This document shows, piece after piece, positions 1-64,000 of a stretch of DNA of 64,000 nucleotides (the first letter of the stretch is position 1; each line of letters starts with the position of its first letter). Location of the stretch: positions 58,782,288 to 58,846,287 of the forward strand of contig OZ023270.1 in the NCBI GenBank assembly GCA_964006375.1, written 5' to 3'. This DNA comes from Tillus elongatus (Eukaryota; Arthropoda; Insecta; Coleoptera; Cleridae). The translations under genes were made by a program, and so were the position numbers. The notes below the pieces were generated by a model. The model was not told where the DNA came from. It worked only from the letters and a program-made list of their open reading frames with translations, and made no database searches.

Positions 1-352
1 CTTCAGCTCTTGCATTAATTGAACTTTGTACGCATTCATACCGAGATCTTCATGCAACATTCTTCTCAAAGTGCGTGAAATGTCAAATTCTTGAGAACGA
101 TGAGGAGTTGATGTTGATGGTTGTTCACACACACTCTGAGCAACAGCAGCGATGTTTTCGGTTGAGCGCACTGGAAGAGTACGTACACGGTTTGTTTTAT
201 CCAACAACGATCCAGTTTCATGAACTCGCTTCACAAATTGATCCACAAACTGCGTTTTTGTCAATTTTTTTTCGTAAATTTCTTACAGTTTGACCACTTT
301 GGAAATAAGTTTTTAATATTTCCCAACTTTGTTCAAGCGAAAAGCGACTCAT
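1..352 (-). pseudogene. Tc1/mariner-superfamily transposase, N-terminal relic (runs off the left edge)
   Basis: On the minus strand an ATG at 352 opens a peptide starting MSRFSLEQSWEILKTY, the typical N-terminus of a common arthropod Tc1/mariner transposase family (helix-turn-helix DNA-binding region). After about 24 codons a one-base shift near 280 moves the reading into another frame, which continues TKTQFVDQFVKRVHETG, then the linker with VRSTENIAAVAQSV, then LHEDLGMNAYKVQL at the window edge. The catalytic DDE part lies outside the window. The shift means it is not functional as seen. Upstream of the ATG, the minus strand near 473 reads AAAGGGTGGGCCATC, which looks like the outer end of the element's terminal inverted repeat. 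Family assignment is from remembered motif similarity. Confidence 0.8.
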
Positions 353-473
353 TTCATAAATGTCAAACATAAAACCAACTTTCTGTCACATCGGAAATGT
401 CATCAAACCTTCCAACCTCAAAATAACCTATAGTTCCAATTCCAAACGTTAGATGGCCCACCCTTTACAATAC

Positions 474-2094
474 CGACATCTTCCTTTCATTGAAATACTG
501 GAAAAATGACAGATTTTCTTCAACTGTTACATGGCCATCACTGCTTCTTCTAATAACATAATAAGTTAAAATGATGAACTTGGAATTGGTATTCGGTGGT
601 TCTTCAAAATCGAAAACAGGAACAGTTGCGCCTGAAGGTATGATATTCTCTCCTTCGCTTTCACAGTCGGAATCTATTCCTCGATTTAGGTATCCGTACG
701 CATAAATCTTCGAAGTTGTCATTATTTGTGGCTCCGGCCATTTCCACAATTTTTCTTGGTTGACTATGCATTTTGCCTGAAAATATGAAAAACAAAATTG
801 TCCTGCAAAATGTGACGTTTATCAAGGAACCAAAAACTTTTACAAACTTAAAAATTGATGATCCAAAAGCACATGATTTATCGTGAACCATCCATTGCCA
901 TCAAAACTACGTTGAAAACGAAATTACGTGAAAATTGCTTAGGGCTTAAGAAACCAGGAATTTTTGCGAATTGTACTGTTATCAAGTTTCAACATATTAT
1001 TGGAAAACTAGCAATGTTAATCTAGATACACGTGACAGAAACTCATAACACCAGGCAATGTGTACTATATGACACATCTTCACTTGTAGGTAACATGACA
1101 GGGTGTCTAATCAGATACATAATTTTTCAAACGATTTATTATTTTTATTATTTCATCAATGCTAAAAAAAGTACACAGATACCAACCTACAAGCCTAACG
1201 CAAGGTCCAGCGTTAATAAAATTTGGATGAAATTTGTCAAAAATGATAATAAACTATAAATCTCACCTGTTGTACAATAAACAACAACACTCGGCAATAA
1301 TTACATGCACGGTTTGATGGATATGCTCCAGAGGTGACGCTGGATGATTCATAAGAACAAAAAATAACTAAAAAAAATGATAGAAAAGAGGTTTTATGAA
1401 AGATGCATTGCCTATTTGGAGACTAATTTTCACTTCATATGTACAAAAAAAAATCCCAGGTATCTTGGAAATCACATTGTCAAGTTTAGGCTTAAAACTT
1501 TTTTTTAAGTCAGACAAATGTCAAAATACTGCTTGATGTCAATAATGCGTTTGTAAGATTTTCAATCGTTGAATTGTATCAACAGCCAAGTTGATATGTG
1601 AACGCTTAATCTCTGCTGTTGGCGCCTGGTGAACGGAGGCTATGTATTTTATGATTCAACATAATCTCCTTTTACTTAAACATATTTATTACAACGAACC
1701 TGCAACCCATGTATTAGACCTACCAAAAATTACATCCCTGCGAAGACCATGTCTTCACATCTTCCATCACTCCTTTCTTTAAAAAAATATTGCTCGCTTT
1801 TACCCCAATTTCCTCGCAGAGTGTTTTCTGTTCAAGTCCAAATTAACGTAAATTATCTGATTAACTGACATCCAGGTTTAGCTTGATTCAACGGTTTGGT
1901 AATATTTTGCCATAAACTGCATCGATATTTTTGGAAACGGACCCACAAATTTGAAACACACAATAGATTTTTTTACGGTCGCATACAAGGAACATTGATC
2001 AATAAGGGTATTAAGCATATCTTTGTAACCCCGTTAACCCTTAGACATCTTAAAATAATATAGGTACTTGATGATGACGTGAAATTCCAATTTT
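474..2094. other. No recognised gene
   Basis: Short open frames occur on both strands, including a minus-strand frame over 465-749 that begins at the end of the preceding transposon, but none matches a family I recognise. A 16-base string TTGGCGCCTGGTGAAC at 1619-1634 recurs at 37954-37969 in similar flanking sequence, so part of this stretch is repeat-derived. Confidence 0.5.
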
Positions 2095-3400
2095 TCAATT
2101 TTCAACGTTTAACCACGCAAGAAACCGCTATGTCCGCATTCTTTCTAAGGCAAAAAATTCGTTTAATAACCACATCAAAAACAAAGTCCTCTTAAGCTCC
2201 AACGACGGCAAACCCTTCTGGACTCTTGCTAAATCTATTGGGAATAATTTCTGCAAGAGCACGTTCCCACCTCGTGTCTCAGATGAAATGGTTTCTACCG
2301 CCCTGGGCAAGGCTGAACTTTTTACCTCGTTGTTTGCCGGCAATTCTACTATCAACCCACCTCCAAATGTTCAACCACCAACAGTCCCCAATGTCGCGCA
2401 TAAAATGACGGATATCATTTTCAAACTAAAAAGGTACGAAATATGCTGGAAAACTGCTCGAGTACAACCCGTCCCCAAGAAGGGCTCCAAAGCGCTTCCT
2501 AGCAATTACAGGCCTATTTCTCTCCTTTCAGTCGTCTCTAAAGTGATGGAAGAGTATATAAATACCGATCAAAAGCCGACCTCCTTTCCTTTGTCACCCA
2601 TTCATGGAACAAGTCTATGGAACTACACGGTGAATCCCAGATTGTCGCTCTAGACATATCCAAAGCATTCGGCCAGGTCTGGCACGCAGCGCTGCTTAAT
2701 AAACTTCCGGCCTATGGCCTACCACCAAAACTCTGTACGTGGACAGCAAATTTCCTCTCCAACCGGAGCATTTCTGTTGTCGTGGATGGCCATTCCTCTA
2801 AACTGTATCCAATTATTGCAGGAGTTCCTCAAGGTTCAGCTTTAGCCCCTACTTTGTTTCTTCTCCATATCAATGACTTCCTCTCTAGCCCATTCAACCC
2901 AGTTCACAGTTACGCGGACGACAGCACCCTCCACTCAAATATACAATATTCTAAGCCTGTCTCTTTAGCCCAATTAGATGAGGATCGCAGACTCATGGAG
3001 GGTTTTGTCTCCGTGGATCTCCAAAAAATATTAGACTGGGGAAGTAATAATCTTGTACAATTCAACCCCAGCAAATATCAGTCTTGCTTTCTTTCTCATA
3101 AGAGATACATCAGCCCTAGGCCCATCACAATGAACAACCAAGTTATTCAAAGTAATGAGTCCTTTTCACTTGTTGGCATTTCTGTGGATCGAAATCTCAA
3201 TTGGCACCAACATATCACATCAATTGCAGAAGCGGCTGCTAAGAAATTAGGTTTCCTCTTCCGGGCTCGCAAATACTTTTCACCAGCTAATCTCTATACC
3301 TTATATTCTTCACAAATAAAGCCAAACCTCGAATACTGCTCCCACATCTGGGGTGCCGCTGCCGCTTCTACACTCGCTATCCTGGAATGTTACGGTCGAT
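2095..3400 (+). pseudogene. Non-LTR retrotransposon reverse transcriptase fragment, copy 1
   Basis: The plus strand encodes the region upstream of and within a LINE reverse transcriptase. It starts with a pre-RT linker (RYVRILSKAKNSFNNHIKNK), followed by the RT entry motif (SNYRPISLLSVVSKVMEEYI), then DISKAFGQVWHAALLNKLP, GVPQGSALAPTLFLLHINDF and the catalytic YADDSTLH near residue 97 of the main frame. The copy is broken. After KVMEEYINT a stretch present in the second copy is missing, with a frame change near 2560-2620, and homology stops near 3390 in unrelated sequence. There is no endonuclease domain, so it is truncated at both ends. The RT type resembles the jockey/CR1 group found in insects; clade assignment is inference. 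Confidence 0.85.
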
Positions 3401-5222
3401 GTTCTCTTTTTAAAATTTATCGGATAACTAAGCTTTGACATATTGAAATGAAATTTCAGACTGACCTTGCTAATAAGTTATTTCTCCTGTTGATCGCAAT
3501 ATTTTGTTTATCATAGCCAATCTGATATCCATACATTATTTTTTTGTGATTTTTACCAAGCGTTTTTGTTATTTGACGTATCTATTTTACCTCTTGAGAA
3601 GCTATAGTATTACTTTTTGCTAAGAATATACATTTTTGGGGTGCATTTATTTGTGTCTTTTAGAAGATTATTTACTTTGGATACAGCAAAATGTTCTCAG
3701 TAATTTTTGGTAACCGTATGTTATGACCTCTTAAGGATATATCTGGGTATATTAGAAAACATTGGCAGTTAATGTCACTTCCTTGGAGCAACCCAATTGA
3801 TGAATGCTTAACTAAATTTAAAAGACCTAAAGAAATAATGTATCAATTCCACAGATATTTCATTATTGGTATATTGTTTCATTTGTTATTAATTATTCAT
3901 CGTACTTTACAAATACGTTTACTGTCTGTGCTTGCAAAAGAACAGTCTTTTGCCAGACCTAACCCTACCGTCATCTTTTCAAATTTTGTAATTATTTTCT
4001 CTCGTTAGTATGTGAAATATTTCAACTTTGTTCCAATTATATTTAGTCAGTAGGCCACTGTGCTTCTCTTAAGGTACCAAAGTGGAAACAGTTATGGATG
4101 AGATGGATAGGCTGTTGAAAATGGCTTTGCGATACCCTACTTATTATTAAGCCACAGCATAATATGCTGTGATTAAACCTTATTTACTTGGGTAATCCGC
4201 ATCGAAACTTTTGATGCCACAGGTCCTGGACAGGCTGGAAAATTACCGTTGCTAACTTCATGTCGGTTTCTCTTATTTTCAACCAAACTATTAGATGTAT
4301 CTGTTAACTGTCATTTCTTTAATTTTGTAAATAATTTGGTTGAACTTCGATGTTTCTTAGCCGGGCTACTTATTTTTCGCTTATGCAATTTTTTCGCCAA
4401 TTATAAGTTACCTACATAAATTTGTGATAGAGAATGTGTCAAGATCACATTCAGTTTTGGTGAAATCATTCACAAGTGAAAGTAAATTTCACGTTGACTG
4501 GAGACTTTGTTGGTAGTACATAAATTATTTTGTATTGGTTAAAGACATTTCATGTTTAATTCTGGGTAGGGTCACCCTCATTATTTCTCTAAATTCACAG
4601 CATTGGATAGCTAGCTTTGGTGATTTCAGGTAGCTGCTCATATTTTTTGTATAGGGTCTGTCCCATTTTAATACCCGGGCAGGAATCTTTACTTCAGGCT
4701 TCAGGTCACTTTGCTTTAGAAGGTATCAGATAAAGCACCCAGACCTAGTCCGTAATTATTCACTAAGCTCTACCGTTTACCTCCGTGTTTCGGTGTTTTA
4801 CTGTGTAGGAAAGTTCCTTATTTCTAATGAAATTTGAGTTGTTTTCAGTTGTACGGACGTAATGTTTCTGTCTGTAGACACAACATTGTAGGAATTCGAG
4901 GATGACCATATCTAATATATCTGCCTCATACTTTAAAGACTGCAATATTTTATCGCCAGTTGCTTTGTCAATATCATTGTCTGATTTCATTATTCTATTC
5001 GTAGCTCATGTGTAAGTCGGTAAAATGGTACCTAGTTTGCAGCTAAGGCCAACGAATAAAACAAGAAGAAAACTCACATTTTACACTATGATTATTACCT
5101 TTATTGCTTTACATCGTACATGTTTATTCAATAAGTCTAAGACTTGTGCTGAATATTAACATAATTTTATATAGATAGTTGCATCTAAAACTGCTTGACA
5201 ACACTCCAAATTCAACAAAAGA
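3401..5222. other. No recognised gene
   Basis: AT-rich sequence between two LINE copies. Short open frames at 3772-4008 (+) and 4763-4990 (-) show no family motifs. I see no repeats that match the rest of the window. Confidence 0.4.
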
Positions 5223-6572
5223 TCATTAAGTATATAAACACCGAATTACTAAAATTTCTTGAAAAACAGTCTAATCCACGACAGGCAGTATGGATTCCGT
5301 CAGCGCAGATCAACTGCCGACCTCCTTTCCTTTGTCACCCATTCTTGGAACAAGTCTATGGAACTACACGGTGAATCCCAGATTGTCGCTCTAGACATAT
5401 CCAAAGCATTCGACCAGGTCTGGCACGCAGCGCTGCTTAATAAACTACCGGCCTATGGCCTACCCCAAAACTCTGTACGTGGACAGCAAATTTCCTCTCC
5501 AACCGGAGCATTTCTGTTGTCGTGGATGGCCATTCCTCTAAACTGTATCCAATTAATGCAGGAGTTCCTCAAGGTTTAGCTTTAGCCCCTACTTTGTTTC
5601 TTCTCCACATCAATGACCTCCTCTCTAGCACATCCAATCCAGTTCACAGTTACGCGGACGACAGCACCCTCCATTCCAATATACAATATTCTAAGCCTGT
5701 CTCTTTAGCCCAACTAGATGAGGATCGCAAACTCATGGAGGGTTCTATCTCCGTGGATCTCCAAAAAAGATTAGACTGGGGAAGTAAAAATTTTGTACAA
5801 TTCAACCCCACCAAATCTCAGTCTTGCTTTCTTTCTCATAAGAGATACACCAGCCCTAGACCCATCACAATAAACAACCAAGTTATTCAAAGTAATGAGT
5901 CCTTTTCACCTGCTGGCATCTCTGTGGATCGAAATCAAAATTGGCACCAACATGTCACATCAATTGCAGAAGCGGCTGCTAAGAAATTAGGTTTCCTCTT
6001 CCGGGCTCGCAAATACTTTTCATCAGCTAATATCTATACTTATACTTCACAAATAAAACCAAACCTCGAATACTGCTCCCACATCTGGGGTGATCTGCCG
6101 CTTCTACACTCCCTATCCTGGACTCCATTGAGAAGAGAGCTATACGTCTCATCGGTGACCCTACCCTCACCCAAAGGCTGCCATCCCTTGCCCACCGACA
6201 TGCCGTTGGTGACCTCTCTCTCTTTTATAGATATCTGCACGGGCACTGCTCAGAGGAGCTTTCCTCCATAGTTCCTCCACCTGCTGCCCCCAACAGATCT
6301 ACCAGGAGAACAGAGCGAATGCACCCTTTTACTGTCCAGGTCACCAGACATAGAACATCTTGTTATGCCCGCTCTTTTGTCCCGAAGACTTCCAAGTTGT
6401 GGAATTCCTTGCCGGCACATGTTTATCCTTCTCCTCCGAACCTCCAAACCTTCAAGTCCAGAATTAACAAGTTGCCTCTTTACTCCTTGTCGACACCCAC
6501 GGTACGATAGTATTTAGACTGTAAGCCCTCGTGGTGTGTTGTTGAAATTAAAATAAAATATTATATTTTGTC
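5223..6572 (+). pseudogene. Non-LTR retrotransposon reverse transcriptase and 3' end, copy 2
   Basis: Same element as the fragment at 2095-3400 and nearly identical to it where they overlap. It retains the segment missing there (LIHDRQYGFRQRRSTADLLS), then DISKAFDQVWHAALLNKLP, a frameshift near 5460-5520, GVPQGLALAPTLFLLHINDL, catalytic YADDSTLH, the thumb region, and after more shifts near 6040-6110 the C-terminal conserved piece with RSFVPKTSKLWNSLPAHVYP at 6370-6430. The 3' end is an A-rich tail (AAATTAAAATAAAATATT) ending near 6570. It is 5'-truncated near 5223. Frameshifts and an in-frame change at the palm show it is dead. It shows the original 3' end of this LINE family. Confidence 0.87.
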
Positions 6573-7433
6573 GTGTCAAATGTGCTAAAATCTAAAATAA
6601 AGTTTACGAATCCTCAACTGTTGAAACTTTTATGCACCAAAAATAATTTGGGATGGCTGGAATACACAATCGACATTATGACCCTTGATCTAGCCACGGC
6701 GCAGAAAACTGACCAATCAAATTCGATGTTCTGTTTTCACGGTCTTAATGTTACTATATGCGCCAGATCGAGGGTCAGATTCTCCCAAGCGGTTTAGCTA
6801 AGTGACACCTGTTTCCTTACTCTATTAACTGAATAATTAACTTCCAACATCTTTTAATATTCAACTAGCTTTTGGAGAAAATGTACAGCCGAAGGAATGT
6901 TACATGCCATTTACAAATCAGACGCTAAATGAAACTATGACTGAAGCTCTTGAGTGTTCAGATATTAGCTCAGATGTTAGTCCAATATGCAATAATCATA
7001 TGGCAAAATCTCAAGGCGTAACTGAGATCCAATCAGACGAAAATATTAGTGATGATTCATTTGACTCACTTCTTAATTTGATGAGGGAAAACAATATAAA
7101 ATTTGGTACTACTGCCCAAAATGTTGAGAGGTTTGTTACAAGAATTAATTTAAATAAAACAAAGCATGCATGAGAGGTTTTTTTTTTTGAATACAAGAAG
7201 CTGCAGCCCGCTGAATTAAAGATGGGGTGGGTAGTTCACGTACAACCAACGTCTATTGCTAGAGGAAGACCAGGATTGTAAGCGGGTGCAAACGAGGTCC
7301 TATAGGTCGCTCAGCACAATGTGAACCCTTAAACAAAAGACTGAAAAGGCGACACAATTTGGCAGAAAATGCCAGAGTAAATCGTCGTAATACTATAAAA
7401 CATGGCGCTGCACATTGAGTGTGGTCTTTTGTA
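6573..7433. other. No recognised gene; one acidic 89-codon open frame
   Basis: A plus-strand frame at 6904-7173 encodes an 89-residue Ser/Asp/Asn-rich peptide (MPFTNQTLNETMTEALECSD...). No domain is recognisable and no splice context is clear, so it is not called as a gene. It could be an exon or chance. Confidence 0.3.
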
Positions 7434-8246
7434 CAGGGCTTTCATTAATTCCCGAACCCCACGTGACCGGATTCTGTCTCTCTCTTAGTGGAATATGATT
7501 TTATGAGTTGACAGCCAAAAGTAACCAAAAAACCACTAGACTAGGGACCCTAAAGTTACTAAATCAATTGACAATTGACAGTTCAGTCCATTGGCGCTCA
7601 ATTCCCTTTTGACGGTTATTTTGTATGTATATTGTGCATTTTCCATATTCGACCATTGTTTACCTTCTTCAAATAATTTTCTATCTGTTGGACAATAAAA
7701 ATAAACAGTTTTTATCAAAACTTAGCATTTTCATTGCGTTTTTACGTAAGCTAAAAGTGTAGGTATGTTAAGGTTATGTTGTTGACGATATTCGACATCG
7801 CATGGAACGAAGCCCTACCAAATCTGTTCGTCGGTAATCTGTCCAAACAGGTGCATATTTGTTACATGTTACACAATACACATTCCTAAAAACGCAAATT
7901 AGAAGTTTAAACAATCGGACCTCAATTTGTTTACGTACATTACAAAATTTTGATATCTATACAAAATCAAAGTCATATTTTATCATGTTTTTAATTTTTT
8001 TTTTAACAATCAATAACAGTAAACCATACATGAACAGACTTGCTGTTAAAAATACTAAATAATAAATACATTTAAGACATTTACTGTTTCAACTTATTAT
8101 AATTTTTATATTTTTTATAAAACCCCAAAGGAAATGAGACAACACTGGCATCTTAGGGATTTCATTAATTCAGGTTGTACAACCGTGTATGCCGGGTTGC
8201 CTAACTTTAGCGGTCACGTGGGGTTCGGGAATTAATGAAAGCCCTG
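7434..8246. mobile_element. Non-autonomous DNA transposon with perfect 36-bp terminal inverted repeats
   Basis: The 36 bases at 7434-7469, starting CAGGGCTTTCATTAATTC, are an exact reverse complement of 8211-8246, giving an 813-bp element. The interior holds no transposase motif. Left flank is ...TTGTA and right flank is CATTT..., so a TA target duplication is possible only if one copy has mutated. The CAGGG ends also recall hAT elements, but no matching 8-bp duplication is present. Immediately outside the right end, TTTAATGAAAACCCTG resembles a second, partial terminal repeat. Superfamily is left open. Confidence 0.8.
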
Positions 8247-10149
8247 CATTTAATGAAAACCCTGTATTTAATGATAAATATTGAAATATGTTCGTTTTTT
8301 AAATAGTTTACAAGCCTTACTGCTGAAAACCATCTCGAAATTCAGTAGTTAGATTTTCACATATTTTGGTATGATGTTAGTGTTTTTAGTGAGACTGGAG
8401 ATATAACATCGACATCTATATCTGATATGGATATGGATGGGGGTTTCAGATTCATGAAACTTAAATCATAACACAGTACCCATAATAAATCATAATCATC
8501 TAGCCACTCACATGTCAACATCCGATACTTTTCGTATTGGTTCGTATGGCGACGAAATTAATCACACACTCAACATCCAAGCGTGTGATGAACTGAGTGG
8601 TATCGGCAAATATGCCAAGGGAAATGTCGCCATGTTACCTGTCATTCCAATGGTCAAAATACATTAAGATATATTCGGCTTGTTTTGCCCACTGACAGAA
8701 AGATGTGTATGTTGTAAGTCAACAGTAGATGTGGCGTAAATTGAAATGTAACCTTGAACTGGAAGGGGACCCAAATGAATGACAGTTAAGGCACATTTTC
8801 AACAGAAAGAGATGGGGCGTAAAACGTGTTGCTGTGTTTTTCTTACTTAGTAATCTTATGCCAATATTTAACTGCTCATTACAAATGAGCCGTATCTCTG
8901 ATTATTGTCGATCTCAATGATGCTCAGAAAATCGATATTGAAAGCAGCGCCGGGTCCCTTCCAGTTAAATGTGATATTTCCATGGTGCCGCATATACCTG
9001 CCCAATGCAAATACTCTTAATATTGTTATGTTGTCGTGGTTCTGTATTTGTTCATTAACAAAACACAGCCTTTCAAACTGCAATCATTGCCAAAAAAAAA
9101 AGTATGTCAAAATTTTTGTGTTAAGGTATTATAGTTATTAAAACATTTGGTTGTACCAAAATAATGATAATTAAATAAGAAATACAAGATAAATAGCCAC
9201 GGCTGCAGTAGCATCGTTGGTGGGTGTTGGAACTGTGTAAGAAGTGAGATTTTCAGAAATTTATAAAGTGGCATAAAACGAAATAATATTTGACAGTTGA
9301 ACGTTCTAGATGCGATGTTTATTAAATTATGTCAATAGAAGCACAAGCACAGCTTTTTGTTAAATATGTATATTTTAAATTAAGAATAAAAACATTATTA
9401 TTGTTATAACTCATTATCTACTGACAATAAACACACAACTATCATTTCTCTATTACCAAATGTCTATACCACTATAGTTCACTTTTAGCCTTCTTTTATT
9501 GTTTATTCTGCACAAACACTGACTCACATACTGACGGGCTGCTCCATCTGCCGCTAGTTTTTTTTATAACTTCTGGTGGCTCGAGATCTTTTTACATTCT
9601 TGTATCTATGGTTTCTCGTTCCCTTTCGAACATAATTCTAGAGTGTTCGTTGCTGCCAAGCACTCCAAGCTGCCTCTTGACAATAGAGGTAGTAATGGTC
9701 TATAAACTTGACTCTCATAGAGAAGGATGTAACAATATTTTAGATTAATGTCAATATCAAACAACAAATAATGTAATTGAGCGCGTTCAGGCATAACTAT
9801 TGCTAAATTCAATGTGTCGAAGGGAATGCTCACTGTTGAAATGTCAGATGGCTAGATTGTGTCGCCAGTTTAACTAACATTTATACTAAAATTAATGTTA
9901 TAAGTTATCGTTTCTTCCAGTTGCCGTAAATAATATTCGGTGTTTAAAAGTTGTAATAGTTGCGTGTCACCGCAAGTTAACTTTTAGCGTTCACCGTATC
10001 CACCAACTCAACATAATCAACTCTCGTGTCAGCCGAGCGCGTCCATTGATTTGATATTTGATCCACTATCAGAATATTGTTTTTCGTGCTACGTAAATGT
10101 AATTTTAAGAGTATAATCAAAATCTATTGGATAATGTTAGTGAATAATT
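8247..10149. other. No recognised gene
   Basis: AT-rich sequence with short unassigned open frames (for example 8868-9083 and 9606-9833 on the minus strand). Nothing here matches a family known to me. Confidence 0.4.
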
Positions 10150-10530
10150 TTACACAATGCAGGACGTACGCAGGCAATTCATATCCAAAAAAAGCGAATT
10201 ACACAAACTGAAGATGTAAAACAAGAAAATCCATATATAAATCTTAAGTTGTCTATGGAAAATCAAGGTAGATAGTGGACGGGAAGGCAATTCAACTCCA
10301 AAAAAAAGAGAAGTACACAAAACAAATAAACAAATCCATTGCGAAATTTTAATTTGTCTATGGAAAATTCAGGCACAGAGTATACAGGAAAATCAAGGTA
10401 GATAGTGGACGGGAAGGCAATTCAACTCCCAAAAAAGTGAAGTACACAAAACAAATAAACAAATCCATTGAGAAATTTTAATTTGTCTATGGAACATTCA
10501 GGCAGGGAGTAGACAGGAAGGCAATGGACT
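10150..10530. repeat. Tandem repeat, unit about 130 bp
   Basis: The string AATCAAGGTAGATAGTGGAC starts at 10261 and again at 10391, a period of 130. Each unit continues with GGCAATTCAACTCC, an A-rich run, GAAGTACACAAA and AATTTGTCTATGGAA. A more diverged leading copy starts near 10150. Related words (GTAAAACAAG, CTGTCTATGAGAA) recur near 11265-11340. No coding content is seen. Confidence 0.8.
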
Positions 10531-11296
10531 ACATTGGTAAGGTTAGGAAATTTCTTTCCCGCACGTTCATAGTTTAAATTTATTACCATTGCTGTTACGT
10601 GCGATGTATAGTTTCGTCGCCTGTAAATTTTGGATTAACAACTCTTGTACTTGAAACGACCCAGACTAAGAACTTGATGTTCTAAATATCAATTATTTTA
10701 GAACTTAAAACATCGTATTTTATTGTGAAATACGGAAAATTGATATTAATGAAAGTCCATAGGCTGAAAGTAATCTCATGAAAGCCAGAGTTCTTAATCA
10801 AAACAATATCATTTTATATATTCCTCAAGTCATTAGCTGACATTTGGCAACGCTTCCCAATTGACCGATTTCGAAGCAACAACCCTCAAGGCCTTGCAAG
10901 TGAAATCGACTGTGGATAAATACGCTAGTGCAAAGGTACGGGTTAAGCTAAAGCTAAGCCCTACGAATTTCTTTAAATCGGGGGTTTGGTTATTTCTTTA
11001 TTTTCTAATTGAGAAAGCTACTTCATGTTGATAATTTCGTCCCAGATGATAGTAAAATCTCCATAGATGATCGTATTGTTGAACTTATACCTAGTTAAGA
11101 AATTCACAGGTGATTGAAAAGTACCCATTTCACATAAGAAATGGGCGGTGCCTGATTTAGAGTTTCTTGCGTTATGAATCCAGTGTAAAATTCCTGCTTC
11201 CAAAACATCGTTACTCTAATGTGGTCCATTCAACCTCCAACAAACCGAAGTAGATATAACTGTAATGTAAAACAAGTAGAAAATACATAAGAGATG

Positions 11297-11450
11297 TCTT
11301 TACCTGTCTATGAGAAGTCTTTACCTGTCTATGAGAAATCCAAGCAGGGAATTTTGACGTTATCAGGGTACGAAACTTTAACAAATTTTAAGGTTATAAG
11401 TTGGGAACATGAACCAGTGCTGTTATAAGTTGGGAACATGAACCAGTGCT
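11297..11450. repeat. Two short tandem duplications
   Basis: A 21-base unit (TCTTTACCTGTCTATGAGAA plus one base) is repeated twice from 11297. A 29-base unit beginning GTTATAAGTTGGGAACATG starts at 11393 and again at 11422. Both look like local slippage duplications. Confidence 0.8.
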
Positions 11451-11949
11451 AGTGGTCAGATTAAACATCACTACCGTGTCGCCGTGTTTACAGTTAGTTG
11501 GACTGGGAGTATAAAGCGTAGGTAAAGAAATTCTAAGCCCCTTTATTTCGATCGATCTTCTGTAATATTGTTTGCTAAGTTTTTAGTTTCCTTTCAAATT
11601 TCGGTTACGTAAAAAACGTGCGGTTGCAGCAAAATGTACATTTTATTGTTAAATTTGTAGGTAAGTTCTTAAATCAATGTCAGGAAATATGTTTGTTTTT
11701 TAACTTTATTTGGGTTTATATTGTCCATGCATACAGTGTGTCACGACAGCCTTAAACTGTCTGTGTTTTCAAAAATATTACGATTTAATGGCATGCTTCG
11801 TAGCATACCCCATACGAAAGTGATTTTGGTGCCACTGGAAGTCACAGGACTAAAATATTTTTGTGTTAAACAAAATCCACTAAATATTGGATAAAAATAT
11901 TATTTTCCTGGTGCATACTATATAATTTTCGTAAATAAAATTGGTAATT

Positions 11950-12381
11950 TCTACGAAAATTCGCGACCATAACGCACTTGTGCGTTTTTGCAAATGTAGT
12001 TCGTTTCAAAAATAAACTAGGTGTCAGTAGGCTCTAAAATTTGAACCACCCACAATTTCGTTACTAAAAAGTTACTAATTTAGGGTCTATTGTGTTTGTG
12101 AATTAATCATATAAACTGTTCGGGCGCAGCAAGTGCGTTATAGTAGCAAACTTTCTTTAAATATTTTTAATTTTAATAACTCAATTTACCATTACCCTAG
12201 AAACTTTATTTTCGGAGGTCCAAAAATTAAAAAAAAAAAGTTTTTTCTGAAAAGGTGTTCTGGCTGGTAAAGAAATTCATCCTAGTTACTTACAAAAAAT
12301 CTCGGGACGCAGCAAGTGCGTTATGGTAGTGAATTTTTATTAAATGCTTCAAATTTGAATAACTCAATTTTCTATAAACTT
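11950..12381. repeat. Unclassified dispersed repeat family, segment A
   Basis: The word CGCAGCAAGTGCGTTAT occurs at about 12125 and 12307. It is followed each time by a GTAGCAAA/GTAGTGAA-like string and then by ATAACTCAATTT. A diverged inverted form lies near 11955-11990. The same word recurs near 14223 and, inverted, at 46022-46062, so this is a dispersed family and not local sequence. No open frame spans it. Class unknown. Confidence 0.7.
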
Positions 12382-12559
12382 TTTTTTTTTTAATTTAATA
12401 TTATTGGCTGCGGCATCTCAGGCCATTAGCACATACTTTCCCATCATTTAATTTTTTTTTTTACAAATTTTCCAAAGTCAACTTGGCTCGCCCGGGAATC
12501 GAACCCGGGACCTCTCGCTTTGCAGGCTGGCACCTAGCCACCTGCGCCACGAGGGCGTC
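12382..12559 (-). mobile_element. tRNA-headed SINE with 11-bp target site duplication
   Basis: Read on the minus strand from 12559, the element starts with a tRNA-like head: GCCCTCGTGGCGCAGGTGG (A-box region), then GGTTCGATTCC (B box) within CCCGGGTTCGATTCCCGGG. It continues into a short unique body and ends in a poly(A) run, seen as T's at 12381-12391. The flanks TCTATAAACTT at 12371-12381 and 12560-12570 are identical and form the target duplication. The empty-site sequence TTTTCTATAAACTTAGAAAG is present at 12703-12722 in a neighbouring repeat copy, which confirms the boundaries. RNA polymerase III transcription and LINE-driven insertion are inferred from the class. Confidence 0.92.
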
Positions 12560-12570
12560 TCTATAAACTT

Positions 12571-12756
12571 AGAAAGTTTAATTTTGGTATGTAGTAAGGT
12601 CTTTCCTAGGGCAAAATATCCACCAAATTTCATTAAAATAACTTTGTAATTTTCGGGGAAAAAGATTTTTCGAAAGAAAATTTAAAATTTGAATAACTCA
12701 ATTTTCTATAAACTTAGAAAGTTGAATTTTGGTACCTAGTAAGGTCTCTCCCAAGG

Positions 12757-12758
<2 letters not shown>
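12571..12758. repeat. Unclassified dispersed repeat family, segment B
   Basis: Two adjacent copies of AACTTAGAAAGTTNAATTTTGGTA-type sequence ending in TAGTAAGGTCT, at 12565 and 12713. A third copy lies at 47285-47345 (CAATTTTGGTATGTAGTAAGG). The right end runs directly into an (AT)n tract. Confidence 0.7.

Positions 12759-12847
<89 letters not shown>
12759..12847. repeat. (AT)n microsatellite
   Basis: Uninterrupted AT dinucleotide run of about 89 bases inside a copy of the dispersed repeat family. Confidence 0.99.
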
Positions 12848-12850
<3 letters not shown>

Positions 12851-13033
12851 AATTTCATTAGAGCAGCTTTGTTATTTTCGGAGAAAAAAATTTTTTTTTT
12901 TGAAAGAAAACTCAAAATTTTCCCGGAAAACCTCGTCAGGGTTTCCTGGCTAACGAACTCATCCAAGCCATTAATAAAAGAAAAGCACTTGCCGACTTTC
13001 ATTGAAATCGCTTAATTATTTTTTGAGTTATCA

Positions 13034-13038
<5 letters not shown>
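12848..13038. repeat. Unclassified dispersed repeat family, segment C
   Basis: Holds the block TGGCTAACGAACTCATCCAAG, CATTAATAAAAG, CTTGCCGACTTTCATTGAA, ending TTTTGAGTTATCAGACGGAT and then an AT tract. The same block is at 47465-47555 and in shorter form at 14390-14460 and 55560-55635. Confidence 0.75.

Positions 13039-13086
<48 letters not shown>
13039..13086. repeat. (AT)n microsatellite
   Basis: AT run of about 48 bases directly after the conserved TTTTGAGTTATC block, on the left of the fold-back at 13118-13688. Confidence 0.99.
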
Positions 13087-13090
<4 letters not shown>

Positions 13091-13117
13091 TTTTTGTGAC
13101 GGTAATAGTGTTATTTA

Positions 13118-13687
13118 TCAAAAAATTGTGGGAACGCCGTCAGTTGTAGAATAAAACTCTTTATTATATAGGCCGAGCTTTCGGAAAAATTTATTTCTTT
13201 ATCAAGGCTACAACATGGAAAGAAAAAAGTTTACAATTTACGTGGAAAAAATATAAAAGTTTAAAATACTTACATATAACATGAGTTTTACTAAACTATT
13301 TATCTAATAACAAACATAAAAAGAAAATTTAATAAACTTAGAGAAAGATAATAATTTTAGAAATCACTACCCCTTCTTATATTTCCTAGACAAAACAAAA
13401 AACAAATTCAATTAAACAATATTTAGCTTTATATGTCAGTTTGGCATTTATTAGACTTCAATCAAATTCATCAAAAGGTTTTCTTTTTATGTTTGTTATT
13501 AGATAAATAGTTTAGTAAAACTCATGTTATATGTAAGTATTTTAAACTTTTATATTTTTTCCACGTAAATTGTAAACTTTTTTCTTTCCATGTTGTAGCC
13601 TTGATAAAGGACAAAATTTTTCCGAAAGCTCGGCCTATATAATAAAGAGTTTTATTCTACAACTGACGGCGTTCCCACAATTTTTTG

Positions 13688-13688
<1 letters not shown>
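13118..13688. mobile_element. Fold-back element with 210-bp inverted arms and Penelope-like hammerhead-type motif
   Basis: The arm at 13118-13327, starting TCAAAAAATTGTGGGAACGC, is nearly perfectly inverted at 13479-13688, with a 151-bp spacer. The outer ends are flanked by TA on each side and then by (AT)n on the right. Each arm contains, reading outward, CCTTGATAAAG, a short stem region, CCGAAAGCTCGGCC and AATAAAGAGTTTTATTCTAC. The order TGATRA, stem, GAAA, GCTC is like the decayed hammerhead core of Penelope-like elements (canonical CTGANGA and GAAA). The substitutions suggest that it is inactive. No protein is encoded. Whether this is a DNA fold-back or two inverted Penelope-type LTR copies is uncertain. 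Confidence 0.85.

Positions 13689-13776
<88 letters not shown>
13689..13776. repeat. (AT)n microsatellite
   Basis: AT run of about 88 bases with a single TG interruption near 13702, abutting the right end of the fold-back. Confidence 0.99.
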
Positions 13777-13784
<8 letters not shown>

Positions 13785-14480
13785 TGACCCAGTATATGGG
13801 TTCTAGGGGTCCTAGTTCGCGCTTATTTGAAAAAAAAATTACAAAGTCTCACCATCGATACCTCTCTATTAGTGAATTTTTATAAATAAAAATTCACTAA
13901 AGGAGTGCATTGCGGTGGTTTTGGTTTCCCGTTACCTTCCACATACAGAACCAACCTAAAACTTCAACGGCCTGTAGTTTCTAAACCAAAATGAACCAAA
14001 CACATGTTGATACAATAAAAAATGTTTTAATTGAACCCATCTGTCATTTACCAAAGTTTGTCATATAACCTGTAGATCATCTTGTATATCAAAATACCTT
14101 CGTAGATGCTTTTTTTTTAAATGCTGGCTATTATGAATTGACAGGCGTTTCTATTAGCGATCGGAAATTCGATTTATGGTGGGTGTATTCAGATTTAGCC
14201 TCCAGATGTTAAAAAGGACTGGACGCAGCAAGTACCTGTAACGAATTTTCATAAGAATATTTCCAATCACGGAATTTTGTTATATAGTATACGTTATACG
14301 TTAGAAACCTGCGTACTAATTTTGGTTGTCATATATATTTTTGTGTATATGAAACTTTTCCGCCCGAAAACCCAAAATTTTTCTAGAAAAACTGGTCCGA
14401 TTTTCTTGGCAAACTTATCCAAGCCATTTATATAAAGAAGCTATTTACTAAGTCGTGTTCTACGACAATTCGCTAAAACT
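13777..14480. repeat. Unclassified dispersed repeat family, segments D and E
   Basis: Starts with AAACTGACCCAGTATATGGG and TCTAGGGGTCCTAGTTCGCG. The same block is at 55648-55695 and, inverted, at 45125-45165. Further right, GGACGCAGCAAGTACCTGTA at 14220 and GATTTTCTTGGCAAACTTAT near 14400 match other blocks of the family. No open frame. Confidence 0.65.
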
Positions 14481-14834
14481 TGAACTTTGATAGCTCAGGT
14501 GTAAATAAACAAAACTGATATGACAAATTGTATTAAATGTAATTTCGGAGTTTATTTTCAATTCAACACATTTTATCAAAAAACATTCTTTGCAATCACG
14601 AGTGTGTAAAACACTTGTTAAAAGCAAAATCAATTTTTTTACAAACTGACATTAAAAACTATAGGTGGCCTAAAAAATAATGTTTATCATAAATCGAATA
14701 GATATGAAATATATGTCGCATCTCAAATATTGCAACATAATTGCAAGGAAAACTGTTTACATTTAAGTTACCTTTTAATATTAAGAAAATAAATCGGTAC
14801 TAAGTGAATATTGGAACCTGTGTTGAGCACTGAT

Positions 14835-15029
14835 AAGTACACTTGGAGAACCCAAATCGCCACAACACATCTTTTTAAAGACCTGACGGTCGTTTTACTA
14901 ACAAAGTTAGCGTCATCAGAGGATGAAAAAATCTTCATTGTCGTCAGCTGATGACGCTAACTTTATTAAGAAAACGATCGTTATGTCTTTCAAAATACGT
15001 GTTGTGATTTGGGTTCTCCAAGTGTACTT
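14835..15029. mobile_element. Fold-back element with hammerhead-like cores in both arms
   Basis: Left arm 14835-14919 (AAGTACACTTGGAGAACCCA...) is an imperfect inversion of 14948-15029, with a 28-bp spacer. In each arm, read towards the outside, CTGATGA is followed by a CGCTAAC stem with a GTTAG-type partner, then AAAAC in place of the expected GAAAC, and in the left arm GACCGTC then AGG. CCT before the left-arm CTGATGA can pair with this AGG (stem I), and ACG/CGT can form stem III. This is the layout of a hammerhead ribozyme with a damaged GAAA box. Penelope-like origin is inferred. Confidence 0.8.
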
Positions 15030-15624
15030 CAAAATCAATCGTATCTCAAGAACAACTTTTTTATGTCATGCGACTTCATTGCCTATAAAAATATCCCAAA
15101 AATTGTTTTAACAAAATTTAGAAGCCAATTAATATAATGTTTCCTATTTTCTTAATGAAAAAGATGGTTTATTGTTTGAGTATTAAATCAATCAGACATG
15201 GCAACCTTTCAGAACTGTATAAAACCGCCGACGATATTTTTATGTTACCTAGTCCAACTGGCAGATTGCTCTGCCAGTTAGCTATATACAATTGACAGGA
15301 TTGCGTCAGTTACAGAAATATTTCGTTTCGGTTCTAATGGGGTTCCCATATAACCTTATATCTCTACCAAATTGTGAACAACCTGCTTTACGTTTTTATT
15401 CTTTAATAGTACTTTTTTTCTGATTTCAGTAAAGTAAAATGTCCAATTTATCATACAGATCTCATTTCACTTGATTATGTTGTACGGTCAAAATAATAAT
15501 AAAAAGTCCAATGACTATTGTTGTAACTACGTAATGACTGCAGCTGTGACATACGAATTGTGACCTTAAGTACCTATTCCAGTGCTGACTGAGATTGTCC
15601 GTACCCCGTCTACATCTGCAAGAG
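15030..15624 (+). other. Upstream region of the SPOP gene with a possible 3' splice site
   Basis: Before the start codon the sequence TTTTTTTCTGATTTCAG ending at 15429 is a good polypyrimidine tract plus AG, so an upstream non-coding exon may splice into the coding exon near 15430. An 11-codon upstream open frame starts at ATG 15439. The palindrome CTGGCAGATTGCTCTGCCAG lies near 15258. No TATA box or initiator could be fixed. All of this is inference from short motifs. Confidence 0.35.
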
Positions 15625-16749
15625 ATGGCCGTCAGCCGTGTTCCAAGCCCCCCACCTCAGGAAATCAACACTCCCGTTGCGGAGAACTGGTGTTACACAC
15701 AGGTGAAGGTGGTCAAGTTTAGCTACATGTGGACGATAAACAATTTTAGTTTCTGTCGCGAGGAGATGGGTGAAGTGCTGAAATCCTCCACGTTCTCTGC
15801 TGGTGCCAATGACAAACTCAAATGGTGCCTAAGGGTCAACCCCAAAGGCCTGGACGAAGAGAGCAAGGACTACCTGTCGTTGTACCTTCTTCTGGTGTCC
15901 TGCAATAAAAGCGAAGTTCGTGCTAAGTTCAAGTTTAGCATTTTGAACGCAAAACGGGAAGAGACCAAGGCCATGGAGAGTCAGAGGGCTTATAGGTTTG
16001 TACAGGGCAAGGACTGGGGTTTCAAAAAGTTTATCAGGAGGGACTTTCTTCTGGATGAAGCCAACGGGTTGTTACCTGATGATAAACTGACAATTTTTTG
16101 TGAAGTGAGCGTTGTTGCGGACAGTGTGAACGTTTCAGGTCAGTCAAACACTGTCCAATTCAAAGTGCCGGAATGTAGACTATCCGATGATCTCGGACTA
16201 TTGTTTGAAAACCAAAAGTTTAGCGATGTAACTTTATCAGTAGGTGGTAGGGAGTTCCAAGCACATAAGGCCATTTTAGCGGCGAGAAGTCCAGTTTTTC
16301 AAGCAATGTTTGAGCACGAAATGGAAGAGCGCAAACATAATAGAGTAGACATCACTGACGTGGACCATGAAGTACTCCGTGAGATGCTCAGGTTTATCTA
16401 CACCGGGAAAGCTTCAAATTTGGAAAAGATGGCTGATGATCTCCTGGCTGCCGCTGATAAATACGCATTAGAAAGACTGAAAGTGATGTGTGAAGAAGCT
16501 TTGTGTACGAACTTATCGATAGAGAATGCCGCGGAGATTTTGATTCTTGCCGATCTTCATAGCGCTGATCAGCTCAAGGAACAGGCCATCGATTTTATCA
16601 ACACCCATGCCACGGATGTCATGGATACACCGGGATGGAAATCTATGATACAAACACATCCACACCTCATAGCGGAAGCTTTCCGCGCCTTAGCAACACA
16701 GCAGATACCTCCGATAGGACCACCTAGGAAACGCGTCAAACAGAACTAA
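15625..16749 (+). CDS. SPOP (rdx): SPOP/roadkill, MATH-BTB substrate adaptor of cullin-3 ubiquitin ligase
   Basis: A complete 374-residue protein, the same length as human SPOP, on one uninterrupted frame. The ATG at 15625 (purine at -3, G at +4) gives the N-terminus [11 protein letters not shown] seen in insect roadkill; no in-frame ATG lies upstream before a stop. The MATH domain (about 28-166) recruits substrates, and the binding-groove residues Tyr87, Phe102, Tyr123, Trp131 and Phe133 of human SPOP are all conserved. The BTB domain (about 190-297, [20 protein letters not shown]) dimerises and binds cullin-3. A BACK-like region follows (about 300-355), then the basic nuclear-localisation tail PPRKRVKQN. 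Family role: ubiquitination of nuclear and signalling proteins, in flies including Ci/Gli of the Hedgehog pathway. Coding sequence is less AT-rich than its surroundings. The missing introns suggest a retrocopy or intron loss. No frameshift or stop is present, so it looks functional. Confidence 0.95.
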
Positions 16750-18898
16750 AATCTGTGCTCAGATTATTTTCTTCGGCTGGTGTTTATATCTAGTGCGTGT
16801 GATCGAAGACTTACTTTTATTATTATCATTATCAGCGTTATCATTATGCACGAAATCTCAAGGCTGTTTAGAAAAAAACAATCCGGACTTCTCTCGTTAG
16901 AAGATATTTTGTAGTGTTTTTGTGTTCCTCTACATTTTTACATTAACGCTTTGTTGGATCTCTTTTTTTGTAATTAACCATGCGAAATATGTTCTTTCGA
17001 CCACTGACTGAAGCTATAATTTTTTGTAACCATCAAATGATAGCTTACATGTCTGTAACACAAATGTGATTTATTATTAGTAAGTAACTAGAAAACATTT
17101 CAGAGGTTCTTATATTGATTCATGTTAAGTCAAAAAACCAGTACCTCTGTTTTATTATTGCTGCATTTTAGCAGTGGTAGTAATTGGATAGAGTAAAATA
17201 AGTTTGTGGAAAATTACCAGTAGACATTTTGAATGTCCAAGAACCACAAACCTTTAAAGACGAAAACATTTTCTGTTTATTACATGTTTTCCTTAAAATG
17301 AAGGTTGTTGGATATAATGTGGCTATGAGAATAACCGACACAAAATAGGTCGATCTAACCAACATAATTCCCTACAAAAAAATGTACGCCTACTTAGGTA
17401 CAAGCCTTTAAATGGGCAAAATGAAATCATTAAAAATACCTTTTGTGCTTCATTCAATTACTCAGGTGTAAATAAATTGGTCGACTGAAGATTTACCCAA
17501 ACTTATCCTTTTCTAAATTCAATAATAAATTCATAATATTTTTAATACAAATACCTTTAGTCTGATTTTCTTACAATGATTCATTTGATACAGATAAGGT
17601 AAGTCGACTTAAGTCTGCTTATTTTTGCCTTTTAGGTATTTGTGGTAACGAGATTTCTCCATTTTACACGTTTCTGAGTACAGTGGATGAATTAGTATAA
17701 ATTACAAAAATTGTACATAGAAAAAAATACCAGCATGTGCATTAAGCATTCTAAAACATCATGTTTCCATTTAGCTCTACTCCAATAAACCTTCTGCCAA
17801 ATTTGAATTATCATTCAATATGTTCTTAGTTATATTATTAGTTATATTCTTGGTTACGATAAAGATGATGGCACAAGGTGTCTAAATATGAGCGAGTTTG
17901 AGTGCCTTTTGCGTTAACTTGGGTAAATCTTTTTGGTTAAATCGTCTTTTTGTATGGGTATCTATATTGAAGAACTATCCCGATTTTTTCGAACGACACT
18001 TTATGATAAACTTATGAAATTAAATTTGGTGGCAAATGTTTCAAATATCTCTTAAATGAGTCTTACAGCGGTTTTGTCTTCACAAAATGTTAGAAAATTT
18101 AGTTTTGTGCTGCCTCCAAAGCATTTCGGAAGTCTACGTATATTGTTAACAAAACTTCTTATTTACGAAATGCGTCTTCAGTGTCTGGATTTTTGTAGCG
18201 TTTGAAGCAAAAAAGATTTGTTAATACAGATTAATGCGGATTAATGTATGCGGTCTGGCACTTGAGATGTAATCGCCACCCCTATATCTATACCCTCAAA
18301 AAATTGAGAGCTATTGGACGTGTTTGGATTGGCGTCTTTATAATTTTTTTAAATCTGACAGTCAAGTTAATGTCTGATTTTGTAAATAGGTTTATTACAT
18401 AATAACGAATTTAAAATATATTATAAATATATCGTATTGTAGTCTGAAGTCTGAGATATTGGTGAACAGCTACATTATTTTTCGCTTTTTGCTAACCAGA
18501 CGCCATAGATGAACAGTCTTTGTTGCAAAGGTAATACATTTGTACTAAAACACATGTTTTGTACTGTGGCTTTTCTTTCATCATTATGTTTTATTGGACA
18601 TCCGGAAAGCACAGTTGGGAAAGATGCTTCTTTAATCCGATTTTTATGTTACCTTTGCGTATAAAACCTCGCATGGTGTTGTGTTGATCAAAATATCTGA
18701 TAATAATTTAGATAAACCGATTGAGCCTACTAGATACAGTGTAACTTGCGTACAAATTCAATATCTCAGCAGGCTTTGATTTTAGACCACCACAACGTGA
18801 TATTTTTGTTCTCTTTGTTAAACGCGTTTTTCTTAAACCAAAATATACAGCTATCCCAGAAATAGATACAATAAAAAAGCCGTGCAGATACAGAATTT
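16750..18898. other. 3' flank of SPOP and intergenic sequence
   Basis: No further gene is recognised. AATAAA-like signals occur near 17468, 17521 and 17783, so the 3' UTR could end there, but this cannot be fixed. No poly(A) run that would mark a recent retrocopy follows the stop codon. Confidence 0.4.
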
Positions 18899-18932
18899 GG
18901 GTGGGGGTGGGGGTGGGTTGGGGAGGTGGGGG
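18899..18932 (+). other. G-rich tract able to form a G-quadruplex
   Basis: The plus strand carries GGGTGGGGGTGGGGGTGGG followed by TTGGGGAGGTGGGGG: at least five runs of three or more G with loops of 1-3 bases, unique in this AT-rich window. Confidence 0.85.
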
Positions 18933-19329
18933 CTTATTTTAAGTTTCATATTGTTTTGAAAAGGTTTGTTATTATTTCAAATACCGAGTTTCCAGGACGC
19001 TAGACTGCTATGATATTGCAAATAAGCCTCAAATAATTCTAGTGTATAAAAACGTAGCGATAAGCGATATCAATACGTTTAATTACCTTTCCTTAATTAT
19101 ACGTTTATAGCGCAACTTTTGTTTTCAAACGTGCCTGTTTTCTTAAATTCTTAAATTAAGCTATATGGAAAAAGGACCAAATTTGTTGATATGTTCAGTG
19201 GCACATATATTATCCGAATACCACTTTGGAAATTGAAAAAAAAATTGTGGCTTTTATGGAACAAAAGAAGATAATACAATCTGAGTATTGATTCGTCTTC
19301 ACCTTACACAATAATATAATACCATTTAT
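18933..19329. other. No recognised gene
   Basis: AT-rich sequence between the G-rich tract and a piggyBac relic. Nothing recognised. Confidence 0.4.
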
Positions 19330-20725
19330 TTATTCATGGAATTGTGCAAAACAAGGCTAAAAACGCTACATTACATGATTTACATATTAGTCTTGACCTT
19401 TGTACCTTCTCTTTGGTACTGCAAAACCCACAAGTCCTATTTTTTGACTTGAACTAGTATACACGGGTCGTTCTTTGCTGACCACTCACAGATGCTTCAC
19501 TTCCTATTTTTCTTATTGTGTTTTCTTAGAATGTACTGGTCTTTCCATCTTCCTCACAAAATAATGTGGGATATTGGCTTTCTCTTACTGCATACCATCG
19601 TCGTTTCATACAAAATGGAAGAACTGATAATAACAGCGTTTAGTAGGTAGAAAAAAATGTAACCACCATCTTCTCGATTTTCATAAGATATAGTAGATAC
19701 AAATCAACTCCACCCATGAATCGTTTGTAATCTGCAATTGCTTCAGGACATTTAACAGTTTCTCTAATACCATTTTTTGTTCATAGTACTGTTATAGTTG
19801 GAATCCATCACATATTTTTCTTAGAATGTACTGGTCTTTCCATCTTCTTCCTCACAAAATAATGTGGGATATTGGCTTTCTCTTACTGCACACCATCGTC
19901 GTTTCATACAAAATGGAATAACTGATAATAACAGCGTTTAGTAGGTAGAAAAAATTTAACCACCATCTTCTCGATTTTCATAAGATAGAGTAGATACAGA
20001 TCAATTCCACCCATGAATCGTTTGTAATCTGCAATTGCTTCAGGACATTTAACACTTTCTCTAATACCATTTTTATTTGTTCATAGTACTGTTGTTATAG
20101 TTGGATTGTAAAAAAATAATAACTATCACAGATTTTTCTTAGAATGTACTGGTCTTTCCATCTTCTTCCTCACAAAATAATGTGGGATATTGACTTTCTC
20201 TTACTGCACACCATCGTCGTTTCATACAAAATGGAAGAACTGATAACAGCGTTTAGTAGGTAGAAAAAATTTAACCACCATCTTCTCGAATTTCATAAGA
20301 TAGAGTAAATTCAGGGCATTTAAGACTTTCTCTAATACCATTTTTTGTTCATAGTACTTTTGTTATAGTTGGATTGTAAAAAAATAATAACTATCACAGA
20401 TTTTTCTTAGAATGTACTGGTCTTTCCATCTTCTTCCTCACAAAATAATGTAGTATATTGGCTTTCTCTTACTGCACATCATCGTCGTTTCATACAAAAT
20501 GGAAGAACTGATAATAACAGCGTTTAGTAGGTAGAAAAAATTTAACCACCATCTTCTCGATTTTCATAAGATAGAGTAGATACAGATCAACTCTACCCAC
20601 GAATCGTTTGTAATCTGCAATTGCTTCAGGACATTTAACACTTTCTCTAATAGCATTTTTATTTGTTCATGGTACTTTTGTTATAGTTCGATTATAAAAA
20701 AAACTAATAACTATCACAGATTTTT
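19330..20725 (-). pseudogene. piggyBac-type transposase relic with a 4x tandem internal repeat
   Basis: On the minus strand each repeat unit encodes a piece matching the core of PGBD/piggyBac transposases: SVKCPEAIADYKRFMGGVDL (family form CPEAIADYNKFMGGVD) followed by residues resembling the KWWHRIFYYLID segment. The unit, which reads CTTAGAATGTACTGGTC on the plus strand, starts near 19525, 19820, 20138 and 20406, so the same 268-318 bp piece is present four times head to tail. Left of the array, 19370-19500 encodes CGFCSTKRRR-like residues that fit the C-terminal zinc-binding domain. Stops and shifts are frequent, so it is dead. The N-terminal part is not recognisable to the right. Confidence 0.8.
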
Positions 20726-22814
20726 CTAAACCCCATGCCATGACACGCCACTTCCCCTTCAGACACCACTACCTCCTACTTTCATAGTTTTTTCGTTGGC
20801 CAGAATGTCCTTTAGATAATATTTCCTATTGGCTCTAAATATGCCACATGCAGATACGTCGGTATGTGATAGCTTATTCCAATAGGTTCATTACTGAGAA
20901 AAAGTTTTTAAGGTACAGGCTGTGACCTTTAGGTAAAAAATTCTTTGAGAAAATACCGTTCTCTACCCTAAAGTGCCTATTACACCTTCGTATTACATAA
21001 GGATCGTTTTCTGATAAAACTGTTAAAATACTTGCATAAAATGTCACTTTCAAAGTTTTTCAGTAGTATCTATCTTGTTTTGGAACATGGTATAACCCGG
21101 ACTTTAAAGCCTACCATGCTGCCAACGTCAGAAAATTCACGAGATGGTAAAAACTCATTTGCCAGTATTTTGAATACATACATATAAACTATTTCTTTGG
21201 CTTCACACAGGTTTTTCTTCTCTGTAACTAGTTTCGTTGTTTGACAAACCGGTTACAGATAAGAAAACCGATCTTTGTGAAGACAGATAAATCGTCTCTG
21301 CGTTGGTTTTTGTATGGAACGGTTTCACAAAGTAAGCGCAACAACAATTATTAATTGTAAATAGTTTATTCAAGTGGTCTACAAGAGGCCTAATTTTATA
21401 ATCTTGTCAAACTCTGGAACCTTTGTGTTGTCGTTCAAATGAAGAAACTAGGAAACGTTTTATATTAGCTATTCTTAGCAGACGCATGTTTTCGCAAGTA
21501 GCCCAGTAAGGACGGGTGCTGGGTAAATAATGGAACCCCACAATAATCAGTCTACATATGAAGGCTTTGATGTCTTAGGTGCTTGTAAATTTCACTTTAC
21601 ATTGATCTGCATATAGTCCTTATTCACTAGCAGTTTTCTCAAGAAATTCATTTAAACATTTTAAATAATTTCGACGGTTTGTCATTACTGTGATCCTCTG
21701 CTGGACAATTCTTGGATGAAAAATATAGTGCACATATTTCATTGGCCTATGAGTTCATTTCCTCTATTTTATTGTTCCATATTCCTTTTCAGATGTAGCC
21801 TTATTCTTTACAATACCATCGAACCACCAGAAGCAAATCAATCGGGAATCAAATGACTCTTCCTGCACTTGCGAAGATACCAAGTTTTCCTTTTATTGCT
21901 GCACTATCTGGCTTGTAGTCTGGATATTTATTCCGAATCTTGTATAGAGCCATAATAATAAAAACATTCTCATTCTTCTTGCTCCACAGAAATTGCAAGA
22001 TTCTAGTTCCATGCGAAGCTCTAATATTTTTACGAACTGGTTGATGTTCCGCCTATATCAGTTGTCATCAGTCATCAAAATGTTCGGCAGGAGGTAATTT
22101 TTCCAAATCACATAACTTGCTTTCATTTTCTGTAAGAGCATAACAAAATACGTCAGCACATACAAATTTTATTTTAAGAGCGAAGTATGCTCAGTAAAAT
22201 ACTTTCTTCAGGTTAGAATCAATTGTTTAATGTCTACGATTCATTACCTTCCCGGCCGAACGTTTTTTCTGTTTTAAATAATACACAATTATCTAAAAAA
22301 AAATTCCCTACTTACATTTTTCAAATAATGTGTGGGTTTTCACAAAATCTTTGTAAACTGTCTAGCACGCTACGTTTTATGTATTGACACTTCTGTAACA
22401 CAGGCGGTATAATAGTATAGCAGTGTCGCCAGCCTTTGTTTTTAATTCCCTAGCGAGGTGCTAAAGATTCGCTTTGACCACAAAACCTTTTTGTGTTTTA
22501 TCTTAAAAAATCGGATTTTTACGAAAACGGTGTCCGAAGAAACTCATTAATAACAAATTCCAACAAAATATAGATAAGAAAATAAGTGATAATTACTAGG
22601 TGGTCTTCTTGAAACAGTACATTGCCATATTATATCGTCTGATTCCTTATACATACTTGATTACATCATTTTCACCAGCTTGCAAGCTGCTTCTGAAAGT
22701 GCACACTGCATTTAAGGATGTGTCGCCAAATCAATTCCTATTGTTCGTTTAAGTATCGCCAACCATAGAAATAAATCCGTTCTACCTCGGCGATTGAATA
22801 AAGTAATATTAAAA
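20726..22814. other. No recognised gene
   Basis: May hold decayed N-terminal parts of the piggyBac relic to its left, but no diagnostic motif was found. AACCGGTTACAGATAAGAAAA at 21250 resembles a string near 43294, suggesting another minor repeat. Confidence 0.35.
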
Positions 22815-22997
22815 TTATGTTAACAACGAACCTGCTTGTTCAAATTTCTCAATTAAAGCTTCAATTACGAGACTATAAGGACTATGATGGCGATCAAAAT
22901 CATTACGGAGCTTGCAATAGGTTTGCGTGAAATTTTCGCTATTTTCATAGTGAGTTTTAACAATGAAAATGCGTTGATCGATTGAGTAGCCCTCCAT
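22815..22997 (-). pseudogene. Tc1/mariner-like transposase N-terminal helix-turn-helix fragment
   Basis: An ATG at 22997 (minus) starts MEGYSIDQRIFIVKTHYENS and continues LRNDFDRHHSP..ALIEKFEQAGSLL. This matches the DUF4817-type N-terminus of many arthropod transposases (family pattern: Y(S/T)xxQRxFIVxxYYxN, a mid-region R-rich turn, IxKFExxGSV). Homology ends near 22815 and no catalytic domain follows, so only the DNA-binding part is left. Confidence 0.75.
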
Positions 22998-23439
22998 AAC
23001 TTCAACTCGCTTCAAATGACAATGATTACCGATAATTATCAAATTTTGACAACTGTCAGTTTGACACAAGGAAAATGGTACCAACTTTAAAATTCAACCT
23101 GGACACCTTTATTATGGTATCTACTGCCGGCTAAATCCCCCTTCGGGCAAAAGTGGCTGGTACAGTCGACAGATAACATTCATTTAGACGTATATAGCGA
23201 TAAATTTCCATTTTCCGTTTAAATATACATTTAATAATATTACCCTAGAGAAAAGTGGCTACGTTATGGTTAAAATGCTTGATTACATTACACGGTGCTG
23301 TAAAATCCTTTAAGGGCAAAATGTTGTGATTTTTTTAACATAAAAACGAAACGAATCTACGGATTTGTCAAAGCTTTCAGAATACCTTAATTTTACCGGC
23401 AGTCATCAAATTTTCTTTAGCCTTCCCGTGACCATGCTA

Positions 23440-25610
23440 CAAAAAGTCACTTTAGGTACAGGCCAGGCCACGTAGGGTAACTAAGATACTTCAGCAAAAT
23501 ATTTGGAAAATTGTTAAAATTTTGAAAGTTCTTTAGAAATGTATCTAATAAAATATTAGTAATTTGAACCGTTTGTTTATTGTTTACCATAAACTTTGAA
23601 ATCTTTAACCAATCCTTATCTTGGCAGTCTGGGCACAAATATTTCTTACTTGCTTCTCTCTGTGTATTACAAATAGGCTCAGTGCATGTACGGCATGATA
23701 TCTTGGATTTTCTACCCCGAGCTCTGCGACAAATGCTGCACCTTCGATTTGTATACCGTGGTGTCTGGCTAGGAGGATCTTCTCCAATTCCTGTATTACT
23801 TTTAGCAAGAAATAAATATGTAGCGGTCTTTACAGGTTTGTGAAAATTATTATTGTTTTGTTTCCTGTTTTGAACATATAAGAGTGCAAGTTCTTGTGCC
23901 AAGGTCTGTAAAAAAAATCTTCGTTTACTTCGATCATTACGTTTCCAATTGGGAAACTTTTTAGTAAATATAATATAGTCATTGAGTCCGACCATATCAA
24001 TGATTTCCATAAAAATTCTAAATGGCCATCGAATTGAACGAACACATGAATATTCTCTGATCATTTTATCCCCGGTATCAACGGCCCCTTTGGTTTTATG
24101 ATAATGTAAGATGATTTGAGGCTTACGTTTTGCATTTTCATCACATGATATTTCATCACTGTGAAATTGTGTGGATAAAACCATAACTGCTTTCTTTTTC
24201 TTGGGAACATAAGATACCAGTGTGGTATCGTTAGAAAATCAAAAAATGGTGGACTTTTCTTTACGCACATAATTTGGACGGAACTCGGGAGGAATCTCTT
24301 TCTTGTCTGCTTTTAATTTCGGCTAAAGGAATTGAAGTAAAAAAATGTCCGTTGTAACTCCACCAGGACCATTGAGTTCTTGTTTGTTATCTATCATTCC
24401 AGTGTAAACATCATTGTTCTAAATTACTCAATTTTTATGCCATATCGACCCGGCTTGCTTTTTATGTAAATTCCAAATAGGGCTTCCCTGTGAATGTAGC
24501 TAACCTAACCTCTCATCTGTGATGTTTGTACCAGGTGAATAATTATCAATGCAATTTTCCCAAAGTAATCATATGTGTTGCGAATTTTCTGGAGTTTGTC
24601 TTTTGTTACTGCTATTCTAGCTGTCCTTGTGAATGGGTCACAAAATGTCAAGTGTCTTTATATCATTTTGACTATGTCGAGATATTACGCCAGTAAAAAT
24701 GGTTCTTTGAAAAGTTCATTTTAGACCACATTTCCGTGGGGCGAAGTTTTCTTCCGCAATCTATATCACTTGCTAAAACCACCACAATGAAAGCCTATGT
24801 AGCTAACCTAACCTCTCATCTGTGATGTTTGTACCAGGTGAATAATTATCAATGCAATTTTCCCAAAGTAATCATATGTGTTGCGAATTTTCTGGAGTTT
24901 GTCTCTTGTTTCTGCTATTCTATCTGCCCTTGTGAATGGGTCACAAAATCTCAAGTGTCTATATATCATTTTGACTTTATGTCGAGACATTACGGCAGTA
25001 AAAATGGTTCTGTGAAAAGTTCATTTTTAGACCACATTTCCGTGGGGCGAAGTTTTCTTCCGCGATGTATACCACTTGCTAAAAGCACCACAATGAAAGC
25101 CTATGATTTAGCTACTGTAACATTTATCGACTCAGTTTGGCCAGCAGGATGATGTTTTCATTCTATTTCTTTGTAAAGGTTTTTTTGTTGTCGATTTGTA
25201 TAAATGCATATATCAGCTATCATATTTTGGGTTTATAACATTGGAACGATTCTTTTATTGAAGAATAAGCCATGCTAAAATATTTATTGCGTAGCAAAAT
25301 GCCTATTTTATTTACGAAGTCGATGCTTAAGTATCATTTTGCAACCCTTCACGAGCATTGACTATGTATGGGTTCGGCGTCTTGTAGCTGCAGGTGGCTG
25401 CGTTTTTCATTCATATGCCGATTTTGACTTTAGTATTTCGCCAACGGGCTCAAAAGTTGCATTTTCCTCCTCATCTGCAACAAATTTAATTTCATCTGGC
25501 CTATTTCTTGTTCATTGGCGATGCTCTCTAGTTTACTATCTGTAATTTCAACTTCGCAATCACTGTAGTCACTTTCTTCCAGAATTCTACGTAATTCCTC
25601 CTGGCTTAAA
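23440..25610 (-). pseudogene. piggyBac-type transposase relic
   Basis: Minus-strand order from 25610: an acidic N-terminus (ESDYSDCEVEITDSKLESIA), the segment SRHKVKMIYRHLRFCDPFTR and RAETRDKLQKIRN (family: LRFDDK..R..KLAPIR) at 24990-24810, then VLSTQFHSDE at about 24170, KPQIILHYHKTKGAVDTGDK with the conserved Asp, IRWPFRIFMEIIDMVGLNDY, and a C-terminal cysteine-rich domain (CSICRR, CRTC, CNTQ, LCPDC) at 23760-23620, ending at 23447. These are the usual parts of a piggyBac transposase of about 550-600 residues. Frameshifts at several points and an internal duplication at 24495-25105 show it is not functional. Terminal repeats could not be fixed. Confidence 0.87.
24495..25105. repeat. Tandem duplication, unit about 303 bp, inside the piggyBac relic
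   Basis: TGTAGCTAACCTAACCTCTC begins at 24495 and again at 24798, and the following 300 bases match with scattered differences up to GAAAGCCTATG at about 24799 and 25105. Only the right-hand copy keeps the minus-strand frame open over 60 codons; the left one has a stop and a 2-base loss. The duplication therefore postdates the death of the element or caused it. Confidence 0.9.
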
Positions 25611-27690
25611 TATTGACAACGCGTATAAACAGAACCGTTTAACTACCACAAAGCAAAGTAAACACTAACCCTGAAAATATAATCTCTTTATATTTTTGGT
25701 AATGCAGGATAGAAATCATGCGTATACTATTTCGATACACAGAAGGCCGTTCGGGGTAACGGCGGTACCCCACGTTATTAATTTCAGTTTACCGCATAAA
25801 GAAAACATTGATTTGTATATTTTTTTATAAGAATAGGTCTTAGGAATATACTTTTTAGGATTACGTGGAAGAAAATTGTACCGAAAATTTATGTAAAATC
25901 TATCTGCTGTGCCGAAAAACCCCCGTGCGGTCACGGAAATGTTAATTGTATCAAGTTCTGGGACATCTGTATATTGTCTATGAAAAAACTAATAACGCCT
26001 TGCATATTTTAAGCAGGGGAGTTTATAAATGTCAGTTTTTAGAAGTTCAGGAAATACTGCCTTTGAAGGCACTTTCATATTTTTCGATTTTCGGAGGGTA
26101 CAGGTGTCGTTGGTTGGTGTAATCATCTTGGATGCCACATTCTGTACTCATTCTGTGAATGTGATGTAATTAAATATCTCAAACATTGAACATCCAAAAC
26201 AGAAGGAAAAAACCAAACTTAACAAGTATGTATTGGTTTTCAAATGAATAAATATTTCTTCTGGCGTTTTTTTTTCGAATAATTTACTGAAGCACTGTGT
26301 ATGCTGTACAGGTTAAATAAAATTATAGTTATTATACATATTTTAATTAAATGTGGTTTTTAAAAGTATGTTATCTTATAGGCTGTTTTGAAATTTTGAA
26401 TATTGCTGAAGCATAATTAAAAATATTTTAATTATGGATTTTACTGTTTCCTTTTCTAAAATGATTTTTTTTTCTTTGAGATATTTGGTATAATATGTTG
26501 TAGTGAATTTAATTATGATACCACATTATTAAAAATGTTAATAATGATGCATTAAAATGACAGAACACTCTTTAGTGTAATTATCTCCTATATTATACTA
26601 AATATCTTTGAAGACTTTTTATTGTTCTTAGGTTAAAACCGTTAATAAAGGTTTTACTTGTATTTTTTTTTTCATTCTCTCTTACTAGGTATATTTATTT
26701 TGTACTTTTGACCTATGTTGTAACTCTCATCAAGTTTTTTGTGTACTTCCTTGTTAATGTCAATTGTTTAAAGCGTTAACCAAATAAAGTCATTCGAAGA
26801 TCATTGTTCTTTTTATTTTATTTTTTGTATTAGCGAATTTTCATAAAAAAGTGCTTTATAAATAACATTTATCGTAAATAATGTAGGCTTTAACTGTATT
26901 CGCGGATATTCACGGATTCATAACCCGACTCTGTTGTTATTTCTACTTAAAGTTTCGTAACTGCAGTAGGCGAAACGTCAGGTAGAATTACCAATAGACC
27001 ATGGCTTATGAATTCGGAATACTCAACTAGTGAAGTTGTTGTCACTTAAAGTATTTTTTCGTACGCTTTAGCAAAACACCACCTTTAATTAAAAATCTTT
27101 TTGAATACACTTGATTTTTGTATTATTATGGATTATGGGCAGCAAGATTTTCAGTGATAAACAATGTTCAAGTCCGGATTTATTTTTAAACAGCCTTGTT
27201 TACATGTCATAGCACTTGTTTTATTTTATTTTGATAACCTGCTGTATATTTTATAAAGGTTTGGCCAAATGTATTTTTACAGGTCAGTACAAGGTCCCGG
27301 AACAGTCGAATAACTTTGTTATTTGTATTGTTTGGCTATATGCCTAAGGTTCTTGTGACATTTTCATTCTTTCCACTTTCTAATAGGAAATGCTTCCTAT
27401 ATTTTAATCAGACCATTTATATTTTACATTTTCGGATGCAGAATAAAGAAAACCACCACAAATATTAACACTATGTTTCATTCACAAGCAATAAATACTA
27501 AAATAAAAAACTCCATAACGCAAAATTATATCTATCAAAATACAGGAATTTTATTTTATGGTATAAACAATGTTCAAGTTACTACAATCGATCAATGAAA
27601 TGTTTGTCGGGTTCTGTATTATTTGTTACGTAATAAGACTCGTCTCTATCTATTTGTCCTTTTAATTGTTGTAAATTATTTGCTCGATTT
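25611..27690. other. No recognised gene
   Basis: Very AT-rich sequence with no diagnostic motif. GGCGAAACGTCAGG at 26971 recalls the GAAACGTC tail of Penelope-like elements, but the rest of a hammerhead core is absent. Confidence 0.35.
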
Positions 27691-28190
27691 TTATACACTT
27701 GATGATTCAAATGAACTCACAAGAAAAAATCTAGTGGCTGTATGTCTGGAGACCAGGCTGTCCAATAAATTGCGTCTTTGCGTCCAGTCCAACAACAACA
27801 TTACTCCCAAAAGTGACCGAGCATCCTGTTGGAATAAAACTCTTTCGGTTGAACGATTAGGCGTGATTGGATTTGGACAGAGAGCTTGCAACTGCTTGCA
27901 CAGTTTCGTTCTCGAAAAAGCTAAGGTAACCACCACCATTACCGTTTCTTTATATGAACAATGGTCCCATTATTTTGTTTCCAACTGCACCAGTCTACAC
28001 AGACACACACTTTTTGAGGATACTGCTTTTTGTACTTCCTCTATCCACTGAGGATTTTCATTTAGCCGATAGCGACTATTGTGCCTATTCACCGTACCAT
28101 AGAGACGAACCGTTGCCTTGTCAGAAAATGCTATTTGATCCGCCAAGGTGGAGTGTTTTGTGATTAATTCTGTTTTATCTCGCATCAATC
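27691..28190 (-). pseudogene. Tc1/mariner-like transposase catalytic-domain relic
   Basis: On the minus strand, IAFSDKATVRLYGTVNRHNS at about 28130-28070 and RLNENPQWIEEVQK match the first catalytic block of DUF4817-type transposases (family: FSDEAxFxLxGxVNRHNxRYW..ENPHW). Next comes VLFQQDARS (second Asp, family QQDGA). In a third frame, WSPDIQPLDFFL near 27740 gives the third catalytic Asp. The order is right but at least two frameshifts separate the parts. Confidence 0.8.
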
Positions 28191-28972
28191 TTGTCTCCGA
28201 TCTGGATCATCGTCAGTCGACTCGAGGAAATATGCATTTTGGAGAGTTGTAACTTTTGTGGACAATTTTTTTTTTGAAATCTCATGGTTTTGTTCCAATT
28301 CCGTTGTATAAATGTGCCGATTTTCTTAAACAGTTTATGCTGTTCTTAAAACATTCACTTTTCTGTAAATCTTTCACTTGGCGAATTACCTCGTCGACTT
28401 GTCCTGCATACTGTACCTACTTTTACTGATCTGGCGATCTTTCAAACCAACGTTTAAAGTCATTCTATCTCCACATCACAATATAAAACAGTTTAGATTC
28501 TGCAAGTTTTGTTGCTGCTTTAATTTTTTCAATTAATCAAAAGGAGCAGATGTTAACACCAATAACATGTGATAACGGCCCGATAGGTTACAATAATGTT
28601 CCCGTGTATTTAGAGATAGTTTTTTAATTTTCTTTATTGATACCTTATGAATAAAAAATAGGTAATGTTTCTGAGAGTCGTTTTTATTCAGCATCTGAAA
28701 ATGTAAAAATTCAAAGGTGTCCAATTAAAAAATAATTTGAAACCATTTCATGTTAAACTGCAAGTGTAAAAGAAGAAAATATATTCCTTATTTTTTGTCT
28801 ATGTATCTTTGTTCAATCAAACAACAAATTTATTCGACCGTTCCGGGACGTTCTACTAATCCGGTATATTTATTTGCGTAAATATTCGTCTTTGCAACAA
28901 CTAAAGTACAGTTTTTTCATGGCGTAATTCTTTTTGGAGGTTTGCTTAAGACACTTTATATTACCAAATAAT

Positions 28973-28980
<8 letters not shown>
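28191..28980. other. No recognised gene
   Basis: May contain the eroded N-terminal half of the transposase relic to the left, but no motif is convincing. Confidence 0.35.

Positions 28981-29058
<78 letters not shown>
28981..29058. repeat. (AT)n microsatellite
   Basis: AT run of about 78 bases. Confidence 0.99.
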
Positions 29059-29061
<3 letters not shown>

Positions 29062-29230
29062 CGTTTCAATTTTTATCCGTTTTAACACAATTTTTCATTC
29101 GTTTTTTTTTTCAAATAGCCAATTTCTCTAATTGTGCTATTACTTACTTACTTCCAACGATTAAAATTCTCTTTTTATTGGGAACTTATTTTGCTTACAT
29201 TTTAGATAGGCGCTGTTCTTTGCCTTATGC

Positions 29231-30441
29231 CAGGGTTTCCTTTTATATTTCGGGATTAGAGAACAAAAACAAATATTTTATCACCGTAAATGGCTTATTG
29301 TTTTTCAAAATATTTTCCATGAAGATCAATACACTTTTATATGCGTGTAAACCAATTTTTGAAGAACTTTTTCCACTCCGTTTGATGTGTCTGCAAAACA
29401 TTAATTTTGAATGCATCAACACTTCTGCGGGGTCGAAAAACGTTGACATCGCAAATTATTTTTGATGTTCGGGAATAAAAAGAAGTCATCGGGTGCCAAG
29501 TCAGGACTATACGGCGGATGACTCACCAGATCGACGTTTTGAGTGTTCAAAAAGTCACCAATTCGAGCCGATGTGTGAGAGTTTGCAGTATCGTAGTCGA
29601 GTATGATGCATCTCCGGCGATTGGTTTTCCTCATTACTTCAAAGACTTGCAACAAACAAATGGTTGAGTACCAGGTTGTCCGAAAAAACAGGCGACCATT
29701 TGCTTCGAAGTGCTTCGAGCATGAACGACTTTTGTTGGGTTTGGTTCACCTTGGAAGACCCGCACAGTCGACTGTTCCTTATTTTCAGGTTCATGCGCAT
29801 AGATCCACGATTCGGCACCTGGCAGGATGTCATGCGCGTGTTTTGAAGCACCGCGAGAATTTCTTGTGACCCAATGGTTGTTCAATATACAAGCTTGTTT
29901 TTGAGCGATTGTCAAATTAGGTGGGACCCAACGCCAACAAAATTTCTTTGCGGTTAATATTGAATGTATGCTGGTCATACTAATATCCAAGGATACCTCA
30001 ATCTCATGATAAGTCACGTGACGATCTTGCAGTATCAGTTCACGCACCGCATGAATGTTTTTCTGAACAACAACCGATTTTGGACGTCCTTCGACGAAAA
30101 TTCGTCCCTGAGTGAAATACGGTCACGATTGAATTGGTAAACCATTAATAAACACTGGTCCTTCATCCCCAAAACTCGAATTAAGTTCATTGATGCACAG
30201 TTGTTGAGCGAATACACGTCGAAAATTGTAAAAATAATCGCACGAAATCGCACAATTTAATTCCATTTTTTTTCTTCGGATATCAACTTTTCAAGTTACT
30301 GTAAACAACACAAATACCGCTCGTACGTCAAAATGTTCTGAGTAAATATAACGTCAACAATGTCAATCTTTACGATAACGGCGTCAGTTGGTAGATGGCA
30401 GCACTAGGTTTTCCCAACCCCAAAATATAAAAGGTAACGCT
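29231..30441 (-). mobile_element. mariner element with both terminal inverted repeats, transposase decayed
   Basis: The end at 29232-29264 (AGGGTTTCCTTTTATATTTC...) matches in inverted form the end at 30408-30441 (minus: AGCGTTACCTTTTATATTTT...), about 80% identical, giving a typical 1.2-kb mariner. On the minus strand from about 30250 there follow ELNS-like N-terminal residues, MRELILQDRHVTYHEIEVSL, the ARS-TSKQM block, RKTNRRRCIILDYDTANSHT and LVSHPPYSPDLAPDDFFLFP. The second and third catalytic Asp of the DD34D triad are kept. The first is lost: AESWIY replaces the family's DESWIY. At least two frameshifts are also present. It is inactive. Confidence 0.92.
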
Positions 30442-31496
30442 TGTATCAGGTTTTGGTTTGTTTTATGGTTCGAGGCAGCATTTTTGCTAATAACTGAAAA
30501 GTACGGCCATTGTATATATTTTTTGCGAATATGTCAAATGTTAACATGATATATAAAATATTGAGTAAGAAAAATGTTATAAAAAAAACATTACGCCTGC
30601 TTGATTAAAAAAAATGGTTGCGAATGAAGTTTTACGCAGTAAATTTAACCGGTTTTGGCCAATCCTACATTTAAAATATTTCTTCAGATATGCAAATCTG
30701 GTCATTACTATCAAACTCATATCATCATCATTCGAGTCATTGTTGCAACGAAGAAAACATTTAAGTAATTTTACCATTAATCTAGTGAAAAATGTCTAAA
30801 GGGTTAATGTAGCTGTAACACCATCTTATATTTTCAGGGCAAAATTCAGAAGCAATAGAGGTACTTTAAAGATTTCAAGTCACTTGCCTTTCTCGTGGCT
30901 TTGTTTTATTTTAAGAAACCTCTCGTAACTACGGTGAAACGGGTAACAAGTGCAGAAATATTTACACAAACCTTTTTGTGTGTTGTGTCATTTAATGTAA
31001 ATGTGTTTCAATGGTGATATTAAGTAATAGATGTTAAATAATGCCGAACTTATACTATAAGACTCGCATAGATTTCACTAGTATTTGCCTCATCTATCAC
31101 ATCTATCACTCGGGTTTTTCGTGGAAAAAATTCTTAATTTCGTTTGTTTATTATAGAGGCTGAGTAAGGAAGAGTGCGCAAAATTTGGGGACGTAATGGG
31201 TTAAAAAAGTGTAAAACAAAAACTCAAATGTTGCCAATTTGTTTTCAAACTACAGTTTCGTGAAAAAATTCCCAGATTGTTCAAATAATTGTCTAATATC
31301 TGTTCAGAAAATATCGCCATTGGCTTTTAAATATTTTTTGCATAGGCTACAAAGGGTGTCCGTTGCTTTTCTGATTGACTTATGACTCTTTAATGGCGGC
31401 TGCAATGCCGGTGTCGACTTTTACTTTTAAATCTCACCTTAGTTTTGAACCAATCCCATTAATTTCATTGGTGTGAGGCTTGTGGACCTTGTAAAC
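30442..31496. other. No recognised gene
   Basis: AT-rich, short unassigned frames only. Confidence 0.4.
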
Positions 31497-32940
31497 GTCT
31501 GTAAATCTTTCATTTAAATGTTGCCTGATCGGGCGAGTTAAGGTAGACGATTATTCAAGAAGAAAGGACCAATCATATAACTGTTAACCATAGCACATTT
31601 CACCTTCACCGAAAATACATGCTGAAAATGCGTTTCGATTTGGGATTTGCGTTCGACCATACATGGGACTTCCCGGTATTTTATGTAACTTTGAGGCAAT
31701 CCGCTCTGTGACTTCCTAAGGATTTCTTGATATATATGCAGCACGATGAGTCCAGAGTCTTTGGAGTAAACATCAAATTCCATGATTTAACGGCGCTGCG
31801 AATATTTATAATTTCTTGTTCTGAATCGGGTAAATGTAAAACAATATCTTCTCGCCTTTGACGTGCCGCTGCCTGTGTGGTCAAATGATGTCCATTTTCT
31901 CCCAAATATACTGGCGACATTTCTCTGAGAACTACTTAGCTTAGCTACTTGTTATTGATCATCTTCGCTTTGTCCATTATCAAGCTTGTGGACTTTGTAG
32001 CCCAGCTAAAAAGATCACCGCGATCAAGCCGACGCTCTGTAAATCTTTCATTTAAACGTTGCCTGACCGGGCGAGTTACGGTAGACGATTATTCAAGAAG
32101 AAAGGACCAATCATATAACTGTCAACCATAGCACATTTCACCTTCACCGAAAATACATGCTGAAAATGCGTTTCGACTTGCGTGGGGATTTTCGTCCGAT
32201 CATACATGGGACTTCCCGGTATTTTATGTAACTTTGAGGCAAGCCGATCTGTGACTTCCTAAGAATTTCTCGATATATATGCAGCACGATGAGTCCAGAG
32301 TCTTTGGAGTAAACATCAAATTCCATGATTTAACAGCGCTGCGAATATTTATAATCTATTGTTCTGAACCGGACAAATGTAAAACAATATCTTCTCGCCT
32401 TTGACGTCCTTGACGTGCCGCTGCCTGTGTGGTCAAATGATGTCGATTTTCTCCCAAATATTGTGGCGACATTTCTCTGAGAACTACTTAGCTTAGCTAC
32501 TTGTTATTTATCATCTTCGCTTTGTCCATTATCAGAATGTTGTTCAGGAACATCATTTTCGTTTTCTTCTGGTGAGTATCCAAAAATATTTTCTATGGTT
32601 GATCGTCACTTGCCCACAGCTTTCCAGCGTTCCACTCTGACTAGCAGATAACAAAAAATCACCAATATCTTCTCGTCCTTGACGTGCCGCTGCCTGTGTG
32701 GTCAAAGGATGTCCATTTTCTCCCAAATATTTTGGCGACATTTCTCTGAGAACTAGTTAGCTTAGCTACTTGTTATTTATCATCTTCGCTTTGTCCATTA
32801 TCAGAATGTTGTTCAGGAACATCATTTTCGTTTTCTTCTGGTGAGCATCCAAAAATATTTTCTATGGTGCCAGGTTGATCTTCACTTAGCTTTCCATCTT
32901 TCCACTCTGACTAGCAGATAACAAAAAATCACCCAGGAAT
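31497..32940 (-). repeat. Tandem repeat carrying transposase-like fragments (three overlapping units)
   Basis: A block of about 480 bp at 31497-31975 recurs at 32036-32530, and the second block's right part (from ATATCTTCTCG) recurs again at 32664-32940. Units share TCTGTAAATCTTTCATTTAAA, GCAGCACGATGAGTCCAGAG, CGTGCCGCTGCCTGTGTGG and TCCATTATCAGAATGTTG. On the minus strand two units encode SDENPHA (in one) and THFQHVFSVKVKCAMV.SYMI then GPFFLNNRL, which match the middle of DUF4817-type Tc1/mariner transposases (family: ENPHA...FSVNVWxGI...IGPFFLxxRL). The rest of each unit is not recognised. Frames are broken. Confidence 0.7.
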
Positions 32941-33756
32941 TTTAACAACCGTTAACTCTGCACACTGGGATCTGAAGTATACACAAGGCGTAATTGAGAA
33001 GTAGGTGCATAATTAACGAATTCGGTGTAGCGACTGTCCCTGAAGGCGGTGGGATCTAAACAAAGTTACGTGCAACGCCTCGTCAAAATATGGAGGTATG
33101 CGAGGTTTGCATTGAACGACTTGTGAGCCTGGTTTTTTTTAGACCCGACCATGCAGTTGTAGGGCTAATTGTAAGCGCAGTGGTTTGAAAACGAGCAAGA
33201 ATGAACTATTTATTACGTAAAGGTTAAAATGAAAATGTGTTTGATTTTTTTCAATGACGCAAAATTAAACAAAAATCGGATAGCAACATTAAGAGTTTTT
33301 TACGTTTTTACGCGTATAATCCGACTCCAAAACTTGCCGCTTTCCTCCAAACTTACTCTGTATTTGACGTTTTAGTCATTTTAGCGAGGGTTTTTTCTTC
33401 AGGGGTGTTAGAATTACCATGAAGAAAAACTTGTTACATTGTTAAATCTTCGAGTGTATCAAGCAATTCGCTTCATTTTGGAAATAATGCAGTGATTGTA
33501 ATGATAAACTGACCATTTGCTGTTCAAAAATAACTTGTTCCTAAAGTAGGATTTTACAAAGATATAGTCTGTACTTTTGTTTTGAGAATAACAATAACTG
33601 TTACCTATGGTATCTGTCTTTTAATCATCATTATCTGCTTTTAACAAAGTGAAGTTTTTAATTTAAATAGTTTTATCTTTCACTTAGACCCAGGAACTTT
33701 TTCTCTATCATCATTTTAACGTTTTCCAGTTAAAGGTGAGAAAAACAAATTAAAGT
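32941..33756. other. No recognised gene
   Basis: Nothing recognised on either strand. Confidence 0.4.
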
Positions 33757-34157
33757 TGAAAATATATTCAAATTTTATTTTGTCTTTTTTGAACTATATT
33801 ATTCAGGTTTGTTTTTTAAAGTGTTTTAGCGACTTTTTAATAAGCAATTAAATGATAAAAAATTGTCATTTTTGATCAACTTTATTTTGATTCATAAAAT
33901 ACACAATTCTTTTCTATGTATTTTTAAAAATTCACTGTCAAAGGACAACTTTTATTTTGAAAATGTATTCAAATTTTATTTTGTCTTTCTTTAACTACAT
34001 TATCAAGGTTTGTTTTTCTAGTGTTTTTAGCTATTTTTAATAACAATTAAATGATAAAGAAATTGTATTTTTGACCAAGTTTATTTTGATTCATAAAATA
34101 CACCATTTTTTCTATGTATTTTTAAAAATCTATTGTCAAAGGGCAACTTTTGTTTTT
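33757..34157. repeat. Tandem duplication, unit about 201 bp
   Basis: TTCAAATTTTATTTTGTCTT with the following 200 bases, ending GGACAACTTTTATTTT or GGGCAACTTTTGTTTT, occurs from about 33757 and again from about 33958. Copies are about 85% alike. No coding content. Confidence 0.85.
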
Positions 34158-37100
34158 AACAGATGCCTGTTTTTAAATAATCTTGTTTTAACTAATGCTT
34201 TTTTCTCGCAAAAAACATTGTCTACGTGTAAACAGTTACACAAGCCGAGTTTTTATGTAATCTACTTATTTATGGAGGCAAAAATTTATAATAATAAAAA
34301 AAATGCGTACAGCTACTTTTAACGTTGATAAATATTTTCCTTATTTAAGTGATGCACTGTTTTAAATGATGGTATATCTACAAAATATTTTTCGACGCCA
34401 CTCTAAAGATATATCCCCAATTTTTGTAAACCTAGCGGCTTTAAAATTTTTAATCATAAAAAGTAGAGTGGCATCAAATCTGAACTGTAGGATTGCGCAT
34501 TCTTCTTCCACATCTTTCAGTTTCGGTCATTACTAATTCGTGGGACATATAGGCCTGATTCAAACTTTTTCATGTGTTTCGGTTTTAGCCAGTACTAGTT
34601 ATGTTGTACAGTTCTTCTAATGTTAGTTGTGTTAGCGTTGTTACGGCATGTCTCGATCTGATCACCCGGCCGCTCGTTGGTGTTTTTGCCGACGTGGTCT
34701 CAATTTTGGCGGTAATATTAATGCCTTTCATTTTACTCTTTGTTTATTATTTAGTCTTGTGCTTTTTGTGAGACCTTCCGTTCTATAGCCCATTTGCTGT
34801 AGGCTTGCAATTCATGGAGCGTTTTTGTGGAGATTCACATTTTTACAGTAATTGATTTCTATTGGAATACGCACATCCAGTTATATTAAGGAGGAAAAAT
34901 CGGAAAATTTTTGCCGCAGCCGGGACTTTATTTGAGGCTTTATTTAATTAAAATAAAGAACATATTGATCTAAAAGTTGTTCATCGCTCAAAATTTAAAA
35001 TAGGTTTTGGCTAACATCTTGTTTTGAATAGTCCATAGGAAAAATAGTTATTATTATTATTTGAAAATAAATCAAAATTGTTTCTGGTATAGGTACTCAA
35101 TGAGTATTTTTCACCAAGCTGTTTGCGTGTTCTATTTTTTATACCTGATATTGATTTGATTTTTAGTATCACTTGCGCCAATAGCTTTAAGCTTTAGCAT
35201 ACTCTCTTACTTGAAAAATATTTTTTCATTGAAAATCTTTTAAAAACATTTTTTAATATCGTTTTACCCCTTTACAAGTCCCTAAAGAATTACGGAGGGA
35301 ATCATCGTTAGTCAATTTTTTAGGGTTGTTTTTGAATCATTGTATTGCTGCTATAGAGGTGTGAAAATAATCCCGATATTATTATTTTTTAAACTTAATA
35401 CCTAAATAATGTCAAAACTACGTTTAATGGTAAGTTTAATATTTGTATGCACGTTCTTGCTTTTAATTAGAGATGCCATATATCGTGGCATACTTTTTCT
35501 ATAAGAGTTCAATTTATTCATCATGGTGCTCAATTTTGGTAAACGACATTCGTTGTAATGGTCACTTTTTTTCAGCCTCTAGTGACCCAGATATTATATA
35601 AGGTTTACATCTGGGTTATTTCTGGACTACGGCTGGACACACACTGTTTTAGCTAAAAACTTACTCGTAGACTTCGCTCTTTTCCTGTTTCCATATTGAT
35701 CTTATGTTATTTCGCCTACGCAGGTCGCTTCTTTGTGGTAGAAGGTAATTTCAGCCTTATTTCGAGGATGTTGTGAAGGGAGTGATTTGATGGATAGAAC
35801 AATCAGACATTTGCACCATACGCTCTATAGTTATTTCTAAATCTTTTCTGGGGGATATACTGTTTGTTTTAATCATTTGTTTAAATTTTCTGTCCGTTCT
35901 TGGGCTAAATTTATTCGTCATTCTGCAAGCTCCCACCCAAAAGGTAGGATATTCACAGAATGCGTCTAAAGACTTCACTCTACACTTGCGAAATGTTGAA
36001 GCTATGTCCTATTTTATCTTATGTAGTAAAATGTTTTTCTTGCACTTAATAAGAGAAAGATCAATCGTTTTGCTTAAATCGAAAATTGTTCAAAACGTCT
36101 TAACAATTCAGCTATCAAGGATTTAAAAAAATCAGTTATAAGCTGCCAAAGCTCCATAAAATCCCTAAGGTAACGTTTTACGATATGAAACAATGCTTTA
36201 TTATCAACACACAAGATAATATCACTTTTAAATTTATGCGGTTGATCATCTGATTTCTGTGTTCAGCCTAGACATAATATTCCATTGCACATTTTTTTCT
36301 AAGTGCTTAAAAAATCACCCATGAGTAGAAAATATATGTCTAGATCAACCTCCATCTACAAGAAATGTAATAAATCAACAAACGAAATCGATGTTCTATA
36401 AAATATCATAGTTATGCAGGAACAAGAAAATAGACAAAATTAATCATTCTATTTTTTTTTAATCTGTAACAGGTTTAAAGCTTTTTATTTTGATAGCTGA
36501 AGTTGTATGCTATTAGGCAAGTGCACTTTTGTTTTGATTAGGTAGATTATATAAAAGTTTCACTGTCTTAACGTTTATGCCATTAAAACCCCTTGCGAGG
36601 CAAGTTACAAAAATACAGACTATAAAAGAATTGAGCTGGTTGTACCAGAAATAAAAGAGTTGAAAGTAGTGACAATACTACAAAAGGTTGTTATTAGCAT
36701 GATTATAGCTTTATATACATTTTTGTTTATAGATTAAAAAAAATTGCTCATAATAATAATGGTATTATACACCTTAAAACTGGGCCATTCAAATTTCAGA
36801 AAGATCCTAGATCATTTCCATCTAAATTTCGAAAAATCATTGTATTTCATCCATGTTATACATAAAGAGTTATATTTTTAGTGCAATCGATGGTGGCCAG
36901 AATTCTGGAAGCTTCTTATTAATAATAGTAAATATTGCAACTGTTTTATGAAAAACAAATGATGTTAAAAGTACATTGTATATTATGAATAATATTAATA
37001 ATAGGTAAATACTATTATTCAATATGTATCCAATATTAGGAATGTTTTCTTTTTTCTGAAGAGACCATATAGCAAAGATCTGTGTGTGATAAAATATGAA

Positions 37101-38066
37101 TCACTTTTGTAAAGTTGATGAGTTAAAATAAAAAGTTTTGTTTCCCCCCAAGATATCTTTTAATATAATCTTGCATGCTCCCCATTTGTGACGTATTTTG
37201 TATGTTATGTGTCTTAAAATTTTTGAAACCTTAATATGAAGTAGACAATTAGAAAAACCAAAGACTAGATCGTTGTAGCTTACGTACGTTAATTTTCAAA
37301 TATTAATAAGGCAAATTATTATAAGATTTACACCTTGTAATGTGACAGCTGTTTCGCTACAATGTAGGCTTTGCGGCTATAGAAATAAATATTTTCCACC
37401 TTGTATCTAATAAAGCTACATTGAAGCAAAACAATTGCCATGTAATAATATTAAAGTGGAAATGTTATATTTATCAGTTTTATTAATATTTAAAGATAAT
37501 TTTACAGTAACAGGGCGGCATCGTGGAGAATATGCATAATCTTCTAAAACAGTGAACATAATTTTAGTCAATAGTCACCCAAAAGTTAAAAAAAATTGTA
37601 CATTGTTAAAAGTTGATACACGTTTAGGCAATGCCTCACTTGCACATATTGCATGTCTACAGTGTTACATACAAACCGAAGAGCTTGATTTCATAGTGGA
37701 CCTCGAACTACGAAATTGGGAAGACTTGATTAGACTATGGCTGTGTTTACCAGACGCCAACAGTTCAATAGTTGTGACAACGTATGCGTTCAGCATTACT
37801 GCTGAGTCTCTACTGGGATTTAGTTGTTGTCAATTTTTCAAAGCGGAATGGCAGACAAATGTTACAAAATAGTGTTTGAAGTCAATGCTGTTCATCAGTC
37901 TCCAACCGCTGAAATGTATCGGTAGTCAGCAGATAAGCGCTTATACTCCGCAGTTGGCGCCTGGTGAACTCGAACTACACTTCGGTAGTTTGCTGTACCC
38001 TTCCTAATCATCATGCATCTTTCAATTCTGCTTATTTCTTAATTAAGCACTAGTTAAGTTTTTTTA
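34158..38066. other. No recognised gene
   Basis: The longest stretch without a recognisable feature. TTGGCGCCTGGTGAAC at 37954-37969 is shared with 1619-1634. Open frames at 35757-35978 (-) and 37552-37872 (+, no ATG at its start) show no family motifs. Confidence 0.4.
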
Positions 38067-38399
38067 ACGCCGGTCTATTTCCGCCACTATGGGCAATCAC
38101 CGACGCCAGGGAACAGTTTCACCTCACTATCTTGGACATTTTGTGGAACCCCCGCCTTTCTGTAAGAAGTGTAGGGATGTTTAATGTGCTTAACATCGCA
38201 TGGACACGGGACCGACGGCTTTACGCCCCCTCCGACGGGCGGAATGTGCAGACATTCAACTTGCTGAAATACAATACCACAACCTCGGTTGATGTTAATT
38301 GTACGGTGTGTACTGAAAAAGTGAAAGGGAGACCCTGGGAATCGAACCCCGTACCACTCACTTCAGAGGTACATCCTTACCACTGAACCACCGAGGCTC
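38067..38399 (-). mobile_element. tRNA-headed SINE, family 2, copy 1
   Basis: Minus strand from 38399: GAGCCTCGGTGGTTCAGTGG (A box), then GGTTCGATTCC (B box), then a conserved body with TTTCAGTACACACCG, CATCAACCGAGGTTGTGG, GTCCATGCGATG, a tail region with CAGGATAGTGAGG... and CGTCGGTGATTGCCCATAG, ending CGGAAATAGACCGGCG. Flanks TAGTTAAGTTTT (left) and TAGCTAAGCTTA (right) are an imperfect target duplication. Two more copies lie at 46660 and 57747. The plus-strand open frame across it is a by-product. Confidence 0.9.
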
Positions 38400-38910
38400 T
38401 TAGCTAAGCTTAAAAAGTACAACTTCTTACCCAATTTAAAGTCTACCCATGAATCTAGTGGTCACTGAACCGCGAAACTGGGAACACTTCATTAGGCACT
38501 GAGGTATCCTTCGGTATGAGAGACCGCGCTCATTGGTGAAGTTTATAAGAGTTACAGGTATGAGGTGTGGAATGTAGGTCAGACCATTGTCTTATGGTGT
38601 CTTGGATAAAACTGGGGCAAGATACACCCTTGCCCCAGTTTTATCCGATTGTGAGGAAGTAAGAATCAAAGTGGAGATACTGTTGAGAAAAGGCATTACT
38701 GAGTCTCATGTATCATAGTAAGAATACATCAAATGCTGCAACGTGGAAAGCAGGGAAGGTCCTGAAAGATCTGATATTTTGTTGTTGAAAACAATCATGT
38801 GGTGAAGCGAAAATTGGAATGCATGGTGGAATGTAAAAGCGAAAGGAAAGCATATAAAATAATGGTAAATTCCAAAGATGTGAGATAGAAAGAGAAGCGT
38901 CTGTTTGTGT

Positions 38911-38914
<4 letters not shown>
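38400..38914. other. No recognised gene; small palindrome
   Basis: AACTGGGGCAAGATACACCC is followed directly by its near inversion TTGCCCCAGTTTTATCC at 38608-38647, a potential hairpin flanked by TGGATAAAACTGG / CCAGTTTTATCC. Nothing else is recognised. Confidence 0.5.

Positions 38915-38968
<54 letters not shown>
38915..38968. repeat. (AT)n microsatellite
   Basis: AT run of about 54 bases directly at the 5' edge of the following LINE relic. Confidence 0.99.
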
Positions 38969-38972
<4 letters not shown>

Positions 38973-40250
38973 ATTTGCCTTTGTGGCTATGTGAGGTATT
39001 TAACGTATGCGCAAACGTAGGTAAAGTACCGATGGCGTGGAAGGACGCTATCATGGTGACCTTGTATAAAGGTAAAGGCATAAAGAGTGAGTGTAAAAAT
39101 TACCGAGCGATAAGTTTATTAAGTGCTGTGGTATGCTGTTTGGGAGATTATTGATAGAACGGGTGGCAAGTTGACCGCGCGAAAGATTTGGGGTGGCCAG
39201 TGTGGGTTAATGACAGGAAGAGGTTACTGACCAAATATTATTCCTTCAGCAGGTGATTGAGAAATGCTCGTGTATTTCAAAGAAAGTGTGTAGCACGATT
39301 GTGGACTTGGAGAAAGTGTATGATACAGTAGATATGCAGAAGCTGTGGAGTGTTTTGAAAGAATATTGGCTAATTTGAGCTGTTAAATGTCTATATGATG
39401 GCAGTAGAGCATGTATGAGAACTAATTGAAAGCTCAGTGGCTATTTTAAAATTAAACAGGTTGTCAAACAAGGAAGTATGGTTATGTAACATATTCATAG
39501 ACAAATTTATAAGAGTACTCTTCGAGACGAAGGCATAAAAATAAATGTTTCTAAGATAAAAGTGTTACTGGGTGTCGATGATGCAGTACTATCTTTAGTG
39601 AATCTGAAGGATAATTGCAGCAGGTAGAAATACTGATAACAATAACAAATAAAAGGAATCTACGTGTAAAGGAAGAGCAGACTAAAGTTAAGGTGTGTGG
39701 TAAAAAGGGTGGAACAAGTAATTGCAGTCTGTTGATAAACGGTAGTCTGGTAGGGGAGTAAAGGAATTTAGATATTTAGGAAGACTTTTCAAATGAAAGA
39801 AGAATAGACGATGACTTGAAGTGGGGTTGGTGCAGGTAGAAAGGTGCTGGGAGCTATGATCACTGAATCTATATCTAAAGAGGCCAAAGTCGCTGTATAT
39901 AACAGCATACTTGTTCCAATTGTACTATATGGGTGTGAAAAGTAGATAGGTCAGGCAAAGCACGTAAGAAAATTTAATACTGTTGGAATGGACTACCTTA
40001 TCTTACCTAGATATAAATAGCTTATAAACGAAAGTAATGTGGGAGTCTATTGAAAGTTAATACGAGAGCAGTGGGCTTAAATCGACTGGGCACATAAAAA
40101 GAATGGATAATGATAGACTAGTAGAGAGCACGTGGGTGGTTAGACATGTCGTGGAAGACCCAGAAAAGCTGGGTCGGATGTTGTGAGTCTTATTTAGAAA
40201 AACAAATGTGAGAGTTTGCGTACTGGAAGAATTAGGACGGGTAGTAGCAG
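38969..40250 (+). pseudogene. Decayed non-LTR retrotransposon reverse transcriptase
   Basis: Plus strand: ENLPLWLCEVFNVCANVGKV, PMAWKDAIMVTLYKGKGIKS and CKNYRAISLLSAVV are the N-terminal RT motifs of a LINE group common in arthropods. Later come a decayed motif region (VDLEKVYDTVDMQKLWSVLK near 39302-39361), GVDDAVLSL at 39575 in place of YADD, IKINVSKIKVLL just before it, a thumb region (EVKEFRYLGRLF-like near 39760; YNSILVPIVLYGCEK near 39898-39942) and the C-terminal RMDNDRLVE block near 40100. Many stops and shifts occur. It is a different LINE family from those at 2.1-6.6 kb and 59-61 kb. Confidence 0.82.
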
Positions 40251-40356
40251 TAGTAGTAGTTATCTTTCGGTAATCTGCCGTAGACTTCCTAACCGTTACG
40301 CATTAAATTTATTATATGCGTGGCTGCATGCTCACTGTTTTTGATATTCTATATAC

Positions 40357-41800
<1,444 letters not shown>

Positions 41801-42530
41801 TTCACTTATTGCTTCTTCAACCGCTAGTTATATTTTCATAAGGTCTTACGTACACAGATTTTCAGAAAACCCTATATAAAAAGTCAAGTGGCGTCATGTC
41901 TGTTGACCTAGCAGGCCACCTGAATGATTTCCTAACCAATATTCACTGTATTCGGCATTTAAAAGCTTTGTGACGATCCTAGAATTTTGAGCAGGAGTGC
42001 GGTCATGCTGGAGAAAAACATGCCAAGTTGCGAGTGGAATATCCGATATCTTGTCTGCTACATTAGTGGATAAAATATTCGAATATCTCTGGAAATTTAA
42101 ATTTTCGTGTCACAAAATGGGCTTAAAGTATAACTATCAATAACACCCAGCCAAACGTTGAATCCCCATTTGACTTGATGTCTAGTTCGGTGAGTTAGAT
42201 GTGGATTTTCATCTGATCACAGAAACAGTATCCTTGAGATTGAATAGTTCGCAATTGGTAAATCGACTCTCATTAAGCGATTAATATTTTTTTAGTTAAG
42301 TTTCGTATGTTGTCATCTTTTCTGGCCGACCACTGGAAAACATGCTATCATTCTTGCTTCATCGCCATTTTGGATACCTTAGTAGGGTCGTTCGCGATAA
42401 GGATTGTATTTGAAACTGTTAAAATTACTCCTGCTGTGTTTTTTTAATTTCACGTAGTGATGTAGTCTTCTGAACGACGGCTTGAAGAGTCCTAGATTTT
42501 TTCATTTTAATCCGTTTGTCGTTTCGTTCT
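41801..42530 (-). pseudogene. Tc1/mariner-like transposase catalytic-domain relic
   Basis: Minus strand: SDENPHLTHRTRHQVKWGFN and VWLGVID at 42215-42135, then VFLQHDRTPAQNSRIVTKLL near 42030-41970 (second catalytic Asp, family LQQDGAPPH..RxVxxLL), then RWPARSTDMTPLDFL near 41925-41880 (third Asp) and VYVRPYENI. Order and spacing fit the DUF4817-type family seen elsewhere in the window. Frameshifts divide the blocks. Confidence 0.82.
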
Positions 42531-42608
42531 AGGCATAACGAAACTTCCATAATTTATTAATAGTTTGGTAATCGCCAATAAACATGTTTATTTGGTTAGC
42601 GTCTTTCT

Positions 42609-42610
<2 letters not shown>

Positions 42611-42671
<61 letters not shown>
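42611..42671. repeat. (AT)n microsatellite
   Basis: AT run of about 60 bases, just beyond the N-terminal side of the transposase relic at 41801-42530. Confidence 0.99.
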
Positions 42672-42675
<4 letters not shown>

Positions 42676-43375
42676 ACATTTCAGCAGCCATTGCGTTATT
42701 TCTTTCGGAATGAATAAACCCTCCAACATTTGACATGTCCCATCGTTTGAAAAACGACATCTTAGGCTTAGTAGTTCACAAACTCACAGTCTACACATGA
42801 ACATTGATTTTATCTTTTTTAATGGTTTACGGAATTAAACATGTTATACATTTTGAAAAGGTCTTCTGATGGCACCAGCTGGCGCAAGACGTAGTGTTAG
42901 CCATACGTAACAAGTTTTAGGATGGGCATCTTGCCAATAACAAGATGTAGAAAAACGTGGTTGATAAATAATATCATATTTTTCCAAATATCTAGTGATC
43001 TATAATTTTTTTTTTAAATCTGAGAGTAGTTATGAAGTGTCCACAAAACTGAGCAGCTATTCTCTAATTTAACCAAATTCGTATCTCTTATTATGCAACT
43101 TACCCTGGAGACACTGTATATTTCATGATTATTGATTATGGCCGTGAGATCAAAACATATTGTCTAAGTTCATTGGTTATTGTTGCCCTTCCTTGGTGAA
43201 ACCTTTCCATCTTAAATACAAATGAAGGGACTTTCTCTGTGGCGTCACAAACGCTTGTTTTCTACTCTGCAATGCCTCTGATGATGCCGTAACCGGTTTC
43301 AGACAAGAAAATAAGCATTTGCGAAGTCAGGGAAAAAAGCTCTACACCTGTATTTATTGTGTCTAAGCATATATT
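42672..43375. other. No recognised gene
   Basis: CTGATGATGCCGTAACCGG at 43278 followed by TTTCAGACAAGAAAATA recalls the 3' region of Penelope-like elements and a similar string near 21250, but no complete core is present. Confidence 0.35.
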
Positions 43376-43652
43376 TTTGGGTGATGAATAAAAGGCCTTT
43401 TCTTTCCAAACAAATACTTTATTCCTTGTCCCGACGCGTTTCGACCTTACCTAACAGGTCATTCTCAGGGGAATCTATAATTTACAAGAGGCTTGTCAGA
43501 AAAACTGAGTTTTCCGGTAAGCTATTTCTGCGAGGGTACAACGCAGGAATATAAGATAAAATGAGGTAACAACAGCTAACCCGTCGAAACGCGTCGGGAC
43601 AAGGAATAAAGTATTTGTTTGGAAAGAAAAGGCCTTTTATTCATCACCCAAA
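43376..43652. mobile_element. Fold-back element with 70-bp inverted arms and a hammerhead-like motif
   Basis: The arm 43376-43445 (TTTGGGTGATGAATAAAAGG ... GACGCGTTTCGAC) is exactly inverted at 43583-43652, with a spacer of 137 bp. Read on the minus strand across the left arm and its inner flank: ATTCCC, CTGAGAA, a GACC/GGTC stem, GAAA, CGCGTC, GGGACAAGG. TCCC can pair with GGGA (stem I), and the order equals a hammerhead ribozyme with a tiny stem III, as in Penelope-like elements, but the core G of CTGANGA is A. AATAAAGTATTTG follows. No protein is encoded. Confidence 0.85.
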
Positions 43653-44502
43653 GATGTCAACCCCAAACATTTTGACGTTTAGGAACATTAAGCATATATT
43701 GTTGTCAAATACAATTGCTTGTTTTCTTCGTTATTCATCGTCAGACAGGAGAATATTATCCTGTAGATATTATTGTGTCTAGTAAAGTAGTTTAGTAGAA
43801 ATGATTCTGTGAGGTTTGATCAATTTATTTTTTTGCTTAAATACTTAAATAAGATACTTTATAAAGAGCCAAGCGAACATTTACTTCCCTTCCTCTTTCT
43901 GTGGGCATTTCTCACTTCTAACATACTTTTCTTCGTCTCTCTATCGATGTACTTAGTATGTAATTTTTGTTTGTATACATTTCTAGAGATTCGATCCTCC
44001 CCATGGCCTGCTTATTCAAGTCCAGCTTTCCGCCACATACACCACAACATTTCATACATTATAACTTGTTGAATTTCCACCAAGCTCATGTAAAATGTTT
44101 ATTAGTAAGGATAAATTATGTACTATATAAAATTTACCTTAATATAAAAGGTGCTGTTATGATCTATTGAAAGCTATGTTTAAAACTGATCAGGAAGACG
44201 TTTCAATAGAACGCATGAAAATGACGACCAATCAAGTTTCTCAAGTTTACACACATCTAAGGTGAAGTAGGCAAAATAACACATTTTCTGATGACAGTTT
44301 TATGCCAATATAAAAAAAGATCATTATCTGGCATAGACAATGCTCTTCGCTGGGTTCGTCAGGCAAAGTAACAACGATCGACGAAAAGTCTCGTTAAGAT
44401 TTAAATAAAAACAAAAATACCCAAATCAGCTTCACTTTTCATATAATTTTAGCTAATTTTTCGTAAAACGAAAAATTCACAAACCAGGAGATCTTTATAG
44501 AT

Positions 44503-44505
<3 letters not shown>
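43653..44505. other. No recognised gene
   Basis: The open frames at 43809-44170 (+) are hydrophobic but show no family motif. Confidence 0.4.

Positions 44506-44564
<59 letters not shown>
44506..44564. repeat. (AT)n microsatellite
   Basis: AT run of about 59 bases. Directly to its right CGTATCGATAACTCAAAA is the inverted form of the TTTTGAGTTATCG block of the dispersed repeat family, so this tract sits at the same family position as the one at 13039. Confidence 0.95.
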
Positions 44565-44566
<2 letters not shown>

Positions 44567-45089
44567 TATCGATAACTCAAAAATAAAATTTGGTACAGAT
44601 CTCTTAAGTTAAAAGGAAAAAAAAAAGTTATAAGCATTTTAAGAAAACAAATTTGGGTGCCATAGGTGATCAGAGGAAAGCACAAGAACAAAATATTCTG
44701 TGTGATTAACAAAACCAATTGAATATGACATACAACGGTTAAGTTTTCTTGACGTAAAAAGGTCAAGTAGCACAAAAAAATATTTTGAAAATATTATAAT
44801 TCTTCTTAAAACGTCAAAGTCGCGATTTAAAACGTCAAAATTTGCAATTTTGAGACAACGAATTTGAAACAAATACGGATTATGTAGAAGATATGTAGTA
44901 ATAAGTGTTTTTTACAAAGCCTTAAGTTTCCGGTTCAACCCTCACTGTCCTTTATTTTACTAAAATATTTTCGGAAAATCCATTTCAAATAGATCCTCTT
45001 TCTGATGCTTGGGCAGTAGTTTCAGCTATATAGTTTATGGTTTAAATGTCTATATTTTAGCAAATTTTCGTCGCAAAAATTCATTCTTG
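44565..45089 (-). repeat. Dispersed repeat family, inverted fragment, then unassigned sequence
   Basis: Only the first part (about 44565-44620) can be tied to the family by the block TTTTGAGTTATCG on the minus strand. The rest shows nothing recognised. Confidence 0.5.
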
Positions 45090-45170
45090 AGAAGACAGCG
45101 ACTTATGAATTTTAAAAAGATTTCTTCAAATGAGCGCGAACTAGAACCCCTAAAACGGGGTCAGTTTCAG
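45090..45170 (-). repeat. Dispersed repeat family, inverted fragment D
   Basis: AATGAGCGCGAACTAGAACC and CCTAAAACGGGGTCAGTTT are the inverse of the block at 13784-13830 and 55650-55695. Confidence 0.8.
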
Positions 45171-45769
45171 TTTTTGTCGGTTTACACATATACAGGGTGT
45201 AAAGCTCAATATATGCGTGATTATACAAGATATGAGAAAAAAGTATATACGTTAATTATAAAGTGTCTCGAGCTGCATCTTATAAACCTATTTTGACAAT
45301 CACAGGGTAGCCCATAAGTCGTTGGTATTCATGTTTGTAAGAAAAGAAAAATTGGTATCGTTCATCGTTTTTGAGTTGTTTCAATTCTTTTGCAACTTTT
45401 CACGTTTTTGGCACATATTTCAAATACATATCACAAATTGTGATACGGCGTTTTTATCAATAGATAGCGGAGCCAATCGTTGAAAAAAATCGAGCTGCCG
45501 TATGTATACACGCACGCTCAAATAGTGGCTGAATTTTAAAAGTTTTTGCAGGAATGTTTTAGTGTTTCCGTAGAAATCATTTTTTGTAAGATTTTTGTGA
45601 TATGTTGGTAATTAATAATAAATGTTTAGTAATTTATTGTAAAAAAAGTTGTCGAATATTTGTGAAATATATAATTTAGTGCAACATTACTGAAGGCAAT
45701 TTCTGTAAAAAAAAGGTGAATTTTTGTAAAATAAATTTTTGCAAATTTTCATAATTGTTTTTAAATTTT
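45171..45769. other. No recognised gene
   Basis: TATACAGGGTGTAAAGC at 45190 and CACAGGGTAGCCCATAAGTC at 45301 look like Tc1/mariner terminal repeats, but no partner end was found. Confidence 0.35.
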
Positions 45770-46065
45770 TGGTCCTAAAGCTGTTTGTAAATAATTATAT
45801 CTTGGCACGTATGTAAATAGCTTAAAGGGGATCGTTGGCCAGGAAAATCGGACCAGTTTTTTCTGGAACTTTAAAAAGTTTATTTTCGGAAAATGTTTGT
45901 AGAACAACAACAAAACTATTTTAATGAAATAAAGTACATTGTTAGCACTATATAGGTTATACTGCCAACCAGATGTCCTTCTTTTAAAAACAAAACATTT
46001 GCCATTAAAAAACAATTTTTTCGAAAATTCGCTACCATAACGCACTGGGCTGCGTCTAGATTTTT
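45770..46065 (-). repeat. Dispersed repeat family, inverted segment A-C
   Basis: On the minus strand this contains GACGCAGCCCAGTGCGTTAT, GGTAGCGAATTTTCGAAAAA and, further on, GGTCCGATTTTCCTGGCCAA, matching the blocks near 12125, 12307 and 14380. Order of the blocks is the same as in the 12-14 kb copies. Confidence 0.75.
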
Positions 46066-46646
46066 TAACATAATTAATTATAATGTAGACATTCATCCTG
46101 AGACACTTTCTGTATCCTATCTGACTTTATTTCCTGAATTAAACAGCGTAATGTTGAGTCGGACATCGGACAACATCTTGTTGAGTTCACAGCACTTGAA
46201 GGCCAAGGAAACAAGAGGCAAGAACGGCATAATATGGAGGTCTTCACTTCTTCACATAGAGGACTTTGTAATAATAAAATGCTGCCTGTTAGAGGACGTT
46301 CAGGTAACTGACCCTTTAACGTTTCGAATTCTTCTGAATAGTTTCATTTTTTATATACTGTGTGTTTCTACAGCGAGGTCGTGGTAGCAAGGAATAATAA
46401 TAAGGCGATTCACCCATTCGTATAATAGGCCTTGGGTTGGTCGCCGACAACGGAAAGGTCTCTTCACTTGCGAACCCTGGTATCTTTCCTGTAAATGTTT
46501 TATGTATTTCTTTATCTTACCTTTTATTTACTAAACAATATTCTGCAATACTTACTCATGTTTTGGTGAAATTAATTATAATTTTTTGGGTAAATTATTA
46601 CTAAACTAATACAGACGGGTTTCTCCTGAACAAGCCCGGCTATTGT
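46066..46646. other. No recognised gene
   Basis: Unassigned sequence up to the target duplication of the following SINE. Confidence 0.4.
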
Positions 46647-46659
46647 CTTTAAATGTTTG

Positions 46660-47015
46660 GGTGTGTGTTTATGTTTCTTTACCGTTGGTCTATTTCCGCC
46701 ACTATGACCAATCACCGACGCCAGGGAGAAGTTTCACCTCACTATCCTGGACATTTTGCCGAACCTCCAACTTTCTGTAAGGAGGGTAGGGATATTTAAC
46801 GTGCTCAACGTCGCATGGACACAGGACTGGCGTATTTACGCCCCCTCCGAAGGGCGGAACGTGCATACATTCAACTTGCTCAAATACAATGCCGCAACCT
46901 CGGTTGATATTAATGTTAGAGCATATACTGAAAAATGAATGGAGAACCGTAGCATCGAATCCAGTGCCTTTTGGTTCAGAGGCACACGTTCTTACCACTG
47001 AACCACCAAGGCTCC
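46660..47015 (-). mobile_element. tRNA-headed SINE, family 2, copy 2
   Basis: Minus-strand copy of the SINE described at 38067. The head GAGCCTTGGTGGTTCAGTGG is at 47014-46995, the body words CAACCGAGGTTGCGGC and GTCCATGCGACG are kept, and the tail ends with A-rich AAAGAAACATAAACACAC. It is bounded by a perfect 13-bp target duplication CTTTAAATGTTTG at 46647-46659 and 47016-47028. The B box has decayed (GGATTCGATGC). Confidence 0.93.
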
Positions 47016-47269
47016 CTTTAAATGTTTGATATTTATAAAATCTAAAAAATGTGCATTTGAGTATCATTGTTGATTATGTATTCATTAACAATTCAGACCT
47101 TGCTTGTCGGAAGTCACTGTTAACTTCGTTCTTTTAAATGAGATTTATTGCATTTTTGTATTTTGCCTTCAATTTTAAGCCTTTTTATAATTGTAAAATA
47201 CTTGATATAGCCAATATTACATTACACAAAAAAATTAGTATATTATTATTAATTAATATGCTAGCAAAT

Positions 47270-47560
47270 TTTCATTTAATGCTGTGTTGTGTAACTCAAC
47301 TTTCTATGAACCTAAAAAATTCAATTTTGGTATGTAGTAAGGTATTTACGAGTCCAACATATAAAAAAAATTCATCAAAATAACTTCTCATTATTTTTTG
47401 AAATACAAATATTTTTTCCGGAAAAATCAATTTTTTTTTTTAGAAAAACTGATTCGATAAGACTGGCCAACGAACACATCCAAGCTATTAATAAAAGCAA
47501 GATTCTTGCCGAGTTTTATCAAAAACAGCTAATAACTTTTGAGTTATCGGTTGGATACAT
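47270..47560 (+). repeat. Dispersed repeat family, segments B-C without the AT tract
   Basis: Contains AACTCAACTTTCTATGAACC, CAATTTTGGTATGTAGTAAGG, then TGGCCAACGAACACATCCAAG, TTCTTGCCGAGTTTTATC and TTTTGAGTTATCGGTTGGAT followed by ACATACAAAAC. In this copy the site holding (AT)n elsewhere is just ACATAC. Confidence 0.8.
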
Positions 47561-48059
47561 ACAAAACTAGTAAATGTCTTAATTAAAATAATAAAAAAAC
47601 AAGCTGGAAACACATTCAAAGAAATAACAAAATCCAGGATCGGATTCGACAAAAATGAACTTTTATTGCTTCAAAAATATCACCTGTACAATTTGAAATT
47701 TTTAATGCAAATATCGCGCAAATCAGAGAGAATACTGAACTAAAATATGCAGGTCTTGTAGTTTTTATACTTTGGTGGTGTTTAGGATTTTTTTAACCAA
47801 CTCAATTTGTTTTATGTCAATTTTAAATTCACCTGTTTAGAAAACTAGTAGTTTATAATATCCATGAACCAACCAAAAGAGAAAAATTGTTTAAACGCCA
47901 ACAATTAATGTTTTTTTTTGTGAACAGCACCCAACTATTTGAAATCCGGTTCGGACTAGGAATTAAAAACCACTAGAGAGTTCAACTTTTAATTTTCAAT
48001 CAATTCAAATGCTACTTAACAAAAAAAAAAAATAGGGCCAAAAGTAACTTCTGTTGGCA
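47561..48059. other. No recognised gene
   Basis: AT-rich, nothing recognised. Confidence 0.4.
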
Positions 48060-48620
48060 CCGATACATTTTCTTGCTCCCTTGTGCAGTTGTGCGACGGC
48101 CTTTCTAATGACACTTTATGATTTCCTCACAGCAATCAGTTTTTTTTTGGACAATATCTTTGTAGCCATTTCAGAGTTGTACAGCTTTGTCTTCAAATGA
48201 CACCACTAGTAATAAATCGAGATGATTCAAATCGTGCTATCTTGACGGCCGTTTATGTGGACCACCACGTCCTACCCACCTGTTACGATAAGTATAATTA
48301 AAAAATGATACAGCCTCGCGAGAATAATGTGGTAGAGCTCCGTCGTGTTGATACAACGAAGTATTTTGTCATTTTTCAGTAAAGCCTGTAAAACATTTAC
48401 GAAAAAATTCAAACAACCTCGCCAGTCAATCTAAGTGGAAGCACAGGGGCTTACCAGGCGGTTCTCTACTGCCCCACACGAAACATTGACAGAAAACTTA
48501 TGTTGCGATTTCCTTCTTCTAACAGCATGTGGATTCGGGTTCGCCAACATATGACTATTTCTGGAAAATGGTATTTTTGGAATAATGTGCCTCATCAGTT
48601 AATAGGGTCCGGTACAAAAT
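48060..48620 (-). pseudogene. Tc1/mariner-like transposase relic
   Basis: Minus strand: NPHAVRRRKSQHKFSVNVSC with CGAVE near 48540-48480 (family ENPHAxxxxxxQxxFSVNVWCG), then LYQHDGALPHYSREAVSFFN near 48355-48300 (second Asp), YTYRNRWVGRGGPHKRPSRQ and HDLNHLDLLLV near 48240-48210 (third Asp). It is the best preserved of the N-truncated relics but has stops and a frame change near 48400. Confidence 0.85.
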
Positions 48621-49279
48621 TGTTCTGTTTTATATTTGTGTTAATATGTACTTAGAGCATAAGGTATTTATGTAAGACAAGCACCGTATCTACGTAACAT
48701 TTTTTAAAACTAAGCAAATCGATTTCCTACTTGTCACAAATCTATGCCGTATCATATATAAAATTCCAAATCTATTCTGTATCATTTACAAAAGTCTATG
48801 GCTAGCGGAGAATAATTCCGTTGCCATCCTTGCATTTGAACACAAACACACAACTTTCATGCAGTTTTTGAGAGGGAAAACATTTATGTTCTCTGCCATA
48901 TCTGTAAATATTGCCAAACGTTTTATGATTTCGATCTCGAAGATTATAGAAACGTCTTGTACTGCATCTCGCCCATCACCATTGCAGTAACCTTATACGA
49001 AAATGATATATGCAGATTCTTCACTATTATACTGGTGTGGCATGATTCAATTTGATTTTTGAACGATAACAAACACAGAACAACTGAACTAAACTAGAAA
49101 CAACAATAATTTAATATCCAACAAACCAACAAATCAAAACTATGTATAACATCAACTGTGAGTTATTATAAATTAATTGAGTTACCCTACAGTTACAACT
49201 TAATAACTCTTGGTTGCTATGAGAACAATGTCAATAAGCTTTTCTTCCATAAGTAGTTAGTTCGATGTTTGATCTATGT
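48621..49279. other. No recognised gene
   Basis: Nothing recognised. Confidence 0.4.
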
Positions 49280-49770
49280 TGATCCATGTTTTTTCCCCTC
49301 AGGGATCGTCCGCGGCCCTGCCGCCCCGATAGCACTGCAACCTTTGGTTGATTGTGCATACCCTTAGTTTTACTCCTGTTGTGTTTCTGAGCTGTCCTTT
49401 GCTAACATTTAGCAGCTCCACAGCTCTCTTTGAACTGGGTCCGTCAATTATACTTCCCATGTCTGAGCCCTGGACAGTCGGCCCAGTACACCTTTGGCTC
49501 TTGCCTAGTTTTTGTTTGGCACTGGATTGTGTCACCTTAGGCCACCACACCAGTGCCGCGTATGTTAACGATGGTCTGACCACCCTTGTGTACAGCCAGT
49601 GGGCCATACTAGGTCTTAGTCCCCACGTTTTTCCATATAGCCGCCTAGTGACGGCTAAGGTCATGACTGCCTTACGCAGTATTTTTCCAATGTGACCATT
49701 CCAGTTTAGCATAGAGTCCAATACGATCCCAATATATTTTACCTCCCAGGCCATGGGATCCATGTTGGAT
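49280..49770 (-). pseudogene. Non-LTR retrotransposon RT thumb fragment
   Basis: Minus strand: EVKYIGIVLDSMLNWNGHIG, LYGKTWGLRPSMAHWLYTRV, VRPSLTYAALVWWPKVTQSS. This is the same region as AKYLGVTLDKKLNWDIQLEN and PMITYGAIVWWPKALHGIAR of the LINE at 58980-61066, so it belongs to a related RNase H-bearing LINE group but a different family. After VWWPK the piece continues about 80 codons with RAVELLNVSKGQL and stops at 49299. Both sides are truncated. Confidence 0.85.
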
Positions 49771-51394
49771 GATACTTAATTTTAACCATTGGGTTTGGGC
49801 AAATCCTCAATAACAATGGCAATGATAATAATGACACTCACAACTGATTCCTCAACAGTGTGTTGCACAGAGGGTTATATATTTTCTGAAATATGTACTC
49901 AGATCTTTAATCTCCAATTTGCAACTGACTTAAACTACATCCAGTCAGCACTAGTGACAAACCACCACATACCGCTCATTTCGGACCTATTTGCCACTAA
50001 AAATTATCCTGTACAAAACTAATAAATGTCTTTTAATTTACAAAGAAAAAAAAACAAGAAGCAAGAATTTACTGTGAATGCTGCAAAAGTGCAACAGGTT
50101 TCGATTATTTCACCAGAAATTTCAGATTCCAATACACAGGTGTGATTTTTGAAGTAATAAAGGTATATTTTTGTTGAGTCCAGTCCTGGATTTCAAAAAT
50201 TCTTTGCGTATGTCTTAATAACTACGGGGGCAGTAATATAACTACAAATTCTGAAGTTAATATATACAGTGGTTAAAAACTTGTGCCAAAACAAAGGTTT
50301 TTGAACACCTGCATCTCATCAAGGAGTGCCACCAGACATCAAATTTCAATTATTCTTTTTTTTTTTTTGGTGATCACTTTTGTGTGCTGCACATGTGGTT
50401 ACGTATGCATATTGCGCTTAGAATCATCTGTATATAGTTCAGATGTTGGTTGCTTAATTGTATAGGTATAATAATAATAAGTACCTAGATATAAACCCAA
50501 ACCGTTAAAGGTAAAACAGCCCCAAATTAATTTTATTGTGCACCTGTCCTTAAATTCTGTGCCCTTATAGCAAGAAAACTAAAATATATATTATATAAAC
50601 AATCCTATATATTACTGGACTTCCTGATTCTACATAAAGCCTTTTAAAGCCTACTCTACATCACGTAATTTGTAAAAGATAATAAAATCGATCGAGGTTT
50701 TTTGGAAATTATTGATAAATCGGGTAACTTTCATCAAAGGTCCTCTTCGTTGAGACAAAAGAAAACATAAATAAAACGCCCGGACTCTTCATTTAAAATT
50801 TTTACAGGGAAGTCGTAAATTGTTAGAAAACCAGATTGTGGTCCTCTAAACGATTATCCTGTTCAATTATAGGCTATTTAAGCTGGATTAATGGGACTTT
50901 CAAACAAATTAAAATGTATCCTTCAGTCAAATTTTTGGGCGAGGAAAAAGAAAAATTATACAGTTGCGAAAAATTCTCCCTACACATTCAAGTTTCCTTG
51001 GTGCTGAGTATGTACTCCCCAAAAGAGTCTCTGGTCAATATCCACACTTGTGACGGTTGACTAAACGATTTAAAAAGAAACAATACTTGAGAAACAAATA
51101 TTAAAAAGGAAATGTACGTCATCTTATCAGACCAGGTCAGTTGAAATCTCACAAAACTGTAAACGCCAGTCGTTATCGTTTTTATTTAGCACCCCGAACT
51201 AACATGATTTTGCATCACGATTGTATCCTTCTTACTGAGAATAAGATTAGTCAGAACGAGACCCAAAACAGCTACTTCAGCTGCTTCAGTTTTTACCGGT
51301 TTCTCAATGTCACAGCATAATCAACAGTTATGCTGTGTCAATGTTTCCCTTTTTGAAGAGTACCGATCTTGTTTCACGAAACTAAAACTAAATA

Positions 51395-51396
<2 letters not shown>
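49771..51396. other. No recognised gene
   Basis: Unassigned open frames at 49789-50022 and 50836-51060 (+); no family motifs. Confidence 0.4.

Positions 51397-51485
<89 letters not shown>
51397..51485. repeat. (AT)n microsatellite, left of a transposon
   Basis: AT run of about 89 bases ending ACATATA at the transposon end at 51492. Confidence 0.99.
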
Positions 51486-54559
<3,074 letters not shown>

Positions 54560-54986
54560 AAAGAGTCCTCGTAACAACATAAACCCGTAATATCGAAACC
54601 ATATTCACGACAGAGCAAAAACTACCAAATCAAATAAAATCTTCTCAGAATACGAACGAATCCCGCAGCGTTTACGAAATTCCTTGTTCTGACTGTTTCG
54701 AAACTTATGTAGGACAAACGAATAGACGTATACATAATAAAATAATATGAATACACCCTCGATGTTATAAATCCGACCCCTATCCGCACTGACCATGCAT
54801 CACATTGATACAGGACACAAAATAGAATTCGATAATGCCAAAACAATAGGCCCAGGTTACAACTTCAAAACCAGAATTATCCGCGAAGCAATCGAGAGCG
54901 AAAAACGGACCGATTGTTTAAATAAGAGAGATGATGGTCTTCGACTTGCTTACCTATTACGTCTTCATTACAAACACACAAAATGA
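54560..54986 (+). pseudogene. Penelope-like element, GIY-YIG endonuclease domain relic
   Basis: From 54670 the plus strand encodes VYEIPCSDC then TYVGQTNRRI, the GIY-YIG signature as found in Penelope-like elements (family: GVYKIPCxCGxxYIGQTxRxI). After a shift and stop near 54740, the frame from 54795 gives MHHIDTGHKIEFDNAKTI and then IIREAIESEKRTDCLNKRDD, matching the second half of the domain (H..x6-H.IDF.....R...EAIEI.K....N..DG). It stops at 54986. The preceding 100 bases fit the linker to an RT that has been lost. The family uses this nuclease for target nicking. Inactive here. The hammerhead-like core 120 bp downstream is where such elements carry their ribozyme. Confidence 0.85.
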
Positions 54987-55102
54987 TAATTAATTAGTTT
55001 AACTGCCCCATTATTTGACTAAACAAATAAAATCTAATACGCTTGACCCTTTAAGTACAGTTACGAAAGCACCTGACTTATAGACCTAACGCGACGAATT
55101 AC

Positions 55103-55145
55103 ACTGATAACGAGGCAGGCATATGAAACGTTCTAATTATACAAG
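55103..55145 (+). ncRNA. Degenerate hammerhead-ribozyme-like core after the GIY-YIG relic
   Basis: CACTGATAACGAGG ... CATATGAAACGTTC: the order CTGATRA, a short stem region, GAAAC, GTTC equals a Penelope-type hammerhead with a minimal stem III. The core G (CTGATGA) has become A and stem II is poor, so activity is unlikely. Its place just downstream of the endonuclease supports the reading. Confidence 0.5.
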
Positions 55146-55559
55146 ACTTACGACGAACGGTATACGAGAGGGGAAAGGTATGTAGTTCTGTTTTTATTGC
55201 AATTTTTTGTAGCGCCCTATTGTCACTGAAACCTCCAAATATAACATCTATATTTTATTTGGATTTTGAAATATATCGAGACTGCGTTTTCCTTCAAACG
55301 TGCCGGGACGGTCTTGTATTATCAGAAAAAAAAACGGTAAACTTGGCAACATTGCTGATGCCATCATGAATCTGGCATCCTCAAGTACCTTTCAAGCACC
55401 TTCCTGTAATTTTTTTCAGCAAGCGGTTTCTAAATACGAGACGTTCCGGAATTTTGAGCGAAAAGACTGTATTATCATATTTGAAAATCCAAATAAAATA
55501 AAGATGTGCTATTTATATGTTTCTGTGACAATAGACCGCTGAATTCATTGCAATAACAA

Positions 55560-55695
55560 GACACATACAAAACGAAAGCAGATGCCAAATTTTATCAAAA
55601 GCGGCCCATTATTTTTTGAGTTATCGGTATGACACATATATAAAAAATTGAAACTGACCCCGCATATGTGTTCTAGGGGTCCTAGTTCGCGCTCA
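55560..55695 (+). repeat. Dispersed repeat family, segments C-D
   Basis: TTTTTTGAGTTATCGGTATG, then ACACATATATAAAAAATTG, then AAACTGACCCCGCATATGTG and TCTAGGGGTCCTAGTTCGCG. This copy joins blocks C and D directly and shows the un-expanded AT site between them. Confidence 0.85.
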
Positions 55696-56576
55696 TTTCA
55701 ATTTTTTTCAAAATTCAAGTTGTGAACTCCCCATTAGTGAATTTTTTGTAAGAAAATTTATTAAAATGTGGTGGGTGGTGCATTTAAACTAAGGAAACTT
55801 ACCTATATTATCTAAAAACGACAAACTTTGAAACTTTACCGGTGCAATAATTGAATCTGACATTCTCTGTAACCTCCTGTAGCAAATTTTTTTTTTTCAT
55901 CAAGTGTTTCATGAAATACTTTCTTGGACTTTTGAAATAGAGTGTAGTTACCTTATTACTTGAACGACCTGACCTGCCCTTGGCTCATTTTAATTTTTTT
56001 TCAAAATTCAAGTTGTGATCTCCCCAATAGTGAATTTTTTGTAAGAAAATTCATTAAAATGTGGTGGGTGGTGCATTTAAACTAAGGAAACTTACCTATA
56101 TTATCTAAAAACGACAAACTTTGAAACATTACCGGTGCAATAATTGAATCTGACATTCTCTGTAACCTCCTGTAGCAAATTTTAATTTTTTCCATCAAGT
56201 GTTTTATGAAATACTTTCTTGGACTTTTTAAATAGTGTAGTTACCGTATTACTTGAACGACCTGACCTGTCCTCGCTCTCATTTTAATTTTTTTTCAAAA
56301 TTCAAGTTGTGATCTCCCCATTAGTGATTTTTTTAAAAAGAAAATTCATTAAAATGTGGTGGGTGGTGCATTTAAACTCAGGAAACTTACCTATATTATC
56401 TAAAAACGACAAACTTGGAAACTTTACCGGTGCAATAATTGAATTTGTCATTCTCTGTAACCTCCTGTAGCAAATTTTAATTTTTTTAAAATTAAGTGTT
56501 TTATGAAATACTTTCTTGGACTTTTGAAATAGAATGTAGTTACCTTATTACTTGAACGACCTGACCTCTCCTCGGC
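55693..56576. repeat. Tandem repeat, three copies of about 292 bp
   Basis: Units begin near 55693, 55985 and 56279 with TCATTTTAATTTTTTTCAAA and end with TTACTTGAACGACCTGACCT. Each holds GTGGTGGGTGGTGCATTTAA and CTTTACCGGTGCAATAATTG. Copies are about 95% alike. The first unit is fused to the dispersed-family block D. No reading frame is kept. Confidence 0.93.
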
Positions 56577-57570
56577 AAAGACGGATGTTTAGCCACGCTC
56601 GATTCTTGATTTCATTGGATCAGTATCTGATGATACTCATTGAAGGTACACGATTCTTGTAAACCGCATTCAAATTCTCTTTGATTTCCTTTTATAAAAA
56701 AATAATCGAACCACTGCAGTTTTATGCTTGCCAAAAGAAACGTACAAACTTATCCATTTTCAGCAACTGTCGGAACGAAACTACTTGATGAACCCGTAAA
56801 AAATCTGGCATGCGTGATTTTAAGCGTAGTACTAAAAGATGATAACACTTAATTTAAGTCATAGTCATCTCTGTAATTAAATCATTCTTTACATTTTTAA
56901 TTTGTTTGAAATCAGGTTAAACGTATTGAATATAATTAAGAAAGCTTATATATTAAAAAAACGATCCAAAAAATGGTAGTAACCACAATTTTAATGTGGT
57001 GAAATAATAAATGAAAGTATATCCCAATTTTTGACTTTAAATAATTTAATTGGAAAACATCTAGGTTGTCACTTTTCCAGCTGGTTGTATTAGTTTGAAA
57101 ACCGCCATTAATAAATTGTGCCATAATTGTGTTTTCTATATGTAGATACTTGAAGGTTAATCGATAAGTGAAGTTAATGAAGACAGCATCAGACAGTTCC
57201 AATTTACTTCTCAGACAATTGAGTTTCGCCTTGGAAACTTTTTCTAGAATTTCCCAAGGCTACTAAAATAACAAAAGAGAGCAAGTAGAAGGCATCTCCG
57301 CTAAACATCAAAATTAGATTCATCTAGCTAGTTTGTTTTCTTCTGTCAGAAAGAATAGAATAAAATACTGTTTAGGTAACACTAAATGCTTTCTTACTTC
57401 ACAAATTTCACTAATCTATACGAGGGGATTTTAATCTTGTTGTAACTTAACATTTAAAAGTCAAGACGCAAGATCTTAATTTGCTGCGTAAGTTCGTTTT
57501 TATTAAATGCACACTATATCAATAAAGTAATCAATAAAATTTTCTTTACCTACCACTTTGTTTTCTCCCT
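56577..57570. other. No recognised gene
   Basis: Nothing recognised on either strand. Confidence 0.4.
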
Positions 57571-57630
57571 TAGGGCTCCTCCGCGTCTTTGCCGCCCCGA
57601 TAGCACCGCAGCCTTTGGCTAATTGTGCAT
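57571..57630. repeat. Short fragment shared with the 49.3-kb LINE relic
   Basis: TTGCCGCCCCGATAGCACCG with AGCCTTTGGCTAATTGTGCAT on its right matches 49318-49362 (CTGCCGCCCCGATAGCACTG, CAACCTTTGGTTGATTGTGCAT). On the minus strand this is the extreme C-terminal end of that LINE-like frame. Confidence 0.75.
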
Positions 57631-57746
57631 TTACCTACCACTTACTGATTTCTAGTATTATTTTTTATAGCACAAATGTCCTTATAAATTTGGTAGTTAA
57701 GATTTAAGAAATTGTCAAAGGCAGTTTTTTAAAAATCAGGTTTAAA

Positions 57747-58072
57747 GAGCCTCGGTTGTTTAGTGGTGTACCTTTGAACCTAGTGGTACCGGGTTCGATT
57801 CCGGGGTTTCCCTTTCACTTTTTCAGTACATACCGTACAATTAACATCAACCGAGGTTGTGGCAATGTATTTGAACAAGTTCAATGTCTGCACGTTCCGC
57901 ACTTCGAGGGGCGCAAAGCCGCCGGACCCGTGTCCATGCGATGGTGGACACGTTAAAGATCCCTACCCTTCTTACAGAAAGGCAGAGGTTCGGAAAAATT
58001 ATCAGGATAGTGGGGTAAAACTGCTCTCTGGCGTCGGCAATTGGCCATAGTCGCGGAAATCGACCGCCGTTG
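57747..58072 (+). mobile_element. tRNA-headed SINE, family 2, copy 3
   Basis: Plus strand: GAGCCTCGGTTGTTTAGTGG (A box), GGTTCGATTCC at 57792 (B box), body with CACTTTTTCAGTACATACCG, CATCAACCGAGGTTGTGGCA, GTGTCCATGCGATGGTGGAC, and 3' part GGCGTCGGCAATTGGCCATA, TCGCGGAAATCGACCGCCG. It is bounded by the duplication AAAATCAGGTTT (57732-57743 and 58073-58084). It is the best copy for defining the roughly 326-bp consensus with 38067 and 46660. Confidence 0.94.
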
Positions 58073-58979
58073 AAAATCAGGTTTGAAAGAAATGATGAAA
58101 AGGTGATGGAACGAGATCAGACTGTTCTCTATGCTGTGCTATTGTGATGGATTTATTTGTCGCTTGGACGCAGACCCAGTCTCTTTCCTGGCCTCACAGT
58201 GAATTGTTTCGTTTATTTCAGGTTTTTCCACGGCCACGTTTTAGTGGAACTTTTCCTTTCTTCGGTATTTTTAGGAATACAGTTTTTACAATTATACACT
58301 TTTATAAAAGCATGACTTTTCCATGCTTGATTTTTTTTTCAGTTTACCTACGATATTTGATAAGGCACTTATTGTTAAAGAAATAATAAACTCAGATCGC
58401 ATCGCCGTATTTTTATCGCTTATAGACAACATAGAAATTTGGCTTCTTTTTCTAAACAAACTTTCACTAGTTTCTGGAGGCCAATTTATTTGGTTGGCAG
58501 ATGTTGAGTTCTTGAGTTTTTTCATGAAAAAATGCAAATTTTCTTTTCCTAAATGCAGTGTTACTGAATTTATTAAAACTTTACGCATAGTTAAAAAGTA
58601 ATATGGTTTACCAATACGAATTTTCGACATCGAAAACTTATTTCTTGTCTCTTATCCACAAATAAGTGAAATCTTAGTTTTTTTTTGTCCACTCGTTTTC
58701 TAAAGACATGTAGTATGCAATTCAAACAAGGATGGGGTATAAAATAGAACACGCAAATTGGTAAGACCGGTTACAGGCCTGCAACATGTAGGAGACAGCA
58801 GACAATCAAAAAACAACAGACGTTTGATGGTCAAGTATGTCACGTAAACGTACATCACTTATATCGCGCGAACTCACATGCAATAAGTATATTATCTAAT
58901 ATATTTAGCTTTTATATTTTGAAAAGCGAGAAAATGCAAAGATTCTTTTTATGGAAAATACGATAACTTTCATCCTAGG

Positions 58980-61066
58980 TTAGGTTAGGTTTGTTTGTGA
59001 GTGGGCCATACCGGTGCCTCCACCGCGACCATAAGGTCTATTGTGGCTCACGCCTAATAGTCTATATTTCGCCCAACAAAGCCAGCCTCCTGCAGAGGTC
59101 GATAATCTTCGTGGGCGAAAGTTGATCCAGATCCTCCGGAGCAAACTTTATCTTGCCAAAGAGCAGGTATCTAGTCCTGTCCGCTGCGGGACAGGAACAC
59201 AGCACGTGCTCTGCTGTCTCGTCGCTCTCCATACACAGCTGGCACTCGGTCTCGTGACCGATCCCAATACGGTGCATGTGGTGCCGCAAGCGGCAGTGTC
59301 CTGTATACAGGCCGACTAGAGTACTGAGTTGTTGTCTGTTTAACTCTAGAAGTTTTTTAGCCCTTGACTCATACAGGCCATTTATGAAGGCCTTAGAGTG
59401 GCCTAACCCTGGAAGATTTTGCCAATATTGGATTGTCATTCTTTCTGTCCAGGTCTTTAAGGTGCGTTTTGCTGTGCAATATGTTATCCCCAGTACCGAT
59501 TCTGGCCCGACAAAGTCTCTCTGGGCACCACTCCTGGCAAGCGCGTCGGCCGCAACATTGCCGTCATGGTCCGAGTGACCCGGTATCCAGACCAGCGACA
59601 CCTCATTACAGCTGCCCAGTTCGTTAAGGGCAGATTTACAACTCCATACCGTTTTTGAATTACACCGGTAGGAACCAAGAGCCTTTATTGCAGCTTGGCT
59701 ATCTGCATATATCTTTATCGATTTGTGTTTGCACTGGTTTTTTATATTTACCCTTGCACACATCTCGATGGCATACACTTCTGCCTGGTGTATGGTTGCG
59801 TACTTGCCGAGGCTAGCTGATAGTCTAGCATCGGTGCTGCCCCCATATGCGCCGGCTCCTACTCCCACATTGGTTTTGGAGCCGTCAGAGTACCAGCAGA
59901 GATCGGCTCTAAATAGGGTAGTTTGATTTCGTTCCCAGTCCTCCCTTTCCAGGAGGATTGTCTTGAAAGACATATCTCTACTGATCTTTGTAGGAATCAA
60001 GTCTGAGACCATTCCCAGAATCCCATGAACCTCAATGTCATCCAGACTGATTTCCTTCGGCATACTGTCGGCCGTTTGTTTTAGTCTGTACGTTGTCCAC
60101 CTCGCCACCCTCTCCAACCATATGTGAAGAGGTGGAATATTAAGGAGGACCTCCAGAGCGGCTGATGGTGCGGTGCTTATCGCTCCCGTTATCATCAGAC
60201 AAGCTTGTCTCTGTAGATGAGCCAGTTTGGCCCTCGCGATACCATGAAGTGCCTTAGGCCACCAAACTATGGCTCCATATGTTATCATTGGTCTGATAAC
60301 CACTACATAGAGCCAGTACATCTGTTGGGGGTTTGTTCCCCAGTTGTTTCCACAGATTCTCCGGCATATCCACAGGGACAGTTTAGCCCTGCGGATTACA
60401 TTCTCTAACTGTATGTCCCAGTTGAGCTTCTTATCTAGGGTAACTCCCAGATATTTTGCTTGTTCCGAAAATAGAATCGTTTCCGCCATAAGAATAGGTG
60501 GTTTTAATTTGTCCAACCTTCTTCTTCTGGTAAATGGAACAATGATCGTTTTGCGGGGGTTTACAGACATCTGTTCCCTCCGGCACTAGATTTAGTGTCT
60601 CCTGAAGAGTAATTGCTAGTTCCTCCTCATATTTGCCCCTAACCATTATGACTAGATCATCAGCATACGCCTGGCCCTCAACCTCCCACAGTCCGAGGAT
60701 AGCCAGCAAATCGTCCACAAAGAGATACCACAGCAGGGGGGATAGAACTCCCTCCTGAGGGCACCCCCTCGCAGCCCTGAAGCCGACCACCTCCCCCTGC
60801 AGCGAGGTAATAGCGGTCCGATTGTAGAGCATGATTCCGATCCAGCCACAAATGGTAGGTTCCACCCCTCTAGCGATAGTGGCTTCGTAGAGGGAGATAG
60901 GTAATGCATTGTTGAATGCTCCTTCAATGTCGAGAAATGCAGCCACCGCCACCTCCCCGTTATCCAGGGAGTGTGTGATCTTCTCGACGAGGTTATTGAG
61001 TGCTAACTCAGTAGATTTGCCAGTTTGGTATGCATACTGGTGGGTATTAAGGGGGTTGTTGACTAG
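58980..61066 (-). mobile_element. 5'-truncated non-LTR retrotransposon with RT and RNase H, 12-bp target duplication
   Basis: Bounded by TTTCATCCTAGG at 58968-58979 and 61067-61078. Minus strand from 61066: TGKSTELALNNLVEKI, VAAFLDIEGAFNNA, CPQEGVLSPLLWYLFVDDLL and catalytic YADDLVIM at about 60670-60645. A frameshift near 60555 joins NPRKTIIVPFTRRRRLDKLK, AKYLGVTLDKKLNWDIQLEN and the thumb. Next comes RNase H with its four acidic sites (YSDGSKTNVGVGAGAY, HQAEVYAIE, IYADSQAAIKAL, HSDHDGNVAADALAR), then a CCHC-type zinc motif (CRLRHHMHRIGIGH, ECQLCMESDETAEHVLCSC) and stop at 59062. The 3' end is ACAAACAAACCTAACCTAAC, a CCTAA-like tail. The endonuclease and 5' RT are missing. R1/LOA/I-like grouping is inferred from the RNase H. 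Confidence 0.93.
59062..60570 (-). pseudogene. LINE C-terminal frame: RT thumb, RNase H and zinc motif
   Basis: About 500 codons remain open, so this insertion is relatively young. RNase H lies at about residues 228-350, the zinc motif at about 428-470. The YADD-containing RT palm is in the neighbouring frame 60431-61072, separated by one frameshift. Enzymatically dead as a unit because the RT is split and 5'-truncated. Confidence 0.9.
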
Positions 61067-61917
61067 TTTCATCCTAGGTCTTCATAAAATATTTTTATTT
61101 TATTTCCATGATTTTAGTTTCTCAAAGGAAAATAAATTTTGACGATTTTATTACGATATCGTACCGATTGTATCACCACTATTTGCAGTCCTAGATTCGA
61201 TTAAGGTTCTATAAGTTTTATGGTTTCGGTCAGGTCAGTCATCAATAAATAGATATAAGAAATATACTGAATTTAATAGTCAACTTGGAAATTTTGCTTC
61301 TTTTTCTAAACAAACTTTTGTTAGTTTTCCCAGGTCAAGTTCGTTGGCAGGTTTTGAGTGTTGAGTTTTCGTCACCAAGAAATGGAAATTTTCTTCTCCT
61401 AAATGCTGTATAATTTAGAACTATTAGAATAACTTTATTATTTTACAGATGTGTAAAAACGATTACAATTTACCAACAACCACGAATTTCCGATATAGAA
61501 AACTTATTTTTTTATCTATCTTCTGATTTTAGGCCACAGGTCTACTAAACTAAAGACATGGAGTATACATATCAAACAAGGATGGGGTATAAAGTAGAAC
61601 GCGTAGAAGTGTACATATAAAACAAGGATGGGGTATAAAATAGAACGTGCAGATTGGTCAGGCCCGTTATAGACCTCCAATATTGAGTAGACCTGCGACA
61701 CTCTGTAAACAACGAACGTTTAACACTGAGTGGTGAACGTGTCGCCACCTAGTTGCGAAACCAAGTAGTATGTTGTCACGCCAGCTCCAAATAACACAAA
61801 GTGTTAAAACATGGAGACTGTATACAACTAACTAACAATTTTAGTAAATTGTCAGCCCTGGTCCATTTCTACCCTAATATAGGGACAACGTATGTAAGAC
61901 TAGATACATTCTCACAA

Positions 61918-61978
61918 CAATTAGCACCGTAGACCGGTTTCGCTCTAATTAGAGCTCATCAATACGGCATACTAATTG
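61918..61978 (-). ncRNA. Hammerhead ribozyme, type I, inverted copy (core C changed)
   Basis: Minus strand: CAATTAG, TAT, GCCGTA (stem I 5'), TTGATGA (core; canonical CTGATGA, so its first C is T), GCTCTAATTAGAGC (stem II), GAAA, CCGGTC (2-bp stem III and cleavage site after the C at 61932), TACGGT, one bulged G, CTAATTG (stem I 3'). Stems I and II are fully paired except one G-U. The C-to-T change in the core should reduce or stop cleavage. Confidence 0.82.
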
Positions 61979-62328
61979 CTGCGAAAATACACCTATAAAG
62001 TAATACGGCTATGGTAGCCAGCCTTCCAACACTAAGTGAGTGGTGAACGTGTCGCCACCTAGTTGCGGACCCAAGTGGTGACACGTTCACCACTTACTTA
62101 GTGTTGGAAGGTTGGCTACCATAGCCGTATTACTTTATAGGCATACTAATTGTTGCGAAAATACACCTATCAAGTAATACAGCTATGGTAGCCAGCCTTG
62201 CAACACTAAGTGAGTCGTGAACGTGTCGCCACCTAGTTGCGGATCCAAGTGGTGACACGTTCACCACTCACTTAGTGTTGGAAGGCTGGCTACCATAGCC
62301 GTATTACTTTATAGGTGTATTTTCGCAG

Positions 62329-62389
62329 CAATTAGTATACCGTACTGACGAGCTCTAATTAGAGCGAAACCGGTCTACGGTTCTAATTG
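62329..62389 (+). ncRNA. Hammerhead ribozyme, type I, intact core
   Basis: Order on the plus strand: CAATTAG (62329-62335), internal loop TAT, ACCGTA (62339-62344), conserved core CTGACGA (62345-62351), stem II GCTCTA-AT-TAGAGC, partly sharing the last core base (62352-62365), GAAA (62366-62369), CCGGTC (62370-62375), TACGGT (62376-62381), bulge T, CTAATTG (62383-62389). ACCGTA pairs with TACGGT and CAATTAG with CTAATTG (stem I, 13 bp with an internal loop). A15.1-U16.1 plus one C-G close a minimal stem III. All core bases (CUGANGA, GAAA, UC cleavage site) are canonical. Predicted cleavage lies between 62375 and 62376. This short stem III is typical of Penelope-like and retrozyme hammerheads. 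Confidence 0.92.
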
Positions 62390-62637
62390 TTGTGAGAATG
62401 CATCTAGCCTTACATACTTTGTCTCTATATTAGGGTAGAAATGGGCCAGGGCTGACAATTTACTAAAATTGTTAGTTGGTTGTATATAGTCTCTATTTTT
62501 TAACACTTGTGTTATTTGGAGCTGGCGTGACAACATACTACTCGGTCCCGCAACTAGGTGGCGACACGTTCTCCACTCACTTAGTGTTGGAAGGTTGTCT
62601 ACCATAGCCGTATTATTTTATAGGTGTATTTTCGCAG

Positions 62638-62698
62638 CAATTAGTATGCCGTACCGACGAGCTATAATTATAGCGAAACCGGTCTACGGTTCTAATGG
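62638..62698 (+). ncRNA. Hammerhead ribozyme, type I, with compensatory stem II change (core U changed)
   Basis: Same layout 309 bp downstream: CAATTAG, TAT, GCCGTA, core CCGACGA (62654-62660; the U of CUGANGA is C), stem II GCTATAATTATAGC (62661-62674), GAAA (62675-62678), CCGGTC, TACGGT, bulge, CTAATGG. In stem II a C-G pair of the other copies is replaced by A-T on both sides, keeping the helix. The core change probably weakens this copy. Predicted cleavage position 62684/62685. Confidence 0.88.
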
Positions 62699-63100
62699 TT
62701 GTGAGAATCTAGCCTTACAACGAACGTTTAATAAAGGACAAGTCTGCTACGCAAAGGTACATCGCTTTATATCACGCGAACTTATGTACATGCAATATGT
62801 ATTATCTTTTTATTTTTAAGTTTTATGTATTTTAAAAAGCGATGAAATGCAAAGGTTTTTTTGGAAAGTAACTTCTATCCCAGGTCTTGATAAAATATTT
62901 TCATTTTCTTTCTATAACTTTATTTTTCGAAGGAAATTAAATTTGTATGGTTTTTTTACCGTAACGCTCTAGATGTATCTATACTATTTAGAGTCGTAGA
63001 TTCGATTAAGGTTTTATACATTTTATGATTTCGGTTCTTAGACTAATCATTAAGTAGGTAGGTACAAGCAATTATTGAATTTAATGATGGTCTAATTTAA

Positions 63101-64000
63101 CTTGGTTTTCATAGAAGTACCCCCTTTAAAGTGGCCAATACAGCGTGGATTTTTTTTTATATACGCACTTCGAATAAAAATCTTTTAAAGTTAATTTTGG
63201 GATTTTACACCGCACTTTTGACGTTTATGCGGTTCTATGCTTACAACATAGGAGCTGTCTTTCATTTTCTCTTCCGCGCTTTGCTTTTTAATATTCTAGG
63301 CCAGCTAGATATCGATACCACCTCGTAAGCGTGCACAGCCCACTTTCTAAAAAGTTCAACCTTGATCTTATTACGCTTTTATGATTCTCCATACTGCCGC
63401 TGTTTGTGCGTTTTTACGTCTGCGCCGTCATGACCTGCTAGATGATGGGAAAATACGATGTGGGAAAGGCGATGAAGCTTTCTTCCGATATCACGGCCCA
63501 TCACACAGTTTGGTCGTTATGTTGTTAACATTATGTTGGCGATTTTTCATCAGATTGAACTCGTGTTAAAAACACCGAAGCGTGGGAGTCCGCTGGTATG
63601 CAGCTGTCGTTATTCCGGTAATTTATCATGCAGTGTGTTTTGTTTATACCAGGCTGCGCCAAGAATTATATTTAATTGTCCTTCGAATAGTTCGATATTT
63701 GATGACTTTTGTTATGCTTTTAATAATTCACTGTCAAGAGAATGTCATAACACTCGCATTTTAATGCATAAATGATACCGTTGAAGACAATATTTATAGG
63801 TTTTATATTCTAGGTAATTAGTTTTTTTTAGTAGCAACATGGACACTGGTTAGTCTAGAAATAACAGTTAAGCTAACTTCAGAATTTCGTTTTTTAAGTG
63901 TGCGAAATACCTAGCTTATGTGTAAAATATTCATTCCTATTTTTTTATACAAAAATTAAAATGTCGACAATTTTCCATTTTTATTTGAATGGAAAACCTA
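63101..64000. other. No recognised gene
   Basis: Short open frames at 63131-63328 and 63381-63775 (+) show no family motif. Confidence 0.4.

Follow-up and report, generated by a model that had tools for sequence, protein, structure and literature searches.

The closest described relatives of the element reported here are the animal non-LTR retrozymes, whose units of 150–450 bp are low in GC, occur as dimers to multimers, carry a type I hammerhead ribozyme (HHR), lack LTRs, a PBS, a PPT and a coding frame, give circles of about 170–400 nt, and are accompanied by target duplications that, when present, exceed 4 bp (PMC7229834). The main text of that account presents them as direct tandem repeats and uses the word 'inverted' 0 times, mentions insect retrozyme-like repeats in general terms, and names Penelope-like elements (PLEs), on circumstantial grounds, as a strong candidate for retrozyme mobilisation (PMC7229834). 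Plant LTR retrozymes (PMC4918200) share non-autonomy, the hammerhead and a circle-based model (PMC7229834, PMC7761336), but have type III HHRs, LTRs of about 350 bp, 4-bp duplications, a PBS and a PPT (PMC7229834, PMC7761336). The pDo500 repeat of cave crickets is likewise a hammerhead repeat of insects, but was reported as satellite DNA (PMC2837043).

PLEs form head-to-head inverted ends, have two alternative 3′ ends, and generate target duplications (PMC3846280, PMC11167929). In rotifer PLEs the tail is optional at one of the inverted pLTRs, and target duplications of 8, 9 and 10 bp are exemplified (PMC3846280). With the lizard PLE PAc in vitro, both strands were cut and extended, reverse transcription started inside the RNA, and two RT start sites delimited the 'tail' (PMC11167929).

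Here we describe an insertion in Tillus elongatus that combines features of both groups. The stretch analysed (the window, 64 kb, C8:58782288-58846287 of a 1.72-Gb host assembly with 30 contigs) contains a single decayed copy of a small, hammerhead-based mobile element that is very abundant. Like the animal non-LTR retrozymes, this element is dispersed, has a unit of 309/310 nt present as dimers to multimers, a GC content of 42% in its majority sequence and a type I hammerhead, shows no LTRs in its repeat structure and no coding frame, and in part of its copies has target duplications of more than 4 bp. Unlike the plant LTR retrozymes, its HHR is open at stem I and its clear duplications are 12–15 bp long.

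The insertion in the window

The features of the locus are given below, where M is a position on the circular unit, M1 lies directly after the ribozyme cut, and alpha and beta are the two end sites defined further on.

61709..61723, no strand: target-site duplication, left copy (10–15 bp), 15/15 identical to 62717-62731
61724..62716, no strand: whole retrozyme insertion, 993-bp block
61727..62079, − strand: antisense run, M204 to M1 and M309 to M162, 1.14 laps; outer end at the beta site
61920..61974, − strand: hammerhead A, core TTGATGA (C3U), cleavage between 61931 and 61932
61966..62139, no strand: 174-bp tandem duplication, copy 1, 95% identical to 62140-62313; each copy is a hairpin
62066..62141, + strand: sense run M174-249, within the duplicated hairpin
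62140..62253, − strand: antisense run M275-162, within the duplicated hairpin
62140..62313, no strand: 174-bp tandem duplication, copy 2
62240..62719, + strand: sense run M174 to M309, a full lap, and M1-39 (1.55 laps); outer end at the alpha site
62333..62387, + strand: hammerhead B, canonical core CTGACGA, cleavage after 62375
62376..62684, + strand: 309-nt unit bounded by the two + cleavage sites
62642..62696, + strand: hammerhead C, core CCGACGA (U4C), cleavage after 62684
62717..62731, no strand: target-site duplication, right copy

The first-pass annotation had proposed two hammerheads in the same direction exactly 309 bp apart and a third, inverted one to their left, and this is borne out by the cleavage positions of B and C and by the place of A on the − strand. 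Scanned on both strands with a structural pattern, the 64 kb contained type I hammerheads A, B and C and nothing more, and 60 first-order Markov windows yielded no perfect core and, in total, 4 hits with one core mismatch. The covariance-model search that had been suggested as a check found no hammerhead in the window reaching an Rfam gathering score, but Hammerhead_HH9 matched all three hammerheads below threshold, the three matches scoring 30.9, 30.2 and 19.2 bits (gathering score 52), with E-values of 1.7e-5, 2.9e-5 and 0.098 in a 1.2-kb search. Tandem arrays at 19457-20692, 24494-24976, 31498-32868 and 55696-56485 were considered as further retrozymes and rejected, as they contain no hammerhead by pattern scan; their spacings lie near 300 bp, some at 269–318 and 538–586. 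Matches to miRNA families in the window were also rejected, since they sit on foldback hairpins and fall under their gathering scores.

The insertion is flanked by the direct repeat ACAACGAACGTTTAA, identical at 15/15 positions. A target duplication of 13 bp had been proposed; the flanking repeat is real, but its first three and last two bases also fit the unit, so that the true length is 10–15 bp. The block had also been read as a clean insertion with no open frame. No long frame is indeed present, the longest stop-free stretch being 80 aa, but that reading overlooked the 174-bp duplication and the structure of four runs, which follow one another along the circular unit in the order −, +, −, +. 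Without the duplication, the insertion consists of 1.14 antisense laps facing 1.55 sense laps. It is a retrozyme copied in both directions, to which a 174-bp tandem duplication was added.

An intact core is found only in the middle hammerhead, B. Core changes such as C3U and U4C impair the efficiency of hammerhead cleavage. The + transcript of this copy is predicted to fold into a single long hairpin (−730 kcal/mol) that absorbs B together with the complement of A but does not involve C. Since the core of C is mutated and B lies within the predicted hairpin, excision of a 309-nt monomer, as stated earlier for this locus, is open to doubt in the window copy, which, judged from its sequence, probably releases monomer inefficiently. 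With two mutated cores, the copy is presumed inactive, and probably is so.

All three hammerheads contain ACCGGU, which begins with the final A of GAAA and ends with the U that precedes the cut. This palindrome allows a stem III of at most 2 pairs within one ribozyme and six pairs between two. Such a minimal, palindromic stem III resembles that of amphibian retrozyme ribozymes, whose helix III is short and which cut better in dimeric form (PMC7229834), whereas most invertebrate type I HHRs have a stable helix III (PMC7761336).

Other features of the window include LINE-like RT fragments at 59062-61081 (−), 2078-3438 (+) and 5308-6510 (+); the first combines RT with RNase H and lies some 630 bp to the left of the retrozyme, and the best named relatives of one window LINE frame are in Molorchus and Exocentrus. 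An uninterrupted 386-aa SPOP-like frame (MATH, BTB, BACK) at 15589-16749 (+) is perhaps an intronless retrocopy, and an inverted repeat of 216 nt (13112-13327 / 13479-13694) has arms 98% complementary and 151 nt apart.

An abundant family of units in the genome

A search for further copies returned 3,459 occurrences of the exact 31-nt HHR core CTGANGAGCTCTAATTAGAGCGAAACCGGTC in the assembly (1,770 forward, 1,689 reverse), and the reversed-pattern control 0. A search with the unit gave 171 matches within the best 40 of 4,547 candidates. These 40 loci (L009-L048), in which we mapped 42 elements, were those matching one full unit best, and the fractions reported below are therefore not genome-wide rates. 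Most copies have one T more than the 309 nt of the window copy, and the usual unit is therefore about 310 nt long. Runs extend to about 4.5 laps, the longest measuring 1,379 nt (L029). The non-autonomous, retrozyme-like nature proposed at first pass is upheld by thousands of dispersed units, multi-lap insertions, partial target duplications and the lack of coding capacity. The family had also been called possibly undescribed: it is a new family, but of a known kind, since retrozyme-like repeats of insects have been reported already (PMC7229834).

The majority hammerhead core is canonical; across the 40 loci, 112 HHRs are complete, 75 of them with the core intact. A double change in stem II of C had suggested selection on structure. 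This was not upheld by the 112 HHRs, which show 5 paired double changes, 33 one-sided changes that still pair, and 111 broken cells, and thus mainly decay of the copies.

Relatives of the unit were absent from viral contigs and genome contigs (exact patterns), plasmids and phages. Diverged relatives of 78–88% similarity, at L020 52-285, L051 622-771 and L064 2030-2145, suggest older subfamilies, which might supply structural covariation. A hammerhead-like relic, CCGATGA ... GCGAAACC, lies at L073 5052-5083 (−), the same place as L059 3010-3041; it is 84% similar to the retrozyme family over 32 nt and perhaps represents a second retrozyme family.

Insertion-end behaviour shared with Penelope-like elements

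We then compared the arrangement of the 42 mapped elements. Sixteen have a single orientation and 26 have both, in contrast to the direct tandem repeats of the main text of PMC7229834; of these 26, 25 have the order − + and the window copy has − + − +. An overall + − order was seen 0 times, which makes both outer ends of two-orientation elements sense-3′ ends. The same bias is visible among 100 listed places in the first 32 Mb of C1, where pairs of intact HHRs less than 1 kb apart, counted by eye, comprise 9 in − + order, 0 in + − order and 2 in the same direction.

The 68 sense-3′ outer ends fall mainly at two sites, alpha (M33-51, 32 ends) and beta (M200-222, 20 ends), with 16 elsewhere. The two windows, which were set after inspection of the data, thus hold 52 of the 68 ends against 9.2 expected (P about 1e-31 for these post hoc windows). 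As controls, inner junction ends fell into them in 5 of 54 cases (7.3 expected) and outer sense-5′ ends in 2 of 16. The unit contains CTTA exactly twice, at M34-37 and M205-208, and the median end positions, M40 for alpha and M210 for beta, lie directly past it. L022 and L048 have no CTTA exactly at their beta ends (CACTCA, then GTG, then target), although it is present in the inner laps of L048; a slip at initiation perhaps accounts for these two ends. The ribozyme cut itself is not a preferred boundary, as 3 of 68 sense-5′ ends lie there against 1.5 expected, with no pile-up (one of two identical L048 junctions is omitted from this list).

Both ends lie in the windows in 12 of the 26 two-orientation elements (L022, which ends at M54 in the final mapping, is excluded), and in 12/12 of these one end is alpha and the other beta (label permutation p 0.0016). 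The remaining 14 are alpha/other (8), beta/other (4) and other/other (2). Two preferred sense-3′ ends set this family apart from published animal non-LTR retrozymes as described in PMC7229834.

Target duplications were assessed by a uniform test in which the flank repeat of an element was compared with flanks of other elements and called significant if reached by at most 5% of mismatched flanks. On this basis 12 of the 42 elements have a target duplication. Significant repeats were found in 8/12 alpha/beta elements, leaving 4/12 without, as against 1/16 single-orientation elements (Fisher p 0.0012), which are thus usually without a target duplication. They were also found in 3/12 elements with one site (L022, L036, L044) and in 0/2 with no site; for all two-orientation elements the comparison is 11/26 vs 1/16 (p 0.015). 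Exact repeats of 12–15 bp flank L017, L020, L022, L026, L034, L036, L042 and L048, and the 9-bp repeat of L044 may be due to chance.

Non-consensus bases shared between copies give some insight into the template. Laps of one run share them at 0.69% of compared sites (95% interval 0.39–1.01) and opposite arms of one element at 0.53% (0.39–0.69), as against 0.11% for different elements, so laps and arms tend to derive from one template sequence. Overall discordance is 6.6% between laps, 7.1% between arms and 7.0% between elements. As it is not clearly lower within elements, most differences must have arisen after insertion, and the same-template reading rests on the rare shared variants. Multi-lap runs cross the ribozyme cleavage site freely, which, together with the lack of clustering of sense-5′ ends, argues against cut linear monomers as the usual template. 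From the sequences, circles and uncut multimers would fit as the template equally well.

In the majority sequence, M38-43 is predicted to pair with M208-214 on one helix of the folded circle, and 1.6% of window pairs would pair equally well. At least two of the expected alpha-beta pairs are kept in 14 of 82 near-complete single laps, and the predicted fold of the window's own unit differs from the majority alpha-beta pairing. The model hints that alpha and beta might face each other in the folded circle.

The first-pass annotation had mentioned PLE pLTR arrays as one known form of such layouts. In this genome, PLE-type GIY-YIG domains give a very large number of hits (150 of 14,221 candidates were scored). 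Three tested frames carry RT and GIY-YIG together, the RT match of the third being under the cut-off, and the best named relatives of one PLE frame are in Aromia, Molorchus and Tribolium. The PLE tail gave 34 matches in 28 loci, among which L059/L073 and L060/L070 are the same places. Read by eye, tails have a short end, ...AAGTGTACTTAT, or a long one about 38 nt further, which reads ...TTTTCACATAGTG in one subfamily and ...ATCTTCACTTAGTG in another. Two do not fit this scheme: the match in L057 stops earlier, and the long end of L068 carries a deletion within it. For ten copies (L054, L058, L062, L063, L065, L066, L067, L070, L074 and L075) the fetched stretch covers both ends, which were set by hand; in 10/10 of them a short end is paired with a long one (permutation p 0.0055). 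Flank repeats of 10–13 bp reach the 5% level, from 60 random draws, in 9/10 (not L054), next to the 8–10 bp of the rotifer examples.

The 10-nt sequence TCACTTAGTG is common to the beta site of the retrozyme and the long end of the second PLE subfamily; as a bare word it has a BLAST E of 0.087, and its position relative to the insertion end is identical in both. No alignment between the retrozyme unit and the PLE tail extends past these 10 nt. Hammerheads are present in published PLEs, but here a pattern search of L049-L068 and L049-L076 found none apart from the separate L059/L073 relic, and seven PLE loci (L069-L072, L074-L076) gave no Rfam hammerhead match up to E 5. The PLE link is supported as the likely source of the enzyme; the unit itself is not a pLTR of any PLE readable in this genome.

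Taken together, the retrozyme shares with PLEs the head-to-head inverted ends, two alternative 3′ ends and target duplications (PMC3846280, PMC11167929), and by its sequence probably also a start of reverse transcription inside the RNA, described for PAc (PMC11167929). It differs from them in having no RT or endonuclease frame and in the distance between its end sites, which is 171 nt on the unit as against 30–40 nt in PLEs (PMC3846280, PMC11167929). The retrozyme therefore inserts in a PLE-like manner without being a PLE. The two-site behaviour of the ends is visible in the PLE papers in other terms; for a retrozyme, the literature searched (titles and abstract openings, with subscription papers mostly outside) yielded no description of it, nor of head-to-head insertions or their end sites.

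A model for insertion and its alternatives

We consider it likely that the element is a non-autonomous animal non-LTR retrozyme that is reverse transcribed by PLE machinery, with each of the two staggered DNA ends of the target priming at a different site of a circular or multimeric RNA. A multimeric transcript would cut itself at its type I hammerheads, which, since stem III contains the self-complementary ACCGGU, probably work in pairs, by analogy with amphibians. The monomers would be closed to circles of about 310 nt. An RT/GIY-YIG protein, which we take to come from a PLE of the same genome, would make a staggered cut leaving 3′ overhangs of about 10–15 nt, the length suggested by the target duplications. 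Both overhangs may then prime on the sense RNA past CTTA at alpha and beta, the sites indicated by the end statistics. As read from the copies, each cDNA would extend for a fraction of a lap to several laps, passing through the ribozyme cleavage site, and the two cDNAs would be joined at scattered points into a head-to-head insert with sense-3′ ends outward; the arm junctions of two-orientation elements are indeed scattered. If one end only were extended, a single-orientation copy would result, mostly without a target duplication, in line with the association above. The window copy would be an alpha/beta insertion altered afterwards by the 174-bp tandem duplication and the core mutations.

Several other origins deserve weighing. 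L1 twin priming generates inversions, and a LINE (R1, Jockey or similar) that mobilised the retrozyme by target-primed reverse transcription with twin priming would likewise yield inverted copies with target duplications; LINE fragments do occur in the window. We regard this as unlikely, because the outer ends lie at fixed internal sites with one of each in 12/12 elements and no poly-A tail, and because the two-site rule and the 10-nt end sequence recur in the PLEs, a comparison that covers PLE ends only. A single cDNA that folds back and primes itself, as proposed for rotifer PLEs (PMC3846280), could produce the head-to-head form without a second priming. In the window copy the turning points of the two arms coincide (M162/M165, 16-nt loop), so this copy is compatible with such an origin of its turn; L038 turns at M165/M165. 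Inner arm positions at most 30 nt apart, however, were counted by eye in just 3 of 26 two-orientation elements (L023, L038 and L048, the window copy among the three), about 5 being expected by chance, and foldback gives no reason to expect alpha at one outer end and beta at the other, which makes it improbable as the general explanation.

The fixed position of the ends is also what would be expected if two sorts of linear RNA simply had their 3′ termini at alpha and beta and were copied by run-off priming, with no circle and no internal start. We doubt this as well, since 12/12 alpha/beta pairs are improbable under a random choice of RNA (p 0.0016, as above) and runs longer than one lap traverse the ribozyme cut. 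Very improbable, in our judgement, is that ordinary satellite or foldback sequences were reshuffled as DNA and carried the hammerheads along: tandem and inverted repeats and the 174-bp tandem duplication would suit such an origin, but dispersed copies with common end sites and target duplications, and ribozyme cores conserved exactly in their thousands (3,459), speak against it.

The preferred reading, PLE-type reverse transcription from both ends of the target, can be taken one step further, though tentatively and as a possibility that we hold to be rather less probable than its converse. Two-site, two-ended priming might be the normal course of PLE integration, in which one RNA-protein complex would contain a single RNA with two start sites and offer one site to each 3′ overhang, and the retrozyme circle might expose the two strands of a single stem to a two-fold enzyme. 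If true, one small circle would be copied simultaneously from both DNA ends. The preferred reading itself ties older puzzles of PLEs, namely the inverted pLTRs, the optional tail and the variable target duplications, to one event, in which both cut DNA ends would prime at different RNA sites. Retrozymes encode nothing, and a rule for insertion ends that they have in common with PLEs of the same genome makes their return to the genome directly testable.
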